NCBI GenBank assembly: GCA_903873585.1
Contig: CAIQOV010000006.1
Span: forward strand, 1-64,000
DNA length: 64,000 nucleotides
Direction: 5' to 3'
Origin: an uncultured Rhodobacterales bacterium
GTDB lineage: Bacteria; Pseudomonadota; Alphaproteobacteria; Rhodobacterales; Rhodobacteraceae
Position 1 is the stretch's first letter. The number at the start of each line of letters is the position of its first letter. This document shows, piece by piece, positions 1-64,000 of this stretch. Both the position numbers and the translations under genes were made by a program. The notes under the pieces are model-generated. The model searched no databases. It was not told the DNA's origin and saw only the letters and a list, made by a program, of their open reading frames with translations.

Positions 1-837
1 AAGTTCCACCGCTATGCTTGGCACGACCGCAAAGCTTGGTGGCAGCAAGAACAGGGCATCTTGGCCTATCTGATCTTGAACGGCACCTTGGGCAAAGACG
101 AATACCTGCAATATGCGCGGGAAGGTTCGGCGTTCTACAACGCTTGGTTCCTTGATGTGGAAGAAGGCGGGATTTACTTCAACGTTCTGGCCAACGGCAA
201 CCCGTTCGCTTTGGGCACGGAACGTGGCAAAGGCTCGCACTCGATGTCTGGCTATCACAGCTTCGAACTGTGCTATCTGGCCGCCGTGTACAGCAACTTG
301 CTGGTGAACAAAGAGCCGATGGACTTCTACTTCCGTCCCGCTCCGGGTGGTTTTGCTGACGGCATCCTGCGCGTTCAGCCCGACATCCTGCCGGTTGGCT
401 CTATCCGCATCGACCAAGTTTGGATCGACGGGCATGACTACGCCGACTTCGACGCGAACAAGCTGTTTGTGACCCTGCCCAAGGGGCACGGCGACATCAA
501 AGTGCGCGTCCGTATCGTGCCGACAACCAACCGCTTTGACGCCGACGTGCTAAGCGTTTCCGGCGGCGTGGCCAAGATCACCTTCTCGGGTGCTATGACC
601 TCGCAAGACCTGAAGTATCTGGACGAAGCTGTGAACTCGGCCTTCGCTCAGGGTGCCAACGCTTTGGACATCGACGCGTCCAAACTGGAAAGCATCTGCA
701 CCGAAGGCCTGCGCTATCTGGTGTTCCGCAAGCAAAAAGCTGGCGAAAACTTTGCGCTGGCCATTCGCGGCGCGAATTCCGCAGTGCGCGCGGCGATCGT
801 GGCTTCAACCTTCAGCCAGTCGATCACCCTGTCCTGA
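1..837 (+). CDS. AGE-family epimerase/isomerase domain with C-terminal STAS domain (5' partial)
   Basis: The frame is open from the first base, so the start lies outside; 278 residues are visible. The first ~160 residues resemble the C-terminal part of the (alpha/alpha)6 barrel of N-acylglucosamine 2-epimerase-like enzymes: WWQQEQG near the left edge, then an FYNAWF stretch and a GYHSFELCYLAA helix. The last ~95 residues look like a STAS domain, with a beta strand ending in LDIDAS and an ICTEGLR turn where anti-sigma-factor antagonists carry DSSGL. Thr would sit at the phospho-acceptor position. Sugar isomerase and regulatory modules in one chain is unusual. A short spacer with a terminator-like hairpin separates it from the DJ-1 gene. 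The substrate is unknown; the fold calls are by eye. Confidence 0.6.
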   Translation, partial: KFHRYAWHDRKAWWQQEQGILAYLILNGTLGKDEYLQYAREGSAFYNAWFLDVEEGGIYFNVLANGNPFALGTERGKGSHSMSGYHSFELCYLAAVYSNLLVNKEPMDFYFRPAPGGFADGILRVQPDILPVGSIRIDQVWIDGHDYADFDANKLFVTLPKGHGDIKVRVRIVPTTNRFDADVLSVSGGVAKITFSGAMTSQDLKYLDEAVNSAFAQGANALDIDASKLESICTEGLRYLVFRKQKAGENFALAIRGANSAVRAAIVASTFSQSITLS

Positions 838-845
838 TAAAAGCG

Positions 846-878
846 GTGGCGGCACATCACGTGCCGCCACTTTCCTTT
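846..878 (+). terminator. Intrinsic terminator-like hairpin after the AGE-STAS gene
   Basis: Perfect 10-bp arms GTGGCGGCAC (846-855) and GTGCCGCCAC (861-870) enclose a 5-nt loop and are followed by TTTCCTTT. It begins 8 bases after the stop codon and lies before the DJ-1 start. Confidence 0.65.
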
Positions 879-909
879 GCGCGATAACCCATTCAAGAAA
901 GCAAACGCC

Positions 910-1476
910 ATGGCCGCACCCAAAATCGCCATCCTGATCGAAAGCGACTTTTACGAGCACGAGATCTGGTATTACCACTACCGCTTCCTTGAAGCAGGCT
1001 ATGACGCCCAATTCATGTCGCGCCTTTGGGGCAATGACATGCTGACCTTTAAGGGCCACGAATATCACGCGCCCTTCGAATGCCGCGCCAGCTTGGAATC
1101 GCTGGATGACGCCACGCTTGACACCTATGCCGCGCTGATCGTGCCCTCGGGCATCGTGTCGGACCGTTTGCGCTATACCGATGATCTGAACAAAATCCCC
1201 CCCGCCGCTGACCTGTTGAAGCGCGCGTTCGCCAAGCCCAACCTGCTCAAGGGCATCATCTGCCACGGCCTGTGGCTTGCAGCCCCGGTTGTTGACGTGA
1301 TCAAGGGCCGCAGCCTGACCTGCCACCCGAACCTGCACGGCGACGCCTTGGCTTATGGCGCGAAGTTTGTGGATGAAGACGTGGTGGTTGATCGTGATCT
1401 TGTCACAGCACGCACGGGCGGCCACGCCCACCTGCTGGCCTCGACGCTGATCAAGATGATCGACGCCAAGCGCTAA
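910..1476 (+). CDS. DJ-1/PfpI family protein
   Basis: This is a 188-residue class I glutamine amidotransferase-like protein. The frame can be extended to TTG 877, but ATG 910 begins the conserved APKIAILIE strand and is preferred. The nucleophile-elbow Cys is visible in GIICHGLWLAAP, followed by a TARTGGHAHLL segment near the C terminus, as in PfpI/DJ-1 proteins annotated as proteases, deglycases or chaperones. It sits between an AGE-family enzyme and a GlgC-like enzyme, so a sugar-linked role (for example handling glycation or an unstable keto-sugar) is possible but is only inference from context. Confidence 0.75.
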   Translation: MAAPKIAILIESDFYEHEIWYYHYRFLEAGYDAQFMSRLWGNDMLTFKGHEYHAPFECRASLESLDDATLDTYAALIVPSGIVSDRLRYTDDLNKIPPAADLLKRAFAKPNLLKGIICHGLWLAAPVVDVIKGRSLTCHPNLHGDALAYGAKFVDEDVVVDRDLVTARTGGHAHLLASTLIKMIDAKR

Positions 1477-1485
1477 GATAGGCCG

Positions 1486-2391
1486 ATGTCCACGACCGTG
1501 ACAGCCTCAAAGATTAAATCAGGGCAAGACGGCGTTGTTGCTGTTCTGCTGGCAGGTGGTCGTGGAACGCGGTTGGGTGATTTGACGGCAAACGAAAGCA
1601 AGCCGGCTGTGCCGTTCTTGGGCGAGTTGCGGATCGTTGACTTTGTGATGGCCAATGCGCTTGCATCGGGCATCACATCAATGACGGTCTGCACACAATG
1701 GGCGCCGACAGCGTTGGTGCACCATTTGCAGTACCATTGGGCCCCCCAATTCCGTGACGGACTAACCTTTCGCTATGGGCCTGATGTCGTCGGAGATGCC
1801 GGTTTCGAAGGCACGGCACATGCCGTTGCAAGTTTGGCCGAAGAGTTCGATAACTCCGGGGTCAAGGAACTGTTGGTTCTGTCTGCCGACCATGTCTATC
1901 AGATGGATTACCGGGAACTGGTCACTTCGCACCGAAAATCGGGTAAACCGATGACAGTGGCAAGCCTGCCTGTGCCCCTATCAGAAGCCACAGGTTTTGG
2001 CGTGTTTGAGGTGGAAGGCGCTTGCCATGCTAAGCGCTTTGTCGAAAAGCCGAAAAAGCCCCCCGCCATGGCCGAAGCCCCAGACCGCGCCTTGGCCAGC
2101 ATGGGGATTTATGTGGCGCAGTGGAGTTGGCTACGCAGAATCTTGAACGCAAGCCCCTTGCCTTTGGATTTTGGCATCGACGTTTTGCCAAAGGCGGTTG
2201 AGCTAGGGGAAGTTGGCGTTTTCTGTTTTGCCGATCCTAACCCTAAGAAAACGCCCTACTGGCGCGATGTGGGAACTGTCGATGCGCTCGAAAGCGCGCG
2301 CCGCGATTTCGAAACCGAAAAACGGCCGTTTAGTTTACCGATTTTGCCGAACAATGTGGCGGCTTATCCCCAAGCCACACACCGAGTTTAG
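1486..2391 (+). CDS. GlgC-like sugar-1-phosphate nucleotidyltransferase, C-terminally truncated at an IS
   Basis: The protein has 301 residues. The nucleotidyltransferase domain has the signature LLAGGRGTRLG (about residues 21-31) followed by ESKPAVPF, and later SADHVYQMDY, FVEKPKKP and PYWRDVGTVDA, the hallmarks of glucose-1-phosphate adenylyltransferases. Family members have about 420 residues and end in a left-handed beta-helix, which is absent here. The stop codon TAG is built from a TA dinucleotide (2389-2390) plus the first base of the IS630 left end. The simplest reading is that the insertion removed the C terminus. A natural short paralogue cannot be excluded because the last ~30 residues do not follow the usual GlgC pattern. 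It starts 10 bases after the DJ-1 gene. Confidence 0.75.
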   Translation: MSTTVTASKIKSGQDGVVAVLLAGGRGTRLGDLTANESKPAVPFLGELRIVDFVMANALASGITSMTVCTQWAPTALVHHLQYHWAPQFRDGLTFRYGPDVVGDAGFEGTAHAVASLAEEFDNSGVKELLVLSADHVYQMDYRELVTSHRKSGKPMTVASLPVPLSEATGFGVFEVEGACHAKRFVEKPKKPPAMAEAPDRALASMGIYVAQWSWLRRILNASPLPLDFGIDVLPKAVELGEVGVFCFADPNPKKTPYWRDVGTVDALESARRDFETEKRPFSLPILPNNVAAYPQATHRV

Positions 2392-2738
2392 AGCGTGTTG
2401 CGTTCAATCTGTTTCATATCCTGCGACTTTGAAAGATTGTAGTATTCTTCTTCCCTGAAGAGGCAGCAGACATGCCCGACCGCCTTCATAGATGGTCATA
2501 GGTCCTGGTGGATGCCTTTCGGATCAGGGTCTTGAGCCTGGCGAATGCCATCTCGATGGGATTGAGATCGGGGCTGTTTGGCGGCAGCAACAGGAACCAC
2601 GCTCCAATTTCTTTCAGGATCGCTGCGGCCTTTGGGCTGCGGTGGGTTGCGAGGTTGTCGAGGATCAAGACGCCGCTCTTGTGCAATATTGGGGCCAGTT
2701 GTGTTTCGATAAAGAGGTCGAAGAACTCCCGTTTCATA
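2388..2738 (-). pseudogene. IS630 transposase C-terminal remnant (frameshifted)
   Basis: The minus strand encodes the DDE C-terminal core: ILDNLATHRSP, a LLPPNSPDLNPIEM block carrying the catalytic acidic residues, and ARTYDHL-type ending. After TYDHL the frame hits TGA (2486-2488). Restoring one base (TG to TGG) continues the family pattern LWKAVGHVCC and FREEEYYN up to a TAA at 2388-2390. Upstream of about 2738 the reading frame no longer matches the transposase. This is a decayed copy with at least one frameshift and no N terminus. Confidence 0.7.
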
Positions 2739-2785
2739 GTAAGCGTTTCCTGGCCCCCACATTCCAGCCTTTCGCCCCATCTGCG
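2391..2785 (-). mobile_element. Truncated IS630-family element
   Basis: The left end GAGCGTGTTGCG begins directly after TA (2389-2390), the target dinucleotide of IS630/Tc1-type elements. The transposase remnant reads leftwards. I could not find a matching inverted terminal repeat on the right, so that end appears lost. The element is broken and should not move by itself. Confidence 0.7.
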
Positions 2786-2947
2786 ATGCCACACCTGATG
2801 GAGATTGGGTGGAGGTTCGCGATCGCGACTACGGTGGAGTTTCTCAGGGACTACGGGGTGGGCATCCGGACCAAAGGGGACCGACACTGGCCGAATGAGA
2901 TGACGGCGCTGATTGTGGCCAAGTGCCTGAAGCGGTCATCCGGGTAA
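2786..2947 (+). pseudogene. Probable IS66-type OrfA fragment
   Basis: A short open stretch contains GDRHWPNEMTALIVAKCL, which resembles the helix-turn-helix start of IS66 OrfA proteins (DRRHWPDEVKARIVAESL type). It then loses the expected GATVNEVARR continuation and stops at 2947. No partner OrfB/TnpC lies nearby. The assignment is from memory of the family pattern and is tentative. Confidence 0.35.
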
Positions 2948-3345
2948 TCCCCCCAAAATCTGCCCCAAGGCGAGGGAATCACAAATCAGCCTTATGAGTA
3001 TCCCGAATCATATTGACCACAACATGCTCGAGTGCACCGAAAACAGACCGCATGAGGACTCGCCGCTGCAAAAGCGGTTCCAAGACAGCAAAAACGGCAC
3101 AATATGCCCGAACAAGGCGTCGTCCCAACGATCAGGAGGCAATCCCGGCGAAGCCGATGTCGTTGATCAGACGTTCCTTAACCTGGTCGGAAATCTCAGA
3201 AAAGATTTGCACATTAAAGTTTTATAGTTTACCAGTTCTTACGTGTTATAAAAAATTCACGTTCAAAGGTTTGAACTTCAAGGCTCTGCAAGGTAGCTTG
3301 ATAATAAAATTTACTTTGTAGTGAAAAAACCTGTGGAGATCAGCT
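2948..3345. other. Gene-poor, AT-rich junction between IS debris and the ankyrin gene
   Basis: No convincing gene is visible. On the minus strand a short frame around 3145-3220 (IFSEISDQVKERLINDIG) looks coding-like but I cannot assign it. From about 3200 the sequence becomes AT-rich up to the ankyrin-gene start and may hold its promoter. No clear -10/-35 pair was defined. Confidence 0.4.
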
Positions 3346-4422
3346 ATGACGCCGAACACCTCTAACAACACGCAGCTCAGCCTGTTTGCGGCTATTAAAG
3401 CCCACGACCTTCAAGCCGCATCGCAGGCAATTCTAAACGGCGCCGATGTTAACAAGCGCGGTCCGCTTGGTCAGGCGGCGATACATCTCGCAGCCGGCCG
3501 GGGCTACGTACAAATGGTCGCCAAGTTGCTAGAGTCGGGTGCTGATGTGCACGCACTTGATTCCACAATGGGCGCCTCGCCGCTGCACTTTGCGGCAGCC
3601 GGCGGGGTGGCTGACGTGGCCGATCTTTTGCTGTCGGCCGGCGCCTTCATAAATCTGCAGTCGGCCACCGTCGGCCTTACGCCGCTGATGAACGCCATCT
3701 GGGCCAAGCAGGTCGGCATGGTCGGCTTCCTGCTCGAAAAAGGTGCCGCCATTGAGATCAAATCGCATCTGGGCGGCGCAACCGCCTGGGACTTCATTGG
3801 CAAAGAGGTGATTTGGACGGCTGGATTCACCAATCCAGAGCAGGAAGCCTGGGGTCGCGATATCCGTGCCGTGCTCGAAATGCAGAAGACCAAGGACGAG
3901 GCGACACTGGCGGGGCAGAAGCTGATGGCGGCAGTTCAGGCAGGCGATGTCGCAGCCGCCAAGGCGCAGATCGCCGCCGGAGCAGATGTGAACCTCAAGA
4001 CGCCTGTGGTTGCCAACGGCAATGACGGCCAGACGCCACTCTTGGTCGCGTGTTTTCTCGGCCACACCGAGATTGTACGCGCTCTGCTAGCCGCAGGTGC
4101 CAATCCGCGCATCACCGATTACCTGCTACAGGCGACGCCGATTCATAAAGCCGCCTACGCCGGCCGTGCAAGCGCACTGCTGGCACTGCGCGAGGACGGA
4201 ACTGGCGATATTAACGCTCAGGGGCCGTACAACGGTTATACCGCCATGCACGATTCGGTCTGGCATGGCCATGCCGATTGCCTTGCGGTGATCCTCGATT
4301 GGCCCGGCGTGCGCTTCGACCTTGTGGGCTTCGACGGCCTCACGCCCGCGGGCTTGGCTGAGCGCCTTGGCTACATGGAGATGGTGCAGATGATTAATAG
4401 ATATATGCCTAGTCATCCTTGA
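3346..4422 (+). CDS. Ankyrin-repeat protein
   Basis: The 358-residue protein has no signal peptide. Ankyrin units run through residues ~10-140 (LFAAIKAHDLQAA, AAIHLAAGRGYVQMVAKLLESGADV, SPLHFAAAGGVADVADLLLSAGA, TPLMNAIWAKQVGMVGFLLEKGA) and again from ~190 to 350 (LMAAVQAGDVAAAKAQIAAG, TPLLVACFLGHTEIVRALLAAGAN, TPIHKAAYAG). A less regular linker (~145-190) lies between the two blocks. It is presumably a cytoplasmic protein-binding scaffold. It lies between IS remnants next to a cupin gene, suggesting a transferred or IS-mobilised segment. The partner is unknown. Confidence 0.85.
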   Translation: MTPNTSNNTQLSLFAAIKAHDLQAASQAILNGADVNKRGPLGQAAIHLAAGRGYVQMVAKLLESGADVHALDSTMGASPLHFAAAGGVADVADLLLSAGAFINLQSATVGLTPLMNAIWAKQVGMVGFLLEKGAAIEIKSHLGGATAWDFIGKEVIWTAGFTNPEQEAWGRDIRAVLEMQKTKDEATLAGQKLMAAVQAGDVAAAKAQIAAGADVNLKTPVVANGNDGQTPLLVACFLGHTEIVRALLAAGANPRITDYLLQATPIHKAAYAGRASALLALREDGTGDINAQGPYNGYTAMHDSVWHGHADCLAVILDWPGVRFDLVGFDGLTPAGLAERLGYMEMVQMINRYMPSHP

Positions 4423-4527
4423 CCTAAAACGCTGAAGCTTTATATGAATTTTTCCGGAAGTGCCTTTCGATGTTAGTGCACTTAGTCGAATAAAAGCCGG
4501 AGTTGCAACGAGTAAAGGAGTTACACT

Positions 4528-5064
4528 GTGCCGATCTTTAATCTTAAGTCCTACACGGATATCGTCCCGGCGAGCCACCGGGTATTTCACGACTACACGG
4601 TCGACGTCACCGAGGAGTACAAGAGCAACGAGGAGAATTGGATCCCTTATGTCGAGGGAGTGCATTTCCTACCGTTGTGGTTCGGCACCCGCAGCCAACC
4701 GGGCTTCAGCAACATTCTGCGTGTTCAGCCCGGCAAGCAGCTAAACCCGCACTTCCATCCCACTGGCGTATTCGGCTTTACTATGTCCGGATCGTGGCGC
4801 TACTTGGAGCATGACTGGGTTGCCACCCCCGGCACGTTTCTCTGGGAACCACCGGGTGAGGCGCATACTCTCGTAGTACCAGCCGACGCAAAGGAGCCAA
4901 TGCAGACTTACTTCATCAGCCTCGGCGGTTTGATCTACCTGGACAATATGGAGAACGGCGTGCCGATCGCCTATGATGACGGTTTTACACTGCTTGAGAT
5001 CAGCCTCAACTACTACAAGCAGATCGGCCGCGACCTAGACGAACTGTACAAGCTCTGCCGTTAA
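4528..5064 (+). CDS. Cupin dioxygenase-like protein (2,4'-dihydroxyacetophenone dioxygenase type)
   Basis: The 178-residue protein starts at GTG 4528, with a strong AAAGGAG ribosome-binding site at 4514-4520. The cupin core has metal-ligand histidines in LNPHFHPTG and EPPGEAHTL, and an HDWVATPGTFLWEPPGE block like that of 2,4'-dihydroxyacetophenone dioxygenase and related single-domain cupins that cleave aromatic ketones. The exact substrate is inference; a generic ChrR-like cupin is the alternative. It lies 105 bases after the ankyrin gene on the same strand and is followed by a hairpin. Confidence 0.7.
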   Translation: MPIFNLKSYTDIVPASHRVFHDYTVDVTEEYKSNEENWIPYVEGVHFLPLWFGTRSQPGFSNILRVQPGKQLNPHFHPTGVFGFTMSGSWRYLEHDWVATPGTFLWEPPGEAHTLVVPADAKEPMQTYFISLGGLIYLDNMENGVPIAYDDGFTLLEISLNYYKQIGRDLDELYKLCR

Positions 5065-5115
5065 CCCGCGGCCAAGGCGCAGGCGGCACATAGCGATCTA
5101 ATGGTATGCAAAACA

Positions 5116-5138
5116 CCTGGCGCCTCCATGGCGCCAGG
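5116..5138 (+). terminator. Hairpin after the cupin gene
   Basis: A perfect 9-bp inverted repeat CCTGGCGCC / GGCGCCAGG has a 5-nt loop. It is followed by CATTTATTT, only a partial T-tract, so it is either a terminator or a remnant palindrome near the IS debris. Confidence 0.45.
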
Positions 5139-5196
5139 CATTTATTTAAGGTGACGTGAAGCGCGCATCGCGGCCTGTGGCCTGGCATGCAAATGA

Positions 5197-5436
5197 TTGC
5201 GCAAGAACTATTTGAGTATGCAACTGCACGCGCTGGCCTTCAAGCTGGCTCCCTTCCTGCGCTACATCGAGTTGCCCGAGGCCATGGCTGACTGGTCGTT
5301 GGCCAGCGTACAACTTAAGCTGATTAAGATTGAGGCGCGCGTGTTGCGCCACGCCAGCGCTATCACATTCCTACTGACAGATGTCGCTGTCAGCTTCACA
5401 ATGGTGCGCACCCTCCTTGCCGCCATCCGTCGATTA
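5197..5436 (+). pseudogene. IS1380-family transposase C-terminal fragment
   Basis: About 80 codons match the C terminus of IS1380-type transposases: LQLHALAYNL-like MQLHALAFKL, then LPEAMADWSLASVQLKLIKIEAR, RHASAITFLLTDVAV and a terminal LLAAIRRL. The upstream ~350 residues of the transposase are missing, and the match breaks off at about 5436 where an IS5-type remnant follows. The pattern is recalled, not searched. Confidence 0.6.
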
Positions 5437-5480
5437 CCAGCGCCAACGCTCTGCTCAGACTGCGATCCGGGTTCGAACTT

Positions 5481-5606
5481 AACAAGATCGAAAAAATGTT
5501 CGGGCACATCAAGGAATGGCGTAGGGTCGCCATACGGTTCGACTGACGCGCAGAAATCTTCCTGTCCGCCTGCGCACTTGCCGCAATCGTATTGTTCTGG
5601 CTATGA
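5481..5606 (+). pseudogene. IS5-family transposase C-terminal fragment with internal stop
   Basis: The frame reads NKIEKMFGHIKEWRRVAIRFD, then TGA (5544-5546), then RAEIFLSACALAAIVLFWL and stop. This is the typical C terminus of IS5-group transposases (RIENMFARLKDWRRIAMRYDR pattern). The in-frame TGA stands where CGA (Arg) is expected, so it is a nonsense mutation in a truncated gene. Confidence 0.65.
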
Positions 5607-5637
5607 GCCCTGAGCCCTGAGCCCTGAGCCCTGAGCC
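5604..5637 (+). repeat. Tandem heptamer repeat TGAGCCC, about 4.9 copies
   Basis: The unit TGAGCCC occurs four times without mismatch, followed by TGAGCC. The first unit contains the stop codon of the IS5 transposase fragment. Confidence 0.9.
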
Positions 5638-5677
5638 TAAGTATTTAATTCCGATTGCGGTTGCCCCACCCAACAGG

Positions 5678-5695
5678 TCGTCACCAAACTTTCAC
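5678..5695 (+). promoter_or_regulatory. Candidate Pho box upstream of phnC
   Basis: Two 7-mers, TCGTCAC and CTTTCAC, are separated by CAAA, giving the 7-4-7 direct-repeat layout of PhoB boxes (consensus half-site CTGTCAT/C). They match CTGTCAC at 5 and 6 of 7 positions. The element lies about 65 bases upstream of the phnC start, where phosphate-starvation control would be expected. It was found by eye only. Confidence 0.4.
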
Positions 5696-5758
5696 AACCT
5701 TGATGTTCCTTCGTCACATTGAACCGCTACCTGCTGACCATTCTAAAGGGGTTTGCAG

Positions 5759-6565
5759 GTGCTTGAAGTCAAACACGTCACACGTCGCTTTGGGGCGAAA
5801 GCCGCTGTGGATCAGGCCAGCTTTACGGTGGCAGGGTCTGCATTTGTCGGCGTGATCGGTCGGTCAGGGGCAGGCAAATCCACGCTTCTGCGGATGATCA
5901 ACCGCCTGACCGATGCGTCCGCTGGTGAGATTGTGTTTGACGGGCGCAATATCCTTTCGCTGCACGGCGCTGACAAACGCGCATGGCAAAGCCAGTGCGC
6001 GATGATCTTCCAGCAGTTCAACTTGGTGCCGCGGATGGATGTGGCCTCGAATGTGCTGCACGGTATTTTGAACCGCCGCTCGACCTTGGCCACGATGTTC
6101 AACGTCTGGCCGCAGGCAGACATTCTGCGCGCTTTGACGATCCTTGATCGGCTGGGCATTTCCGAACAAGCCCCCAAACGGGCCGAGGCGCTTTCGGGCG
6201 GCCAACAGCAGCGCGTGGCGATTGCGCGGGCCTTGATGCAAGACCCCAAGATCATCCTAGCCGATGAACCCATCGCCTCGCTTGATCCGATGAACGCGCA
6301 GGTCGTGATGGATACTCTGCGCCGCATTCATGACGAGGATGGCCGCATGGTCGTGGCCAACCTGCACACGTTGGATACCGCGCGCCGCTACTGTGACCGC
6401 GTGATTGGTATGCGCGACGGGCGCATCGTGTTTGACGGCACCCCCGACCAGTTAACCACCAGCGTGGCCCGCGACATTTACGGCGCTGACGACAGCTTTA
6501 ACGAAAGCGCCACCTCAACCGCAATTCCAGCCGATACGGCCTATGCCGAAACGATGCTGGCCTAA
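5759..6565 (+). CDS. phnC: Phosphonate ABC transporter ATP-binding protein
   Basis: The protein has 268 residues from GTG 5759, chosen because AAAGGGG (5745-5751) is seven bases upstream; TTG 5753 would lie too close. Walker [10 protein letters not shown] is at residues 34-42, the signature LSGGQQQR is near 146, and Walker B is [12 protein letters not shown]. It powers uptake of phosphonates bound by PhnD through the two PhnE permeases encoded downstream. It is the first gene of phnCDE1E2, and its upstream region carries a candidate Pho box immediately right of IS debris. Confidence 0.92.
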
Positions 6566-6630
6566 GTTCCACCCCGGCCGTTTTGGCCAACTTTGTTCCC
6601 GGCCCATTGGGCCAAACTCTGGAGACGACC

Positions 6631-7530
6631 ATGAAAAAGCTGCTCGCCGTTTTGGCTGCTACCACCGTTCTGGCATCCCCTGCTTTCGCGCAAGATGCGA
6701 TCAAAGAATTTAACATCGGCATTCTGGGCGGCGAAAACGCTCAAGACCGTATCACCGGCAACGAATGCTACCGTGCTGCGATCGAAGCCGCTTTGGGCGT
6801 TCCGGTCAAACTGTTCACGCCCGCTGACTATGACGGCGTGATCCAAGGTTTGCTGGGCGGCACGATTGACATGGCATGGCTTGGTGCTTCGGCCTATGCC
6901 AAAACCGTGCTGACCGACGAGAAGGCCGTTGAAGCGCGCCTGATCCCCGTGAACGTTGACGGCACACAAGGCTATTACTCGATCGGTATCGCCAACAAAG
7001 CTTCGGGCATCACCTCGATGGACGACGCCAAGGGCCATTCCTTCGCCTTCGCTGAACCCAACTCGACCTCGGGCTATTTGGTTCCCGCGTCGGAACTGAC
7101 CGCCAAGTACGGCGATCTGGCGGCTTACTTCAAATCGACCGCTTTCTCGGGTGGGCACGAGCAGACCATCGTTGGCGTTGCCAACGGCACCTATGACGCT
7201 GGCGTGACCAACGCTGACATGATCGGCAACTTCGCTGACGGCTACACCTCGGGCGCGCTGCGCAAGGCGGTTGACGGTGGTTTGGTTGACATGAACAATC
7301 TGGTCGAAATCTGGCACTCGGCCCTGATCCCGAACGGCCCGCTGGTTGTGCGCGCTGCTTTGCCGGCTGACGTGAAAGACAAAGCGACGGCTGTCACCGC
7401 TGACCTGCCCGAAATCGACCACGCCTGCGCTGCTTCGATCAACGGCGGCGAGCTGACAGACTTCGTTCCGGTCGATGCCGCTGTCTACGCCGGCATCTTG
7501 GAAGCCCGCAAACTGCAGGACAAGCAGTAA
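6631..7530 (+). CDS. phnD: Phosphonate-binding periplasmic protein
   Basis: The protein has 299 residues from ATG 6631 (GGAG upstream). A signal peptide of ~23 residues starts MKKLLAVLAATTVLA and is cleaved around AFAQ. The mature part is a type II periplasmic binding protein with the PhnD pattern: NIGILGGENAQDR near the start, VIQGLLGGTIDMAWLG, then FAEPNSTSGYLVP and IWHSALIPNGP. It captures organophosphonates for the ABC importer. A strong hairpin follows the stop, probably lowering expression of the permease genes relative to PhnD. Confidence 0.92.
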   Translation: MKKLLAVLAATTVLASPAFAQDAIKEFNIGILGGENAQDRITGNECYRAAIEAALGVPVKLFTPADYDGVIQGLLGGTIDMAWLGASAYAKTVLTDEKAVEARLIPVNVDGTQGYYSIGIANKASGITSMDDAKGHSFAFAEPNSTSGYLVPASELTAKYGDLAAYFKSTAFSGGHEQTIVGVANGTYDAGVTNADMIGNFADGYTSGALRKAVDGGLVDMNNLVEIWHSALIPNGPLVVRAALPADVKDKATAVTADLPEIDHACAASINGGELTDFVPVDAAVYAGILEARKLQDKQ

Positions 7531-7544
7531 TCTTAGCATCCAAC

Positions 7545-7580
7545 GCCGGGCCCTTGCGAAAGGGCCCGGCTTCTTCTTTT
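7545..7580 (+). terminator. Intra-operon terminator/attenuator between phnD and phnE1
   Basis: Arms GCCGGGCCCTT (7545-7555) and AAGGGCCCGGC (7560-7570) form a perfect 11-bp stem with a GCGA loop, followed by TTCTTCTTTT. It ends ten bases before the phnE1 ATG. This is typical of the gap after an abundant binding-protein gene. Confidence 0.8.
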
Positions 7581-7589
7581 GGGGGCCCC

Positions 7590-8477
7590 ATGGTTGATGT
7601 TGCCTTTGGACCAGAGCCGGGAAAACGCCCCGACCTTTCCGACCCGCGTCACGCCTATTTGCAGATGGTGCGCCTAAAGCGGATTTACGGCGCTGTGCTG
7701 CTGGTGCTGTTCATTATGCTTCTGGCCACAGGCTTTCGTGTGGCACAATCGCGCAATGCGGGCGATTTCCTAAGCGGCCTGCCCATGCTGGGTGCCTTCC
7801 CGTCCGAGGTTTTGTCCGAAGGCTGGGCCAACCGTGCCAATGTGCCGGGGCTGGCTTTGCACTTTATCCCCTCGCTGATCGAAACACTTAACATCGCCGC
7901 CGTGTCGACCCTGCTGGGGGGGCTTTTGGCCGCGCTTTTGGCCATGCTGTCGACCCGTGGCCTTGCACCGTTTCCCCGCCTCATTCCGCTGTTTCGCCGC
8001 ACGATGGATGCGCTGCGCGCCTTGCCCGATGTCGTGATTGCCCTTGTGCTGATCTATGTGCTGGGCGGCGGCCCTATTCCTGCCGTGATGGCCATTTGCA
8101 TTCACACCACCGGTGCTTTGGGCAAGTTGTTTTCGGAAGCCTCCGAGAATGCCGATCTGAAGCCGGTTGAAGGACTAGCCTCTACCGGTGCGCGGTGGGG
8201 GCAACGGATTTGGTTGGGGGTTTTGCCGCAGGTTGCGCCCAACTGGGCCAGCTATCTGCTGATGCGCTTTGAAATCAACGTCCGCGCCTCGGCGATTTTG
8301 GGCTTTGTGGGGCAGGGCGGCATCGGGGCGGATTTGAAGGTCGCCATGCAGTGGGGCCAAGGCAAATATGACGAGGTTGTGGCGATCTTCCTGATCTTGT
8401 TTGCCACCATAGTCGTGATCGACCGCAGTTCCGATTGGCTGCGCACAAGGCTTACGAAAGGCGCGCATCATGGTTGA
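7590..8477 (+). CDS. phnE1: Phosphonate ABC transporter permease (first copy)
   Basis: The protein has 295 residues from ATG 7590; the upstream in-frame extension lies inside the terminator hairpin and is rejected. The first membrane segment is around residues 37-55, followed by a BPD_transp_1 core with ETLNIAAVSTLLGG and the cytoplasmic coupling region EGLASTGARWGQ that contacts PhnC. It overlaps phnE2 by 8 bases. Paired PhnE proteins probably form a heterodimeric pore. Confidence 0.9.
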   Translation: MVDVAFGPEPGKRPDLSDPRHAYLQMVRLKRIYGAVLLVLFIMLLATGFRVAQSRNAGDFLSGLPMLGAFPSEVLSEGWANRANVPGLALHFIPSLIETLNIAAVSTLLGGLLAALLAMLSTRGLAPFPRLIPLFRRTMDALRALPDVVIALVLIYVLGGGPIPAVMAICIHTTGALGKLFSEASENADLKPVEGLASTGARWGQRIWLGVLPQVAPNWASYLLMRFEINVRASAILGFVGQGGIGADLKVAMQWGQGKYDEVVAIFLILFATIVVIDRSSDWLRTRLTKGAHHG

Positions 8478-9768
8478 CGCTACCCTTATTTCCACCGTGT
8501 CAGGGTCGTTCCAACGCCGCAAATGGCTGGCTTTGGCGATACCTGTCGTCATCTTTGCCTATCTTTTTTATGCGGCGGTGTCGTTTGACGTGCTGGGCGT
8601 GGCGGCGCGCGCGCGGATGGACAATGCGCAAAACCTGCTGGCGGATTTCTGGAGCTATAAGGTCAGCGTTGTGCGCGACAACCGCAGCGGCAAGGTTATG
8701 TCGGCCATCGACGGGGATGTGCGCAACGCATTTTCACCAGATTGGGTTAAAACCGCAGGGCGGGTTACCCAGATTGACCTTGGGGGTGGCAATCTTGTCA
8801 CCTATGACGCCCAAGGTGCCCGCTATGTTGTGCCCGGTTACGGCACAATTTCCATCACCGCGCCGGATGGCAAGCTGGTGCTGGATGCCCCGCAGCCGCT
8901 GCCCGACTGGATCAGCGCCTCTGACACGCGCGTGGGGGTGACGACCTCGGCTGGGCGCTTCATCTACACCAAGTCCAAGGTTGAAACCCAACGCTTCTTT
9001 GCGGGGTGGGAGCTGTTCTTTTTCACCTTCGACAGCCCATTTTACGGCAAATCTATCGGCCAGTTGACCGCCTTGGCCCTATGGGACGCGCGGGTTGATC
9101 CCAGCCAGCCCAATTGGGAAGCCATGTCGCATGACTTTCTGACCAATGATCTTTGGCACCACGGCGATGTGTTGTGGGCGATTTTCGAAACCTTGCTGAT
9201 GGCCTTTTTGGGCACGTTCTGCGCCGCCCTCATAGCCCTGCCACTTAGCTTTCTGGCCGCATCCAACATGATGCCATGGCGCTTGCCGCGCTTTGCGATG
9301 CGGCGGGTGCTTGACTTTATCCGTGGGCTCGATGCCCTGATCTGGACCTTGATCTTGGTGCGCGCCTTTGGCCCCGGCCCGATGACAGGGGCCTTGGCGA
9401 TCTTGATGACCGACACGGGGCTGTTTGGCAAAATCTTCTCGGAAGCGCTTGAGAATATCGACGAAAAACAGGTCGAAGGCATCCGCTCGACCGGCGCAAA
9501 CGCCATCCAACGCGCCCGCTTCGGCGTGCTGCCGCAGGTGCTACCGATCTTGATGAGCCAAGTTTTGTATAACTTTGAATCCAACACCCGCAGCGCCACC
9601 GTCATCGGGGCGATTGTTGGCGGTGGGATCGGGTTGCTTCTAACCCAAGCCATCCAGACCCAAAAGGATTGGGAGGATGTGGCCTATTACCTGATCCTGA
9701 TCATCGCGATGGTGGTCGTTATTGACTGGCTGTCGGGCCTGATCCGGCGCAAATTGATCAAAGGTTGA
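8470..9768 (+). CDS. phnE2: Phosphonate ABC transporter permease with long N-terminal domain (second copy)
   Basis: The 432-residue protein is much longer than a plain PhnE (~260-300). A membrane segment at ~18-37 is followed by about 180 mostly soluble residues (including the GYGTISITAPDG strand), then the permease core from ~230 with ETLLMAFLGTFCAALIALPLSFLAA and the coupling loop EGIRSTGANAIQRARFG. The soluble part presumably faces the periplasm and may dock PhnD; that is inference. It is coupled to phnE1 by overlap and to the hexapeptide transferase by near-contact. Confidence 0.88.
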   Translation: MVDATLISTVSGSFQRRKWLALAIPVVIFAYLFYAAVSFDVLGVAARARMDNAQNLLADFWSYKVSVVRDNRSGKVMSAIDGDVRNAFSPDWVKTAGRVTQIDLGGGNLVTYDAQGARYVVPGYGTISITAPDGKLVLDAPQPLPDWISASDTRVGVTTSAGRFIYTKSKVETQRFFAGWELFFFTFDSPFYGKSIGQLTALALWDARVDPSQPNWEAMSHDFLTNDLWHHGDVLWAIFETLLMAFLGTFCAALIALPLSFLAASNMMPWRLPRFAMRRVLDFIRGLDALIWTLILVRAFGPGPMTGALAILMTDTGLFGKIFSEALENIDEKQVEGIRSTGANAIQRARFGVLPQVLPILMSQVLYNFESNTRSATVIGAIVGGGIGLLLTQAIQTQKDWEDVAYYLILIIAMVVVIDWLSGLIRRKLIKG

Positions 9769-9770
9769 CC

Positions 9771-10388
9771 ATGCCCAAGCTTTCCCCCACCGAACCCTTC
9801 CTGCATGATGGCGTTCAGGTGCATAACACCCAGTTTGGCGCCTATTGCGAGGTGGGGGCGGGCAGTCGCATTTTGCATTCGACCTTTGAAGATTACGCCT
9901 ATTGCGATCGGCAGTCTGATATCGCCAACACCACCGTGGGCAAGTTTTCCAACATTGCCGCCATGACCCGCATCGGGCCGACGGATCATCCTTATGCCAA
10001 CGCCTCGTTGCACCATTTCCTGTACCGCTCGGAACTGTATTTTGACGATGCCCCCGATGACCAAGATTTCTTCGCCAAGCGCAAAGCCCGCCGCACGGTG
10101 ATTGGGCCAGATACGTGGATCGGGCATGGGGCGATCATCAAGCCCGATGTGACGATTGGCGCGGGGGCGATTGTGGCTTCGGGCGCTGTTGTGACCAAGG
10201 ATGTCGCCCCCTATCTGATCGTTGCAGGCATTCCCGCCACAACCCTGCGCGCCCGTTTCACCCCCGATGTGGCGGATCGGATGCAAGCGCTGGCATGGTG
10301 GAATTGGACACACGAACGCCTGCGCCAAGCGCTGCCAGATTTCCGCGCGCTGCCAGCCGAGGCGTTCTTAGAGAAATACGAAAGCTAA
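9771..10388 (+). CDS. Phosphonate-locus hexapeptide-repeat acyltransferase
   Basis: The 205-residue protein starts at ATG 9771, just after the phnE2 stop (TTG 9765 is the alternative). It is a left-handed beta-helix transferase: an early imperfect hexapeptide stretch (GAYCEVGAGSRIL), then IGPDTWIGHGAIIKPDVTIGAGAIVASGAVVTKDV and PATTLRARF, the pattern of the phosphonate-metabolism xenobiotic acetyltransferase-like family often linked to phn genes. The likely role is acylation of an aminophosphonate or intermediate. Its stop overlaps that of the convergent GNAT gene by four bases. Confidence 0.75.
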   Translation: MPKLSPTEPFLHDGVQVHNTQFGAYCEVGAGSRILHSTFEDYAYCDRQSDIANTTVGKFSNIAAMTRIGPTDHPYANASLHHFLYRSELYFDDAPDDQDFFAKRKARRTVIGPDTWIGHGAIIKPDVTIGAGAIVASGAVVTKDVAPYLIVAGIPATTLRARFTPDVADRMQALAWWNWTHERLRQALPDFRALPAEAFLEKYES

Positions 10389-10840
10389 ACGCTCTTGCTG
10401 AACCACACCACAAAACCGCCCCGAAAGGGTTCGGTCTTGTCTGTGCGAAAGCCGTTGGCGCGGTAAAACGCCAAGTTGCTGGTCAGCGCCGCATTGGTCA
10501 AAAGCCGCAACTCGCCCAAGCCCTTGGCCCGCGCCTCGTCAGCCGCTTTCGCCATCAAAATCTGTCCCAACCCTTGGCCTTGCAGATCAGACCGCACCGC
10601 CACCGTTTCCACCCATAGGTGATCGTCCTCGACCACGGTTTCTAGCACACCGGCAAGGGTATCGCCTGCAAAGGCCAAGACAAAACTGTTGTGTTGCAGC
10701 GCCTCGGCGTAATCTGCGGTCATGGGCAGCGGTTCACGCCCCATGATCGGCACCCATTTGGCAAAGGTGGCGCGCACAAAGGTGCGGATCAGCTCGGCGT
10801 CTTGGGCCAAGCCGGGGCGAAAGGTGAGTGGCTGGTTCAT
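10385..10840 (-). CDS. GNAT-family N-acetyltransferase
   Basis: The 151-residue single-domain GNAT protein has the acetyl-CoA-binding motif VRSDLQGQGLGQILM (about residues 82-96) and a C-terminal AFYRANGFRTDKTEPF segment. It lies downstream of the phnM2 gene on the same strand, 47 bases away, so the two may be co-transcribed. In E. coli an aminoalkylphosphonate N-acetyltransferase (PhnO) belongs to the same superfamily; equivalence here is plausible but not shown by sequence alone. Confidence 0.7.
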   Translation of the reverse strand: MNQPLTFRPGLAQDAELIRTFVRATFAKWVPIMGREPLPMTADYAEALQHNSFVLAFAGDTLAGVLETVVEDDHLWVETVAVRSDLQGQGLGQILMAKAADEARAKGLGELRLLTNAALTSNLAFYRANGFRTDKTEPFRGGFVVWFSKSV

Positions 10841-10887
10841 GCCGCCAAATTGACCCAGCAGGGCACAGTGTCAAGCAGGCAAAGCGC

Positions 10888-12105
10888 CTATTCCGCCGCC
10901 ATCTGCTCGCCGTCATTCAGCGCCGAGATCACGCGCGGTTGCGCCATAAAGCGCTGTGCGGCTTCACCCGATAGGTAGGTCAGCGACCCGTTGCAAATCG
11001 TCGCCTCGATCTTGCGGCTTTGCGCGTCGATCACCACCAAATCCGCCCGACGGCCCGCTTCCAAGCGGCCCCGATCGGTCATGCGCAAAATCTCGGCGGG
11101 GCTTGAGGATACCAACGCCCAAGCCTTGGGCAGGCTAAGCACACCGCGATCCACCAGCGCCCAAACCGCCAAGGGCAGGGCGGGCACGTGGTAATCTGAC
11201 ACCAAAGCATCGCACAGCCCCGCCGCCACCAGATCGGTGGCCGATGCGTTGCCCGCTTGGCTTTGCCCGCGCACCACATTGGGCGCGCCCAGGATCACGG
11301 GGCTGAACATGGCGTGGGCGGCTGCCGCTGCGCGGTGGGTCAGCGGAAACTCTGCCACCGTCGCGCCGATCATGCGGAACTTTTCGCGGGTTTCGCCGTC
11401 AGGGTCATCGTGGCTGCCGTAAACCACGCCCATAGCGTCAAACGCCTCGGCCAAGCGGCACAGGCTGCGGGCAACTTCGCCCTTGGAATCAAGGGCGACC
11501 TGAATAGCCTCGGCCATCTCTTCTGGCGTTTTACCGCAGCGCCGTGCCCAATGGTCGAACTGGGCAGGGGCCAAACGTGACATTTGGAAGCCTTCTTCCA
11601 GATGGTCGTTGAACACCACATAGCCCACGCCAAACCGTTTGACCGTATCAATCAAGCGCTGGGTTTCGGCGACCAAATGGGTTTCGGCGCGGATTTGCAC
11701 GCGCAGGTCTGTCATCATCTGCGGGCGGTACGCTTGCACCGCAGCCAGAACCGCTTCGCAATGGTCCGGCCCGCGCTGCGCGCCTTCCCAGCTCCAGCCT
11801 TGGGCCAGATAGGCGGTGGTCACGCCATGGCTTGCCGCCTCGCGGTCGAAAGAGGCCAAACCAGCGCCCAGCGGAAACGGCGCTGTCGGGCGGGGATACA
11901 TATGGTGTTCAAAGCCATCGCCGTGCAGGTCGATGATCCCCGGCATGATCAGGAACCCGCGCAGATCAACTTCCGGCAAAGCGGCGCGGGTCAGCCGCCC
12001 GTCGGCCAAGCTGACAGAGCGCGCTTGCATCTCGCCATCGCGCAAAATCTGCGCGCCGGTCAGGCGCAGGGGGGGAAGAAAGGCCGACATCACACCATCC
12101 ATCAT
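10888..12105 (-). CDS. phnM2: PhnM-like amidohydrolase, second copy
   Basis: The 405-residue protein starts at one of several closely spaced ATGs (12105 chosen; 12090 also possible). It belongs to the amidohydrolase superfamily: metal motif in IMPGIIDLHGDGFEHH, then YVVFNDHLEEG, GSHDDPDGET and APNVVRGQSQAGNASATDL, all matching the layout of alpha-D-ribose 1-methylphosphonate 5-triphosphate diphosphatase. The first motif is HGDG rather than HTDN as in the other copy at 18717-19859, so the substrate may differ. It follows phnF on the minus strand, with a candidate Pho box in the gap. Confidence 0.8.
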   Translation of the reverse strand: MMDGVMSAFLPPLRLTGAQILRDGEMQARSVSLADGRLTRAALPEVDLRGFLIMPGIIDLHGDGFEHHMYPRPTAPFPLGAGLASFDREAASHGVTTAYLAQGWSWEGAQRGPDHCEAVLAAVQAYRPQMMTDLRVQIRAETHLVAETQRLIDTVKRFGVGYVVFNDHLEEGFQMSRLAPAQFDHWARRCGKTPEEMAEAIQVALDSKGEVARSLCRLAEAFDAMGVVYGSHDDPDGETREKFRMIGATVAEFPLTHRAAAAAHAMFSPVILGAPNVVRGQSQAGNASATDLVAAGLCDALVSDYHVPALPLAVWALVDRGVLSLPKAWALVSSSPAEILRMTDRGRLEAGRRADLVVIDAQSRKIEATICNGSLTYLSGEAAQRFMAQPRVISALNDGEQMAAE

Positions 12106-12134
12106 CAGGGATTCCCGTCGGATAACGGCTTTGA

Positions 12135-12152
12135 GCAACAAAAACGTGACAG
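12135..12152 (-). promoter_or_regulatory. Candidate Pho box upstream of phnM2
   Basis: On the minus strand CTGTCAC-GTTT-TTGTTGC gives a 7-4-7 direct-repeat layout; the first half-site is a perfect match and the second matches 4 of 7. It lies about 30 bases before the chosen phnM2 start. Confidence 0.35.
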
Positions 12153-12170
12153 TTTATCCAAAAACACCGT

Positions 12171-12881
12171 CTATTCCGGAACCACCGTCAAAGTGACCCT
12201 GTCGCCCGCAAACCACGATGTGCCAAATTCCACCGGTTGCCCTTGGGCATCAACGTTGATCGTGACCGAGCGTAGAAGCGGCGCGCCTTGGGCAAGTTGC
12301 AAATGGCCGGCTTGCACGCCATTGGCCAGCTTGGCCGTCAACCGCGTCAGCGCGCGGGTGTAATCGGCCACCCCCGCATCGGCCAAAGCGGCGGTGATTG
12401 ACCCAAGCCGTGTCATATCTTGGGGAAAGTTGGGGAAGCGGTCTGCGGGCAGAACAGAGCGAAACAGCCCGATGGGCACGCCGTCGGCCAACGATATCCC
12501 CTCGATCAGATGCACCGTGCTGGCGGGGGGCAGGGCCAGCGCTTCGGCTTCCTCTGCGCTCGCAGGGCGGGTTTCGGTGCGCAGCATTCGGCGTGACGGG
12601 GTGCGCCCATTGGCCAACACATTCTGATGAAACCGCACCCGCCGCCCCAGCGGATAATCGGTCGGAACCGAGGTCACAAACACCCCCGCGCCGCGCTTTG
12701 GCTGCACCAACCCCGCTTCTGCCAGCACAGCCAAGGCGCGGCGCACGGTGTGGCGGTTCACGCCAAAGCGCAGCGCCAATTGCGCCTCGGTCGGCAGTTT
12801 GCTGCCTGCGGCATAGGTGCCCGCGGCGATTTCCGCCGTAAGCGCGCCAGAGATCGACGACCAGATGGGCGTGCGGGCCAT
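12171..12881 (-). CDS. phnF: GntR/HutC-family repressor of the phosphonate operon
   Basis: The 236-residue protein has an N-terminal winged helix (residues ~1-70: GSKLPTEAQLALRFGVNRHTVRRALAVLAEAGLV) and a C-terminal UTRA ligand-binding domain ending in FAGDRVTLTVVPE. It is divergent from phnG. The 98-base gap contains a palindrome that is the natural operator candidate. Homologues repress phn genes until a phosphate-ester effector binds; the effector here is unknown. phnM2 and possibly the GNAT gene are downstream on the same strand. Confidence 0.88.
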   Translation of the reverse strand: MARTPIWSSISGALTAEIAAGTYAAGSKLPTEAQLALRFGVNRHTVRRALAVLAEAGLVQPKRGAGVFVTSVPTDYPLGRRVRFHQNVLANGRTPSRRMLRTETRPASAEEAEALALPPASTVHLIEGISLADGVPIGLFRSVLPADRFPNFPQDMTRLGSITAALADAGVADYTRALTRLTAKLANGVQAGHLQLAQGAPLLRSVTINVDAQGQPVEFGTSWFAGDRVTLTVVPE

Positions 12882-12928
12882 TTGTTACACAATCTTCACT
12901 GGAGTTTCTAGGCAGGGGCAGCTAAGAC

Positions 12929-12956
12929 TTGTCTAGTTGTATAGTATACTGGACAA
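12929..12956. promoter_or_regulatory. Palindromic operator candidate between phnF and phnG
   Basis: Arms TTGTCTAGT (12929-12937) and ACTGGACAA (12948-12956) are inverted repeats with one mismatch and a 10-base spacer. The inner GTATAGTATAC is itself an 11-base palindrome and holds a TATACT (12945-12950) suitable as a -10 for phnG. The position, centred in the divergent gap, suits PhnF. Confidence 0.6.
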
Positions 12957-12979
12957 CTTCTCAAGATGTCGGATCAGAT

Positions 12980-13429
12980 ATGAACGCGCTTTCCATCGAC
13001 ACCGCCGCCCGCAAAGCATGGATGGGCCTTTTGGCCCGCACCGCCCCCGCGCGCTTGGCAGAACTTATGCCTGACCTGCCCGACCACACCGTGCTGCGCG
13101 GCCCCGAAGTGGGGGCTGTGATGGTGTGCGGGCGGGTGGGGGGCACAGGCCAGCCCTTTAACCTTGGCGAAATGACCGTGACGCGCTGTTCGGTGCGCTT
13201 GACCAGTGGCGCAGTCGGCCACGCCCATGTGCAAGGCCGCGACAAAGCCCACGCCCTGCGCGCTGCCGTGCTGGACGCCTTGCTGCAAACCGATGACGCT
13301 GCGACGCTTGAGGCCCGTATCCTAACGCCCCTGCGCACCGCCGAAACCGCCGCCCGCAGCCTGCGCGCTACCAAGGCCGCAGCGACCAAGGTGGAATTCT
13401 TCACCCTCGTGCGCGGAGAAGACAAATGA
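12980..13429 (+). CDS. phnG: C-P lyase core subunit PhnG
   Basis: The protein has 149 residues from ATG 12980; an upstream in-frame start would run through the palindrome and is rejected. Family features: ARKAWMGLLARTAPARLAEL at the N terminus, then LRGPEVGAVMVCGRVGGTGQPFNLGEMTVTRCSV and GHAHVQGRDKAHALRAAVLDALLQ. PhnG joins PhnH, I and J in the core complex that moves methylphosphonate (or another alkylphosphonate) onto the ribose of ATP and cleaves the C-P bond. Its stop overlaps the phnH start. Confidence 0.93.
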   Translation: MNALSIDTAARKAWMGLLARTAPARLAELMPDLPDHTVLRGPEVGAVMVCGRVGGTGQPFNLGEMTVTRCSVRLTSGAVGHAHVQGRDKAHALRAAVLDALLQTDDAATLEARILTPLRTAETAARSLRATKAAATKVEFFTLVRGEDK

Positions 13430-13995
13430 CCCCCGAAGCCCTGCTGGGCGGTTTCACCGACGCGCCGCGCCAATCCGCCCGCGCCTTTCGCGCAGCACTT
13501 GAGGCGATGTCCCGCCCCGGCACCCTTTGGCCGCTAGAGGGCGCAGCCCCGCCCGCGCCCTTGTCTGTGGCCGCAGGCGTGCTGATCTTGACGCTGTGCG
13601 ATGGCACCACGCCGCTGCATCTGGGCGGGTCTTACGACCTGCAAGTGGTGCGCGATTGGGTCACGTTTCACACCGGCGCGCCCTTGGTTTCAGCCGAAGA
13701 AGCGCACTTTGCCCTAGGCACTTGGGCCGATCTGATGCCCGTAGACCGCTTTGCCATTGGCCTGCCCGATTACCCCGACCGTGCCGCGACCTTGATCGTG
13801 GAAATGCCCAGCCTAAGCGCCCAAGGCCCGCGCCTGACGGGGCCGGGGATTGCGGTGGTGGCCCACCTAAACCTGCCCGAAACCGCAGCCTTCCGCGCCA
13901 ACCGCGCGCTGTTTCCGCAGGGGTTTGACACTTACCTGACCAGCGGCGCCCATGTGGCCGGCCTGCCGCGCAGCACGATTGTGGAGGCTGTCTGA
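13426..13995 (+). CDS. phnH: C-P lyase core subunit PhnH
   Basis: The 189-residue protein begins with GGFTDAPRQSARAFRAALEAMSRPG, the PhnH hallmark; LCDGTTPLHL and FDTYLTSGAHVAGLPRST near the end also fit. It is a structural subunit of the PhnGHIJ complex with a PLP-enzyme-like fold but no PLP lysine role. It is ATGA-coupled to phnG and overlaps phnI by one base. Confidence 0.93.
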   Translation: MTPEALLGGFTDAPRQSARAFRAALEAMSRPGTLWPLEGAAPPAPLSVAAGVLILTLCDGTTPLHLGGSYDLQVVRDWVTFHTGAPLVSAEEAHFALGTWADLMPVDRFAIGLPDYPDRAATLIVEMPSLSAQGPRLTGPGIAVVAHLNLPETAAFRANRALFPQGFDTYLTSGAHVAGLPRSTIVEAV

Positions 13996-15077
13996 TGTAT
14001 GTTGCCGTCAAAGGGGGCGAAAAGGCGATTGACGCTGCCCATGCGTGGCTGGCCGAAGAACGGCGGGGCGATACATCGGTGGCCGAGCTGTCGGTGGCGC
14101 AAATCCGCCAGCAACTGGCCTTGGCCGTGAACCGCGTGATGGCCGAGGGGTCTTTGTATGACCCCGACTTGGCCGCCTTGGCGATCAAACAAGCGCGCGG
14201 CGATCTGATCGAGGCGATCTTTCTGATCCGCGCTTACCGCACGACCTTGCCGCGCCTTGGGGCCTCAACCCCTTTGGAAACCGCGCAAATGGCGATTACG
14301 CGCCGCATCTCTGCGACGTTCAAAGACTTGCCCGGTGGTCAGATCTTGGGGCCAACCTTCGATTACACCCACCGCCTGCTTGATTTCAAACTCGCCGCCG
14401 AGGGCGGTGTTCCCCCAGCCCCCACCGCCCCCGCCAGCCTAGACGCTGTGCCGCATGTGACAAGCCTGCTGAACCGCGACGGGCTTATTCAAACCGAAGC
14501 CGAGGGCAATGCCACCCCGCCCGACCTGACGCGCGAACCGATGGAAATCCCCACCACTCGGCCTTTGCGCTTGCAAGCGATCACGCGCGGGGATGAAGGC
14601 TTCATCCTGTCGATGGCCTATTCCACCCAACGCGGCTACGGGCGCACCCATGCCTTTGTGGGCGAGTTGCGCATTGGCACTGTGGCGGTGGAAATGGAGA
14701 TCCCAGAGTTGGGATTTTCGGTTGAGATTGGCGAGGTGGAATTGACCGAATGCGAAACGGTCAACCAGTTCAAAGGCTCAAAAACCGAACCGCCCCAGTT
14801 CACGCGCGGCTATGGGCTGGTCTTTGGCCAAACCGAACGCAAGGCCATCGCGATGAGCTTGGTTGACCGCGCTTTGCGCTGGAAAGAGTTGGGCGAGGAT
14901 AACACCGGCGCCCCCGCACAGGATGAAGAATTCGTGCTGATGCACGCCGACAACATCCAAGCCACGGGCTTTTTGGAACATATCAAACTGCCGCATTATG
15001 TGGATTTTCAGGCCGAATTGGAACTGGTCCGCAAACTGCGTCGTGAGGCTTTGGCCCATGGGGAGGCCGCAGAATGA
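13995..15077 (+). CDS. phnI: C-P lyase nucleosidase subunit PhnI
   Basis: The 360-residue protein begins MYVAVKGGEKAIDAAHAW as in other PhnI proteins. Internal landmarks include ISATFKDLPGGQILGPTFDYTHRLLDFKL and MAYSTQRGYGRTHAFVGELRIG, and the C terminus has ADNIQATGFLEHIKLPHYVDFQAEL. PhnI displaces adenine from the nucleotide triphosphate to attach the phosphonate to ribose. Length and residues look complete. It overlaps phnJ by four bases. Confidence 0.94.
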   Translation: MYVAVKGGEKAIDAAHAWLAEERRGDTSVAELSVAQIRQQLALAVNRVMAEGSLYDPDLAALAIKQARGDLIEAIFLIRAYRTTLPRLGASTPLETAQMAITRRISATFKDLPGGQILGPTFDYTHRLLDFKLAAEGGVPPAPTAPASLDAVPHVTSLLNRDGLIQTEAEGNATPPDLTREPMEIPTTRPLRLQAITRGDEGFILSMAYSTQRGYGRTHAFVGELRIGTVAVEMEIPELGFSVEIGEVELTECETVNQFKGSKTEPPQFTRGYGLVFGQTERKAIAMSLVDRALRWKELGEDNTGAPAQDEEFVLMHADNIQATGFLEHIKLPHYVDFQAELELVRKLRREALAHGEAAE

Positions 15078-15949
15078 CTGACCAAACCGCCTATAATTTC
15101 GCCTATCTGGATGAGCAAACCAAGCGCATGATCCGCCGCGCCATTCTGAAAGGTGTGGCGATCCCCGGCTATCAGGTGCCCTTCGCCAGCCGCGAAATGC
15201 CCATGCCCTACGGCTGGGGCACGGGCGGGGTGCAGGTGACAGCGGCTTGCCTTGTGCCCGAGGATCGTTTGAAAGTGATCGACCAAGGCGCTGATGACAC
15301 AACCAACGCCGTCTCCATCCGCCGCTTTTTTCAGCGCACCGCAGGCGTGGCGGTGACCGAAGCCACGGCAGAGGCGACTGTGATCCAAACCCGCCACCGC
15401 ATTCCCGAAACGCCCCTGACCGAGGGGCAGATTTTGGTCTATCAAGTGCCAATCCCCGAACCCCTGCGCTTTTTAGAGCCGCGCGAAACCGAAACGCGCA
15501 AGATGCACGAGTTGGAAGATTACGGGTTGATGCATGTGAAGCTGTATGAAGACATCTCGCGCCACGGACAAATCGCCACGGCCTATGACTATCCGGTCAA
15601 GGTTGAAGGGCGCTATGTGATGGACCCATCACCGATCCCCAAGTTTGACAACCCCAAACTGGCAGGCAATGCCGCGATCCAGCTTTTTGGTGCAGGCCGC
15701 GAACAGCGCATCTATGCGCTGCCGCCTTATAGCGAAGCCATCTCGCTCGACTTCGACGATTATCCCTTTGCCGCCTCTAAGGCCGATCACGCCTGTGATC
15801 TGTGCGCCGCCCCTGACAGCTATCTGGATGAGGTGATCACCGACGATCAAGGCAGCCGGATGTTTGTGTGCTCTGATACCGACTTTTGCGCCAGCCGCCG
15901 CAAGGCTGGGCATATAGGCCCGATGGGCACACCGATGGCAGGGGGCTGA
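15074..15949 (+). CDS. phnJ: Radical SAM C-P lyase PhnJ
   Basis: The 291-residue protein has the cluster/catalytic cysteines at 241, 244, 266 and 272 (CDLC, then 21 residues, CSDTDFC), the same spacing and numbering as E. coli PhnJ. Gly32 in IPGYQVPFASREMPMPYGWG sits at the known glycyl-radical position. It cleaves the C-P bond of 5-phosphoribosyl 1-phosphonate, releasing the alkane. All key residues are intact, so the system should be functional. Confidence 0.96.
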   Translation: MTDQTAYNFAYLDEQTKRMIRRAILKGVAIPGYQVPFASREMPMPYGWGTGGVQVTAACLVPEDRLKVIDQGADDTTNAVSIRRFFQRTAGVAVTEATAEATVIQTRHRIPETPLTEGQILVYQVPIPEPLRFLEPRETETRKMHELEDYGLMHVKLYEDISRHGQIATAYDYPVKVEGRYVMDPSPIPKFDNPKLAGNAAIQLFGAGREQRIYALPPYSEAISLDFDDYPFAASKADHACDLCAAPDSYLDEVITDDQGSRMFVCSDTDFCASRRKAGHIGPMGTPMAGG

Positions 15950-15950
15950 T

Positions 15951-16748
15951 GTGGACACGCGTATTTGGGCCAAGATGACAACGCAGCCTTTGCTGTCGGT
16001 GCGCAACCTGTCGAAGTTTTACGGCGGGCGGATCGGCTGTGCCGATGTGAACTTTGATCTGTTCCCCGGCGAGGTGTTGGGGATTGTGGGCGAAAGCGGG
16101 TCGGGCAAGTCAACTCTGCTGTCTTGCCTTGCCGGCCACCTTGCGCCCGATCGGGGCGAGGTGATCTTTGCCACCACCGAAGGCCCGCGCGACACTGTGC
16201 AGATGGGCGAAGCGGCGCGGCGGCGTTTGGCGCGCACCGATTGGGCCTATGTGCACCAAAACCCGCGCGACGGGTTGCGCATGGGCGTATCGGCAGGCGG
16301 CAATGTGGGCGAAAGGCTGATGGCCGTGGGGGCGCGGCATTATGGCCAGATCCGCGATAAGGCGGTTGACTGGCTGGGCCGTGTGGAAATCGCCGCCGAC
16401 AGGGTCGATGATCGCCCCAGCGCCTTTTCCGGCGGTATGCAGCAACGCTTGCAAATCGCGCGCAATCTGGTCACCGGCCCGCGCCTTGTGTTCATGGATG
16501 AACCGACTGGCGGGCTTGATGTCAGCGTGCAGGCGCGGTTGCTTGACCTGCTGCGCGGCTTGGTGCGCGAGATGGGGCTATCGGCGATTATCGTCACGCA
16601 TGATCTGGCCGTGGTGCGCCTGCTGGCGGACCGGTTGATGGTGATGAAGGGCGGCTATGTCGTGGAACAAGGCCTGACCGATCAGGTGCTAGACGATCCG
16701 CAGCATGAATACACGCAGCTTTTGGTCTCCTCGGTTTTGCAGGTGTGA
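15951..16748 (+). CDS. phnK: C-P lyase ABC-type ATPase PhnK
   Basis: The 265-residue protein starts at GTG 15951, one base after the phnJ stop (ATG 15975 is the alternative). Walker A GESGSGKST, signature FSGGMQQR and Walker B LVFMDEPTGGLD are present. No transporter partner is needed: PhnK binds the PhnGHIJ core through PhnJ and couples ATP turnover to the lyase cycle. It is followed one base later by phnL. Confidence 0.92.
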   Translation: MDTRIWAKMTTQPLLSVRNLSKFYGGRIGCADVNFDLFPGEVLGIVGESGSGKSTLLSCLAGHLAPDRGEVIFATTEGPRDTVQMGEAARRRLARTDWAYVHQNPRDGLRMGVSAGGNVGERLMAVGARHYGQIRDKAVDWLGRVEIAADRVDDRPSAFSGGMQQRLQIARNLVTGPRLVFMDEPTGGLDVSVQARLLDLLRGLVREMGLSAIIVTHDLAVVRLLADRLMVMKGGYVVEQGLTDQVLDDPQHEYTQLLVSSVLQV

Positions 16749-16749
16749 T

Positions 16750-17433
16750 GTGATTACGATTACCAACCTTTCCAAAAGCTTCACGCTGCACAACCAAGGC
16801 GCTGCGGTCATTCCGGTGATGGCGGGTGCCAATCTGGCCGTGTCAGCCGGAGAATGCCTTGGGCTTGTCGGCGCATCAGGGTCGGGCAAGTCAACCTTGA
16901 TGCGGATGATCTGGGGCAATTATCTGGCGGCATCCGGGTCGATCATGGTGGGCGATGTCGATGTCGCAAAAGCCGCCCCGCGCGAGATTATCGCGCTGCG
17001 GCGCGGCACGTTGGGCTATGTTAGCCAGTTCTTGCGCGTGGTGCCCCGTGTGCCCACGGTGGATGTGGTGGCCGAACCCTTGCTGACCTTGGGCGTTGGC
17101 GCTGATGCGGCGCGGGGCAGGGCCATGGCTTTGCTGGCGCAACTCAACATCCCAGAACGGCTGTGGTCGCTCTCGCCCACCACCTTTTCGGGCGGCGAAC
17201 AACAGCGTGTCAACATCGCGCGGGGCTTTGTGCATCCCTATCCCGCGCTTTTGCTGGATGAACCCACCGCCAGCCTTGATGCGGTGAACCGCGAGGTGGT
17301 TTTGACCTTGATCGAAGCCGCCAAGGCGCGCGGCGCTGCGATCATCGGGATCTTTCACGATGAACAGGCCCGCGCGCGTCTGTGCGACCGTTTGGTTGAT
17401 GTCACCCAATTCACCCCCGGAATGGCGCAATGA
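16750..17433 (+). CDS. phnL: C-P lyase ABC-type ATPase PhnL
   Basis: The protein has 227 residues from GTG 16750, the first start after the phnK stop. Walker A GASGSGKST, GYVSQFLRVVPRVPTVDVVAEPL, signature FSGGEQQRVNIARGF and Walker B LLLDEPTASLD match PhnL. It docks onto PhnK on the lyase core. Its stop overlaps the phnN ATG by four bases. Confidence 0.92.
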   Translation: MITITNLSKSFTLHNQGAAVIPVMAGANLAVSAGECLGLVGASGSGKSTLMRMIWGNYLAASGSIMVGDVDVAKAAPREIIALRRGTLGYVSQFLRVVPRVPTVDVVAEPLLTLGVGADAARGRAMALLAQLNIPERLWSLSPTTFSGGEQQRVNIARGFVHPYPALLLDEPTASLDAVNREVVLTLIEAAKARGAAIIGIFHDEQARARLCDRLVDVTQFTPGMAQ

Positions 17434-17969
17434 CGGGGCGGGTTTTTGCGGTTGTGGGCCCTTCGGGGGCGGGCAAAGACACGTTGCTGGCTGGCACTGT
17501 GGCCGCCATTCCTTCGCTGCATTGGGCAAGGCGGGTGATCACACGGCCGCAAGTGGCGGGGGATGAGCCGTTTGAAGGGGTGACCCCGCAAGAGTTTGAT
17601 AGCTTAAGCCAAGCCGGAACTTTTGCGCTGGAATGGCCCGCGCATGGCCTGCGCTACGGCATTCGCTCGACCGAGTTTGATGGCCTAACCAAGGGGCGCG
17701 ATGTGGTTTTCAACGGGTCACGCGCCGCACTTTCCTTGGCCTTGAACCGCTTTCCGGCCCTGACTGTGCTGCGGATATCGGCCCCCTCTAAGGTGCTGGC
17801 CGAACGCCTCGCCGCGCGGGGCCGCGAAACCATGGCCGAGGTTGAGGCCCGCTTGGCCCGCGCCTCTTATGAAGTGCCCGAAGGCCTGCCCGTGATAGAC
17901 ATTTGCAACGATTCCACCCCCGCCGTAGGCATCGCGCGCCTGATCGCCGCCCTTCAGGCCAAAGCGTAA
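17430..17969 (+). CDS. phnN: Ribose 1,5-bisphosphate phosphokinase
   Basis: The 179-residue guanylate-kinase-like P-loop protein has GPSGAGKDT at residues ~10-18, then RRVITRPQ, EWPAHGLRYGI and NGSRAAL. It converts ribose 1,5-bisphosphate, the product downstream of PhnP-type cleavage, to PRPP with ATP. It is the last gene of the phnGHIJKLN run and overlaps the convergent DUF1045 gene by 16 bases. Confidence 0.93.
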   Translation: MTGRVFAVVGPSGAGKDTLLAGTVAAIPSLHWARRVITRPQVAGDEPFEGVTPQEFDSLSQAGTFALEWPAHGLRYGIRSTEFDGLTKGRDVVFNGSRAALSLALNRFPALTVLRISAPSKVLAERLAARGRETMAEVEARLARASYEVPEGLPVIDICNDSTPAVGIARLIAALQAKA

Positions 17970-18622
17970 CGGTGCAGCAGATGAAACCGGCCATCCTCAG
18001 CCTCGCCAAACAGGGTCAGCGCGCTGACGGCGAAGGGCTGGGGCAGGTGTGGCGCGAAATGGGCCGCGGCCAGCGGCAACAGCGCGGCGTGGTCAGCAGG
18101 CGACAGGTGGCTGGAAAGGGTCAGATGGAAGCGGAACTCCTCCATCACGTAAGGATAGCCGTACAGGGCCAGCAGGTCGCGCTGGCGCGGTGTCAGGTGG
18201 TCGGGCCTGCGGCGGGCGACCTCGGCCTCGGTCAGGGGGGCGCGCAAGGGGTCAAGTTCGGCCACAACCCGTGCCGCCAGATCGCCAAGGGCAGCGGAGT
18301 CGCCCTGCGGCACCAGCGCCAAGAACCCCTCCAATTCCAGCATCTGCAAAGCTGGCATCACAACGGCGCGCAGGGTTTGCGCCAGTTGCCCCACGGCTGC
18401 GCCCAAATCAGCAGCGCTAACACCTTGGGCCAGCCGGAAGGGCGGTTTGATCGTGCCGTGAAAGCCATATTTGCGCGGATCAGCCGTCATCGCTGCCAAA
18501 TCCAGCCCCAGTTCGGGTTGCGCCACAGCGCGCCCCGTGGCCGGATCCCAGCCCAACCAACTGGCTGCGGCTTGCGCGAACGGCCCTGCTTCGGGGGCGT
18601 AATAGACGGCGTAACGTTTCAT
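17954..18622 (-). CDS. DUF1045 2H phosphoesterase-type protein of phn operons
   Basis: The 222-residue protein starts at ATG 18622 with GGAAAAG just upstream (ATG 18631 also possible). It carries the two HxT motifs of 2H phosphoesterases: H55-G-T57 in YGFHGTIKPPF and H166-L-T168 in FRFHLTLSSHL. Such enzymes open or close cyclic phosphate esters. No metallo-type PhnP gene is present in the window, so it may hydrolyse 5-phosphoribosyl 1,2-cyclic phosphate in its place; this is inference. It is divergent from phnM across an 8-bp-arm palindrome. Confidence 0.8.
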   Translation of the reverse strand: MKRYAVYYAPEAGPFAQAAASWLGWDPATGRAVAQPELGLDLAAMTADPRKYGFHGTIKPPFRLAQGVSAADLGAAVGQLAQTLRAVVMPALQMLELEGFLALVPQGDSAALGDLAARVVAELDPLRAPLTEAEVARRRPDHLTPRQRDLLALYGYPYVMEEFRFHLTLSSHLSPADHAALLPLAAAHFAPHLPQPFAVSALTLFGEAEDGRFHLLHRYALA

Positions 18623-18652
18623 CTTTTCCATGCGACCCCGCCTAGCGCGATT

Positions 18653-18672
18653 TTGTCACATCCGTGTGACAA
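18653..18672. promoter_or_regulatory. Perfect palindrome between DUF1045 gene and phnM
   Basis: TTGTCACA and TGTGACAA form perfect 8-bp arms around TCCG. The position between divergent genes suggests a shared operator. The outer TTGTC...GACAA resembles the phnF-phnG palindrome, though the spacing differs. Confidence 0.5.
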
Positions 18673-18716
18673 AGCGCTGGCAGGGCTGCAAGGCCCCTTA
18701 ACCTGAAAGCCCAATT

Positions 18717-19859
18717 ATGCCGGATACGATCCTTGCCAACGCCACGCTTGTTCTGCCGCACGAGGTGATCACAGGATCGCTGCGCCTGTCAGACGGCCTG
18801 ATCACCGCGATTGACATGGGCCCCCATGTGCCCGCCGGAGCGATGGATTGCGGCGGCGATTTGGTGATGCCCGGCTTGATCGAACTGCACACCGACAATC
18901 TGGAACGCCATATCGAACCGCGCCCCAAGGTGCATTTCCCCCATGTTAGCGCGATTTTGGCGCATGATGGGGAATTGGCATCGACCGGTATCACTACGGT
19001 GTTTGATGCGCTGCGGGTGGGGTCGATTGTCTCAAAGGAAAAGGCCAGCTACGGCGAATATGCACGGCTTTTGGCCGATGAAATCATGGCGATGCGCCAC
19101 ACCGGCGCTTTGCGGATCAACCACCTGCTGCACTTGCGGGCAGAGGTGTGCTCTGAAACCCTGATCGACGAACTGGCCAAGTTCGGCCCCGCCGACGGCA
19201 TCGGTATCGTCAGCCTGATGGATCATACCCCCGGCCAACGCCAATTTCGCAACCTAGACCAGTTGCGCAACTATGTGCGCGGCAAGCATGGGTTGAGCGA
19301 GGATGAATTCCTGCACCACGTCGCCACCCAACAGGCGCTGTCTGACCGCTTGGGCAAACTGCACGAAGCGACCGCCGTGGCCGAAGCGCGCCGCTTTGGC
19401 GCGGTTTTGGCCAGCCATGATGATACAACGGCTGATCAGGTCGCAACCTCGGCCCGCCACGGGGCGACTTTTGCCGAATTTCCCACCACGGTGGAAGCCG
19501 CACAAGAGTGCCGCGCGCAGGGTATTCACGTGATGATGGGCGCACCAAATCTGATCAGAGGCGGGTCGCATTCAGGCAATGTGGCGGCTAAGGATCTGGC
19601 GCAGTTAAATTTTTTGGATATCTTGTCGTCAGACTATGTGCCCTCGGCCTTGCTTGCGGCGGCCCTTATGTTGGGCGACCAATGGGGCGATCTGCCGCGC
19701 GGGGTGGCTACAGTGACCTCCGCCCCCGCAAAGGCCACGGGCTTGGCCGACAGGGGCCAATTGGCGCTGGGCCTGCGCGCAGATGTGATCCGCGTGGCGC
19801 GCTTGGCCCAAGCGGCGGCGGTGCGCGGGGTTTGGGTTGGCGGGCGCAGGGTCGGCTGA
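18717..19859 (+). CDS. phnM: Alpha-D-ribose 1-methylphosphonate 5-triphosphate diphosphatase
   Basis: The 380-residue amidohydrolase has metal ligands H58 and D60 in GLIELHTDNLERH, then VSLMDHTPGQRQF, ASHDDTTADQ and GAPNLIRGGSHSGNVAAKDL. It removes pyrophosphate from the lyase substrate before PhnJ acts. It stands apart from phnGHIJKLN behind the DUF1045 gene with its own upstream region. This copy is closer to the classical PhnM pattern than the one at 10888-12105. Confidence 0.9.
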   Translation: MPDTILANATLVLPHEVITGSLRLSDGLITAIDMGPHVPAGAMDCGGDLVMPGLIELHTDNLERHIEPRPKVHFPHVSAILAHDGELASTGITTVFDALRVGSIVSKEKASYGEYARLLADEIMAMRHTGALRINHLLHLRAEVCSETLIDELAKFGPADGIGIVSLMDHTPGQRQFRNLDQLRNYVRGKHGLSEDEFLHHVATQQALSDRLGKLHEATAVAEARRFGAVLASHDDTTADQVATSARHGATFAEFPTTVEAAQECRAQGIHVMMGAPNLIRGGSHSGNVAAKDLAQLNFLDILSSDYVPSALLAAALMLGDQWGDLPRGVATVTSAPAKATGLADRGQLALGLRADVIRVARLAQAAAVRGVWVGGRRVG

Positions 19860-19994
19860 ACGCGCGCAGCCCCAAGGTGGGGTCGCTCGCCTAGGATTTA
19901 CCACTGGAAAATTGACCCGTGCTGCGACATTATCGGCGGCATGAATTTGGCCGTCACCTGCTTTGGTGGCAGAGATTTGGGTCGAAAGTGATTT

Positions 19995-20981
19995 ATGGCG
20001 AAAATATCATGTATAACCACAACGCATAACGAAGGCCCGCTTTTACTAAACGCGGTGCGGTCTGTGTTAGGCCAAAGCTTTCGCGATTTTGAATATCTGA
20101 TTGTTGATGATGGGTCGTCAGCGGACACTCTTGAAATCTTAAGTCAATTGGACGACCCGCGATTGAGCGTTATTTTCCAAAGCCATGGCGGTTTATCTGC
20201 TGCCCGAAACACGGGTATTGCTAGGGCGAAAGGCGATTACATCTGCTTTCTCGATGCCGATGATTTGCGCCCCAATTGGTCATTTGCTGCCATTTCCAAG
20301 ATGATTGACGCGACACACCCTGACCTTTTGCTGTGCCCGGGAATGTTGTGCGACTGGCGCGGCCAGATAGATGATTTCTATGATGCGCCAATTTTTGCGA
20401 ACATCGCCCAAATTCTGCCGCAGGGAATAAGTTTGCGTCAGCACGAACTGCATCAGCGCATTTGCATGATGGCGCAGCAAATTCAACCGCAATCGGCGAA
20501 TAAAGTTGTGCGGCGTTCTTTTCTATTGGCGGCTGGACTAAGGTTTCCAGAGCCCTATTTTTTTGAAGATATATTTTTTCACACTTTGGCTATCGCAAAG
20601 GCCGAAAGTATTGCAATCTTGAACGCCCCAGCTTTTACCTATTTCCAAAGATATCAAAGGCAGCAAATTACGCAAACCGCGACAGATTTGCGCTTTGACA
20701 TCATCGCCGTCGCAAGATTGACGCTAGACGCTTTTGCCTTGCTACCTGATTTTAATGATGCAGCTTATCGCACGGTGGTCTTGGCAAGTTGCCTGAAAGT
20801 GATCGACTGGTCCGAAGCGTGCCTTGCCTATGCGCTTCGCCCAGAGTTTCGGGAACATACCCAGAAGATGTTGTCTGAGGTAAATCCAAGGTTTAAAGAT
20901 ATCCGACCTAATCATATTTTAGATCCGGCATTCCAAGCAGCTTTAGATAATTACAGCCGTTCTGATTGGGCAAAGGTGTGA
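19995..20981 (+). CDS. Family 2 glycosyltransferase
   Basis: The 328-residue GT-A protein has ISCITTTHNEGPLLLNAVRSVL at the N terminus, YLIVDDGSS (nucleotide-binding Asp) near residue 35, GLSAARNTGIARAKGDYICFLDADD with the DxD motif near 85, and a less conserved C-terminal half that probably selects the acceptor. It is cytoplasmic, likely working on a surface glycan. Base composition is clearly more AT-rich than the flanking phn genes. The next gene starts four bases after its stop. Confidence 0.82.
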   Translation: MAKISCITTTHNEGPLLLNAVRSVLGQSFRDFEYLIVDDGSSADTLEILSQLDDPRLSVIFQSHGGLSAARNTGIARAKGDYICFLDADDLRPNWSFAAISKMIDATHPDLLLCPGMLCDWRGQIDDFYDAPIFANIAQILPQGISLRQHELHQRICMMAQQIQPQSANKVVRRSFLLAAGLRFPEPYFFEDIFFHTLAIAKAESIAILNAPAFTYFQRYQRQQITQTATDLRFDIIAVARLTLDAFALLPDFNDAAYRTVVLASCLKVIDWSEACLAYALRPEFREHTQKMLSEVNPRFKDIRPNHILDPAFQAALDNYSRSDWAKV

Positions 20982-20984
20982 CAT

Positions 20985-22670
20985 ATGCCCAATAGAACAC
21001 CCCACCGCACACCATATTTTACGGCTGAAAATCTTCACCGTGCAAATGCCGATGACGCTTTGGCCGAACGCCTTAAGGTGCAGGCTTTTGGGCAAACCCT
21101 CTCTATCTTTGCGCCCAAGGTTGATTTTCTGCGCGCGGATTCGTTGTGGCGGTTGCACCATATTTATCAACCCGCCCTTGCGACACAAACCTTGGCGGCA
21201 GAGGGCGTTGCTTTGGATATCGGCGCAGGGTTTGGCGTATTCGCGCTTCCCTTTGCTTTGGCCTATCCGGGGTGGCGGGTTTTTTGCTTTGAACCGGATC
21301 TGATTGCCTTTCACGTCTTGCAGCGTAACATCCAAGAATTGGCACTAACTCAAATCACGGCTTTGCCCTTTGCGATCGGCCCTGAAAAAGCCTATGCGCC
21401 GCAAGATTCAGTCGCTATGCGCATGGCTTTAGAAAAATTGGCGGCGGGCGAGGGCGATGCAGTTGATGGACTGTCAAGCCTTTTGCCTTTGGCCACCTTC
21501 AGTAAGTCTAAGATAAACATCGGATATTTAGAGTACGGCCGCAACGTTGCGGCAGAGTTCGATCAGGTGCAAGTGCCCACACTTCCTGCTGCCATGCTCG
21601 ACACCCTAAACCCTAACCTGTTGAAATTGATTGCGCCTAAAGTCGAGGCTGAAATTATTTCCAACCTGTCGACGTCAAGGATTGACCATGTGATTGGTGA
21701 AAGTTGGGGGCATATTTCTTCGGCTTGCATCCAACCCCCTGCTGCGGGTCAACGTCAAACTTGGATGCCGCGTGCGGGGCAACCTAAATTGGCTTTGCGC
21801 AGGTGGGCTGTTTCTGATGGCCGACAGTCGCGGTTAGATGTTATTGTGGATTTATCCGATGAAAATGGCGACTTTTCGGGGCTAAGTGCCCTTTTATCTG
21901 ATCCGTCGGATGACATTAAAATTCTGGCCATAGGTCCTGAATCGGCCGCAACGCAAGACTTTGTTCACGCCGACCCGCGCATATCTTTCTACACAGCCCC
22001 CCACCAAGGCCAAAGTGCCGCTTGGAACTTTGGCCGCTTGCAATCGACAGCCACACATTTGGCTTTTGTGGATGGTCAAACTCTTCCCGATAAATCCTTC
22101 TTTTCCCGCCTATTCGACCTTGCCCGTCAAACCGGAGCAGAGGTGGTGCAGGGGCCTTATCATCTAAACGGCGTGGAAAGGTCACCTGAAACCAACCCCA
22201 CGCAAATCCCGCATTTCGAATTTGCCGATACGACTTATCAAAGGTTGAACGCCGCTGCCCTTATGAAAGACCCCCCCGCTATTTGGCGGCGCGTGTATCG
22301 GCGGGATTTTCTGGACAATCGGGCGATTTGGTTTTCACCCGATCTTGGCCCTCTCGCGCATTTTGCCTTTCAGACCCTAAGCCTTAAACACTTGCCCGAT
22401 GTTCCAGAACTGTCGGGGGCGAAACTTATTCACCACGGATCGCCCCAAGATGACGCCTATTTCACCCTAGACGCCTTCAAAATGTTGCTCGAACGGGCCA
22501 AAGTTGAAGGGTGGCATGACCTATCTGCCTTGTCGCAAAGCTTTGTCGCACAGGCAAATCGCACCATTGCGCACATGCGCCCGCAAGAGGGCCGCCAATT
22601 TATTCAATCTGCCGCCAAATTTACCGCCGCGTTGAATAACCTTGCCACAAAATCGGTACAGGCAATCTAA
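20985..22670 (+). CDS. Chimeric FkbM-like methyltransferase / glycosyltransferase-like protein
   Basis: The protein has 561 residues. Residues ~60-150 resemble an FkbM-type SAM methyltransferase (ALDIGAGFGVFALPFALAYP, then VFCFEPD and a following LQRNI helix). From ~280 the chain looks GT-A-like: VIVDLSDENGDFSGLSALL, KILAIGPES, GQSAAWNFGRL and HLAFVDGQT at a DxD-like position, though the DxD is not canonical. It may be a two-domain glycan-modifying enzyme. It forms a pair with the GT2 gene and shares its AT-rich composition. Confidence 0.55.
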   Translation: MPNRTPHRTPYFTAENLHRANADDALAERLKVQAFGQTLSIFAPKVDFLRADSLWRLHHIYQPALATQTLAAEGVALDIGAGFGVFALPFALAYPGWRVFCFEPDLIAFHVLQRNIQELALTQITALPFAIGPEKAYAPQDSVAMRMALEKLAAGEGDAVDGLSSLLPLATFSKSKINIGYLEYGRNVAAEFDQVQVPTLPAAMLDTLNPNLLKLIAPKVEAEIISNLSTSRIDHVIGESWGHISSACIQPPAAGQRQTWMPRAGQPKLALRRWAVSDGRQSRLDVIVDLSDENGDFSGLSALLSDPSDDIKILAIGPESAATQDFVHADPRISFYTAPHQGQSAAWNFGRLQSTATHLAFVDGQTLPDKSFFSRLFDLARQTGAEVVQGPYHLNGVERSPETNPTQIPHFEFADTTYQRLNAAALMKDPPAIWRRVYRRDFLDNRAIWFSPDLGPLAHFAFQTLSLKHLPDVPELSGAKLIHHGSPQDDAYFTLDAFKMLLERAKVEGWHDLSALSQSFVAQANRTIAHMRPQEGRQFIQSAAKFTAALNNLATKSVQAI

Positions 22671-23014
22671 ACCCGCGCACCAAACCCGTGGTGTCTTGGG
22701 CGTTTTGGCTGGCAAAACCGTTCAGGCGTTTGGGCAGCGCAGCGACTTGCAAGGTCAAAAAGGCGGTGTGTTTGACACGCTCGGCCTAAGTTGTGACGGT
22801 GGCAAGCTTGGGGGAAACGGCGACGATGCGGGCGGTTTCTTCAGCATAGCCGCGCATTTCGGCGATGGCGGGCAGGCATGCGGAAGGAAAATTATGGGCA
22901 GGCGTTTGGCATTCGCGACACTTTGGGCGCTGGATGCCCGCGCGGTGCCCTTTGATTATGCCAGCCCCTGCCAGCTTCATTCCCGTTTTCGATAGGGACT
23001 AGGCTGCGGAACCG
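22671..23014 (-). other. Gap with a possible decayed minus-strand gene
   Basis: There is no clear intact gene. The minus strand holds a 64-codon frame (22980-22786, MKLAGAGIIKGHRAGIQ...) that stops once and then continues coding-like in the same frame (HTAFLTLQVAALPKRLNGF) to about 22680, suggesting a degraded gene. I cannot assign a family. Confidence 0.3.
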
Positions 23015-23224
23015 TCACCCCTTATCGCGCAACGCCTGCACGCTGTGATCGCCCACAAACCAATCGCGCGCGGCGATTTCTTCGAACACCACCCACACGT
23101 CATCCTTCGAAATCCCCGCCGTTTCGGCAATCGCGGCGACGATCTTGGCCGACATGGCGGTTTTCTTGGCCACAGGATCATCTGCGATGACCTCTTTGAC
23201 GATGCGGATGGTGACAAAGGGCAT
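23015..23224 (-). CDS. 4-oxalocrotonate tautomerase family protein
   Basis: The 69-residue protein begins MPFVTIRI, so Pro1 after Met removal is the catalytic base. KTAMSAKIVAAIAETAGISKDDVWVVFEEIAARDWFVG fits the tautomerase fold, with the extended C-terminal loop of the DmpI/malonate semialdehyde decarboxylase-like group. It is the last gene of the ABC/amidase cluster, 19 bases after the second permease. It may isomerise a keto acid released from the imported compound. Confidence 0.8.
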   Translation of the reverse strand: MPFVTIRIVKEVIADDPVAKKTAMSAKIVAAIAETAGISKDDVWVVFEEIAARDWFVGDHSVQALRDKG

Positions 23225-23242
23225 GGGCTTGCCTTTCTAGGC

Positions 23243-24190
23243 TTAGCGACCGGTCTTGTGACCACCGGCGGCTGTGATGACGCCAACGATGATCAACCCC
23301 GTCAGCAAAAGGCGTAACCCTGCACTGACGCCAAAGGTGTTCAGCATGGTCAGCAGCAAAACCAAGAACAACGAGGCCCCCCAGATGCCCGGCACATTCG
23401 CCTTGCCTCCGGCGACCGAGGTGCCGCCGATCACCACCACGGCGATAGAGCTGAGCAGGTATTCGTTGCCGATATCCACACTCGCCCCGCGGAAATAGCC
23501 CGCCAAAAGCGCGCCGTTGATGCCGCCCAAAGCGCCCGACAGGGTATAGGTCAACATCCGTACCCGCTCTACCGGAATGCCTGCCAGCTTGGCCGCGCGC
23601 ATATTCTGCCCGATGGCCAAGACCGAGCGGCCATAAACCATCCGCTGCAACCCCGCCCAAGCCACCACCGCAAGCGCTACGCCAAACAGGCCAAGGATCG
23701 GAAAGCCCAAGATCTGCACATTGGCGAAATCGGCGAAACTTTCCGGCGGTTTGATCTGCAAGCCGCGCCCATAGTGAATGTCGGTTGATAAGATGATAAA
23801 GCTGGAAGACAGCGTGGCGATAATCGGCGGAATGCGCAGCACCCTGATCAGCGCATAATTGGCAAGGCCGATCACCACGCCGCAGGCCAGCGCTGCCAGC
23901 AGGCCAAGGGCGATCAGGCTGTCTTGCCCGTCCATTGTTTTCATGGCGACGGCACTGGCCAAGCCGATGTTGGCAGGCAGCGACAGGTCAACATTGCCCG
24001 GACCAAGGGTGACGACAAACATCTGCCCCAAGCCCACAATCACGGTAAACACCGCCAGCGACAGCGCCGCAGTGATCATCCCGCCCGCCCCGTGGCCGCC
24101 GGTAAAGATCACGGCTGCCAGCCACACCAGCAGCGCGCCCAAGAAAGACCAGATCCACGGTGTTGCGAACAGTTTGGCAAAGCTTGGCAT
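23243..24190 (-). CDS. Ribose-type ABC transporter permease (second)
   Basis: The protein has 315 residues from ATG 24190, which follows the upstream permease stop directly; the longer frame overlaps that gene and is rejected. It is a BPD_transp_2 permease with about ten hydrophobic segments: WIWSFLGALLVWLAAVIF, then VTLGPGNVDLSLPANIGL, GQNMRAAKLAGIPVERVRML (coupling helix) and VVVIGGTSVAGGKANVPG. It pairs with the neighbouring permease to form the channel. Confidence 0.87.
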   Translation of the reverse strand: MPSFAKLFATPWIWSFLGALLVWLAAVIFTGGHGAGGMITAALSLAVFTVIVGLGQMFVVTLGPGNVDLSLPANIGLASAVAMKTMDGQDSLIALGLLAALACGVVIGLANYALIRVLRIPPIIATLSSSFIILSTDIHYGRGLQIKPPESFADFANVQILGFPILGLFGVALAVVAWAGLQRMVYGRSVLAIGQNMRAAKLAGIPVERVRMLTYTLSGALGGINGALLAGYFRGASVDIGNEYLLSSIAVVVIGGTSVAGGKANVPGIWGASLFLVLLLTMLNTFGVSAGLRLLLTGLIIVGVITAAGGHKTGR

Positions 24191-24192
24191 TC

Positions 24193-25164
24193 TTACGCCC
24201 CCTTCCGGCTGATCAGCGCCCGCGCCGCCAGAACCGAGATCAAGATCACCCCATTGGCCGCAACCTGCCAATCGGGCGGAATGCTCATAAACGTCAACAG
24301 GGGCGAAGCGGCGAGTGCCAGTGTCAACGCCCCGATCACCGCCCCGATGGGCGACACACGGCCACCGACAAACTCACCCCCACCCAAAATCACGCCCGCA
24401 ATCGACAGCAGGGTGTAGCCATTGCCGATGTTGGCATCGGCCGAGGTGGTGATGCCAATCAGCGCCATGCCCGAAATCACGCCAAACAGGCCCGTCATGG
24501 CAAACATCACGACTTTGGTTTTCAGCAAAGACCATCCCGCGCGGCCAATCGCTTGCGGGTTGCCCCCCGCGCCGCGCAACACCGTGCCGTAAGCGCTGCG
24601 CATCAGCGCGAAATGAACCACCAAGGCAATCACCACGGCTGCAACGATCGGGAAGGGCACAAAGGGCACCTTTAGCCCCATAAAGCCCTTCAACCAATCC
24701 GGCGCTGACCCGCCCGGCTTGGGCAACAGCAAAATCGCCAAGCCCTGCCACACAAAGCTCATCCCCAAGGTCACCACGATAGAGGGCAAGTTGCGCAAAT
24801 GGATCAGCGCCCCAAGCCCCGCATAAACCCCGATAGAGGCCAAAAGCACCAAAGCCCCCAACAGCGGCGCATCGTGCAGCCATGTGGCGGTAACGCAGCC
24901 GACAAAGCCCACAAAAGTGCCAATCGACAGGTCTAACTCGTTGATTGTAATCACGAACATCTGGGCGATGGTGGCAAGGGCAATCGGAATCGCCAAGTTC
25001 AGCATCAAGCTAAAGCCGAAATAACTGATAGCGCGCGGGTTCAGCCACGCGATGGCCAGCAAGATCAGCGCCATCGACAGCGCGGGCAACATGGTGCGCA
25101 GCAGACGGGCCCTGTTGCGCGATGCGCGCGATTGGGCGGCGGTGGGGGGGGCGGCGGTGGTCAT
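24193..25164 (-). CDS. Ribose-type ABC transporter permease (first)
   Basis: The 323-residue RbsC-like membrane protein shows INELDLSIGTFVGFVGCVTA near residue 90, GGNPQAIGRAGWSLLKTKV as coupling helix and IAGVILGGGEFVGGRVSPIGAVIGAL near 250. It overlaps the ATPase gene by four bases. The two permeases are clearly diverged from each other, suggesting a heterodimer. Confidence 0.87.
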   Translation of the reverse strand: MTTAAPPTAAQSRASRNRARLLRTMLPALSMALILLAIAWLNPRAISYFGFSLMLNLAIPIALATIAQMFVITINELDLSIGTFVGFVGCVTATWLHDAPLLGALVLLASIGVYAGLGALIHLRNLPSIVVTLGMSFVWQGLAILLLPKPGGSAPDWLKGFMGLKVPFVPFPIVAAVVIALVVHFALMRSAYGTVLRGAGGNPQAIGRAGWSLLKTKVVMFAMTGLFGVISGMALIGITTSADANIGNGYTLLSIAGVILGGGEFVGGRVSPIGAVIGALTLALAASPLLTFMSIPPDWQVAANGVILISVLAARALISRKGA

Positions 25165-26627
25165 GCCGTCACCTCGGCGAAAGAGGATTGGATGATCTTC
25201 TCCTCGGTCAAGTCGCCGTGGTTCAAGACGGCCACGATCTGCCCGTTGCGAAACACATAAACGCGGTCGCAGTTATCAAGCTCGTCCGTTTCGGTGGTGT
25301 ACCACAAAAAGGTGCGCCCCTGCTGGGCTTGCGCGCGGATCAGGTCGTAGACATCAAGCTTGGTGCCAATATCAACCCCGCGCATCGGGTCATCCATCAA
25401 GATGATCTGCGCATCTGACGCAAGGGCGCGCGCAAACAGCGCCTTTTGCTGGTTGCCGCCCGATAGCGACAGGATGTTGTTGTCCAGATCATCCGTGCGA
25501 ATGCCGATGCGGTCGCGCCACGTTTCAGCCAAATGCGCTTCTTTGTCGGCGGCAATAAAGACCCCACGCCGCAGCGCTGCCAGCGAGCGGATCGAGATAT
25601 TCTTGGCAATCGACCACAACGGGAAAATGCCGTCGGTCTGACGATCACCTGCCACAAGTGCTACAGCACCCGCGACGCTCAGCCCGTTGCGCGGCGACCC
25701 TGCGGCCTCAAACAGGTCGATCAGCAGTTTGGTTTGGCCATGGCCCGCCAAGCCTGCCAGCCCGATCACTTCGCCGCGCCGCGCTTGCAGGCCGATGGGG
25801 CCGTGGGCTGCACCGGCTTGCACCTCTGCCACAATCGGTTGCGACGTGCCTTGGGTGTCGGTGCGGTTTGTCTTGGCGTGCAACCGCGCACCGCCCATCG
25901 AAGCGACCAAAGCCGAGCGGGTTAGGTTTGCTGCGGCTTCGTCGGCCACCACCTTGCCATCGCGCATCACCACAACGCGGTCGCTGGTGTCAAGAATCTC
26001 GCCCAAGATATGCGAGATCAAAATACAGCTGACCCCACCCGCCACAGCGTGGCGGATATGGTCCAGCAACTGCCGCGCGGTTTGCGCATCTAAAGACGAG
26101 GTCGGCTCGTCAAGAATAACCAGATGCAGCGGGTCGTCGGTGACGGTGAAGGCGCGGGCGACTTCGACCATTTGGCGCTGGCCGATCGCCAGATCGCCGA
26201 CAATGTCTTGCGGGCTGATACCGTGGCCGGGAAAAATCTGGTCCAGACTGGCGCGGATCAGGTCTGCGGCGCGCTTGGCCCCGCCCCACCCCTTTAAGCT
26301 TGCATGGCTGACACGGGTGTTTTCGGCCACACTTAGGTTCGGGCACAGCGACAATTCCTGAAACACACAGCGCACGCCCAAGGCGCGGGCGCGCTGGATG
26401 CTCCACGCGGTTTGCGCGGCCCCGTTGATCGCAATCTGCCCGCTGTCAGGCGTGCCGGTTCCGGCCAAAATGCTCATCAATGTCGACTTGCCGGCCCCGT
26501 TATGGCCGACAAGCCCGATACATTCCTTGGGCAGGACGGTAAAATCCACCCCGTCAAGGGCGCGGACGGCGCCAAAACTTCTTCTGACGCCGTCCAGTTT
26601 GGCAATGCTGCGCAAAGGGTCGGTCAT
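25161..26627 (-). CDS. Ribose-type ABC transporter ATP-binding protein (two ABC domains)
   Basis: The 488-residue protein has two fused nucleotide-binding domains. The first has Walker A GHNGAGKST, signature-equivalent DLAIGQRQMVEVARAF and Walker B LVILDEPTSSLD. The second has a degenerate P-loop (GLAGHGQTKLL), as is usual in RbsA-type proteins, but keeps LSGGNQQKALFARAL and ILMDDPMRGVD. It energises import together with the two permeases. Confidence 0.9.
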   Translation of the reverse strand: MTDPLRSIAKLDGVRRSFGAVRALDGVDFTVLPKECIGLVGHNGAGKSTLMSILAGTGTPDSGQIAINGAAQTAWSIQRARALGVRCVFQELSLCPNLSVAENTRVSHASLKGWGGAKRAADLIRASLDQIFPGHGISPQDIVGDLAIGQRQMVEVARAFTVTDDPLHLVILDEPTSSLDAQTARQLLDHIRHAVAGGVSCILISHILGEILDTSDRVVVMRDGKVVADEAAANLTRSALVASMGGARLHAKTNRTDTQGTSQPIVAEVQAGAAHGPIGLQARRGEVIGLAGLAGHGQTKLLIDLFEAAGSPRNGLSVAGAVALVAGDRQTDGIFPLWSIAKNISIRSLAALRRGVFIAADKEAHLAETWRDRIGIRTDDLDNNILSLSGGNQQKALFARALASDAQIILMDDPMRGVDIGTKLDVYDLIRAQAQQGRTFLWYTTETDELDNCDRVYVFRNGQIVAVLNHGDLTEEKIIQSSFAEVTA

Positions 26628-26670
26628 GGATGAACAGGCCCAAGTCTAACCAAAAGCGCGGCGGTTTTTA

Positions 26671-27684
26671 TCACTTGATGTTCGCCTTGATGGCAGCAAG
26701 CGATTCTTCCAGCGTGTATTCGTGGCTGGCGACACCACCTTCGGCGATCTTGGGCAGTTCGGCTTCAAAGTCGTCTTGGGTGAAGGCCAGATAGGGCACC
26801 AGCAAATCATGCGGAATGTCGGTGCGGCCGTCTAGAACCTGCTGGGCAACCCAGAAGGCCAAGGTCGAAACGCCCGGCGCGATCGAGGCTGACCACGTGG
26901 TATAGCCGTCCATGGCCTTTTGCTCGCTCCACCACTTCAACTCGTCCTGACGGTTGCCCATGATGATGGTCGGGCGCGGTTTGCCAGCGGCGGCGAAAGC
27001 CTGTGCTGCACCATAGCCGTCACCGCCTTGGTCAACGATGCCGACGATATCGGGCAACGAAGGCAGAACAGTCGCCACAGCTTTTTGCGCCGTGGTCTGG
27101 TCCCAATCGCCGGTGACAGAGTTCACGATGGTGAATTCAGGATGTGCTGCGACGCCTTCCAGAATGCCTTGGTGAATGGCTTCGTCAATCGAGGTGCCTG
27201 CAAGCCCGCGAATTTCCAGCAAGTTGCCGCCTTTGGGCTGGAACTTGGCCATTTGTTCAACTTCTTGGCGGCCCATCTCGGCGAAGTCGACAACCACGCG
27301 GTAAGCGCAAGGTTCGGTGACAAGGCCGTCAAACGACACAACCACAATGCCCGCATCGCAAGCCTGCTTGACAGCACCGTTCAAAGCGTCGGGCGAGCCT
27401 GCGTTGATCACGATGGCGTTGTAGCCTTGCAAGATCAAGTTCTGGATCTGGGCAGCCTGTGTCGGCACTTCTTTGTCGGCGGTCGTGAACACGTCAGATG
27501 CAGCCACAACTTTGTCGGCCACAGCCTTTTCGCTGACCAGCCCGTAGCTGTCGAGCATGGCCTGACGCCACGAGTTGCCGGCATAGTTGTTCGAGAAGGC
27601 GATCTTCATCGACGATGTATCTGCAAAGCTGGCGGTCGAGGCAGCCGACACCAGCAAAGCAGCAAGCACGAGTTTCGTTTTCAT
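26671..27684 (-). CDS. Ribose-type periplasmic binding protein
   Basis: The protein has 337 residues, with a signal peptide MKTKLVLAALLVSAASTASFA. The type I periplasmic binding fold shows IAFSNNYAGNSWRQAMLDSY, QIQNLILQGYNAIVINAGSPDAL, VVVSFDGLVTEPCAYRVVVD and GIVDQGGDGYGAAQAF. Ligands in the family include sugars and also aromatic or cyclic compounds. The amidase, cyclase and tautomerase neighbours argue for a non-sugar ligand here (inference). It is first of the transport genes and is preceded by a 14-bp palindrome. Confidence 0.87.
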   Translation of the reverse strand: MKTKLVLAALLVSAASTASFADTSSMKIAFSNNYAGNSWRQAMLDSYGLVSEKAVADKVVAASDVFTTADKEVPTQAAQIQNLILQGYNAIVINAGSPDALNGAVKQACDAGIVVVSFDGLVTEPCAYRVVVDFAEMGRQEVEQMAKFQPKGGNLLEIRGLAGTSIDEAIHQGILEGVAAHPEFTIVNSVTGDWDQTTAQKAVATVLPSLPDIVGIVDQGGDGYGAAQAFAAAGKPRPTIIMGNRQDELKWWSEQKAMDGYTTWSASIAPGVSTLAFWVAQQVLDGRTDIPHDLLVPYLAFTQDDFEAELPKIAEGGVASHEYTLEESLAAIKANIK

Positions 27685-27760
27685 TTTTCAATTCCTCCCA
27701 AGGTTCCACCGACTAAGCTCCGCATTCTTTGGCGGACCGGGTGGCAAAGAGCAGCTTCAC

Positions 27761-27774
27761 ACTAACATGTTAGT
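27761..27774. promoter_or_regulatory. 14-bp palindrome upstream of the binding-protein gene
   Basis: ACTAACATGTTAGT is a perfect palindrome 77 bases before the binding-protein start, in the 239-base gap after the amidase gene. It is a likely operator; the regulator is not identified. The rest of the gap holds no gene. Confidence 0.5.
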
Positions 27775-27923
27775 TAGTCAATCACCGAGATTCCCCTTTA
27801 TTGCTTGAATTTTCGCGGCGATCTGTGCGGCAATAAAAGGCCGTGGTCGCGGGGCCAATGACACGCCCGCAACCTTTCAATCTGACAGAAACTTGCCATG
27901 CTTTGGCGTCTTTCAGCGGCCCC

Positions 27924-29330
27924 TTATGACAGATATTCCGGATGCAACGGGTGTGGCGGGGCGCCGCCCAAAGCGCGGTCGTTTTCGGCGGCCAAAGCCA
28001 GCAAATTCCCCTCGCCCAAAGCATTGGCCACGACCTGCAAGCCCACAGGCATCCCCGCCGAAGTCAGCCCGATGGGCATCGACATCGCCGGTTGGCCGGT
28101 AAGGTTGAACGGATAGGTAAAGGTCGCCCAAGACACGATGGTGCGGCCCGCCAAAGCCGGCGGCACATCAACCCCCACATCAACTGACGAAACCGGCAGA
28201 GTGGGTGTTACCAACAGATCATAGGGTTGCATCAAGGCCCGCACCTTTTCGCGAAAGTCATAGCGGCGAAAGACGCTGGTGTAATAGGTTTGCAAATCTT
28301 GCGCCGCCGCTTGTTGCAGCACGTGCAAGACGGCGGGGTCTAAATCTTGCGGCGCACTCTCAAGGCTGGCGCGCAGGCGGATGGCGACACCGGCGTAAAA
28401 CTCGGCCGTCCAAAGGTCGATCGGGTCGTCAAAGGCGTGGTCGATCAGATCAACCTGATGGCCCGCCGCTTGCAGCGATTCCACTGCGCGCGCGGTCATG
28501 GCCGCCACCTCGGCATCGACCTGCGCGTAGCCCAAGCTTGGGCTAAAGCCGATGCGCAGGCGCGGGCCTTGGGGCAGGGCTGCGGCAAAGTCGGGGCAGG
28601 GGCCTGCGACAGAAAAGGGGTCGCGCGGGTCATATCCTGCAATCACCGCCAAAACCGCCGCCGCATCTTGCGCCGTGCGGGTGAGGGGGCCGACATGGGC
28701 CAAGGTTGGCGTGGCCGAGGTGGGAAACACCGCCACACGGCCAAACTGCGATTTAATCCCGTACAGCCCCGTCAAAGCGGCTGGAATGCGCAACGATCCG
28801 CCGCCATCTGTGCCCAAAGCATAAGGAACCAAACCACAGGCCACCATCGAAGCCGACCCCGCACTTGACCCGCCGGGGGTTTTGGCAAGGTTCCAAGGGT
28901 TGCGGGTGATCCCTGTGAGCGGGCTGTCGCCCACCGCTTTGCAGCCAAACTCGCTGGTGGTGGATTTGCCCAAAAACACCGCCCCCGCCGCGCGCAACCG
29001 CGCAACCGAAGGCGCATCTTGCGCCACAAGGGTGCCCGATGTGGTGCGCGAGCCAAAGCGCTGCGGCATTCCGGCCACGGCGATAAGGTCTTTGATCGCC
29101 GTGGGAATCCCGTCCAAAGGCCCCAACAAGGCCCCCGCCATCATCCGCCCTTCCGCCGCTTTGGCTTGCGCCTGCGCGCCGTTCAGGTCGAGATGGGCGA
29201 ACATGTTCAGCTTGGGTTCCAGCCCGTGCAACCGCTGGACCACATCCGCCAACACCTCGGTCGGAGAAAAGGCGCGGGTGCGGTAGCCTGCCGCCAAATC
29301 GCGGATCGTGGCAAAAGCAAAGCCTGACAT
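27924..29330 (-). CDS. Amidase-signature hydrolase
   Basis: The protein has 468 residues from ATG 29330 (AAAGGGG upstream); the longer frame runs into the cyclase gene and is rejected. The Ser-cisSer-Lys triad is visible: Lys in GIPTAIKDLIAVAGMPQ and the serines in the GGSSAGSASMVACGLVP glycine/serine stretch, followed by LGTDGGGSLRIPAALTGLYGIK. It hydrolyses an unknown amide, probably in the cytoplasm. It starts 17 bases after the cyclase stop and precedes the transport genes. Confidence 0.88.
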   Translation of the reverse strand: MSGFAFATIRDLAAGYRTRAFSPTEVLADVVQRLHGLEPKLNMFAHLDLNGAQAQAKAAEGRMMAGALLGPLDGIPTAIKDLIAVAGMPQRFGSRTTSGTLVAQDAPSVARLRAAGAVFLGKSTTSEFGCKAVGDSPLTGITRNPWNLAKTPGGSSAGSASMVACGLVPYALGTDGGGSLRIPAALTGLYGIKSQFGRVAVFPTSATPTLAHVGPLTRTAQDAAAVLAVIAGYDPRDPFSVAGPCPDFAAALPQGPRLRIGFSPSLGYAQVDAEVAAMTARAVESLQAAGHQVDLIDHAFDDPIDLWTAEFYAGVAIRLRASLESAPQDLDPAVLHVLQQAAAQDLQTYYTSVFRRYDFREKVRALMQPYDLLVTPTLPVSSVDVGVDVPPALAGRTIVSWATFTYPFNLTGQPAMSMPIGLTSAGMPVGLQVVANALGEGNLLALAAENDRALGGAPPHPLHPEYLS

Positions 29331-29347
29331 ATGCGCCCCTTTAGGTC

Positions 29348-30052
29348 TTAGTCGTTCACAACCGCAACCGCGCGCACCGGAGACCCAGAGCCACCCTTGA
29401 ACTTGATCGGCAGGCCGATGAACTCCACCTCTCCTAGCCCGATCAAAGCTTCCAGATTGACCAGCCATTCGAAATGCGAAATGCCAAGATCGCGGCACAG
29501 GCGGTGCTGGGCGAACAGGTTGTCACTGGGCTTATCGGTCGAAGGCCCCTCGACCCCGTGCATTTTTGAGCCGTGGTCGTAAAGCCATTTCGTGGCCCCC
29601 ACGGTCAGGCCGGGATTGCCCCAAACGATCTGCCGCCGGTCGCCCCAGTTGCGGGCATGAAAGCCGGTGCACAGCAGCACGATATGGCCGTCAACCTTCA
29701 CACCGCTGGCCGCTTCGGCCTTGGCCATGTGATCGGCGGTGATATCCTCTAGATCGCCAATATGGCGCAGATCAAAGCAAACGGCTTTGCCCATGAACAG
29801 ATCCAACGGCATCTGATCCACCGAAAGCCCCTTGGGGTTCACGTGCAAAAAGGCGTCAACATGGGTGCCGACATGGTCAAGCATCCCGATGTAGTTGGTC
29901 TGAAATGTCATCGGATCACCCGGCACGCCCAAGCCAAAAGACAGGGTCGAGTCATGGGTCAGGGCTTTCACATAAACCGGGCTTTGAAACATTTTGTGGG
30001 CGGGCATGTTGTCTTCAACGGTCAGGCTTAGGTCGATAATGCGGCGGGCCAT
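29348..30052 (-). CDS. Cyclase/kynurenine formamidase-like metal-dependent hydrolase
   Basis: The protein has 234 residues from ATG 30052 with AAAGGTAG upstream. The metal-binding motif of this family is visible in MLDHVGTHVDAFLHVNPKG (HxGTHxDxxxH). RIIDLSLTVEDNMP opens the domain, and GPSTDKPSDN near residue 180 is typical. Relatives hydrolyse N-formyl amides or cyclic imides and similar ring compounds. It is followed by the amidase, so a two-step opening and deamidation of a cyclic amide is plausible. Confidence 0.82.
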   Translation of the reverse strand: MARRIIDLSLTVEDNMPAHKMFQSPVYVKALTHDSTLSFGLGVPGDPMTFQTNYIGMLDHVGTHVDAFLHVNPKGLSVDQMPLDLFMGKAVCFDLRHIGDLEDITADHMAKAEAASGVKVDGHIVLLCTGFHARNWGDRRQIVWGNPGLTVGATKWLYDHGSKMHGVEGPSTDKPSDNLFAQHRLCRDLGISHFEWLVNLEALIGLGEVEFIGLPIKFKGGSGSPVRAVAVVND

Positions 30053-30224
30053 GATGCTACCTTTCACAAGTGGGCGGATACGGGGCACCAAACGCCCCAA
30101 GATCACCCCATGCTGGGGCTGCGGTGCCCTGTTGACAATCCGCTAAGAATGGAACGGAGGTATCAATGCGGTTGATGGCTGTACCGCCTGCCAGCCCCGC
30201 ATATCTGTGAAAGGGTCAAGAAGA

Positions 30225-31151
30225 ATGGAACTGCGCGACCTTTACGCCCTGATTGCCATCGCTGAAACCGGCAGCCTGTCGGCGGCGGCGCGCAAGGTGC
30301 GGCTGACCCAGCCTGCCCTGACCGCCTCGCTTCAGCGGCTAGAGCAAGAGGTGGGCGTGGCCTTGGTGCGCCGGCATTCGCGCGGCGCGCTTTTGACCGA
30401 AGAGGGGCAGTTTGTTCTGCAAAAGGCGCGTGATGTGGTGCATGATGTGGCCCAAATCGGCCAAGTGCATGACAAACTGGCCTTGGCCCCTGCCGGAGAA
30501 ATTCATCTGGGCCTGCCCACCACGGTGGCGGGGGGCCTTATTCCAGCGCTGATCCCGCTGATGCAAAGCCGCTATCCGCACATCCGCCTGCACGTGGTGG
30601 AGGCGATGAGCGGTGTGTTGCAAGAGCAGTTGCAACTTGGCCGCTTGGATCTGGCGGTTGTGTTTGAAAACGCGCCTTTGGCGGGCTTACGCAGTACACC
30701 TTTGCTGCGCGAGATCATTTATCTTCTGGTTCCCGCCGGCCACCCTTTGGCGCGGGCCCCATCGGTGGATCTGACGGCTTTGGCCCACTTGGCCCTTGTG
30801 CTGCCAAGCGCTGCCAATTCGATCCGCAGGCATTTGGAACGCGCCTGCACCGCCCAAGGGGTAACGCTGAACGTTCTGGCCGATGTTGACAGTTTGCCTG
30901 GCCTTTTGGGTTTGGTGCGGGCGGGTTATTGCACGGTTTTGCCCAATTATCTGGCCAAAGGTGACATTGCGGCCGGCCATATCGCCGCCGTCGCCCTTGA
31001 GAACCCGGTGCTGGATTGGACGCTGCACCTTGCCACCCGCCGCGACACCCGATTGCCGCGCGCCAGCATGGCCACCGCCGAGATGATTGAACAGGCGTGC
31101 AGCCATTTGATCGGGCAGGGCGATTGGGCGGCCCAGATCATCGCAGGTTAG
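30225..31151 (+). CDS. LysR-family transcriptional regulator
   Basis: The protein has 308 residues from ATG 30225 (MELRDLY); an in-frame start 18 bases upstream is less likely. The helix-turn-helix is ALIAIAETGSLSAAARKVRLTQPALTASLQRLEQEVGVALV (residues ~8-48); the rest is a two-lobed effector domain. It is divergent from the cyclase-amidase genes, which is the usual position of a LysR activator, so it may control the catabolic cluster at 23015-30052. No exact T-N11-A site was fixed in the 172-base gap. Confidence 0.87.
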   Translation: MELRDLYALIAIAETGSLSAAARKVRLTQPALTASLQRLEQEVGVALVRRHSRGALLTEEGQFVLQKARDVVHDVAQIGQVHDKLALAPAGEIHLGLPTTVAGGLIPALIPLMQSRYPHIRLHVVEAMSGVLQEQLQLGRLDLAVVFENAPLAGLRSTPLLREIIYLLVPAGHPLARAPSVDLTALAHLALVLPSAANSIRRHLERACTAQGVTLNVLADVDSLPGLLGLVRAGYCTVLPNYLAKGDIAAGHIAAVALENPVLDWTLHLATRRDTRLPRASMATAEMIEQACSHLIGQGDWAAQIIAG

Positions 31152-31175
31152 CCAAGGCGAGGCGACCCGCTTGGG

Positions 31176-32213
31176 TTACAGGTTTTCGGCGAACAGAATT
31201 TCGATGCGGATTTTTTCTTGGCTGGCCAAAACCTCGCGCCGATCACACCGCGCGCGCAAAATCCGCAGGGCGCTGCGCACCAGATGGCCGGGGTCTTGGG
31301 TGATCAGCGCGTCAATCTGGCGCGAGAGCAGGGCCGCTTCGGTAAAAGGCGTGCGTTCGTGGGCAATGACCAAGCGGTGGCCGGCTTGGGTCAATTGCGT
31401 GACAGATTGCAACGGCACACGCGCTTCGCTGCTTAAGATGTAAACTCCCGCAATGTCGGGGTTGCGCGCAAAGGTCGCGCTAAGGATCCGGTCGGTGCGT
31501 TCCGCCTCGCCGTGGGTTTCAAGCGAGGGCAGAACCGTCAGATAAGGGTAATCCGCCCCGATCACCTCGTCAAAACCCAAGCGGCGTTCCAGACTGTCGC
31601 GGGCGTGCATCGTTTCGGCAATGACCAGAACCTTACCCGGCTTGCGGTCTAAAAACCGCCCCATCAGGCGGCCAGCGGTGGCCCCTGCGGCATGGTTGTC
31701 GATGCCGATGAAATCTTCGGCGGCCAAATCGGCCCCCGCCCTGATCTGGCCCGAGATGAAGGACACCGTTTCAATCCCGCGCTGTTCCAAGCGCAGTTTG
31801 GCGTCACGCACTTGGGGCGATTCGGGGGCCATGATGGCCACACCGTCAACCGTATCGGGGTTCAGGCTTTCCAGAAAATTCGCAATCTGGTGCGGATCGC
31901 TTTCATGAATCTGCGCCACTTCGGCGCGCATCGCTTCAGACCCGAAGGCGGAATTGGCTTCGGAAATCTTGGCCAGAACCTCTGCCAGAAATTGATCGCC
32001 CGAGCGTGGCAGCAAGAACAAGAAGCGGTAGCTTTTAGACCGCGCCAGATTGGCGGCAGAGATGTTGCGCAGAAAGCCAATCTTCTCAATGGCCTCTGAC
32101 ACGCGGCGCACCGTGTCTTCGCGCACGCCGGTCCGGTCGTTTAGAACGCGGTCCACTGTGGCAAGGCTAACGCCTGCCGCTTTGGCCAGATCCTTGGTCG
32201 TCGGTCGCATCGC
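31176..32213 (-). CDS. LacI-family repressor of the divergent sugar/polyol operon
   Basis: The protein has 345 residues from ATG 32213, with GAGGAGA upstream. DNA-binding part: TTKDLAKAAGVSLATVDRVLNDRTGVREDTVRRV with the hinge helix SAANLARSKSYRF. The periplasmic-binding-protein-like core contains GVAIMAPESPQV, FIGIDNHAAGATAGRLMG and YILSSEARVPLQSVTQL. Two 16-bp palindromes lie in the divergent gap, 51 and 81 bases upstream of its start, and are the obvious operators. The inducer is probably related to the transported substrate. Confidence 0.9.
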   Translation of the reverse strand, partial: AMRPTTKDLAKAAGVSLATVDRVLNDRTGVREDTVRRVSEAIEKIGFLRNISAANLARSKSYRFLFLLPRSGDQFLAEVLAKISEANSAFGSEAMRAEVAQIHESDPHQIANFLESLNPDTVDGVAIMAPESPQVRDAKLRLEQRGIETVSFISGQIRAGADLAAEDFIGIDNHAAGATAGRLMGRFLDRKPGKVLVIAETMHARDSLERRLGFDEVIGADYPYLTVLPSLETHGEAERTDRILSATFARNPDIAGVYILSSEARVPLQSVTQLTQAGHRLVIAHERTPFTEAALLSRQIDALITQDPGHLVRSALRILRARCDRREVLASQEKIRIEILFAENL

Positions 32214-32263
32214 TGTCTCCTCTGCCCCCTTGTGTCGCAAATCCCCGCTGCTGTCCACGGGGA

Positions 32264-32279
32264 TGAGGTACGTACCTCA
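32264..32279. promoter_or_regulatory. LacI-type operator O1 (perfect 16-bp palindrome)
   Basis: TGAGGTACGTACCTCA is perfectly self-complementary around a central CpG-containing ACGT. It is the first of two sites between the LacI gene and the binding-protein gene. Confidence 0.75.
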
Positions 32280-32292
32280 AAAATCCCTTGCC

Positions 32293-32310
32293 ATGAGGTA
32301 CGTGCCTCAT
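32293..32310. promoter_or_regulatory. LacI-type operator O2 (near-perfect palindrome)
   Basis: ATGAGGTACGTGCCTCAT repeats O1 with one asymmetric base (G for A), 30 bp away centre to centre, close to three helical turns. This suits cooperative binding on one DNA face. Confidence 0.75.
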
Positions 32311-32377
32311 CTAGGCTGGCTTTAGGACATAGAGTCGCGGCGAGGAGGCCGGGGCCTTGAACCGGGAGGATTGGACA

Positions 32378-33706
32378 ATGAAGGCGAAACTTTTGAAAAC
32401 CTCGGCGGCGCTGGCTGTCGTGGCCGCACTGGGCAGCGTTAGCGCTGCGCAGGCCGAAGACCTGACGCTGTGCTGGGCTGCTTGGGATCCGGCCAACGCG
32501 CTGATTGAACTGAGCAAGGAATACGAAGCGCAGTCGGGCAACACGATGCACTTTGAATTCGTGCCATGGACCAGCTTTGCCGACCGTATGCTGAACGAGC
32601 TGAATTCGGGCGGTAAGCTGTGCGATCTGATGATCGGCGACAGCCAGTGGATCGGTGGCGCTGCTGAAAACGGCCAGTATATCAAGCTGAACGACTTCTT
32701 TGATGCCAACGGCATCTCGATGGATGCGTTTATTCCGGCAACCGTTGTGGGCTATTCCGAATGGCCGAAAAACACCCCCAACTACTGGTCGCTGCCCGCC
32801 TTTGGCGACGTTGTGGGCTGGACGTACCGCAAGGATTGGTTCGCCGAACCGCAAAACCAAGCTGATTTCAAAGCCAAATATGGCCGCGATCTGGCTGTGC
32901 CCAAGACCTTTGCCGAACTCAAAGACATCGCGGAATTCTTCCAAGGCCGCGAAGAAGACGGCAAAAAGGTTTACGGTGCCTATATCTACACCGAGCGCGG
33001 GTCTGAAGGCATCACCATGGGTGCCATGGATGTGCTGTATTCCTTTGGCTTCAAATACGACAACCCCGATAAGCCCTATGACATGGAAGGCTTTGTCAAC
33101 TCTGACAAGGCGGTTGCTGGGCTAGAGTTCTACAAGTCGCTGTATGATTGCTGCTCTCCTCCGGGGATGTCGAACGCCTATATGGGCGAGGGTGTGGATG
33201 CGTTCAAATCGGGCCAAGTGGCCATGCAGATGAACTTCGCCTTCACATGGCCAGGCTTTAACACCGACCCGAATGTGGGCGGCGACAAAACCGGCTACTT
33301 CCCCAACCCCGCAGGCCCAGACGGCGAGCAGTTCGCGCAGTTGGGCGGGCAGGGGATTTCGGTTGTCGCGGCATCAGAAAAGCAAGATGCAGCGCTGACC
33401 TATATCAAGTGGTTCGCCCAGCCTGACGTTCAGGCCAAGTGGTGGAAACTGGGCGGCTATTCGGCGCTTAAAGCCGTGGTCGAAGACCCGGGCTTTGCCA
33501 CCAGCCAGCCCTATGCGCAAACCTTCTTGGACTCGATGGCCATTGTGAAGGATTTCTGGGCTGAGCCTTCTTATGCAACCCTGATGCAATCGTCGCAAAA
33601 GTGGTTCCATGATTATGTCGTCGCCGGCAACGGCACCGCCAAAGAAGCGCTGGATGGTCTGGCCGCCGATTGGCACGCGACCTTTGAAGAAGAAGGCAAG
33701 TACTAA
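32378..33706 (+). CDS. Carbohydrate ABC transporter substrate-binding protein
   Basis: The protein has 442 residues from ATG 32378 with GGGAGGA upstream. The signal peptide starts MKAKLLKTSAALAVVAALG and is cleaved near AQAE. The mature type II binding protein (family 1) has WAAWDPANALIELSKEYE, CDLMIGDSQWIGGAAENGQY, SLPAFGDVVGWTYRKDWF and AKWWKLGGYSALKAVVEDPGF. Two cysteines sit close together in YDCCSPPG. The ligand is unknown; the downstream dihydroxyacetone-type kinase points to a ketotriose/ketotetrose or a polyol. It is first gene of the operon, behind twin LacI operators. Confidence 0.88.
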   Translation: MKAKLLKTSAALAVVAALGSVSAAQAEDLTLCWAAWDPANALIELSKEYEAQSGNTMHFEFVPWTSFADRMLNELNSGGKLCDLMIGDSQWIGGAAENGQYIKLNDFFDANGISMDAFIPATVVGYSEWPKNTPNYWSLPAFGDVVGWTYRKDWFAEPQNQADFKAKYGRDLAVPKTFAELKDIAEFFQGREEDGKKVYGAYIYTERGSEGITMGAMDVLYSFGFKYDNPDKPYDMEGFVNSDKAVAGLEFYKSLYDCCSPPGMSNAYMGEGVDAFKSGQVAMQMNFAFTWPGFNTDPNVGGDKTGYFPNPAGPDGEQFAQLGGQGISVVAASEKQDAALTYIKWFAQPDVQAKWWKLGGYSALKAVVEDPGFATSQPYAQTFLDSMAIVKDFWAEPSYATLMQSSQKWFHDYVVAGNGTAKEALDGLAADWHATFEEEGKY

Positions 33707-33713
33707 AACCAGA

Positions 33714-33780
33714 TTGCCCGCTGTCTCCCATGGCGGGCAACCCTGCGCGAGGCCCTTGAGGGCCAACCGGGTCTCGCGCA
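33714..33780 (+). repeat. Paired intercistronic hairpins after the binding-protein gene
   Basis: Hairpin 1: TTGCCCGC (33714-33721) with GCGGGCAA (33733-33740). Hairpin 2: TGCGCGAG (33744-33751) with CTCGCGCA (33773-33780), whose loop contains the inner stem GGCCC-TTGA-GGGCC. There is no T-tract. They probably stabilise or end the binding-protein transcript, as REP-type hairpins do. Confidence 0.6.
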
Positions 33781-33816
33781 TCATATCCTAGCCCTCGGAC
33801 TATTCAGGAAGCCAAC

Positions 33817-34764
33817 ATGTCTGACCCCATGGCACATCGCATAGCGGCGGCCACGCCCCCCGCCTTGGCCCATCGCATCAGGGGCCTGTCTGATCGGGCC
33901 ATCGCTTGGGTCTTCGTTGCGCCCACAATTTTTCTGCTGCTGGCGGTCAATATCTTTCCGCTGATCTGGACGATCCGCCTGTCTTTGACCGATTTTCGCA
34001 CCAACCGGCCGAACAATCCGGTCAAGTTTGTGGGCATTGAAAATTACCGCAAGATCCTGACCGATGCCGACACATGGCTGTCGTTGCAGGCCACAGCGCA
34101 CTTTTTGATCTGGACCATCGTCTTGCAGGTGGTGATCGGTTTTGCGCTGGCCTATCTGATCAACAAGAAATTCCGTGGCAACGATCTGTGGACGACCCTG
34201 ATCGTGCTGCCCATGATGCTGTCGCCCGCCGTGGTCGGCAACTTTTGGACCTTCCTTTACCAACCGCAAATCGGCCTGTTCAACTACGTGATCGCCTTTT
34301 TCACCGGCGCTGACCCGTCTAGCTTTTCGATGATCGGCGAGGTGGGCTTGGCGCCTTGGGCGATTGTGATCGTTGACACATGGATGTGGACACCGTTTGT
34401 GATGCTGATCTGCCTTGCGGGCCTGCGCTCTATTCCGCCTTCCATCTATGAAGCCGCCGAATGTGACCGCGCGTCAAAATGGCGGCAGTTCTGGACGATC
34501 ACGATCCCGATGGTGCTGCCCTTCTTGATGCTGGCCGTGCTGTTTCGCGGCATCGAGAATTTCAAGATGTTCGACCTTGTGGTGCAGTTGACCGGCGGCG
34601 GGCCGGGGGCGACCACGCAGCTTGTGTCAATTGATCTTAAGCGCGAGGCGTTTGAAAAATGGCGCACCGGCTATGCCTCGGCCTATGCGGTGATCTTGTT
34701 TGTCACTGTGTTTGGGCTGGCCTCTATCTACGTTAAGGCGCTGAATAAGGTGAAAGACAGATGA
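33817..34764 (+). CDS. Carbohydrate ABC transporter permease (MalF-type)
   Basis: The 315-residue membrane protein has six predicted segments (the first around 28-50, AWVFVAPTIFLLLAVNIFPLIW), SLTDFRTNRPNNPVKFVGIENYRKIL after it, and the coupling motif EAAECDRASKWRQFWTITIPM near 215. It has AGGAAG upstream and is coupled by ATGA overlap to the second permease. Confidence 0.9.
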   Translation: MSDPMAHRIAAATPPALAHRIRGLSDRAIAWVFVAPTIFLLLAVNIFPLIWTIRLSLTDFRTNRPNNPVKFVGIENYRKILTDADTWLSLQATAHFLIWTIVLQVVIGFALAYLINKKFRGNDLWTTLIVLPMMLSPAVVGNFWTFLYQPQIGLFNYVIAFFTGADPSSFSMIGEVGLAPWAIVIVDTWMWTPFVMLICLAGLRSIPPSIYEAAECDRASKWRQFWTITIPMVLPFLMLAVLFRGIENFKMFDLVVQLTGGGPGATTQLVSIDLKREAFEKWRTGYASAYAVILFVTVFGLASIYVKALNKVKDR

Positions 34765-35699
34765 GCTTTTCCATCACCGACCCGTCGCGCCGGCAAAAGT
34801 GGATCGCGGGCATTTTGGTTGTGACCTATGCCATTGTCACGCTGCTGCCCTTGGTCTGGATCATCGCCACAGGCTTTAAAACCCCGCCCGATTCCATCGC
34901 CTATCCGCCCAAAGTCTTTTTCTCTCCCTCGCTAGAGGGCTATGTGAATCTGTTCACCTCGCGCAGTCGCGTGACGCCCGAAGATCTGGCAGCCCTTGGG
35001 CCGCCCGCCACGTGGTATGACGCCATTGTGCGGCAATATGACATGGTGATCACCGGCCCCAGCCGCTACGGCGAGCGGTTCTTGAATTCTGTCATCATCG
35101 GCTTTGGGTCAACCTTTTTGTCGGTGTTCTTGGGCACCATTGCGGCCTATGCGTTCAGCCGGTTCAAGGTGCCGCTGAAGGATGATTTGTTGTTCTTCAT
35201 CTTGTCCACCCGCATGATGCCCCCCATCGCCGTCGCCATCCCGATCTTCCTGATGTACCGCCAATTGGGCCTGAACGACACGCATCTGGGCATGATCTTG
35301 CTGTATACAGCCGTCAACCTGTCGCTGTCGGTGTGGCTGCTAAAGGGCTTTATCGACGAAATTCCGATTGAATACGAAGAAGCCGCCCTGATCGACGGTT
35401 ACACCCGCTTTCAGGCGTTCTACAAAGTGGTTCTGCCCCAAGCCGCCACAGGCATCGCGTCAACCGCCATCTTCTGCCTGATCTTTGCGTGGAACGAATA
35501 CGCCTTTGCGGTTCTGCTCACCTCGGGCGATGCGCAAACCGCGCCGCCATTTATTCCCACCATCATCGGCACCGGCGGCAAAGATTGGCCTGCGGTGGCT
35601 GCGGGGGCCACGTTGTTCTTGGTGCCCATCATGGTCTTTACCATCTTGTTGCGAAAGCACCTGCTGCGCGGCATCACATTCGGGGCGGTGCGCAAATGA
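34761..35699 (+). CDS. Carbohydrate ABC transporter permease (MalG-type)
   Basis: The protein has 312 residues, with the first membrane segment around residues 15-38 and a longer periplasmic stretch (40-100) than usual for MalG, then NSVIIGFGSTFLSVFLGTIAAYAFSRF. The EAA loop reads EYEEAALIDGYTRFQAFYKVVLPQA. It pairs with the preceding permease. ATGA overlaps link it on both sides, including to the 61-residue membrane protein. Confidence 0.9.
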   Translation: MSFSITDPSRRQKWIAGILVVTYAIVTLLPLVWIIATGFKTPPDSIAYPPKVFFSPSLEGYVNLFTSRSRVTPEDLAALGPPATWYDAIVRQYDMVITGPSRYGERFLNSVIIGFGSTFLSVFLGTIAAYAFSRFKVPLKDDLLFFILSTRMMPPIAVAIPIFLMYRQLGLNDTHLGMILLYTAVNLSLSVWLLKGFIDEIPIEYEEAALIDGYTRFQAFYKVVLPQAATGIASTAIFCLIFAWNEYAFAVLLTSGDAQTAPPFIPTIIGTGGKDWPAVAAGATLFLVPIMVFTILLRKHLLRGITFGAVRK

Positions 35700-35881
35700 G
35701 CTTTCTGACCGGTCTTTTGCGCCTGCGCCGTGGCCCGTGGGAGATGTTGGCGACGATCCTGATCGCCCTTGGCGTGGTGATGCTGATGCAGCCCTTTGCG
35801 CTTGCGCTCTTCACATGGTCTTTCCCTGTCACCTTGGTGGGCACCGTTATGTTCATCATCACCAGCCATTTTCCGGAGTAA
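35696..35881 (+). CDS. Small two-helix membrane protein in the ABC operon
   Basis: The 61-residue protein starts at an ATG overlapping the permease stop (ATGA) and ends three bases before the GTG of the ATPase gene. After a short basic N terminus (MSFLTGLLRLRRGPWE) there are two hydrophobic stretches: MLATILIALGVVMLMQPF, and FPVTLVGTVMFIITSHF separated from it by a short turn. Translational coupling on one side and tight packing on the other argue that it is real. I do not recognise a family; a role as accessory subunit of the permease pair is inference. Confidence 0.7.
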   Translation: MSFLTGLLRLRRGPWEMLATILIALGVVMLMQPFALALFTWSFPVTLVGTVMFIITSHFPE

Positions 35882-35884
35882 GCG

Positions 35885-36979
35885 GTGGCCCAGATCGTCA
35901 TCAAAAACATCCGCAAGGAATTTGGCAGCTTCACCGCGGTGCAATCGTCAAGCTTCACGATTGAAGACGGCGAATTCTTCATGCTGCTGGGCCCCTCGGG
36001 TTGTGGGAAAACCACCACCTTGCGCATGATCGCGGGGCTGGAACTGCCCACCTCGGGCGAGATTTTCATCAACGGGCAAGAGGTCAGCCAAAAGCCCGCC
36101 TCGCAGCGCGACATCGCCTTTGTGTTCCAGATGTTCGCGCTGTACCCGCATATGAACGTGCGCAAGAACATATCTTATCCGCTGGTCAGCCAAGGCATGC
36201 CCAAAGCGCAGGTCAAAGCCAAGGTCGAAGAGGTGGCGCAGATTTTGGGCATCACATCGCTGCTTGATCGCCCCGTGGGCGGTCTGTCGGGCGGTGACCG
36301 CCAGCGCGTTGCCCTAGGCCGCGCCATCGTGCGCAATCCGGCCTGCTTTTTGATGGACGAACCCTTGGGCGCGCTGGATGCCGAGTTTCGCGAGCATATG
36401 GCCGAAGAACTGCGCGCCCTGCACGACCGCATGGGCGCGACCACGGTTTATGTCACGCATGACCAGCTGGAAGCCATGCAGATGGGCGACAAGATCGTGG
36501 TGATGAACCACGGCGTGGTCGAGCAATTCGGCCGCCCGCAAGACATCTACGATTGGCCCGCAACCACCTTTGTCGCCAATTTCATCGGCTCGCCGCCGAT
36601 GAACTTCTTGCGGTTTGACGGCAGTGTTGCGGCAGGGGCGACGGCGGTGGCTTTGTCGGGCCACAGCTTGGCCATTCCGCAAACTGTGGAAGCGGCCAGC
36701 GGCGCGCTGATCTTGGGGGTGCGGCCCGAAAACGTGCATCTCGATGACACGGCCGCCCTGCGCGGGCGCATTCTGGCGGCTGAGTATCTGGGCACGACCC
36801 AAATCGTCACGCTCGACACCGCTCACGGTCAGGTCAAAGCGCGCATCGGGTCTGACACGGTGGTGCGCATCGGCGATCAAACTGGCCTGCGCCTTGATCC
36901 CCGCGCGATCACCCTGTTTGCCCCCCAAGGCCGCGCGCTTTTGTCGGTCGCCAATCAAAGGGTGCTGGCCCATGGCTGA
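35885..36979 (+). CDS. Carbohydrate ABC transporter ATPase (UgpC/MalK type), copy 1
   Basis: The protein has 364 residues from GTG 35885. Walker A is GPSGCGKTT, Q-loop VFQMFALYPHMNV, signature LSGGDRQRVALGRA and Walker B CFLMDEPLGALD; the ~130-residue C-terminal TOBE/regulatory domain (ILGVRPENVHL) is typical of MalK-like proteins. It is one of two adjacent ATPases, which probably form a heterodimer beneath the two permeases. It overlaps the next ATPase gene by eight bases. Confidence 0.9.
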   Translation: MAQIVIKNIRKEFGSFTAVQSSSFTIEDGEFFMLLGPSGCGKTTTLRMIAGLELPTSGEIFINGQEVSQKPASQRDIAFVFQMFALYPHMNVRKNISYPLVSQGMPKAQVKAKVEEVAQILGITSLLDRPVGGLSGGDRQRVALGRAIVRNPACFLMDEPLGALDAEFREHMAEELRALHDRMGATTVYVTHDQLEAMQMGDKIVVMNHGVVEQFGRPQDIYDWPATTFVANFIGSPPMNFLRFDGSVAAGATAVALSGHSLAIPQTVEAASGALILGVRPENVHLDDTAALRGRILAAEYLGTTQIVTLDTAHGQVKARIGSDTVVRIGDQTGLRLDPRAITLFAPQGRALLSVANQRVLAHG

Positions 36980-37967
36980 GGTTATCTTACGCAACGTTTT
37001 TAAATCCTTCGGCGCGACGCAAGCGCTGGGTGATGTCAGCATGACCATTCCAGACGGTGCTTTTGTGGTGCTTTTGGGGCCAACGGGGGCAGGTAAGACA
37101 ACCATGCTGCGCATGGTGTCTGGCTTAGACAGGCCCGATAAGGGTGACGTTTTCATCGGCGGCGCATCCATGCAGGGCCTTACCCCCGCACAGCGCAATG
37201 TGGCGATGGTGTTTCAGCAATACTCGCTTTACCCACACCTGACCGTGCGCGAAAACATGGAATTCCCGCTGAAATCGCCCCTCTTGCGCACCAAACCCGC
37301 CGAAATCGTCCGCAAAGTGGCCGAAGTGGCCGAGATTTTGCAAATCTCGCACAAGCTTGACAACAAGGCCACGGCCCTGTCGGGCGGAGAGATGCAGCGC
37401 GTGTCGATTGGGCGCGCTTTGGTGCGCAATCCGGCGGTTTATCTGATGGATGAACCGCTCAGTTCGTTGGATGCCAAACTGCGCGCCGATCTTCGGGTCG
37501 AGTTAAAGAACATTCAGGCCAATCTGGGTGCGACCTTCCTATACGTCACCCATGACCAGATCGAGGCGATGACGATGGCCACCCATGTCGGCGTGCTGGA
37601 TCGCGGGCGTTTGGTGCAATTCGGCCCCCCGCGCGAGATTTACGAAAACCCCGTCAGCCTTTATGCCGCCAGCCGCTTGGGCCAACCGCGCATCAACATC
37701 CTGCCCGCCGACCTGTTCGGCCCCGCCCCCGCAACGGCCACCCATATCGGCCTGCGCCCCGAACAGATCCGTCAGGGCGAGGGGCAAGAGGCCGTGGTCA
37801 AACGGGTGGAACATCTGGGCGACCAAACCCGCCTGCATCTGACCTTTAAGTCGCACGACCTGATCACCGTCACCAGCGCCCACACTGACCTTCAGCGCGA
37901 TGACATCGTTAAAATAACCCCGCACCGGCCCTTCTACTTTGATGCCGCCGGCACCCGCATTGCTTGA
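36972..37967 (+). CDS. Carbohydrate ABC transporter ATPase (UgpC/MalK type), copy 2
   Basis: The protein has 331 residues from ATG 36972; the frame is open further upstream but would overlap the previous gene by over 200 bases. Walker A GPTGAGKTT, VFQQYSLYPHLTV, signature LSGGEMQRVSIGRA and Walker B VYLMDEPLSSLD are intact, with a TOBE domain containing IGLRPEQIRQG. It is followed 11 bases later by the kinase gene. Confidence 0.9.
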   Translation: MAEVILRNVFKSFGATQALGDVSMTIPDGAFVVLLGPTGAGKTTMLRMVSGLDRPDKGDVFIGGASMQGLTPAQRNVAMVFQQYSLYPHLTVRENMEFPLKSPLLRTKPAEIVRKVAEVAEILQISHKLDNKATALSGGEMQRVSIGRALVRNPAVYLMDEPLSSLDAKLRADLRVELKNIQANLGATFLYVTHDQIEAMTMATHVGVLDRGRLVQFGPPREIYENPVSLYAASRLGQPRINILPADLFGPAPATATHIGLRPEQIRQGEGQEAVVKRVEHLGDQTRLHLTFKSHDLITVTSAHTDLQRDDIVKITPHRPFYFDAAGTRIA

Positions 37968-37978
37968 AAGAGAACACG

Positions 37979-39598
37979 ATGACCCAATTCATGAACAAGC
38001 GTGAGAATATCGTCACCGAGGCGATTGACGGGCTGATCATGGCCTCTGGCGGGCGATTGGCGCGGTTGGATGGCTATCCGCACATTCGCGTGGTGGTGCG
38101 CGCTGACTGGGATAAGTCGCGCGTCGCCTTGGTGTCGGGCGGCGGATCGGGGCATGAACCGGCCCACGCAGGGTTTGTTGGGGCAGGGATGCTGACAGCG
38201 GCGGTCTGCGGCGATGTGTTCGCCTCGCCCTCGGTCGATGCGGTTTTGGCGGGGATTTTGGCGGTGACGGGGCCTGCGGGCTGTTTGCTGATCGTCAAGA
38301 ACTACACCGGCGACCGTTTGAACTTTGGCCTCGCCGCCGAACGCGCCCGCGCTTTTGGGCGCAAGGTCAGCATGGTGGTGGTTGATGACGACATTGCGCT
38401 GCCTGATCTGCCCCAAGCGCGCGGCGTGGCGGGCACGTTGTTTGTGCACAAGATTGCAGGCCATCTGGCCGAAAGCGGCGCTGATCTGGCTTCTGTGACC
38501 GAAGCGGCGGAACGGGTGATTGCGGGCACAAAATCCATCGGAATGTCGCTGGATACCTGCACCGTGCCCGGATCAGCCAAGGAAAGCCGTATTGCGCCGG
38601 GCATGGCCGAGCTGGGCTTGGGCATTCACGGCGAACCGGGGGTGGAGCAGGTCAGCTTCACCAGTGCGCAGCAGGCGATGGCCGCGATGGTCGACAAACT
38701 GGCCGCGACCATGCAAGATCGCCCGCATGTGGCGCTGCTCAACAACCTTGGCGGCACATCGGTTTTGGAAATGTCGGTTCTAGCCTATGAACTGGCCAAG
38801 TCCAAACTGGGGCCGCAGATCAAATGGATGGTCGGGCCTGCCGCCATGATGACCTCGCTGGATATGCGCGGGGTATCAGTCTCGGTCTATCCTTTGACCG
38901 CAGCAGACGAGGCGGCTTTAACCGCCGCCACCCCGCTTGCCGCTTGGCCGGGGTGCCATGCCATGGGCGCTCCAAAGGTTCTGGCCTTGCCCGACGGGCT
39001 AACGCCGATCCGGCCCATCCCCTCTGCGCACCCTGTCACGCGCCAGTTTCTGACCCATTGCTGCGAAATCATGATGGGGATGGAGCATGACCTGAACGCG
39101 CTTGATGCCAAGTCGGGCGACGGCGACACAGGATCAACCCTTGCGGGGGCTGCCCGCGCATTGCTGGGCGCGATGGACCGGTTGCCTTTGGCCGATCACA
39201 CCCAACTTTACCGCGCCATCGGGCAGGAACTGAGCCAGACCATGGGCGGATCGTCGGGCGTGTTGCTTGCGATCTTCTTTGCCGCCGCAGGCGATGCAGC
39301 CTCCAGCGGGTTGACCATGCGCGACGCTTTGCGCGCCGGGCTAGAGCGGATGCAGGAAATCGGCGGCGCGCGCTTGGGCGACCGCACGATGATTGACGCG
39401 CTGCAACCCGCCCTTGACGCCTTAGAACAGGGCTTGCCTGCTGCACGGGATGCAGCGCGCGCTGGAGCGAACCATACCGCCACCCTGAAACGAGCAAAGG
39501 CGGGGCGGGCGGCCTATGTCAACGCGGGCAATCTGGAAGGCCACATCGACCCGGGTGCCGAAGCCGTCGCCCGCCTGTTCGAGGCGTTAACGGCCTAA
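37979..39598 (+). CDS. Dihydroxyacetone kinase, DhaK-DhaL fusion
   Basis: The protein has 539 residues from ATG 37979 (GAAAGAGAA upstream). The DhaK half (1-~330) has SGGGSGHEPAHAGFVGAGML and the substrate-binding His217 in GLGIHGEPG. The DhaL half (from ~350) has the Mg-ATP loop DAKSGDGDTGSTLAGAARAL and GGSSGVLLAIFF. Both catalytic halves are present, so it should phosphorylate dihydroxyacetone or a related ketose (erythrulose-type kinases share this design) with ATP. It closes the ABC operon and therefore predicts its substrate class. Confidence 0.88.
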   Translation: MTQFMNKRENIVTEAIDGLIMASGGRLARLDGYPHIRVVVRADWDKSRVALVSGGGSGHEPAHAGFVGAGMLTAAVCGDVFASPSVDAVLAGILAVTGPAGCLLIVKNYTGDRLNFGLAAERARAFGRKVSMVVVDDDIALPDLPQARGVAGTLFVHKIAGHLAESGADLASVTEAAERVIAGTKSIGMSLDTCTVPGSAKESRIAPGMAELGLGIHGEPGVEQVSFTSAQQAMAAMVDKLAATMQDRPHVALLNNLGGTSVLEMSVLAYELAKSKLGPQIKWMVGPAAMMTSLDMRGVSVSVYPLTAADEAALTAATPLAAWPGCHAMGAPKVLALPDGLTPIRPIPSAHPVTRQFLTHCCEIMMGMEHDLNALDAKSGDGDTGSTLAGAARALLGAMDRLPLADHTQLYRAIGQELSQTMGGSSGVLLAIFFAAAGDAASSGLTMRDALRAGLERMQEIGGARLGDRTMIDALQPALDALEQGLPAARDAARAGANHTATLKRAKAGRAAYVNAGNLEGHIDPGAEAVARLFEALTA

Positions 39599-39622
39599 GC
39601 CAAACCCAACCCGAAAGCGCTG

Positions 39623-41056
39623 CTATTGCCGCGCCAGACCGCTGTCGATGGCGTCAATCGCTTGTTCCAACTGGCGCGCCAAAGCTGGATTGCGGTTCAA
39701 GAAGTCGATGATATGGATCGATTCCAGCGATAGGGTCATGGTTTCCGCCTCGGCGACCAGATCAACGGTTGACGGCGCACCCGTGAGCAGGAAGCGGCTG
39801 ATAAAGAACTCACCAGGGCCAAAGCGTTGCAGGGTGCGCGCGTCTTCGTCCTCGCCGTGCAAAACCGACAGTTGACCCGACACGACCAAGAACAACCGCC
39901 GACACGGCGTGCCCGTTTGCAACAAACGCTCGCCCTCGTCAAACAGGCCCATTTCGGCTGCGGCCATCAGGTCAGCAAACCCGTCCGCCTCGGGTAGGAA
40001 AACACCCGTGGCACCAAGGATTTGCCGGATCTGGTCGGCGTGCAGCTTCGGTGGGCCGTTGTCGCGGTATTTGCGGTTCGCAGCGCCCGCGAATTGCAGG
40101 TTTTCGCGCAGGCATTTGTACCACAACCGGCGCAGAAAGTCGGTCGTCGCCGCCTCTCCCTCTTCGCGGGTTTGGGTGTGGATCGTCACCTCAAACGTGA
40201 TGCCATCGTCACTTAGTTCCATCAGGTCGATGTCGTGCGCCGGATCGCGCAGGATCAGATCGACCGACCCGACAGCATATTCAATCGCATCAATCGCGCG
40301 GGCAGGAGGCGTGCCGTAGCTGAATTTGACATAGATATTTTGGCCAAACACGCGGGTTGACGACGACAGCACCGTAAACCCGCCCTGCGCTAGGGCCGAG
40401 TTCGGAATGACGATCAGGCGTTCATCATCCAGCGTTTCAATCGTCACCGACCGCCAATCCATCTTGACGATCTTGCCTGACGAGGAGCCAAACTCGATCC
40501 AGTCGCCCTCGCGGAAATGGCGGCCAGACATTAGGGAAACGCCTGAAAACAGGCCCGACATCGTGTCTTGCAAGGCAAGCCCGATCACAACCGACCCAAC
40601 CCCCAAAGCCGCCATCAACGAGCCAAGATCAACCGTCCAGATTTCAGACGCCACAAAGGCCGAAGCCACCAGCACCATCACCAAACGGATCAGGTCCAAC
40701 ACCAAGCCGGGGGTGCGGGCGATGGCTTCGTTCGCCATCGGGCCAAGCCTGACCAGCAGGTTCAACCCCAACAACAAAGCGTTGATGCCCGAAATGGACA
40801 GAGCCGTTAGCACCAGCTTGGCCCCCGTGCTGTCGGGCGGCACCTCTGCCACGCGCTTGAGCAGCACGTGCAGTGCGACAAAGGGCAGAACCGACACTTG
40901 CAGCAGGTGAATCAGCTTGGCCAGTTCGGGGTAATCGTCGCGCAAGTGGCGATGCGCTTCAACCAAGGCCAAGGCCAAAACAGGATAGCCGAGCACAACC
41001 GCAAGGGTCCAAAGGGCGGTGGATTCCGAAAAAAGATCACCCACGCTTGGCCTCAT
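39623..41056 (-). CDS. MscS-type channel with C-terminal cyclic-nucleotide-binding-like domain
   Basis: The protein has 477 residues (start ATG 41056; GTG 41044 is possible), overlapping the cyclase-like gene by 20 bases. Membrane segments fill residues ~10-180. The MscS pore/beta region follows: GVGSVVIGLALQDTMSGLFSGV, REGDWIEFGSSSGKIVKMDWRSV, and LIVIPNSALAQGGF. The last ~125 residues are a cNMP-type domain (LVVSGQLSVLHGEDEDART, GEFFISRFLLTGAPSTV). The phosphate-binding-cassette Glu and Arg are replaced by Ser420 and Ser429, so ordinary cAMP/cGMP binding is doubtful. Such channels are otherwise called bCNG. Confidence 0.82.
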   Translation of the reverse strand: MRPSVGDLFSESTALWTLAVVLGYPVLALALVEAHRHLRDDYPELAKLIHLLQVSVLPFVALHVLLKRVAEVPPDSTGAKLVLTALSISGINALLLGLNLLVRLGPMANEAIARTPGLVLDLIRLVMVLVASAFVASEIWTVDLGSLMAALGVGSVVIGLALQDTMSGLFSGVSLMSGRHFREGDWIEFGSSSGKIVKMDWRSVTIETLDDERLIVIPNSALAQGGFTVLSSSTRVFGQNIYVKFSYGTPPARAIDAIEYAVGSVDLILRDPAHDIDLMELSDDGITFEVTIHTQTREEGEAATTDFLRRLWYKCLRENLQFAGAANRKYRDNGPPKLHADQIRQILGATGVFLPEADGFADLMAAAEMGLFDEGERLLQTGTPCRRLFLVVSGQLSVLHGEDEDARTLQRFGPGEFFISRFLLTGAPSTVDLVAEAETMTLSLESIHIIDFLNRNPALARQLEQAIDAIDSGLARQ

Positions 41057-43091
41057 CCTGATCATGGGCCAGCAGGGCCGCGCCCATCGCCGCACTCATG
41101 TGAATTTTCGACTCGTTGGCCGACAGCGCCAAGCGGCGCGCTTCTGATACGCATTCGCCCAGAATTTCATAGACAAACCGTTTGCGCCCCACGATGCCTG
41201 CATCCACCTCGCCATTTGACAAGCCGATGCTCAGCGTCAGGTGCAAGCCCTTGGCTTCGTTGAAGCGGCGCAGGATGCTTTGAATCTCGTCGGCAAAGGC
41301 GGCAGCGCGCTGGCGGTGATCAAGGCGCGGCGTCGACAGGCCACAGGCGGCAAGATAGGCGTCGCCGATGGTTTTGACCTTTTCCACCCCGTGGCGTTCT
41401 GCGGATTCGTCGAACAGGTCGATCAATTCGTTCAACAGGCGGATGATGTCATTGGCCGAATGATCGCGCTGGATCACATCCAGCCCCACGATCACGGCAT
41501 AGATGATGCTGACGTTTTCAAATGTGTCGGCCACAATCAACTCGCCGCCATTGAAACGGTCGGCCACGGTGTCGGGCAACACATTGCGCAGCAGTTTTTC
41601 ATATTCTGCGGTCTTGGATTCAATAATCCCGTTGCGCCGCACGATTTCTGACAACATCCCGTTAAAAGCCGTGGCAAGGGTGGCGAATTCATCGTTGCCT
41701 TTGACTGCCACCTTGAACTGCGTGTCGCCCGATTTCAGCCGTTCAACCCCCAGTTGCAGGCGCAGCAAGGGGCTGACAAAGGCGCGGGCAGAGATAAGGG
41801 CGAAGATCGTGATCGCCATGGCAATCGCCCCCGTGGCAATCAAAATCACGCGGCGCAGATCATGCAGCGGCCCAAGCGCTTCGGCCACGTCTTTTTCTGC
41901 TATAATCGCCCAGCGGTGGCCGCCAAAATCAATCGGCGCATAGGCGGACAGAACCTCTATCCCGCGATAATCGCGGATCGTATCCGCACCCGTTTCGCCA
42001 CTTTGCGCCCGTTCCACGGCAAGCGTGGCGAAATGCTGGTTCAAAACCGAATGGCCGGATCGGTCGATGGCCGCTATTTCAGCAGGTTCCACCCCTAGTT
42101 TAGCAAGCTGGTCCATATACCCCGCTTTGTCTTCGATCAGGAACCGGCTGTCAGAGCGCGCATAGCCGTCACCGCCCACCAGATAGACTTCGCCTGAGGT
42201 GCCCAAGCCTTCGTTGATCCAATCACCGCCAGAGGTGAGGGCGGCGTTCATCTCGTCAATCGACACTTGCCCGACGATGATGCCAACCCGATTTCCGTTC
42301 TGAAAAACCGGAGCCGCCAAGAAGGCCGCAGGCGCGCCGAAAGACGGGCCGTAATGGTCAAAATCGACAAAAACCACGCCGTTTTGATCGGCAGGCGCAT
42401 CGCGCACTGTGCGGAAAGCTTGTGCGAGACCAGAGTTGCGATAGGGCCCATTGGTCAGGTTCGTGGCGAAATCTATTTCTTTTTCAACGGTATATAAAAC
42501 ATCGCCCGTTTGATCGTCGATCAGGAAGATGTCGTAGAGTTTCAACTGCCGCATCATATCCAGAAAATGCGCGTGATAGGTTTTGTGAACCGCATCATAG
42601 GCATCTGGCGTGGCAGACGGGCCTTCATAAAGATCGCGCTTGCCTTGCGGGTTGGGGTTGTTCGCGATGTAGCGCTGTTGCAAGCGCAACCCTTGGGCGT
42701 CTGTCGGCAGCAATGTATCGGCTGACAGGGGCCGCCCCGCCTCGGGCAGTTGGGGCAGGATATCGGTTTGGTAAAAAGCCGTCAGATCGGCCAATTCTGC
42801 CGCCGCAGGTTGTGCAGCCAGGGCCGCCACGGCGGTGCGAAACGCGGGCAGGGCTACTTGTACCTGCCCTTGGGCCGCCAAAACCGCAAAGGCGCGTTCT
42901 TGGGAATCAAGATAGCGGATAATGTCAGCCTTCTTGGTTTCGCGCACCGCTAAAAGCTGGTCCCAAACCGCTGCGCGCAAAGCCTGATCCGACCGCACAT
43001 ACCCGATGGAACTGATGGCCAAAGCCGCAGCCAGCCCGCTGACCATCAAAAGCAGCAGCAGTTTGGAGCGTATTGAAAGCAGACTGGCCAT
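41037..43091 (-). CDS. Cache-HAMP-class III cyclase-type receptor with altered catalytic residues
   Basis: The protein has 684 residues from ATG 43091 (GAGGA upstream). A membrane anchor is at ~8-28, followed by a large periplasmic dCache-like sensor (~30-365) with a PYRNSGLAQAFR strand and VGQVSIDEMNAAL, then a second membrane segment, a HAMP linker and the cyclase domain (~520-680). The second metal Asp577 in KTIGDAYLA is kept. The first metal Asp is Val533 (YAVIVGL instead of FADIVGF, codon 41493-41495), and the transition-state Asn is Ser649 (GECVSEARRL). Activity as a normal cyclase is doubtful. It overlaps the cNMP-channel gene, its presumed partner. Confidence 0.82.
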   Translation of the reverse strand: MASLLSIRSKLLLLLMVSGLAAALAISSIGYVRSDQALRAAVWDQLLAVRETKKADIIRYLDSQERAFAVLAAQGQVQVALPAFRTAVAALAAQPAAAELADLTAFYQTDILPQLPEAGRPLSADTLLPTDAQGLRLQQRYIANNPNPQGKRDLYEGPSATPDAYDAVHKTYHAHFLDMMRQLKLYDIFLIDDQTGDVLYTVEKEIDFATNLTNGPYRNSGLAQAFRTVRDAPADQNGVVFVDFDHYGPSFGAPAAFLAAPVFQNGNRVGIIVGQVSIDEMNAALTSGGDWINEGLGTSGEVYLVGGDGYARSDSRFLIEDKAGYMDQLAKLGVEPAEIAAIDRSGHSVLNQHFATLAVERAQSGETGADTIRDYRGIEVLSAYAPIDFGGHRWAIIAEKDVAEALGPLHDLRRVILIATGAIAMAITIFALISARAFVSPLLRLQLGVERLKSGDTQFKVAVKGNDEFATLATAFNGMLSEIVRRNGIIESKTAEYEKLLRNVLPDTVADRFNGGELIVADTFENVSIIYAVIVGLDVIQRDHSANDIIRLLNELIDLFDESAERHGVEKVKTIGDAYLAACGLSTPRLDHRQRAAAFADEIQSILRRFNEAKGLHLTLSIGLSNGEVDAGIVGRKRFVYEILGECVSEARRLALSANESKIHMSAAMGAALLAHDQDEAKRG

Positions 43092-43359
43092 AGTATCCTC
43101 ACACATCAGCCCATTCGGGCAGCTCGAACCTTAATTCGCCCTGTCGTTACGACAGATGCGCTGAAGTTTCCAGATCATTGCAGCTTCAGGTAATCATAGG
43201 CTCTGCGGCCCCTTCGGGGCCAAGCCATTTGCGCCACCAGCATCCGCGCACTTGCGCTGAAAACCGCCAAGCCCGCCGCAGGCTGATCCACGGCAACGTG
43301 GGCGCTGGATGATGGGCGCATCACTTTGGCATCTAAGCAAGCAACCCGAAAGGTGCCCC

Positions 43360-43755
43360 ATGACCAAATCGCAAACCGCCCTTGAAATGACCCGTCACGA
43401 CGCGCAGGAACTGCACAAGAAGATCAGCGCCAACATCGCGCAGGCGCAGCACGCCACTTGGGTCGATGTAAAGGCCGTGCAGGCCGATATGGCCGCCTTG
43501 GGTGCCAAGATGCAAACCTTGGCGGCTGATCAGGCCGACGATGTAAAGACCGGCATCAAGGCCGCCATGGCCAAACTTGCCGCCGCGGGGCATCTGGTTG
43601 AAGATAAGGCCGCAGCCACCAAAGACGGCGTCAAACACGCCAATGCCGCGATGCTCGACAGCGCGCATAACGCCGCCCAAAGCCTTAGCACCGCCATCGC
43701 CGCCGCCCGCAGCAGTCTGGCCCATGCGATTGAACCCCAGAAGGTGGGCGCATGA
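43360..43755 (+). CDS. Small coiled-coil, alanine-rich protein
   Basis: The protein has 131 residues from ATG 43360 with AAAGGTG upstream. It is almost entirely helical by composition: long runs of Ala, Lys and Asp with heptad-like spacing (QAQHATWVDVKAVQADMAAL, then AAMAKLAAAGHLVEDKAAATK), resembling phasin or LEA-like proteins. It has no signal peptide or catalytic motif. Its stop overlaps the next start by four bases. Function is not recognised; a stabiliser or surface-binding protein is possible. Confidence 0.7.
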   Translation: MTKSQTALEMTRHDAQELHKKISANIAQAQHATWVDVKAVQADMAALGAKMQTLAADQADDVKTGIKAAMAKLAAAGHLVEDKAAATKDGVKHANAAMLDSAHNAAQSLSTAIAAARSSLAHAIEPQKVGA

Positions 43756-44324
43756 ACACCTATATCGCGGTTGTCTTTGCGTCTGACGACAAGGCCCATC
43801 AGGCGTTGCGCAAGCTTTGGGCGCTGGATGACGAAGGGGATCTGACCGTTCACGGCGCGGCTGTCGTGCAGCGGGATGCGCACGGCCATATCCATGTTGC
43901 CGATGCCAGCAACGATCTTGGCATGCGCACGGCAATCGGTGTCGGCCTTGGCGCGCTTTTGGGGCTGATCGCGGGGCCGGTTGGCGTGGCCGCCGGTATT
44001 GCGGGGGCGGCGGCGATTTCCGTTGGGGCTGCGACGGGGGTCGGGGCTTTGGCGGGCGGCGCGCTGGGTGTGACGGCGGATGCCTTGAATGAAACGCGGC
44101 GCGAAACTGCGGCGGAAGAGGCGTTTCTGACGCTAAGGCACGGCCAATCCGCCGTGGTGGCCGAGATTTCCGAAAGCTCGATCTTGGTTTTGAACGAGGC
44201 GATGAAAGCCCTTGGCGGGACCATCTTTCGGCGCACGAATGACCCGTCGACCAACGCGGCCTTCGGCGCAAGTTACTATAATACCTATCTTTATCCCTAC
44301 TACTACGAACCGATCTACGGCTGA
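43752..44324 (+). CDS. DUF1269-type membrane protein with tyrosine-rich tail
   Basis: The 190-residue protein opens MNTYIAVVFASDDKAHQAL, as in DUF1269 proteins. Its centre (residues ~57-105) is a glycine/alanine-rich hydrophobic hairpin (GVGLGALLGLIAGPVGVAAG), and a globular C-terminal part follows (AVVAEISESSILVLNEAMK). The last 18 residues contain eight tyrosines, which is unusual. It is ATGA-coupled to the coiled-coil gene and probably part of the same stress-related membrane complex. Confidence 0.75.
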   Translation: MNTYIAVVFASDDKAHQALRKLWALDDEGDLTVHGAAVVQRDAHGHIHVADASNDLGMRTAIGVGLGALLGLIAGPVGVAAGIAGAAAISVGAATGVGALAGGALGVTADALNETRRETAAEEAFLTLRHGQSAVVAEISESSILVLNEAMKALGGTIFRRTNDPSTNAAFGASYYNTYLYPYYYEPIYG

Positions 44325-44408
44325 ATAGCCACGTTCGGTTGTGCTTTGCTGCAAGCGCCCGCGACTGGCGGGCACCCTAGCCAGGATCGGCCCCTAAAGG
44401 AATTTGCT

Positions 44409-44786
44409 ATGAAACGCCTGTCACTTTTCATCGCCACCACCGCGCTGGTTGCCGGTCTTGGTCTGACCACACCGCTGCTTGCCCAAACCACCACCAAGGT
44501 CATGCTGACAGCGGTTGATCCGGCGGTTCTAACCACCGCTTGGCGCGCAACCGACATCATCGGCGCGAAAGTCTATGACGACAACGGGCTAGAGATTGGC
44601 CAAGTGCAAGATCTGCTCGTCGCGGCAAACGGCGCGGTTCCGTTCGTGATCGTGACGAACATTCCCGCCTCGAAAGAGGCCGCGCGTGATGTTGTCGTTG
44701 CGGCATCCGACTTTGAACTGGTGGGCAAGAAATTAACGATGCACGGCGGCTCGGCTGCGGCCTTGCTGGGCTTGCCGATTTTTTGA
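44409..44786 (+). CDS. Secreted PRC-barrel domain protein
   Basis: The protein has 125 residues from ATG 44409 (AAAGGA upstream). The signal peptide starts MKRLSLFIATTALVAGLGL and is cleaved near LLAQ. The PRC-barrel is visible in ATDIIGAKVYDDNGLEIGQVQDLLV, then VPFVIVT and a terminal GGSAAALLGLPIF. Family members are binding or adaptor modules in the envelope. A strong terminator follows. Confidence 0.8.
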   Translation: MKRLSLFIATTALVAGLGLTTPLLAQTTTKVMLTAVDPAVLTTAWRATDIIGAKVYDDNGLEIGQVQDLLVAANGAVPFVIVTNIPASKEAARDVVVAASDFELVGKKLTMHGGSAAALLGLPIF

Positions 44787-44799
44787 TCAATCCAACATG

Positions 44800-44837
44800 A
44801 AAAAAGGCGGGCCAGAGACATCTGGCCCGCCTTTTTT
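44800..44837. terminator. Strong bidirectional intrinsic terminator
   Basis: The stem GGCGGGCCAGA / TCTGGCCCGCC (11 bp, loop GACA) is flanked by A6 on the left and T6 on the right, so it can stop transcription from both sides. It ends the 43360-44786 unit. Confidence 0.9.
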
Positions 44838-44998
44838 ATTGCCCCATACTTTGCCTGTCGCGGGTGCCTTGCACAGCCAAACACCCGCAAGAAACCCCCC
44901 GCTTGGTGGCCAACATGGCTCCCAAGCGCTCGCTCCATCGCCCAAGCAACGGTTTGCCCTAAAAACGGTGCAAAACCGGCGCTCTGGTGCGTAAAGCC

Positions 44999-45235
44999 CT
45001 ATTTGCGCCGCACAGAGTTGCCACCCGCCAGAATGCGGTTCAGCAGGGCTGCGACGGCCTTGTGCATCTCGGCCTGATCATCGTTTGCCGAAGCGTCAAG
45101 ATGCGCGGCTGCGGCGTCTTTTATGATGCCGACAATCTCTTTTTCCGGCAAGATGTTATGGTCATTCAGGGCCAACAGCAAAGACTCGCAGATCGCAAGG
45201 GCAGCGTTACCGGCCACATCGGGAACATAGTCCAT
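44999..45235 (-). CDS. Small hypothetical protein
   Basis: The 78-residue acidic/alanine-rich helical protein starts at ATG 45235 with AAAGG nine bases upstream (GTG 45244 possible). Segment ALAICESLLLALNDHNILPEKEIVGIIKDAA suggests a helical bundle. There is no membrane segment or motif. It is divergent from the Crp/Fnr gene and may be its target or a small stress protein. The family is not recognised. Confidence 0.65.
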   Translation of the reverse strand: MDYVPDVAGNAALAICESLLLALNDHNILPEKEIVGIIKDAAAAHLDASANDDQAEMHKAVAALLNRILAGGNSVRRK

Positions 45236-45324
45236 TGGGCGCACCTTTCATAGGGACGTGATCCGCCCCGCATGATGCATGGCATATCCTTAATCCACAC
45301 TTTATGATATCGCTATTATGATAC

Positions 45325-45342
45325 GATCTGCTGAGGCAGATC
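45325..45342. promoter_or_regulatory. Palindrome in the divergent gap before the Crp/Fnr gene
   Basis: GATCTGC and GCAGATC form perfect 7-bp arms around TGAG. It is a possible operator or leader hairpin about 90 bases before the regulator start; no classical FNR site is evident nearby. Confidence 0.35.
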
Positions 45343-45431
45343 AGCATGTGCCCCTGATCTGCGTGCTAAGGGCTTAATTATCCGGAAATGTACCCAAAGA
45401 TCCGAAAATTCGCCCGAAAGGATTTCAAGAA

Positions 45432-46163
45432 TTGACACCACAGCAAACACCCTTCGCTCTAAAGTTAAGCGCTTTCGTCGCTTTATCGGGCGAGGAACTC
45501 TCGGCGCTTGACCGTCTGCACGGGCGGCGCAAGAAGTTCGCGGCGGGGCGTGATATGGTGCATCAGGGGCAGATCAACCAACCGGCCTATATCCTCGCCT
45601 CGGGGTGGGTGTGTTCTTATAAACTTTTATCGGGGGGCGGGCGGCAGATCGTCGATTTCCAGATTCCGGGCGATTTTTTGGGCCTGCGCTCGGTTCTGTT
45701 TCGCACGGCGGATCATAACATTGAGCCCGTCACCCGCGTTGAAGCCTCTGAGGTGCTGCCGAGCGACCTGTTGGACACGTTTAGCCGGACGCCGCGTCTT
45801 GCGACCGCCGTGCTTTGGGCCGCATCGCGCGACGAGGCGATGGTGGTGGAACATCTGGTTGGAATCGGGCGGCGCGATGCCAAAGAGCGCACCGCGCATT
45901 TTCTGCTAGAACTTGGCGCGCGCTTGAAGCTGGTTCAGCTTAGCACGCCCCTTGGCTATGCCTGCCCGCTGTCGCAATATATGCTGGCCGATGCGATGGG
46001 GCTAAGTGCTGTGCACGTCAACCGCGTGCTGCGCGAGTTGCGCGATGATGGCTTGGTCACGTTCCAGCACGGCAAGGTGACGATCCACGACCTTGACGGC
46101 CTTGTCACACTTGCCGATTTTGACAAAAGCTATCTCGACCACGACGGGCCTTTGCTGAAGTGA
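45432..46163 (+). CDS. Crp/Fnr-family transcriptional regulator
   Basis: The 243-residue protein starts at TTG 45432, with GAAAGGA upstream. The N-terminal cyclic-nucleotide-type sensor contains ILASGWVCSYKLLSGGGRQIVDFQIPGDFLGLRSV; no FNR-type cysteine cluster is seen, so oxygen sensing by Fe-S is unlikely. The C-terminal winged helix is GLSAVHVNRVLRELRDDGLVTFQHGKVTI (~190-220). Such proteins in this order often control stress or microaerobic genes. It abuts the convergent SDR stop with no gap. Confidence 0.87.
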   Translation: MTPQQTPFALKLSAFVALSGEELSALDRLHGRRKKFAAGRDMVHQGQINQPAYILASGWVCSYKLLSGGGRQIVDFQIPGDFLGLRSVLFRTADHNIEPVTRVEASEVLPSDLLDTFSRTPRLATAVLWAASRDEAMVVEHLVGIGRRDAKERTAHFLLELGARLKLVQLSTPLGYACPLSQYMLADAMGLSAVHVNRVLRELRDDGLVTFQHGKVTIHDLDGLVTLADFDKSYLDHDGPLLK

Positions 46164-46940
46164 TCAGGCGGCGGTCATCCCGCCGTCTACGGTATAGGCC
46201 CCGCCGTTGATATAGCCCGCGTCATCGCTGGCCAGAAAGGCGACCAAGCCTGCCACCTCGGCCGGTGTGCCGTAGCGTTTCATCGGAATCGTTGCGGCAA
46301 AACCGTCATGCACCGCTTTGCCAGCGCCCGGGCTTGCCCCCTCTTCGATGGAAGCCATCATGCGGCTTTCGATCGGGCCGGGGTTGATGCAGTTGACCCT
46401 GATGCCCTTGCCCCCCCATTCCACCGCTGCCGCCCGCGTCAGCCCCAAGACGGCGTGTTTGCTGGCAACATAGGCGCAAAGCCCCGAAGACCCCGTTAGC
46501 CCCGCCACGCTGGATGAGTTGATGATACTGCCCTGACCGGCCTTGGCCATGACTGGAATAACCAGCTTCAGGCCCAAAAAGATGCCAACCACGTTCACCT
46601 CCATCACCTTGCGAAAGCCCTCGGTCGGAAAGGAAGGGATGGGGGCGACCGGCCCTTCGATGCCCGCGTTGTTGAAAAAGGCGTCGATGGCCCCAAAGGT
46701 CTTGACGGTTTGCGCCACCGCCGCCCCAAAACCCGCTTCGTCGGTGACGTCGGCGTGCAGCACCAGCAAGCGCTTGGCGTCTGGGATGGCTTTGTGCAGC
46801 GCGCGAAAGTCAGCGCTGGCCATGTCGATGGCGGCAATGCTGGCCCCGCGTGATGCCAGCAGGGTCGCCGCCGCCGTTCCGATCGCCCCCGCAGCACCGG
46901 TGATCAAGACGATCTTGCCTGTCATGGTCTGTGTCATCAT
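46164..46940 (-). CDS. Short-chain dehydrogenase/reductase
   Basis: The protein has 258 residues from ATG 46940 (AAAGGA just upstream; the next ATG 46937 is equally possible). The longer open frame upstream has no support. The nucleotide site reads VLITGAAGAIGTAAATLL, then NNAGIEGPVAP; the catalytic Ser lies in INSSSVAGLTG and Tyr/Lys in AYVASKHAVLGL. The C terminus DDAGYINGGAYTVDGGMTAA is the usual classical SDR ending. NAD(P)-dependent oxidoreductase; the substrate is unknown. Confidence 0.88.
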   Translation of the reverse strand: MMTQTMTGKIVLITGAAGAIGTAAATLLASRGASIAAIDMASADFRALHKAIPDAKRLLVLHADVTDEAGFGAAVAQTVKTFGAIDAFFNNAGIEGPVAPIPSFPTEGFRKVMEVNVVGIFLGLKLVIPVMAKAGQGSIINSSSVAGLTGSSGLCAYVASKHAVLGLTRAAAVEWGGKGIRVNCINPGPIESRMMASIEEGASPGAGKAVHDGFAATIPMKRYGTPAEVAGLVAFLASDDAGYINGGAYTVDGGMTAA

Positions 46941-47315
46941 CGTTCCTTTGATGTGCAAATTGCGGATTGGCACCGCGAAAAAGCTTGGCCCCCCGCCGCG
47001 CAAGACGCGGGAAAACGCCGACAGCGGGGGGCATTGCAACCGTGGAAACAGATCTTTCCAAGGTCTGGCTAACCTTGAACGGTCCAAGGCTGGCGCGCAC
47101 TTGTGCAGGTTGGTGTTTGGCCACAATCGCCCGACTTTTACGCCCAAACAGCGATCTTTCTGTTGCCTGCCCGCCAAGACAGCTTGCCATCACAGGCCAC
47201 GGGCTCATCCGATTTGCAGCGGTGGCGGAATGCAGGTCAACGGGCTGACACAGGTCAAAGCCAAGCCCCGCGCGCTGTGGCTTTGTGGCGCTGCACCCCG
47301 ACCTTAGGAACCCCC
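46941..47315. other. Divergent intergenic region between SDR and P-type ATPase genes
   Basis: No gene is supported in these 375 bases. It contains a long-range inverted repeat CCCCCCGC (46989-46996) / GCGGGGGG (47024-47031) near the SDR side. Promoters for both genes must lie here, but I could not define them. Confidence 0.45.
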
Positions 47316-49787
47316 ATGACCCAAAAGCTTGGCCTAACCGCTGCGCAAGCCGCCGCCCGCTTAGCGCGCGAAGGCTTTAACGAGCTGCCCCGCGCCCGCC
47401 GCCGCTCGCCCCTGCGCATTGTGGTCGAGGTTTTGCGCGAACCGATGCTGGCGTTGTTGCTTGCGGGCGGGGTGGTTTACTTGGCTTTGGGCAACCGCGA
47501 AGAGGCACTGATCCTTTTGGCCTTCGCCTGCCTGTCGGTGGGCATCACCGTGGTGCAAGAAGCCCGCACCGAACGCGTGCTAGAGGCGTTGCGCGATCTC
47601 ACCAGCCCGCGCGCCTTGGTGATCAGGGGTGGCGAAAGGCTGCGCATTGCAGGGCGCGATGTGGCGCGCGGTGATCTGATCGTGCTGTCGGAAGGCGACC
47701 GCGTGCCCGCCGATGCTTTGGTGTTAGAGGCGACTGCCCTTTCCGCCGACGAATCCCTGTTGACGGGGGAAGCTGTGCCGGTGCGCAAAGTCGCAGGTAG
47801 TGCCACCAAAGCCCGCCCGGGTGGCGAGGACCAGACCACGGTGTTTTCGGGCAGTTTGATCGTGCAAGGTTCGGCACTGGCTTTGGTGACCGCCACAGGG
47901 CCTGCCTCAGAAATCGGCAAGATCGGCACATCCTTGGGCCAACTGGAAACCGAGACGCCCCACCTGCAACGCCAGATGCGCAAACTGGTGATTGTGTTTG
48001 CCGGTGTCGGGGTGGCGGTCAGCTTGGCGGTGGTGGTGCTATACGGCCTGCTGCGCGGCGGGTGGTTAGAGGGGATCTTGGCCGGCATCGCGATTGGCAT
48101 GTCGATGCTGCCCGAAGAGTTTCCGATGGTGCTGGCTGTTTTCATGGCGATGGGGGCTTGGCGCATTTCCAAGGTGCGGGTGCTGACCCGCCGCGCCTCG
48201 GCCATTGAAACGCTGGGGTCGGCGAGTGTGCTGTGCACCGACAAGACCGGAACGCTCACCGAAAACCGCATGACGATTGCGCAATTGTGGCTGCCCGATG
48301 GGTCAGCGCACGCGGTTGGGGCGGCCTTGCCCGATCCGTTTCGCGAACTGGCGGCAGCGGGGGTGATGGCTTGCGCCCCCAAGCCGTTTGATCCGATGGA
48401 ACAGGCGTTCCACGCCTTGGCCAAGGCCGATCTGCGCAGCGGTGAAACCTTGCCCAGCGCGGGGCAGACCTTGGCGCACAGCTACAGCCTGTCGCCTGCG
48501 CTGCTGGCCATGTCGCAAGCGTGGGGCACATCGGCCACGGGTTTTCGCATTGCCGCCAAAGGCGCGCCCGAGGCGATGGCCGATCTGTGTAAGCTTGACG
48601 CCCAATCCCAAGCCGGCGTCACCGCGCGGGTCGATCAGATGGCCAGCGCGGGCCTGCGGGTGTTGGGCGTGGCCGAGGCCGCCCATTCCGGCCCGCTGCC
48701 GCCCAGCCAACGCGACTTTGCCTTTCGCTTTTTGGGATTGGTCGGGCTGGCCGACCCGCTGCGCGCCTCGGTTCGCGATGCTGTCGCGCAATGCCGCAGC
48801 GCGGGCATTCGGGTGATCATGATCACCGGCGATTACCCCACCACCGCGCGCACCATCGCAGCCCAAGCGGGGCTGGAAGGCGAACGTGTTATCACAGGGC
48901 CAGAACTTGCCGCCCTGTCAGACGCCGATCTGGCCCGTGCTGTCAAAGATGTCACCATCTTTGCCCGTATCATGCCCGAACAAAAGCTGCGCATCGTCAC
49001 CGCGCTCAAATCTGGCGGCGCTGTGGTGGCCATGACGGGTGACGGGGTGAATGATGCGCCCTCGCTGAAAGCTGCGCATATCGGCGTGGCCATGGGCGGT
49101 CGCGGCACCGATGTCGCGCGCGAGGCTGCTAGCATTGTGCTGCTGGATGACGATTTCGGCTCTATCGTCACCACGATACGGCTGGGGCGGCGCATCTATG
49201 ACAATCTGCGCAAAGCGATGAGCTTTATCTTGGCCGTCCACGTTCCCATCGCGGGCCTTGCTTTGATGCCTTTGCTGTTTGGTATGCCCATCCTGTTTGG
49301 CCCCGTTCACATCGCCTTTCTGGAAATGGTGATCGACCCAGTGTGTTCGCTGGTGTTTGAAGCCGAAACCGAGGAAGACGGCATCATGACCCGCCCACCG
49401 CGCCCGCCAAACGAGGCGCTGTTTTCCGGCCCGACCATCGTGTGGAGCTTGCTGCAAGGCGCGCTGGTGCTGGGGGTCAGCGGTTCGATCTTTGCGCTGG
49501 CGCCGTCTTATGGCCTGTCAGCCGATCAGGTGCGCGGGCTGACCTTTGCCACGTTGATCTTGGGGATTGTGGCGCTGATCTTGGTGGATCGGTCGCGCTC
49601 TGCCTCGATCTTCACGGCGATCTTGCGCCCCAACCGCGCCTTGGCCATCGTTTTGCTGATCGTGGCTGCGATGCTGGCTGTGGTTTTGCTTTGGCCGCCC
49701 GCTTTGGAAATGTTCGGCTTTGCGCCGCTTAACCTGCGGCTTTGGCTGTGCCACCGATTGCCGGCCTTGCCGTGCTGGCGGCGCTAG
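47316..49787 (+). CDS. Cation-transporting P-type ATPase (P2-like), apparent C-terminal frameshift
   Basis: The protein has 823 residues from ATG 47316 (AGGAA upstream). N-terminal cation-ATPase region: LTAAQAAARLAREGFNELP; actuator LSADESLLTGEAVP; phosphorylation site CTDKTGTLTENRM; hinge VAMTGDGVNDAPSLKAAHIGVAMG; about ten membrane segments. The M4 ion-site motif is PEEFP instead of PEGLP, and M6 reads FLEMVIDPVCS, so the ion is not safely calcium. The last ~17 residues are atypical: a one-base shift near 49735 opens a frame to 49888 with a good terminal membrane segment. Confidence 0.85.
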   Translation: MTQKLGLTAAQAAARLAREGFNELPRARRRSPLRIVVEVLREPMLALLLAGGVVYLALGNREEALILLAFACLSVGITVVQEARTERVLEALRDLTSPRALVIRGGERLRIAGRDVARGDLIVLSEGDRVPADALVLEATALSADESLLTGEAVPVRKVAGSATKARPGGEDQTTVFSGSLIVQGSALALVTATGPASEIGKIGTSLGQLETETPHLQRQMRKLVIVFAGVGVAVSLAVVVLYGLLRGGWLEGILAGIAIGMSMLPEEFPMVLAVFMAMGAWRISKVRVLTRRASAIETLGSASVLCTDKTGTLTENRMTIAQLWLPDGSAHAVGAALPDPFRELAAAGVMACAPKPFDPMEQAFHALAKADLRSGETLPSAGQTLAHSYSLSPALLAMSQAWGTSATGFRIAAKGAPEAMADLCKLDAQSQAGVTARVDQMASAGLRVLGVAEAAHSGPLPPSQRDFAFRFLGLVGLADPLRASVRDAVAQCRSAGIRVIMITGDYPTTARTIAAQAGLEGERVITGPELAALSDADLARAVKDVTIFARIMPEQKLRIVTALKSGGAVVAMTGDGVNDAPSLKAAHIGVAMGGRGTDVAREAASIVLLDDDFGSIVTTIRLGRRIYDNLRKAMSFILAVHVPIAGLALMPLLFGMPILFGPVHIAFLEMVIDPVCSLVFEAETEEDGIMTRPPRPPNEALFSGPTIVWSLLQGALVLGVSGSIFALAPSYGLSADQVRGLTFATLILGIVALILVDRSRSASIFTAILRPNRALAIVLLIVAAMLAVVLLWPPALEMFGFAPLNLRLWLCHRLPALPCWRR

Positions 49788-49888
49788 AGACGCTTAAGCC
49801 CCTTTGGCGCTGGGCGTTGGTTTGGTCAGCGCGGCGCAAAGTCATGGCCGCGCAAAAGGCCGCCGCCGCTAATTCCACACCGCGCTGA
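49738..49888 (+). pseudogene. Displaced C-terminal coding segment of the P-type ATPase
   Basis: In the next frame the sequence reads ALAVPPIAGLAVLAALETL followed by KPLWRWALVWSARRK and stops at 49886-49888. It gives a hydrophobic segment and basic tail expected at the end of such ATPases. A lost G in the run CGG(G)CTTTGG around 49735 would explain the split. Either a real mutation or a base-call error. Confidence 0.5.
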
Positions 49889-50020
49889 TCTGTATCAGGG
49901 CGCTTGGCGCAGCAAAGGGCCAAGATAAGCCACGGCCCGCCCTAGGCCCGCCCCGCAGAATTTGGCGAAGCGCCCTTGGTTTCGGCCCGAGAAACCCTCT
50001 GTCAACAAAGCGAGGCCATC

Positions 50021-50233
50021 ATGCCCTTTCGTTCCTTCATCCTTGTGTCCCTTTTGTCCACCAGCCTTGCCGGATGCCTTGCCGATAACAACGAACGCGG
50101 GCTTGCAGGGGCGGCAACGGGGGCGGTGATTGGTGGCGTTTCGGGCGGCAATCCGGTGGCGGGGGCCGTTGTGGGCGGTGCTGCGGGCTATTTCTGCCAC
50201 GATCTGAACGTGGCCGGATGCCGCAACCAGTGA
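50021..50233 (+). CDS. Glycine-zipper lipoprotein
   Basis: The protein has 70 residues from ATG 50021. The lipobox LSTSLAGC gives lipidation at Cys19. The mature part carries a glycine-zipper hairpin (GLAGAATGAVIGGVSGG, AGAVVGGAAGYF), like outer-membrane SmpA/OmpA-associated glycine-zipper proteins. It is probably anchored in the outer membrane and may be induced by stress. It lies upstream of a cupin gene by 28 bases. Confidence 0.78.
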   Translation: MPFRSFILVSLLSTSLAGCLADNNERGLAGAATGAVIGGVSGGNPVAGAVVGGAAGYFCHDLNVAGCRNQ

Positions 50234-50261
50234 CCCTTTCTTTGACCACAAGGACCGCGCC

Positions 50262-50657
50262 ATGACGGGCTATACCGCTGACATCGAAAGCTTGACCGAA
50301 AAGAACACCGCCTTTCGGCACGTTCTTTACACCGGTTCGCATCTGCAACTGGTTCTGATGGCCCTAAAGCCCGGTGAAGACATCGGGCTCGAAACCCACA
50401 AGACCCACGACCAGTTCTTTCGCATCGAAAAGGGCCGTGGTGAGGTGGTGATCAACGGGGCGACGCATCCGGTCAAGTCCGGCTCTGCCATCATCGGGCC
50501 CGCTGGCGCGCTGCATAACCTGATCAACACCGGCGACAAGCCAATGCGCCTTTACACGCTGTACAGCCCGCCCAACCACGTCGACGGGCTGGTTGAAAAG
50601 CGCAAAGCCGATGCGCAGGCGTCAAGCGAAGTGTTTGACGGCGTGACCACCGAATAG
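50262..50657 (+). CDS. Single-domain cupin
   Basis: The 131-residue protein has both cupin motifs: THKTHDQFFRIEKGRGEVVING (metal ligands H, H, then E) and GPAGALHNLINTG (His). Compact cupins of this form are usually metal-binding oxygenase/isomerase-like or sensory proteins; the substrate is unknown. It is in line with the small envelope genes on either side. Confidence 0.8.
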   Translation: MTGYTADIESLTEKNTAFRHVLYTGSHLQLVLMALKPGEDIGLETHKTHDQFFRIEKGRGEVVINGATHPVKSGSAIIGPAGALHNLINTGDKPMRLYTLYSPPNHVDGLVEKRKADAQASSEVFDGVTTE

Positions 50658-50717
50658 CCCGCGCGCGCCACGTAAAACAGCGGGCAATCCTGCCTGCAAT
50701 TTCCAAAGGAGATGACG

Positions 50718-51029
50718 ATGCTGCAAGATGGAAAGACGTTGAAGATGGCCGTTCCGACCGATTTTGACGGGCTGGTGGCGCAACTGGCCTCGTTGCGCGA
50801 TGACATCGCCCATCTGACGGGTTCTGTCTCGACGCTGGCGGAACGGCGGGGCCGCAAGATGGCCAACGACCTGACCGATGGCCTGAACGAGGCCGTCAAC
50901 TACGTCGAACGCAAAAGCACGGGTGCCGAGGCCGAGTTGGAAAAGTCGATAGCAACCCATCCGCTGCTGGCTTTGGGGCTGGCGGCGGGCATCGGCCTGA
51001 TGATCGGGGCGATGACGCGGCGGGGATGA
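50718..51029 (+). CDS. DUF883/ElaB-YqjD-like membrane-anchored protein
   Basis: The protein has 103 residues; ATG 50718 is preferred because AAAGGAG ends seven bases before it (ATG 50712 is too close). A helical N-terminal part (AQLASLRDDIAHLTGSVSTLAERRG) is followed by HPLLALGLAAGIGLMIGAM and a basic end, the tail-anchored design of ElaB/YqjD proteins that tether ribosomes or other partners to the inner membrane. It is ATGA-coupled to the next gene. Confidence 0.75.
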   Translation: MLQDGKTLKMAVPTDFDGLVAQLASLRDDIAHLTGSVSTLAERRGRKMANDLTDGLNEAVNYVERKSTGAEAELEKSIATHPLLALGLAAGIGLMIGAMTRRG

Positions 51030-51427
51030 ACCGCTTTTTGCCCCCGTTTCAAGATCTGGCGCGGGGGGCGGCTTGCGCTGTGCGGGCCGCTCTGCGGCGG
51101 GCGGCGCTGACTGGCGCTGCGCTGCTGATCGGCGCGCTGGGTGCGGCGTTTGGGGTGCTGGCGGTGTTTTTGGGGCTAAGCCTTGTGATGGGTTCGGCGC
51201 TGGCCGCCTTGACCATGGGCGCGGCCCTACTGGCGACAGCGGCGGTTCTGGGGCTGATTGCGCGCGAGGCGGGGCGCACAACGCACCCCGTCACCCCACC
51301 GCCGCAAGCCAACCGCGACACTTCGTCCCCAACAGCGGCCAACACCGCCACGATTGCGGTTTTTACCGCAGCTTTCCTTCTAGGCCGTCGCCTGACCAAC
51401 CGGCGCGGTTCTTCTAACAATTCCTGA
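51026..51427 (+). CDS. YqjE/holin-superfamily-like membrane protein
   Basis: The 133-residue protein has two adjacent hydrophobic segments around 28-55 and 58-82 (LTGAALLIGALGAAFGVLAVF; then VMGSALAALTMGAALLATAAVLGLIA), a Pro/Ala/Thr-rich linker and a final hydrophobic stretch before a basic tail. Together with the DUF883 gene it mirrors the yqjD-yqjE pairing of enterobacteria, which supports the assignment. Confidence 0.65.
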   Translation: MNRFLPPFQDLARGAACAVRAALRRAALTGAALLIGALGAAFGVLAVFLGLSLVMGSALAALTMGAALLATAAVLGLIAREAGRTTHPVTPPPQANRDTSSPTAANTATIAVFTAAFLLGRRLTNRRGSSNNS

Positions 51428-51444
51428 CATAGCGGAGAAACATC

Positions 51445-51600
51445 ATGTCACTTGGCGGAATCCTTTCGATCATCCTTATCATCTTCCTTCTCGGCGGCTT
51501 TTCCGGGCGTTTGGGTGGCTATGGCTACGGCTATGGCAACAGCGGCATTGGCGTTGTTTTGGTGATTGTCATCATCCTTGCCCTTCTTGGCCGAATCTAA
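51445..51600 (+). CDS. DUF3309-type tiny membrane protein
   Basis: The 51-residue protein starts at ATG 51445 with GGAG about ten bases upstream. Two hydrophobic stretches (ILSIILIIFLLGGF and GIGVVLVIVIILALLG) flank a glycine/tyrosine-rich turn GRLGGYGYGYGNSG, the arrangement of DUF3309 proteins. It is followed directly by a strong terminator hairpin. Function is unknown. Confidence 0.75.
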   Translation: MSLGGILSIILIIFLLGGFSGRLGGYGYGYGNSGIGVVLVIVIILALLGRI

Positions 51601-51608
51601 CAGCAAAG

Positions 51609-51655
51609 CCGCCAGCCGCCACGATGCAACATCGGGCGGCTGGCGGTGCATTTTT
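51609..51655 (+). terminator. Intrinsic terminator after the DUF3309 gene
   Basis: The stem CCGCCAGCCGCC (51609-51620) / GGCGGCTGGCGG (51635-51646) is perfect over 12 bp, with a 14-base loop, and is followed by TGCATTTTT. It separates the small-protein cluster from the convergent ABC genes. Confidence 0.8.
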
Positions 51656-51682
51656 CGGGGCGCGGAAGCGGCCCCGCCGCGC

Positions 51683-52360
51683 CTATCCCGTCACCAGCCC
51701 TTCGCCAACGACGATTTGCCGCTGACACAGTGCGGCAATCTTTTCGTCATGGGTCGAGATCAGGAAGGTCGTCCCCTCATCGCGGTTGATCTCGGCGATC
51801 AGGTCCATCACTTGGGCGGCCGAGGCGCGGTCAAGGTTGCCGGTGGGTTCATCGGCCAGCACCAGTTCGGGGCGGTTCATCAAGGCCCGCGCCACGGCGA
51901 CGCGCTGCTTTTGCCCGCCCGACAGGTTGGCGGTGGGAAAGTGGATGCGTTCGGCCAAGCCCATGCGCACCAGCAACTCTTGCCCCCGTGTCCGTGCCGC
52001 CGCCGTTTCGCGCCCCTCGCGCACGGCTGTGGGAAAGACAACGTTTTCCAGCGCGGTAAAGTCGGGCAAAAGGTTGTGAAACTGGAAGACAAAGCCGATG
52101 TGCTGGTTGCGAAATTCGGTCAATGCGCGGTCTGATGCGGTGGTCAGATCAACCCCCAGCATCGAATGTTGTCCGGAAGTTGGGTGCATCAGCGTGCCAA
52201 GAATGGTCAAAAGCGTGCTTTTGCCTGATCCCGAAGGGCCAAGCAGGGCGGCAAGCTCGCCCGTCTGCATCGCTAGATGAACCCCGCGCAGCACGCGCGT
52301 TTCGGCATCGCCCGACCCAAAGGTTTTCACCAAGTCCTGCACCTGTAACAGCGCGGTCAT
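51683..52360 (-). CDS. ABC transporter ATPase of the MacB/LolD type
   Basis: The 225-residue protein has Walker A GPSGSGKST, Q-loop FVFQFHNLLPDFTALENV, signature LSGGQKQRVAVARAL and Walker B LVLADEPTGNLD. The short ATPase with an FtsX-type permease and an adaptor gene upstream defines a mechanotransmission-type exporter, not an importer. It overlaps the permease gene by four bases. Confidence 0.88.
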   Translation of the reverse strand: MTALLQVQDLVKTFGSGDAETRVLRGVHLAMQTGELAALLGPSGSGKSTLLTILGTLMHPTSGQHSMLGVDLTTASDRALTEFRNQHIGFVFQFHNLLPDFTALENVVFPTAVREGRETAAARTRGQELLVRMGLAERIHFPTANLSGGQKQRVAVARALMNRPELVLADEPTGNLDRASAAQVMDLIAEINRDEGTTFLISTHDEKIAALCQRQIVVGEGLVTG

Positions 52361-53571
52361 TGGCCAATCGCCGTGACAGGGTCTAGCCGTGCCGCCGCAC
52401 GCGCGGGCAGGATAGAGGCGGCGATGGCCCCCAAAGTCGTCAGCACAATCGCCAGCCCGTAGGCCCCTTGCGCAATGTCAATCGGCAGGCCGTTTTGCCC
52501 CGGCGCAAAGCTGTCACGCCCGGGAAAGGCCAGCAGCACGCCGTAGCCTGCCGCAGCGCCAAACAGCCCGCCCATCAACCCGATCAGCGCGCCTTGCGAG
52601 ACAAACACCACCATCACAAACCACCGCCCCGCCCCCATTGCGCGCATGATCCCAATTTCGGGGCGGCGGCGGTAGGTTGACAACAGCAGCGCCGATGCCA
52701 CGCCGATGATGATCGTCAGTAGGGCGAAAGCCTTTAGGATATACCCCGTTTGCGCCTGTGCTTGCAAAGCTTCCAGCAACTGCGCGGCCTGTTCTGTCCA
52801 TGATTTTGCGTCTAACCCCGTCAGCGCCTTGATGCGTGGGGCAAGGGCGTCGGCGGTGTAAAGATCGGCCAGCTTGATCTCTATCCGCGTCACACCTTGT
52901 GGCATTTTGAACAGCGTGCGCGCTGTGGCAAGGCTGACATAGGCTTGGCGCCGGTCTGGCCCGCCTGATCCCATTTCGTAAATGCCGGTGATCGTAAGCA
53001 ACGCCTCGATCCCGTAAGAACTTTGCACCCGCACGGTTTGGCCCAACCGCAGGTTCATGTCTTGGGTCAGCGTCTTGCCCAACAACACCCCGCCTGCGCC
53101 AAGGTTGGCCGTGCCTTGGGTGATATACCCCGCCAGATTGGCGATGACAGATTCCTTGCCCGGTTCCAGCCCGTTGATTGACACCTGAGTCACCTGCGCG
53201 CCGCGCGTTAAAAACCCCGATCCGTTGATCTGGGGCGAGGTGCCAATGACCCCCGGCAGGCTTTCAATCAGCGGAATGAAAGCAGCGGTGTCTTTCAAAA
53301 TCGCCGCTGTTTGTGAGGCGGGTTCCTGCGCCAACAGCACGCGGTGCGCATCGGCGGGGGAAAGCAGGGCAGGGTCCACCGCTTCGGCCTGAATGGTGAT
53401 ATGGGCCATGTCGCCTGCGGTGCGCGCCATGATGAATTCGGCCAAGCCGCCGATCAGGGCCGACATGAAGATAAAGATGAACACGCCGATGGCAACGCCG
53501 AACACCAATAGGGCAGTTTGCGCCTTGCTGGCGGTTAGATAGCGGGTGGCGATCTTGATGGCGTAAAGCAT
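52357..53571 (-). CDS. FtsX-family ABC permease (MacB/LolC-like)
   Basis: The 404-residue protein has four membrane segments: one near residues 20-45 and three at the C-terminal end (~275-300, ~325-355, ~365-395), with a large periplasmic domain between. Landmarks are ALLVFGVAIGVFIFIFMSAL, AFALLTIIIGVASALLLSTYRRRPEIGIMRAMGA and AASILPARAAARLDPVTAIG. It passes ATPase motion to the periplasm to move a substrate or lipid-linked molecule. It shares one base with the adaptor gene. Confidence 0.87.
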   Translation of the reverse strand: MLYAIKIATRYLTASKAQTALLVFGVAIGVFIFIFMSALIGGLAEFIMARTAGDMAHITIQAEAVDPALLSPADAHRVLLAQEPASQTAAILKDTAAFIPLIESLPGVIGTSPQINGSGFLTRGAQVTQVSINGLEPGKESVIANLAGYITQGTANLGAGGVLLGKTLTQDMNLRLGQTVRVQSSYGIEALLTITGIYEMGSGGPDRRQAYVSLATARTLFKMPQGVTRIEIKLADLYTADALAPRIKALTGLDAKSWTEQAAQLLEALQAQAQTGYILKAFALLTIIIGVASALLLSTYRRRPEIGIMRAMGAGRWFVMVVFVSQGALIGLMGGLFGAAAGYGVLLAFPGRDSFAPGQNGLPIDIAQGAYGLAIVLTTLGAIAASILPARAAARLDPVTAIGQ

Positions 53572-54767
53572 CAGGGCGCGACCTTGATGGCCTGACCGTC
53601 TGTCAGGCCCGTGGCATCAGCGATCACCACATCGCCCGCGTTCAAGCCGTCTGTGACAATCAGCCGCTCTGCGGGCCATTCGATCACCGTGACAGCGCGC
53701 GTCTTGGCCCGCCCGTCTGCGACAACCAGCACCCCATCTCCTGTGGCGCTGCGGATCAGCGCTGCGCGCGGTACGGTGATGGCAGAGGCGCGGTCATCCA
53801 CCGTGATATTCGCCGTCACCGTCAACCCGATGGGCGCGCTTAGTGCAGCATCGGGGGCCAGTTTCACCGCCAGCCCGCCGGTATCGGCATCAACCCTTTG
53901 CGAGACAAAGCTGACACGCCCTGCGCGCACCAAAGTCTCACCCGACAGTTGCAAGCTGGCGGGCTGGTCTTTGCGGATCTGCGTGGCATAGGCTTCATCG
54001 ACACTGGTTTCGACCACAAGGTGGTTCAAATCGCCAATCGTCATCAAAACCGTGGCAGGATCGACGTTTTGCCCAAGATCGGCCTGCATTGTCAAAACCG
54101 TGCCCGCTTTGGGCGCGCGCAGGGTGAAGCGGTCAAGCTGGATCTGGGATTGCTCGAGCAGCGCTGTCATGCGGGCAACTTCTTGGTCGGCCTGCAACTC
54201 GGCACGGGCGGCGTTTTCCAGCGCGACGCGCGCCGCATTGGTGCCAAGCGCTTGGGTGCGCGCATGGGTCGCTATGGCGGCCTGTTGGGCGGCCAGCGCC
54301 GTATCCAGACCGGCGACCGCTTGGCGCACAACGGCTTGTTGAGTCGCCGTATCCAACTGCATCAAGACTTGCGCGGGTTTGACCACATCGCCTTCGGCCA
54401 CCAGAACGTCCAGCAAAACGCCGCTGACAAGGGGGCGGATATCCACCGACCATTGCGTTGCGATGCGCCCGTTGACGGCCAAAACGCGGGTCACAGGGCC
54501 AAGGATAACGGTCTCAACAGCCACGGCGGGAACCTTGGCGGCCCAAGGTTGCAGGTATAGCGCACCGCCAAAAGCCACAGCCAAGGCCCCGCCCAAGGCC
54601 CAAAGCCACCAGCGCCGCGCGGGTTTGGGCGCAACCTGTGTGGCAAAGGGCGCGGGAGACGGCACAACCAAGGGCAAGGTCTGCCCCGTCTTATCGGGCG
54701 CTGCTGGCTGCGGCTTGGTGGTTTTTGGCGCGCCAGAGATGGCGGTGTCTTGTCCCGAAACGGGCAT
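53571..54767 (-). CDS. HlyD/MacA-type periplasmic adaptor
   Basis: The protein has 398 residues from ATG 54767 (AGGA about eight bases upstream); the longer frame has no support. A proline-rich cytoplasmic start is followed by one membrane segment (~51-69, WWLWALGGALAVAFGGALYL), a barrel-sandwich/lipoyl domain (VLVAEGDVVKPAQVLMQLD), a short helical hairpin and a beta-barrel part (VVVADGRAKTRAVTVIE). It forms a tripartite-like exporter with the permease and ATPase. It lies downstream of the alginate-type genes, so it may act on that polymer's assembly; this is inference. Confidence 0.83.
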   Translation of the reverse strand: MPVSGQDTAISGAPKTTKPQPAAPDKTGQTLPLVVPSPAPFATQVAPKPARRWWLWALGGALAVAFGGALYLQPWAAKVPAVAVETVILGPVTRVLAVNGRIATQWSVDIRPLVSGVLLDVLVAEGDVVKPAQVLMQLDTATQQAVVRQAVAGLDTALAAQQAAIATHARTQALGTNAARVALENAARAELQADQEVARMTALLEQSQIQLDRFTLRAPKAGTVLTMQADLGQNVDPATVLMTIGDLNHLVVETSVDEAYATQIRKDQPASLQLSGETLVRAGRVSFVSQRVDADTGGLAVKLAPDAALSAPIGLTVTANITVDDRASAITVPRAALIRSATGDGVLVVADGRAKTRAVTVIEWPAERLIVTDGLNAGDVVIADATGLTDGQAIKVAP

Positions 54768-54896
54768 GATATGTCCTGAACCCAAGGGCAAAGGGCTGCG
54801 CTGTCGCAGCTCTTTTTCACAGACTAGCCCGATGGCATGGGGCTTGTATTGATCTGCATCATCCACAGGCGGCTTGGCCCTAGAGCCTTGGCAATT

Positions 54897-55943
54897 TTAG
54901 GGTGCCGTCTGCCAGACCAACGATTGCACCCCGCCCAGTTTGGAATTGGTCAATTCCCCGTAAGGGGCAACAAAGGCCGCCAGATCGGGCGCGTAGAAGG
55001 TGGCAAGATAGGCGCTGGACCATGCCAGCTCAAACCCTTGCAGTGTGTCGGATCCGTCAAAGTAGCTTTGCTTGGCCTTGGCAAGGCTGGTGACTTCGGT
55101 TGGATCGCCAAAGGCTGCCAGCGCAAAGCGGATGCTGCGATGCAAGCTGCCGTTGCAGGCTTGAAACAAGGCGTGCCCGTCGCGCTGCAACAGCACCGCA
55201 GTCGGGATCAGCGCGGTGAGGGCGTGAAGCTGATAGTGCAGCGCCAAACGCTTGCGCGCCATTTCCAGCGGCAGGCTGCCGTCGGGGTTGGCGGTGCAGG
55301 CGACAAGTTGCACGCCGGCGTCGGCCCAATCTATCATCGCCTGATCGCGCAGCGTCAGCCCAACCCGCGCCACGGCCAAAGCCGCCCAAGCGCGCAGGTT
55401 GTTCTTTTGCGAATGCGGAGGAGCTTCGGTGTCAAAGAACGTCATGGTCGCGCGCCCCAATCCGGCCAGCCATGCCTCGATCACACCGCCATCGGGTGTA
55501 TCGCCCACCATTGGCTTCACCTCGTCCCAAGCAAAGTCCAGCCCTGCCAGACGCGACGGGGCAGAGAGTTTGGCATTCAGCGTGCCCAAGTCGCTTAACG
55601 CGCCAGCCTTGGCCCAAGCCAAAAGGCCCGCCCGCACACAGTCAACGGCTTTCGGGTCAGCCGAGGTCAGCGCGACATTCGCAGCAATGATCATCGCGGT
55701 GATAAAGCTGTCGAGCGGTTTAATCTGCGCGTTCACATCGGCATTGCTGGCGGTGTCAAACGACGAATGGGTTTTGTCGCCGCTGGTATAGCGACTGCCA
55801 TGGTCCAGCCGGATCACTGGCGGGGCTAGGGCGGGGCATTCCCAAGGGGCGGGCGCATCTTGGGCCTGCGCCGAAAGCGCACCCATCACGCCGCACGCGA
55901 TCAGCGCCAAGACCAAGGGCGCGCGGTGCAAAAAGCGGCTCAA
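54897..55943 (-). CDS. AlgL-like (PL5 family) periplasmic protein with altered active site
   Basis: The 348-residue protein has a signal peptide ending near SAQA. The alginate-lyase alpha-barrel pattern is present: NNLRAWAALAVARVGL and DGSLPLEMARKRLALHYQLHALTAL align with the AlgL segments NNHSYWAAW and [21 protein letters not shown] (family pattern recalled). In that alignment the catalytic His is Leu183, the Arg is Leu233 and the Tyr is His240. Lyase activity on alginate is therefore unlikely. It starts four bases inside the Sel1-repeat gene and is last of the alginate-type run. Confidence 0.75.
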   Translation of the reverse strand: MSRFLHRAPLVLALIACGVMGALSAQAQDAPAPWECPALAPPVIRLDHGSRYTSGDKTHSSFDTASNADVNAQIKPLDSFITAMIIAANVALTSADPKAVDCVRAGLLAWAKAGALSDLGTLNAKLSAPSRLAGLDFAWDEVKPMVGDTPDGGVIEAWLAGLGRATMTFFDTEAPPHSQKNNLRAWAALAVARVGLTLRDQAMIDWADAGVQLVACTANPDGSLPLEMARKRLALHYQLHALTALIPTAVLLQRDGHALFQACNGSLHRSIRFALAAFGDPTEVTSLAKAKQSYFDGSDTLQGFELAWSSAYLATFYAPDLAAFVAPYGELTNSKLGGVQSLVWQTAP

Positions 55944-58684
55944 TTTGACGCATCCTGCATCACCATCAGCTTGATCAGGTCCACGGCGTCTTGATCTCCG
56001 GCATTTGCGGCGCGTTGCAGCCAGCGATGGGCCAGCGCGATCGAAGGCGCAACCCCGACGCCCAAAGCATAATCCTGCGCCAAAAGCACCATCGCCTTGG
56101 CATCCCCCGCTTGCGACGCGCGGATCAGCCAGCCTGTGGCGGCTTGCACCTGCGCAGGCTTTACGGCGGCTTCGCCCAGACGGCGGGCATATTCGCGCAT
56201 CGCCGCAGGGCTGCCCGCTTCGGCTGCCTTTTGATACAGCGTGTCTAGATCAAGGCGCAGGTCAACCGTGACAGCAAGGGCGGGGTTGCGGCGCGTGAGT
56301 TCGGCGAGCAGTTCAGGAATGGCCACAGGGTCGCTGCGTGCGATCAGGGTCACATACAAATCGGCCGCGCGTGCGGCATCATACTCTGGCGCGCCGCGCA
56401 CGCCGTAAAGCTTCAACAACCGTTGCACAGCGGTTTTGCTGCCCAAGGCGTTGGATTTTTCGTAAAGCGCTGCCGCACTTTGCACGCCTTGCGCGCCCAA
56501 AATCTCGTGTTGGGTATCGCCCAAGACGACCATTTGCCATTCATCCTGACCCGCCAGTTCCCCCGCAATTGTCAGCCAGCGGCGAGCTTGTGTGTCATCG
56601 CCCAGCGTGCCCCAGACCTTGGCAAAGGCCACAGCTTCGGGAAAGGCGCAGCCCATCGCTTCGGTTGCGCGCGCCCGGTAGGTTTCGCGCTGTGCGGGAT
56701 CGGGCAGCAAGGGCATGGCCAAAAGCAAAGCGTTAAAGTCGCCGCGCGCCTCGATGGCGGGGGCGAATTTGGCATAGACCGCGGCGGGGGTTGGAAAGCT
56801 AAGGGGATCGGCGATCAGCAGCAAGCTCATCGCATCGCCGATGCCTTGATTGGCCAAAGGCTGTAACAAGGCCAAGGCCTCGGTGCGGTTGGCAAGGTTG
56901 GGGGCTTCTAACAGGGCCGCCGCCAATTTCAGCGCAGCCCCCGTATCGCCTTGCGCTATCGCCTTGCTGAACAAAGCCAGCGCTTGGGCGCGTTGTTCGG
57001 GGGTTCTCGCGCGGGAAAGATCTATCGTGGCGGTGGCCGTCGTCACCTCGGGGATACCAGCGGCGAAATTGCCCCAAAACGCCTGTGCCGAGGCGGTGGC
57101 GTGGGTGTCTTTCAACACCGCCAGCATATTGGCCAAGGGAGTTGCGCGCCCCGACAGGGCTTGGGTTTGCAACGATGCCATGGCCAGCGGGTCGGCTTTG
57201 GCGGTCAGCGCGGCCAGCATCGCAGGCGTGAAATCCAATGAGGACGATCCGATAGAGGCCTCTATCCCTTGCCAATAGGCCACCTCACGCAGGTGGGGCG
57301 CATCGGGGGCTTTGCACAAGAACGCCTGCTTTACATCGGTTGCAGGTGCCACCTCGCCCAAGTTCGACACCATCTGGATCAGCGGATCAAGGGCTGCATA
57401 AAACGCCGCATCGGTTTGCGCGCGCCCCATGTCAGCAGCGGCCAAGGCGCGGATGGCGATGGGATCGCGCCGCTTGGCCGCTTCCAGCAACAGCGGGCGG
57501 GCGGCGGCTTGGCCTTGCCAGCGGCCTTGATCTTGCAAGATCAGCGCGGCTTGTTTGGCAAAGGCCCATCCCGGCCCGTCGGGCAGCGCTGCAAGGCGTT
57601 GCAGCGTGTCGAGGTAGGCAGCGCGCAGGTCAGGCTGGGCTTTCAACCGCGTCTCAAGAAACCCCGAAAGGCGCACAAGGGCGGCATGGTCGCCCAAGTC
57701 TGCGGCCTTTGTGTACAGGGCTTTGGCGGCGGGGATGTCTTGGGTGGTCAGCGCACCCACCTCTAGAATGCGGCCCAGTGTCACCATGGCATAGGGCAGG
57801 CCACCATCGGCTGCCTTTTGCAGATAGGTCATCAACACCGCGTTGTCTTTGGTCACCAGTTCGGATTGCAACTGATATTCCACCACCCGCCAAGCCGAGA
57901 TCGGGTCGCCCAGATCAGCGGCAAAGCGGTACCAGCGCATCGCCATCCCATTATCGACCGTGACAACTGTGCCTGCGGTATATTCGCGCGCGATGCGGGC
58001 TATCCGGTCGCAGATCAGCGGGTCCATCTGGCCCACCAGCGCACCAAAGGCCATGGTCACGGCCAGATCGGGCGTAATGTCCCACCCTGCAGGCGCTTGC
58101 CCCGCCACGCTTAAGCGCGTCAGCGCCAGCAAAGCGTCGGCATTGCCGCCGTAGCCTGCCGCCACCAGCAAGTCAGTGCCCCGTGCTGTGTCTTGGGCAA
58201 TGCCTGTGCCTTCGCTTAACAAGCCCGACAGCACAAACTGCATTCTGGACGAGGCTTTGTCGCTATGGGCCAGCAATTGCGTCACCAACCCCGCCTGCGT
58301 CAAGGCGCGAAGATGTCCGGTGGCAATCATCTGGGTGATTTGGGCCAGCAAGACTTCGTCAGCGGTGAATTTCGGCGACGCTTTGGCCAAGGCCAGAATG
58401 GCCTTTTGAATGGTGCCGTCCCACCCCAGCGCGTCCATCTCGGCCAGACGTCGCAGGTCGCGGCTGATCAGGTTGGGGTCGCGGTCGGGCAGGGTCGTGC
58501 CATCCCATGCCCGCCAAAACGTGGTCAGATCGGCGTCAGAGGCCCGCGCCAGACAGATCGGCTGCACCGCCATATCGGGCGGCGCAAAGTCAAGCGTCAG
58601 GGTTTGAACCGTCTGGGATTGGGCCTGCGCCGCAGTTGCGGCACACAGCGCGACAGCACAGGCCACCTGTCTGAAAATTGTCAT
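55940..58684 (-). CDS. Large Sel1/TPR-repeat secreted protein (AlgK-position)
   Basis: The 914-residue protein has a signal peptide (MTIFRQVACAVALCAATAAQA). It consists largely of Sel1-like repeats, e.g. AGYGGNADALLALTRLSVAGQAPAG, AADGGLPYAMVTLGRILEVGAL, AAEAGSPAAMREYARRLGEAA and ASQAGDAKAMVLLAQDYALGVGV. It holds the place of AlgK, the alginate outer-membrane scaffold, but is about twice its length and has no lipobox. A periplasmic scaffold for polymer synthesis or modification is the likely role. Confidence 0.75.
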   Translation of the reverse strand: MTIFRQVACAVALCAATAAQAQSQTVQTLTLDFAPPDMAVQPICLARASDADLTTFWRAWDGTTLPDRDPNLISRDLRRLAEMDALGWDGTIQKAILALAKASPKFTADEVLLAQITQMIATGHLRALTQAGLVTQLLAHSDKASSRMQFVLSGLLSEGTGIAQDTARGTDLLVAAGYGGNADALLALTRLSVAGQAPAGWDITPDLAVTMAFGALVGQMDPLICDRIARIAREYTAGTVVTVDNGMAMRWYRFAADLGDPISAWRVVEYQLQSELVTKDNAVLMTYLQKAADGGLPYAMVTLGRILEVGALTTQDIPAAKALYTKAADLGDHAALVRLSGFLETRLKAQPDLRAAYLDTLQRLAALPDGPGWAFAKQAALILQDQGRWQGQAAARPLLLEAAKRRDPIAIRALAAADMGRAQTDAAFYAALDPLIQMVSNLGEVAPATDVKQAFLCKAPDAPHLREVAYWQGIEASIGSSSLDFTPAMLAALTAKADPLAMASLQTQALSGRATPLANMLAVLKDTHATASAQAFWGNFAAGIPEVTTATATIDLSRARTPEQRAQALALFSKAIAQGDTGAALKLAAALLEAPNLANRTEALALLQPLANQGIGDAMSLLLIADPLSFPTPAAVYAKFAPAIEARGDFNALLLAMPLLPDPAQRETYRARATEAMGCAFPEAVAFAKVWGTLGDDTQARRWLTIAGELAGQDEWQMVVLGDTQHEILGAQGVQSAAALYEKSNALGSKTAVQRLLKLYGVRGAPEYDAARAADLYVTLIARSDPVAIPELLAELTRRNPALAVTVDLRLDLDTLYQKAAEAGSPAAMREYARRLGEAAVKPAQVQAATGWLIRASQAGDAKAMVLLAQDYALGVGVAPSIALAHRWLQRAANAGDQDAVDLIKLMVMQDASN

Positions 58685-58701
58685 GGCTTTCTCTTTCCCG
58701 A

Positions 58702-59316
58702 CTATTTGGCGTAGGTGTTTTGCGTGCTGTAGGCGGTGTAAGCCCCCGCACGTCCCGAAAAGACCACCGTCACACCGGCGCGCCGCTCCATCTTGATGGC
58801 GGGCAAAAGGGCCAGCGTCTTGCCGCCACTTTGCACTTCGAAATCCAGCGTCAGGGGGGCTTTTAGCGTCACCTGCCGCGAGGTTCCGGGGGCGATGTCT
58901 TTCAACGCCACTGCGGCAACCGAAGGCACATAAAGATCGACCAGCGGCAGGTCAGAGTCGTTGTAAACCACCACATCCGCCTTGGCGGGGCTGTTGGTGA
59001 TCATGTCTTGCACCATATGCAATGCCCCATCCGCCCCCGGCGCGAAGGTGTAAAACGAGGCGGGGGCAATCTCGCCTTTGCCTTCATGGCTGCCCACGGC
59101 CACCGCAATCGGGCCGGCGGCGACCAACAAGAAGGGCGTCACCCCGCCATCGAAGTTGTCAAATGTGGTGCCGTTGATCACGGCCAAAGTCTCTCCGGGG
59201 GCGATAACGCGCACAAAAGAGGCGTTGGGGTCGGCGGGGGCCTCGTACAGGTCTTGGGCTGCGGCGTGCAGCGGGACAAGGGCAAGGGCCAACACGAAAA
59301 GGGCTTTGAAGGTCAT
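58702..59316 (-). CDS. algF: AlgF-like alginate O-acetylation accessory protein
   Basis: The protein has 204 residues from ATG 59316, with AAAGGA in front and overlapping the preceding stop (ATGA). The signal peptide is cleaved near HAAAQD. The mature part begins LYEAPADPNASFVRVI as AlgF does, then VGSHEGKGEIAPASFYTF and ALKDIAPGTSRQVTLKAPL, an all-beta two-domain protein. AlgF links the acetyl-transfer proteins in the periplasm. Confidence 0.83.
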   Translation of the reverse strand: MTFKALFVLALALVPLHAAAQDLYEAPADPNASFVRVIAPGETLAVINGTTFDNFDGGVTPFLLVAAGPIAVAVGSHEGKGEIAPASFYTFAPGADGALHMVQDMITNSPAKADVVVYNDSDLPLVDLYVPSVAAVALKDIAPGTSRQVTLKAPLTLDFEVQSGGKTLALLPAIKMERRAGVTVVFSGRAGAYTAYSTQNTYAK

Positions 59317-60611
59317 GATGGTTCCTTTGCTAAATTGCACAGCGACAAAGTTGTGTCAGCGCTGACAGGGTGATCGAAGGTGACAGACAGGGTTTGCAGA
59401 TCGGGCAGCCACAGCGTGCCCAGCGACTTGAAAAACCGCCCCGAGGATTGCACCCGATCAGAACGTTCAATGCTTGTGGTGCGCGTGATCCCCGAGGCGG
59501 TGACAAAGCGAAACTCTGCCCGCCGCCCGCCATCCGCCCCCAGATCGGCAAGGATCGAGGTGTCTTGCCGCAAGGACAGCCCGCGCAGATCGGCGGTCAG
59601 GGTGTTGGGATCGGTCTTTTCAACCTGCAACTGTCGGGTGCAACTGTTGCTGGCGGCGGTGATCAACTCTTCCATCGGGTCGGGGCCGAATTGGGCGAGG
59701 TTGTTGTAGATCGGGTTTTCCCAGATCAAAAAGCGCGGACGCGCCGCAGCAAAATCGCGCGAGATCATGTAAGAGGTGATCGCCCCGTACTGGTTGCCCC
59801 CCGTGACGGCATAGTTCAGCACCTCTAGCCCCGAGGTTTGCGACAGATAGCCCGCAAAATTGGCCAAGGGCGCATCGGAAAATGAGGTGCCGACCAGCAC
59901 GATCTGCGGTGCCGCGTCGCCCGCAAAAATGTCGGCCTTTTCGGCGGAACCGGTGGTTTTGGCCGTCAGTTGCGCATGGGCTTCAACGCGCGGCAATTCA
60001 AGGCGGCAAAAGTTCTGCAAAGTGCGCCGCATGGTCGAGAACGAGGCTGTGATGGGTCCGGGCGTGGTGGTGTATTTGGCCTGCGGCAGATCGGCATAGG
60101 AGGGCTGCGCCTTAATATCTGCCGCAATCGCCTTGGCCGCCAGCAGCGCGCCTGCCGCTGTCCAGTGAAAATCGGTTTTGAAAAAGGGCGGGGCGGTGGG
60201 GTCGGCTTGGGTCAGGGCCGACAGGATGTCTGGGGCGACGATGCCCTGCTTTGAAAGGCGTGCGATGATGTCTTCGTAAACCAGCACAGCGGTTGGGCTG
60301 TCAAACTGGTAATCTTTGGCCGAGGAGGGCAAAAGATTTGACATCACCTCGCCCTTGGTTGGCACGGCGACATAGATCAGCGTGGTGCCTTGGGCGGCCA
60401 AAGCCGCTGACAGGGCCGCCATGCGGGCGATCACCGGGTCTTCCATCGGGTGGTGCATCCGCAAATCGGCCATCACGCGGTAAAAGGTGCCGTCCTGCCC
60501 CTCGACCGAGGGGAGGGCAGATTGGGTCGCGGTGAAGGCGCAGCCAAAGGCCGAGGTTTCGGCGGCAACAGGCGTGGCCAGCAGCGCTGCGAGCGCAAGG
60601 TAGGGGGTCAT
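59313..60611 (-). CDS. AlgX/AlgJ-like periplasmic SGNH O-acetyltransferase, copy 1
   Basis: The 432-residue protein has a signal peptide (MTPYLALAALLATPVAA). The SGNH-type catalytic residues are in order: D147 and H149 in FFKTDFHWTAAGALLAAK, and nucleophile S243 in IVLVGTSFSD. A C-terminal beta-rich part (~330-432) could be a carbohydrate-binding module as in AlgX. It probably transfers acetyl groups to the polymer in the periplasm. It is coupled to AlgF and to the small Sel1 gene by overlaps. Confidence 0.8.
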   Translation of the reverse strand: MTPYLALAALLATPVAAETSAFGCAFTATQSALPSVEGQDGTFYRVMADLRMHHPMEDPVIARMAALSAALAAQGTTLIYVAVPTKGEVMSNLLPSSAKDYQFDSPTAVLVYEDIIARLSKQGIVAPDILSALTQADPTAPPFFKTDFHWTAAGALLAAKAIAADIKAQPSYADLPQAKYTTTPGPITASFSTMRRTLQNFCRLELPRVEAHAQLTAKTTGSAEKADIFAGDAAPQIVLVGTSFSDAPLANFAGYLSQTSGLEVLNYAVTGGNQYGAITSYMISRDFAAARPRFLIWENPIYNNLAQFGPDPMEELITAASNSCTRQLQVEKTDPNTLTADLRGLSLRQDTSILADLGADGGRRAEFRFVTASGITRTTSIERSDRVQSSGRFFKSLGTLWLPDLQTLSVTFDHPVSADTTLSLCNLAKEPS

Positions 60612-61345
60612 GGCGCGTCCTTTGTGGCAAGGGTTGCAGGTTTGTCCAACAGGTGCAGCAGGTTTAGGGCGGTGACTTTGGCCGAAAGGCTGGTGCCTTG
60701 GGCGGCAAGTGTCAGGGCCGCGCGCGCCCCTGCATGGTCAAGCGCTGCATCGGTCGGGTCGCTAAGCAGCACCAAGGCCAGCTTCATGGCAGCGGCAGGG
60801 TCGCTTTGGCCTGCCATTGCCAAAAAGTGCTGCGCCTGTGGCAGGTCGCGGCCAAAGGGCGCGCCTGTGGAATACATCTGGCCCAAGGCTTGGGCCGCAT
60901 GGGCATTGCCGCTCATCGCTTGGATGGTCAGCGCGTTTTTGCATTGTTTGAGCAGTTTTGGGCCGTAGCTTTCGCCCTCGGCCGCCAGCAGTTTGGCCAA
61001 CGGGCCCACGGCAAAGGCGCGCCCCGTATAGGCGGCGATGGCGTAGTAATGCGCCGCAGCGCCCGCCTTTGCGGGCTTGGCGCTGGCTTGCAGCAGTTTG
61101 GCATAGCGATAGGCCGCAAGCCCTTCACCGGCATCCGCCAAGGCGCGCAATTGGTCGGACGACACCTTTTGCCCCGTCACCATGCTTTTGCGCGCTGCCT
61201 GCAAGTCAAGCGTGGGCAGATCAAGGGTGTGGGTGATCTTGTTGTCAAAGACGAAATCCACCTTGACCAATTGGGTTGGGGCAGGCCCGGCGCGTGCGCT
61301 TTGCCCCAGCGACAGGACCAATAGGAGGATGAAGGCCCTAGTCAT
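60608..61345 (-). CDS. Small Sel1-repeat secreted protein
   Basis: The protein has 245 residues from ATG 61345, with a signal peptide MTRAFILLLVLSLGQSARA. Sel1-type repeats are seen in DAGEGLAAYRYAKLLQASAKPA, IAAYTGRAFAVGPLAKLLAAEGE and MSGNAHAAQALGQMYSTGA. It overlaps both neighbouring AlgJ/X genes. It is a likely scaffold for the acetylation complex and has no counterpart in the classical alginate operon at this position. Confidence 0.72.
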   Translation of the reverse strand: MTRAFILLLVLSLGQSARAGPAPTQLVKVDFVFDNKITHTLDLPTLDLQAARKSMVTGQKVSSDQLRALADAGEGLAAYRYAKLLQASAKPAKAGAAAHYYAIAAYTGRAFAVGPLAKLLAAEGESYGPKLLKQCKNALTIQAMSGNAHAAQALGQMYSTGAPFGRDLPQAQHFLAMAGQSDPAAAMKLALVLLSDPTDAALDHAGARAALTLAAQGTSLSAKVTALNLLHLLDKPATLATKDAP

Positions 61346-62432
61346 TCGAAGCCACCACACTTGCCCCAGACCCCTTTACCGGCGCGGGTGTGGTTTCCCA
61401 CAAGGTGGGGTCGGTCAAATAGCGGATGGGGAATTCCCAAATCACCAGACGGGCGGGGGTCGCTGCAAACTCTGCCCCTTGCAGATAGGTTTGCATCGGG
61501 GCCACGGGGCCAAGGCCCACAGCGGCAAGGTTTTCAACCTCGCGCCCCAAGCGGGTGGTCAGAGCATCGGCAAAGCCCCAATCAAGATTGGCGCTGTAGC
61601 TGGTGCCGATCAGCACAATATCCAACGGCGCGGCAGAGAAGATATCGACCGGCGCGTCGTTGGCGGTAAACGGGGTGAGCGTGACCTGTTCGGGGACAAG
61701 GCCGATCAGGGGGGCAAGGCTGTCTTGCGTGACAAAGCGGATCAGGTCGCCTGTGAGCGGTTTTTGATGGGCCTCACCTGTGGTGAAGGTCAGCGGACCA
61801 TGGGGCAGGTTGGCCGCCACCGCCTGTGCCGCTTGGGCCGCACCAAAGGCTGTCCAATGGGTGTCGGTGGCAAAAAAGACGGGCGTATCTTGGCCCATCA
61901 GGGCTTGTCGCGGGTCAATCGTGGCGATCCCTGCTGCGCGCAGGTCATCGGTGAAAGCGGCGTCAAGCTTGGCCATATCTGCCGAAAGGGCAGGGTCGGG
62001 GGAATGGGCGCTTTCGATATCAATCTTGGCAGGCAGCGGCAGCATCACCAACTGCGTACCCTTGGCCGCCAAAAGCGTCTGGATGGCTTTAATCTGCTCG
62101 ATGGCGGCATTCAGGGCGGCGTCACTGGGGGCAGCGCGGGTTTCCTCGGTGGTGAACAGCCAGCCATCGCGGCCCACCACAGCGCCCTTGCGCGCTTCGC
62201 CCAGCACGGCGTAGCGCAAAGCACCGATCACCCCGAACGAGGGCGCAAAGTGCGGCAGGGTGGTTTTATACTCCTGCTCAAAATCGCGGGTTAAACCGCC
62301 TGCCAGAAGATCGGCGTGCGGCAGGGTCAGGGGCGTGGGCGGGCCAGTCAAAACCGACAGGTTGGCCGCGATCCCGTAGCCAAACAGCACCACGGCCAGC
62401 ACAAGGCGACAAGCTTGAAACAAAACGCGCAT
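61338..62432 (-). CDS. algJ: AlgJ-like SGNH O-acetyltransferase, copy 2
   Basis: The 364-residue protein has an N-terminal signal anchor (residues ~7-25). AlgJ hallmarks: VVGRDGWLFTTEE, D190 and H192 in FFATDTHWTAFGAAQ, and S278 in DIVLIGTSYSANLDW. The triad is complete. It receives acetyl groups exported by AlgI and passes them on. It lies 7 bases after the AlgI gene. Confidence 0.85.
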   Translation of the reverse strand: MRVLFQACRLVLAVVLFGYGIAANLSVLTGPPTPLTLPHADLLAGGLTRDFEQEYKTTLPHFAPSFGVIGALRYAVLGEARKGAVVGRDGWLFTTEETRAAPSDAALNAAIEQIKAIQTLLAAKGTQLVMLPLPAKIDIESAHSPDPALSADMAKLDAAFTDDLRAAGIATIDPRQALMGQDTPVFFATDTHWTAFGAAQAAQAVAANLPHGPLTFTTGEAHQKPLTGDLIRFVTQDSLAPLIGLVPEQVTLTPFTANDAPVDIFSAAPLDIVLIGTSYSANLDWGFADALTTRLGREVENLAAVGLGPVAPMQTYLQGAEFAATPARLVIWEFPIRYLTDPTLWETTPAPVKGSGASVVASND

Positions 62433-62439
62433 CGGGCAC

Positions 62440-63858
62440 CTAAAACTGGAAGTACAAGAAGGGGGAAAAGCTTTGCTCGGCCATTTTCATCAGGGTCATG
62501 GTGGCAAGCAGGCTCATCATAACCGCCGGAACCACGGCGTTGACCCAGCCCAAAGCGGCACCTTGCGGTGTCAGATGGGCTGATGCAAAGCGGTTCAGGC
62601 GGGGTTCGTAGGCGGCAAAGAGGATGGCGAGGGTCAGGAAAATCAGGCTCTCGCGCGTGATTTGCAGCGCTAGGCTTGGCGGTGTGGCCCAGCCGTTCAA
62701 CCCCAGCATTCCAGCATAGATGCCGCCCGCTTGCACAGGGTCTGCGGCGCGAAACATCACCCAACCCAGCAGAACGATCAGCAGCGTCAGGCCAAGGGCT
62801 GCGGGGGTCTTGCCCGTGGCGCGGCCCGTTGCACGTTCAACCGCAAGCCAGCCGCCGTGCCACAGGCCCCACAGCACAAAGGTCATGTTGGCCCCGTGCC
62901 ACAGCCCGCCCAGCAGCATCACCAGCATCAGGTTGACATAGGTGCGCGCCTTGCCCAAGCGGTTGCCGCCCAAGGGGATATACAGATAATCGCGCAGCCA
63001 GACCGACAGGCTGATGTGCCAGCGCCGCCAGAACTCTGTGATCGAGCGGCTGATATAGGGCGTGTCGAAATTGGGCCGAAAGTGAAAGCCGATCATCAGG
63101 CCAAGGCCGATGGCCATGTCACTATAGCCCGAAAAGTCGAAATACAGCTGCATCATATAGCCAACAGCGCCCAGCCACGACAGCGCCAGCGACGGCGTGT
63201 CAGTCCCAAAGGCCAGATTGGCCAAGGGAGCGACCGTATCGGCCAACAGCACCTTTTTGGCCAATCCGATGGCGAACAGAATGGTGCCGTCGATGAACAG
63301 CGCCAGCGAATGGGTGCGGTGGGAGAATTGGTGGGTCAGGTCTTTGAAGCGCAGGATCGGGCCTGCCACCAGTTGCGGGAAAAGGGCGATGAAAGCGGCA
63401 AAGTCGAAAAAGCGGCGCGTGGCCTCGGCGTCTTTGCGGTAGACATCGACCAGATAGCTGACCGCGTGAAAGACATAGAATGACACGCCAATCGGCAAGA
63501 TCAGCCGCCAATGCACGCCCAAGCCCGCTGCAGTGGTGCCCCATAGGGTGGCAAAGCTTTCGATGAAGAAGTTCAGATATTTGAACACGCCCAACACCGC
63601 CAAACAGCCCGTAAGCCCGATGGTCAGGTAGATGCGCGCCGCTTTTTGGCTGGTCGCCGTGCCAATGCGGCGGCCAAAGGCATAGGTCCACAACGTGGTG
63701 GCAAACAGCAAGGCAAGATAGTCGATCCGCCACCAGCCGTAAAAGGCATAAGACCCCACCAGTATCGTGACCGACCGGAACCTGACGGGGGTCAGGTAAT
63801 AGACGGCCAAGAACAGCGGCAAGAACAAGAACAAGAAGGTTTCAGAGGAAAAGACCAT
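62440..63858 (-). CDS. algI: AlgI-like MBOAT O-acyltransferase
   Basis: The 472-residue protein has about 11 hydrophobic segments, beginning VFSSETFLFLFLPLFLAVYY. MBOAT landmarks are YFDFSGYSDMAIGLGLMIGF, EFWRRWHISLSVWLRDYLYIPLGG and the invariant His321 in LLGGLWHGANMTFVLWG. It moves acetyl groups across the inner membrane for alginate-type O-acetylation. Its ATG overlaps the stop of the partial gene upstream. Confidence 0.92.
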   Translation of the reverse strand: MVFSSETFLFLFLPLFLAVYYLTPVRFRSVTILVGSYAFYGWWRIDYLALLFATTLWTYAFGRRIGTATSQKAARIYLTIGLTGCLAVLGVFKYLNFFIESFATLWGTTAAGLGVHWRLILPIGVSFYVFHAVSYLVDVYRKDAEATRRFFDFAAFIALFPQLVAGPILRFKDLTHQFSHRTHSLALFIDGTILFAIGLAKKVLLADTVAPLANLAFGTDTPSLALSWLGAVGYMMQLYFDFSGYSDMAIGLGLMIGFHFRPNFDTPYISRSITEFWRRWHISLSVWLRDYLYIPLGGNRLGKARTYVNLMLVMLLGGLWHGANMTFVLWGLWHGGWLAVERATGRATGKTPAALGLTLLIVLLGWVMFRAADPVQAGGIYAGMLGLNGWATPPSLALQITRESLIFLTLAILFAAYEPRLNRFASAHLTPQGAALGWVNAVVPAVMMSLLATMTLMKMAEQSFSPFLYFQF

Positions 63859-64000
63859 CAGTTGCTCCCTTCATCGGGGCATTGGGGGACGGGGGCGGCG
63901 ACAAGGCGCGTGGGGCCAAAGCTGCGGCGGTCTTGCAGCCAAGCGATGGTGTGCTGGGATAGGTCGCCTGCGAACAGGCGGGGCAATTGGCCCTCTAGGT
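63858..64000 (-). CDS. Unidentified gene upstream of algI (3' end only)
   Basis: Only the last 46 codons lie in the window (LEGQLPRLFAGDL, SQHTIAWLQDRRS, a GPTRLVAAP segment, ending CPDEGSN). The stop TGA overlaps the algI start by one base, so it belongs to the same operon. It might be a further alginate-type gene, but nothing in this tail identifies a family. Confidence 0.6.
   Translation of the reverse strand, partial: LEGQLPRLFAGDLSQHTIAWLQDRRSFGPTRLVAAPVPQCPDEGSN

Follow-up and report, generated by a model that had tools for sequence, protein, structure and literature searches.

A cyclase-like receptor and an MscS-type channel are encoded by overlapping genes in the window, a stretch of 64,000 nucleotides from an uncultured Rhodobacterales bacterium, and the best reading of the pair, one that is somewhat likelier right than wrong, is that a pseudo-cyclase receptor gates or tunes its partner channel through direct contact. 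A cyclase together with a cyclic-nucleotide channel is the textbook producer-receptor pair. Here, both folds and the pairing of the genes are retained while the key residues vanish on both sides, and this happens recurrently. Domain-based annotation would label both proteins as parts of cAMP signaling, which calls for caution. No description of such a pseudo-cyclase/channel pair was found in the literature that was searched, mostly outside subscription journals.

The gene pair

Both genes lie on the reverse strand. The cyclase-like gene (the pseudo-cyclase receptor, P0001) occupies 41037..43106, as judged from its open reading frame, Pfam, an AlphaFold2 model and orthologues, and its likely start is the ATG at 43091. 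The gene for the MscS-type channel with a C-terminal CNB domain (P0002) occupies 39623..41056, as judged from its open reading frame, Pfam, a model and fold matches. The ATG at 41056 gives the residue numbering used in the preliminary description of this DNA, and the frame is open up to a GTG at 41095. That description gave an overlap of about 20 bases, and it is indeed 20 nt (41037..41056, reverse strand), or 29 nt if the channel begins at the ATG at 41065. It had also placed a Cache sensor and a cyclase-like domain beside a mechanosensitive-type channel with a CNB domain, and the dCache-HAMP-cyclase-like/MscS-CNB architecture agrees. In all nine members of the window's clade, a cyclase frame precedes the channel frame on the same strand and either overlaps it or stops at most 9 bases before it (positions of open frames).

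The cyclase-like protein

In architecture and fold, the protein is like the receptor-type class III nucleotidyl cyclases (Cache-HAMP-cyclase). The periplasmic Cache-type sensor region covers about residues 40-418 (41853..42989, reverse strand; the limits are approximate and come from the secondary structure of the model), with a dCache_1 match at residues 187-403 that, at 42.3 bits, is slightly below the Pfam cut-off of 45. The HAMP domain at residues 440-488 (41643..41789, reverse strand; PF00672, 40.8 bits) and the cyclase homology domain (CHD) at residues 526-679 (41070..41531, reverse strand; PF00211, Guanylate_cyc, 112 bits) both score above their cut-offs. The AlphaFold2 model has a pLDDT of 82.6, and its cyclase domain matches the Rv1625c and AC5 structures (7yz9, 1azs), meaning that the class III fold is present.

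Unlike the receptor-type cyclases, the window protein has the first metal Asp (D1), the transition-state Asn and the adenine-position Asp replaced, lacks the end of the domain profile and adjoins a channel. Residues were mapped onto G000:C27, a canonical cyclase (D-K-D-D-N-R) encoded in the same genome, at whose six positions the window protein reads V533-K573-D577-E642-S649-R653. Alignment to this cyclase and, for Val533, also to solved cyclases confirms three assignments made earlier, namely Val533 at the first metal Asp (codon 41493..41495), the retained Asp577 at the second (41361..41363) and Ser649 at the transition-state Asn (41145..41147), all on the reverse strand. Thus, of the two metal Asp residues of a catalytic class III cyclase, only Asp577 is kept, and of the transition-state Asn and Arg, only Arg653. 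The possibility that the first metal Asp had been misaligned was rejected since phmmer against solved cyclases and MAFFT concur and no nearby Asp is conserved; the Asp five residues past Val533 is not conserved among orthologues, leaving no obvious substitute. The CHD match covers PF00211 positions 3-156 of 183, whereas in L335, a paired homologue with canonical residues, the match runs to position 182. With Lys573, Asp577 and Arg653 all remaining, the sequence leaves room for weak or altered catalysis.

One could also consider a heterodimer, in which the protein lends a substrate-binding half to another, canonical cyclase in the cell. Mammalian adenylyl and soluble guanylyl cyclases are heterodimers with one defective half, Lys573 and Arg653 are retained, and the genome encodes a second, canonical class III cyclase. 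This arrangement is nevertheless quite improbable. In a C2-type half, Lys, Asp, Asn and Arg, which serve substrate binding and the transition state, are kept, but the window protein has Glu642 for the adenine Asp and Ser649 for the Asn, and in the window's clade the Asn is replaced in 9/9 members and the Arg in 3/9. The paired protein is the sole PF00211 match in three of the 15 genomes searched (G790, G792 and G794, whose assembly completeness is unstated), and the altered channel would be left unexplained.

No member of the window's clade has the first metal Asp, the residues at that position being V, V, S, A, S, T, S, A and S. Replacement of the same positions in orthologous adjacent pairs, the check that the preliminary description had proposed, was found in orthologues about 50-65% identical. 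Against the congener, the CHD (residues 526-689) has a dN/dS of 0.035, indicating purifying selection; the value is 0.068 for residues 1-420 and, for whole proteins, 0.059 and 0.091 for the two members of the pair. Decay of the pair in this lineage, which the preliminary description had named, along with canonical orthologues, as grounds for abandoning its view, is very improbable. The pair is present in 2/16 genomes of the genus and 2/394 genomes of the family (by a profile search scoring at most three candidates per genome), which suggests that it is dispensable, but the frames are open, and both the dN/dS values and the recurrence among orthologues strongly contradict local decay.

Across eight clade members, window included, 63/140 columns of the CHD (526-665) and 98/380 columns of the Cache region are invariant, and the highest share, 23/33, is seen around Lys573 and Asp577, the part of the protein that is conserved best. 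This conservation speaks for a nucleotide sensor, in which the cyclase fold would bind ATP or GTP without turnover and report the energy state to the channel alongside the Cache signal. The Lys position holds Lys or Arg, and the second Asp is retained, in all nine members of the clade, and some cyanobacterial members (L338-L341) read D-K-D-D-N, with the transition-state Arg alone replaced. However, the window protein lacks the first metal Asp and the profile end, and among the 8 rows of the cyanobacterial group around L141, none has the second Asp and 7 lack the Lys, so the sensor is improbable.

The channel and its cassette

The MscS pore helix, beta domain and vestibule occupy residues 135-335 (40091..40693, reverse strand; Pfam and phmmer to MscS structures), and the CNB domain occupies residues 385-469 (39689..39943, reverse strand; PF00027, 51.6 bits). 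MS_channel_2nd (PF00924) and cNMP_binding exceed their Pfam cut-offs, while MS_channel_1st and MS_channel_3rd fall below. The model has a pLDDT of 80.4, and its fold matches include MscS and CNB structures. The bCNG channels are reportedly MscS superfamily channels that carry a C-terminal CNB domain. As in those channels, the order is membrane helices, MscS pore and beta domain, vestibule and CNB domain, with PF00924 preceding PF00027; unlike them, the window channel is devoid of the cassette Gly, Glu and Arg.

The canonical phosphate-binding cassette is Gly-Glu ... Arg, as is present in L095 and others. The window cassette is FISRFLLTGAPS, in which Ile, Ser420 and Ser429 occupy the Gly, Glu and Arg positions, giving Ile-Ser ... 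Ser. Ser420 (codon 39797..39799) and Ser429 (39770..39772), both on the reverse strand, had been assigned to the Glu and Arg positions before, and alignment upholds this. Across the window's clade, the Gly is replaced throughout and the Glu in 8/9 members, and an Arg immediately follows the Glu position in 9/9.

The main rival explanation invokes a different small molecule, either a non-standard nucleotide that the cyclase fold makes or releases or a CNB ligand, for instance a nucleoside, that has no cyclic phosphate. Most of the 38 paired channels described below retain the cassette Glu (25/38) yet replace the Arg (38/38). A precedent exists in the trypanosomatid PKA regulatory subunits, in which, according to the accessible part of the source, the CNB Arg is replaced, cyclic nucleotides are no longer the ligand, and nucleosides are bound with the help of an extra Glu two residues past the cassette Glu (PMC10959531). 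The window channel likewise combines a CNB fold with replacement of the cassette Arg, and a mutant trypanosomatid PKA subunit (6h4g) is among the 50 fold matches listed for the channel model. The extra Glu, however, is Phe in the window and Ala in the cyanobacterial GEMA cassettes, the window's clade has also lost the Gly and mostly the Glu, and its cyclase is without a complete metal site. A changed ligand is thus unlikely here, although it deserves to be taken seriously.

Recurrence of the pair

A total of 38 cyclase/channel pairs was gathered, 24 of them cyanobacterial and the others from records of Proteobacteria, Actinomycetota, Verrucomicrobia, Myxococcota and Acidobacteria. Taxon labels are those of the record titles, and the window's clade consists mostly of MAG contigs. 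The paired loci were obtained by similarity to the window pair or to a profile built from 15 degenerate paired cyclases, which biases the sample, and the unpaired channels came mainly from a class/phylum sample of 42 places. A congener contig with a partial cyclase (L127) and a locus from the same genome and place as L330 (L162) were left out of the 38. The recurrence of the two-gene unit in distant bacteria makes the pair look like a conserved machine.

Among the 38 paired cyclases, D1 is missing from 30, at least one of D1, D2, N and R is missing from 36, and both metal Asp residues are retained by seven. Only L335 and L342 retain all six residues, and their channels are also without the cassette Arg. 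Such retention suggests that some of the wider family may still produce a messenger. The loss is not confined to pairs, since an unpaired homologue (L346) is also degenerate. The ordinary producer-receptor form is seen in L095 and L209, overlapping pairs of another type with the cyclase upstream, which, unlike the window pair, have their metal residues, Asn, Arg and the cassette Glu and Arg all intact (D-K-D-T-N-R; E, R). The sensor part of these two cyclases has no Pfam type and is CHASE2-like by eye.

The trees of the two genes are in good agreement. Cyclase and channel trees (38 each) have 19/35 splits in common, whereas 200 shuffles of the labels gave at most 2, and the distance correlation over the 38 pairs is 0.89. 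In both trees, L128 (Burkholderiales) joins the window, and L132 (Sphingomonadaceae) joins L130 (Burkholderiales). In a quick tree, the 38 paired channels and L137 form one clade (SH-aLRT 100), none of whose members retains the cassette Arg; the channel tree also omits 12 near-identical picocyanobacterial channels, L226, L208, L145 and ORFs over 720 aa.

Probable order of losses and proposed mode of action

The preliminary description held that loss on both sides suggested a pair that had moved together to a different ligand or to direct coupling. Recurrence and purifying selection bear out part of this interpretation, but matched, simultaneous loss is contradicted by L335 and L342, in which the channel is altered beside an intact cyclase. 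Since the Arg loss is clade-wide and is also found beside fully canonical cyclases, the change in the channel is older or independent. From these patterns, the enzyme appears to have eroded repeatedly within a clade whose channel had already lost the cassette Arg.

The sequences are compatible with both a changed ligand and direct coupling. For the window's clade, direct coupling is favored, given a cyclase fold without a complete metal site. In this proposal, the periplasmic Cache-type domain would perceive a signal, and the HAMP domain and a coiled linker would transmit the movement to a presumed dimer of cyclase-fold domains. These domains, probably no longer producing a cyclic nucleotide, would act as a conformational output arm that touches the CNB domain, vestibule or linker of the channel, and the contact would alter the opening or the tension threshold of the MscS pore. 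A bound, uncleaved nucleotide is compatible with direct coupling, given the retained Lys573 and Asp577. On the other hand, the CNB domain is among the less conserved parts of the channel (24/126 columns invariant), unlike what a strong contact surface would predict, and this counts against contact.

A sensor joined to a degenerate class III domain is also seen in the algal modular rhodopsins Cop5 and Vop5, whose class III domain is without metal and transition-state residues; unlike the window pair, these are eukaryotic light sensors, and the accessible part of the source mentions no paired channel (PMC7693036). If contact replaced the messenger, the unit would amount to a bacterial ligand-gated channel that combines a sensor with a mechanosensitive-type pore. 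The pairs, ranging from canonical to dead, would then trace in nature how an enzyme becomes a scaffold. A broader proposal, held tentatively and with slightly less than even confidence, is that such pairs are widespread, horizontally carried receptor-gated channels in which a membrane receptor with a dead cyclase at its end acts on an MscS-type channel through direct contact, opening or tuning it without a second messenger. They would descend from producer-receptor pairs in which the channel first lost the messenger and the enzyme then repeatedly lost catalysis.

Related loci and neighboring genes

In the class/phylum sample, 37 of the 42 places were fetched, and a Cache-type cyclase was found in the flanks of the window alone. 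The sole other full-length cyclase match in a search of 299 genomes (L280, in G472) is canonical, with no channel in its 1.5-kb flanks. A homologue on pSymA of Sinorhizobium meliloti (91% of the protein covered) has all six residues intact, and no channel lies within 4.5 kb of it. At E <= 1e-40, the cyclase is matched by 28 plasmid records, 20 of them rhizobial (Sinorhizobium, Pararhizobium, Ensifer) and 8 from Vibrio or Salinivibrio, and the latter matches end before the cyclase domain. Two rhizobial plasmid homologues that were inspected have canonical residues and no channel within 4.5 kb. The channel has only partial matches on plasmids, none covering 80%.

No cyclase-channel fusion was seen among those ORFs of the scanned loci that match the CHD, MscS and CNB models, and no third conserved gene emerged when 25 kb of the window was compared with ten orthologue loci and the congener contig. 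The ORFs that these loci have in common are the pair itself with its antisense shadows, a block next to the pair that is shared by L129 and L131, both from Acidimicrobiia and close relatives, and a few pairwise matches in the flanks. Among the latter, one ORF of L139 resembles three window ORFs, and one ORF of the congener contig resembles one of L139.

Replaced residues in the receptor and the channel

Both genes of the pair lie on the minus strand. The upstream one (41037-43106, start probably at 43091) codes for a dCache-HAMP-cyclase protein, 684-689 residues long, and the downstream one (39623-41056 or 41095) for an MscS channel with a cyclic-nucleotide-binding (CNB) domain, 477-490 residues long. 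The pair departs in a new way from two known families and is a good candidate for receptor-channel coupling that needs no messenger. Mapped on G000:C27, a canonical cyclase of the same genome (D-K-D-D-N-R), the paired protein reads V533-K573-D577-E642-S649-R653 at the metal, specificity and transition-state sites, and its Pfam match ends early (profile positions 3-156 of 183). In the channel, the phosphate-binding cassette is FISRFLLTGAPS; Ile occupies its Gly position, Ser420 its Glu position and Ser429 its Arg position. The preliminary description had named Val533, Ser649, the retained Asp577, Ser420 and Ser429, as well as an overlap of about 20 bases between the genes, and all of these hold; with the starts it used the overlap is 20 nt. 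G000:C27 is the one further cyclase match in the genome. Single-chain models give the cyclase protein a class III fold (pLDDT 82.6; target-normalised TM up to 0.79, e.g., with 7yz9) and the channel an MscS plus CNB fold (pLDDT 80.4).

Nearby, a gene that to the eye resembles a fused dihydroxyacetone-kinase-type protein (37964-39598) is convergent with the channel gene, their ends 24 bases apart. A putative Crp/Fnr-like regulator, likewise assigned by eye (45432-46163), is on the opposite strand, its start lying some 2.3 kb upstream of the two genes.

Recurrence of the pair

Each pair consists of a Cache-HAMP-cyclase frame and, downstream of it on the same strand, an MscS-CNB channel. Among 106 MscS-CNB rows, 40 were Cache-type pairs (including duplicates L127 and L162) and 66 were others; 38 distinct pairs were collected, window included. 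The genes overlap or lie within 500 bases in 36 of the 38 and are about 1 kb apart in L148 and L152. Cyanobacteria supply 24 pairs. The window's clade of nine also holds two Burkholderiales, one Sphingomonadaceae, four Acidimicrobiia or Actinomycetota and one Verrucomicrobia, taxa taken from record titles and mostly metagenome-assembled genomes (MAGs); pairs outside it include Polyangiaceae (L136), Acidobacteria (L138), Actinotalea (L149) and Rhodobacteraceae (L139, genome G184). The genome of L133 has a second, divergent pair (L348:1-3839, G793), with cyclase residues Q-R-D-A-D-R and cassette residues Gly and Met.

The substitutions recur in these orthologous pairs, a check the preliminary description had called for. 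The cassette Arg is missing in 38/38 channels (Ser in 30, Ala in 4, and Ile, Gly, Glu and Met in one each), and the Glu is retained in 25. Of the paired cyclases, 30/38 are missing the first metal Asp, 13 the second, 26 the Asn and 25 the Arg. Both metal Asp residues are retained in seven, all cyanobacterial, and all six residues in L335 and L342.

Among the 66 non-pair rows, the Arg is present in 56, and Glu and Arg are both present in all nine with another cyclase in the fetched flanks. Cyclase homologues L247 and L248 (two rhizobial plasmids) and L280 (G472), with no channel in their fetched flanks, have canonical residues. Two of the nine rows with another cyclase (L095:3127-6575 and L209:571-3995) are cyclase-channel pairs of a different type, with a 4-nt overlap and canonical residues on both sides, and are ordinary producer-receptor pairs. 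However, the L346 cyclase is degenerate although its fetched flanks contain no channel, and ten of the 66 non-pair channels lack the Arg with no cyclase in theirs. One of these ten, L137, nests inside the paired clade, and its Xenococcus genome carries a degenerate cyclase about 10 kb upstream of the channel (L349:1399-15857), with ORFs of 208 and 3139 residues between them on the other strand. A search with PF00211 of 15 genomes (G797, which has one adjacent and one split pair, and 14 that have an adjacent pair) found the paired protein as sole match in G790, G792 and G794, which is suggestive, their assembly completeness not being reported.

History of the two genes

In a quick channel tree (n = 87), the 38 paired channels group with L137 in a single clade (SH-aLRT 100), and the Arg is missing from all 39. 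A quick cyclase tree (n = 40, with two unpaired canonical cyclases as outgroup) needs at least 6 changes at the first Asp and at least 10 at the transition-state Arg, counts that are blind to gain versus loss in a tree with several long-branched rows and an open deep order. Repeated loss is the simpler reading since the outgroup, L335 and L342 retain the residues. The channel therefore probably gave up its Arg either earlier than the enzyme decayed or independently of it; the proposal that the two proteins had moved together needs this correction. The preliminary observation stands, its interpretation in part only.

The two trees have 19 of 35 splits in common (mean 0.2 and at most 2 in 200 shuffles), and their distances correlate at 0.89. 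In both, the window (Rhodobacteraceae) adjoins one Burkholderiales protein, another Burkholderiales adjoins Sphingomonadaceae, and three phyla are intermixed in the clade of nine, which suggests, subject to the reliability of taxon labels on MAGs, that the genes were transferred together as a single unit.

Selection and a possible mechanism

The pair is present in 2/16 genomes of the genus, the window's and congener G013 (91-97% identity in matched pieces). Against the congener, the cyclase protein has a dN/dS of 0.059 (cyclase domain 0.035; residues 1-420, 0.068) and the channel one of 0.091 (MscS core 0.018; CNB part 0.102). Across eight clade members, window included, the best-conserved parts of the receptor are the cyclase domain (63/140 invariant columns; 23/33 around Lys573/Asp577) and the coiled linker (17/35), with 98/380 in the Cache region. 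The congener copy, the low dN/dS and this conservation of domain and linker speak strongly against decay of the pair.

A physical partnership of cyclase and channel is favoured because of the regular adjacency, the agreeing trees and a cyclase domain that, though catalytically incomplete, is under stronger selection than the sensor. The most economical reading is that the receptor's cyclase fold has been turned into a mechanical output arm for the adjoining channel. The pair may instead make or bind a different ligand, above all where the cassette Glu is kept; the known nucleoside-binding CNB exception relies on an extra Glu (PMC10959531) that is missing from the channels here.

Variant arrangements

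In one cyanobacterial receptor (L141:1082-3679), a globin domain (PF00042, 52.7 bits) is C-terminal to the degenerate cyclase domain; L144 and L148 have an alignable extension. A heme sensor may feed the same channel. In cyclase-channel-cyclase triplets (L138:3-5820 and L149:1800-7581), degenerate cyclase-like genes overlap the channel gene on both sides. Together, globin-bearing receptors and triplets point to a versatile sensor-to-channel unit.
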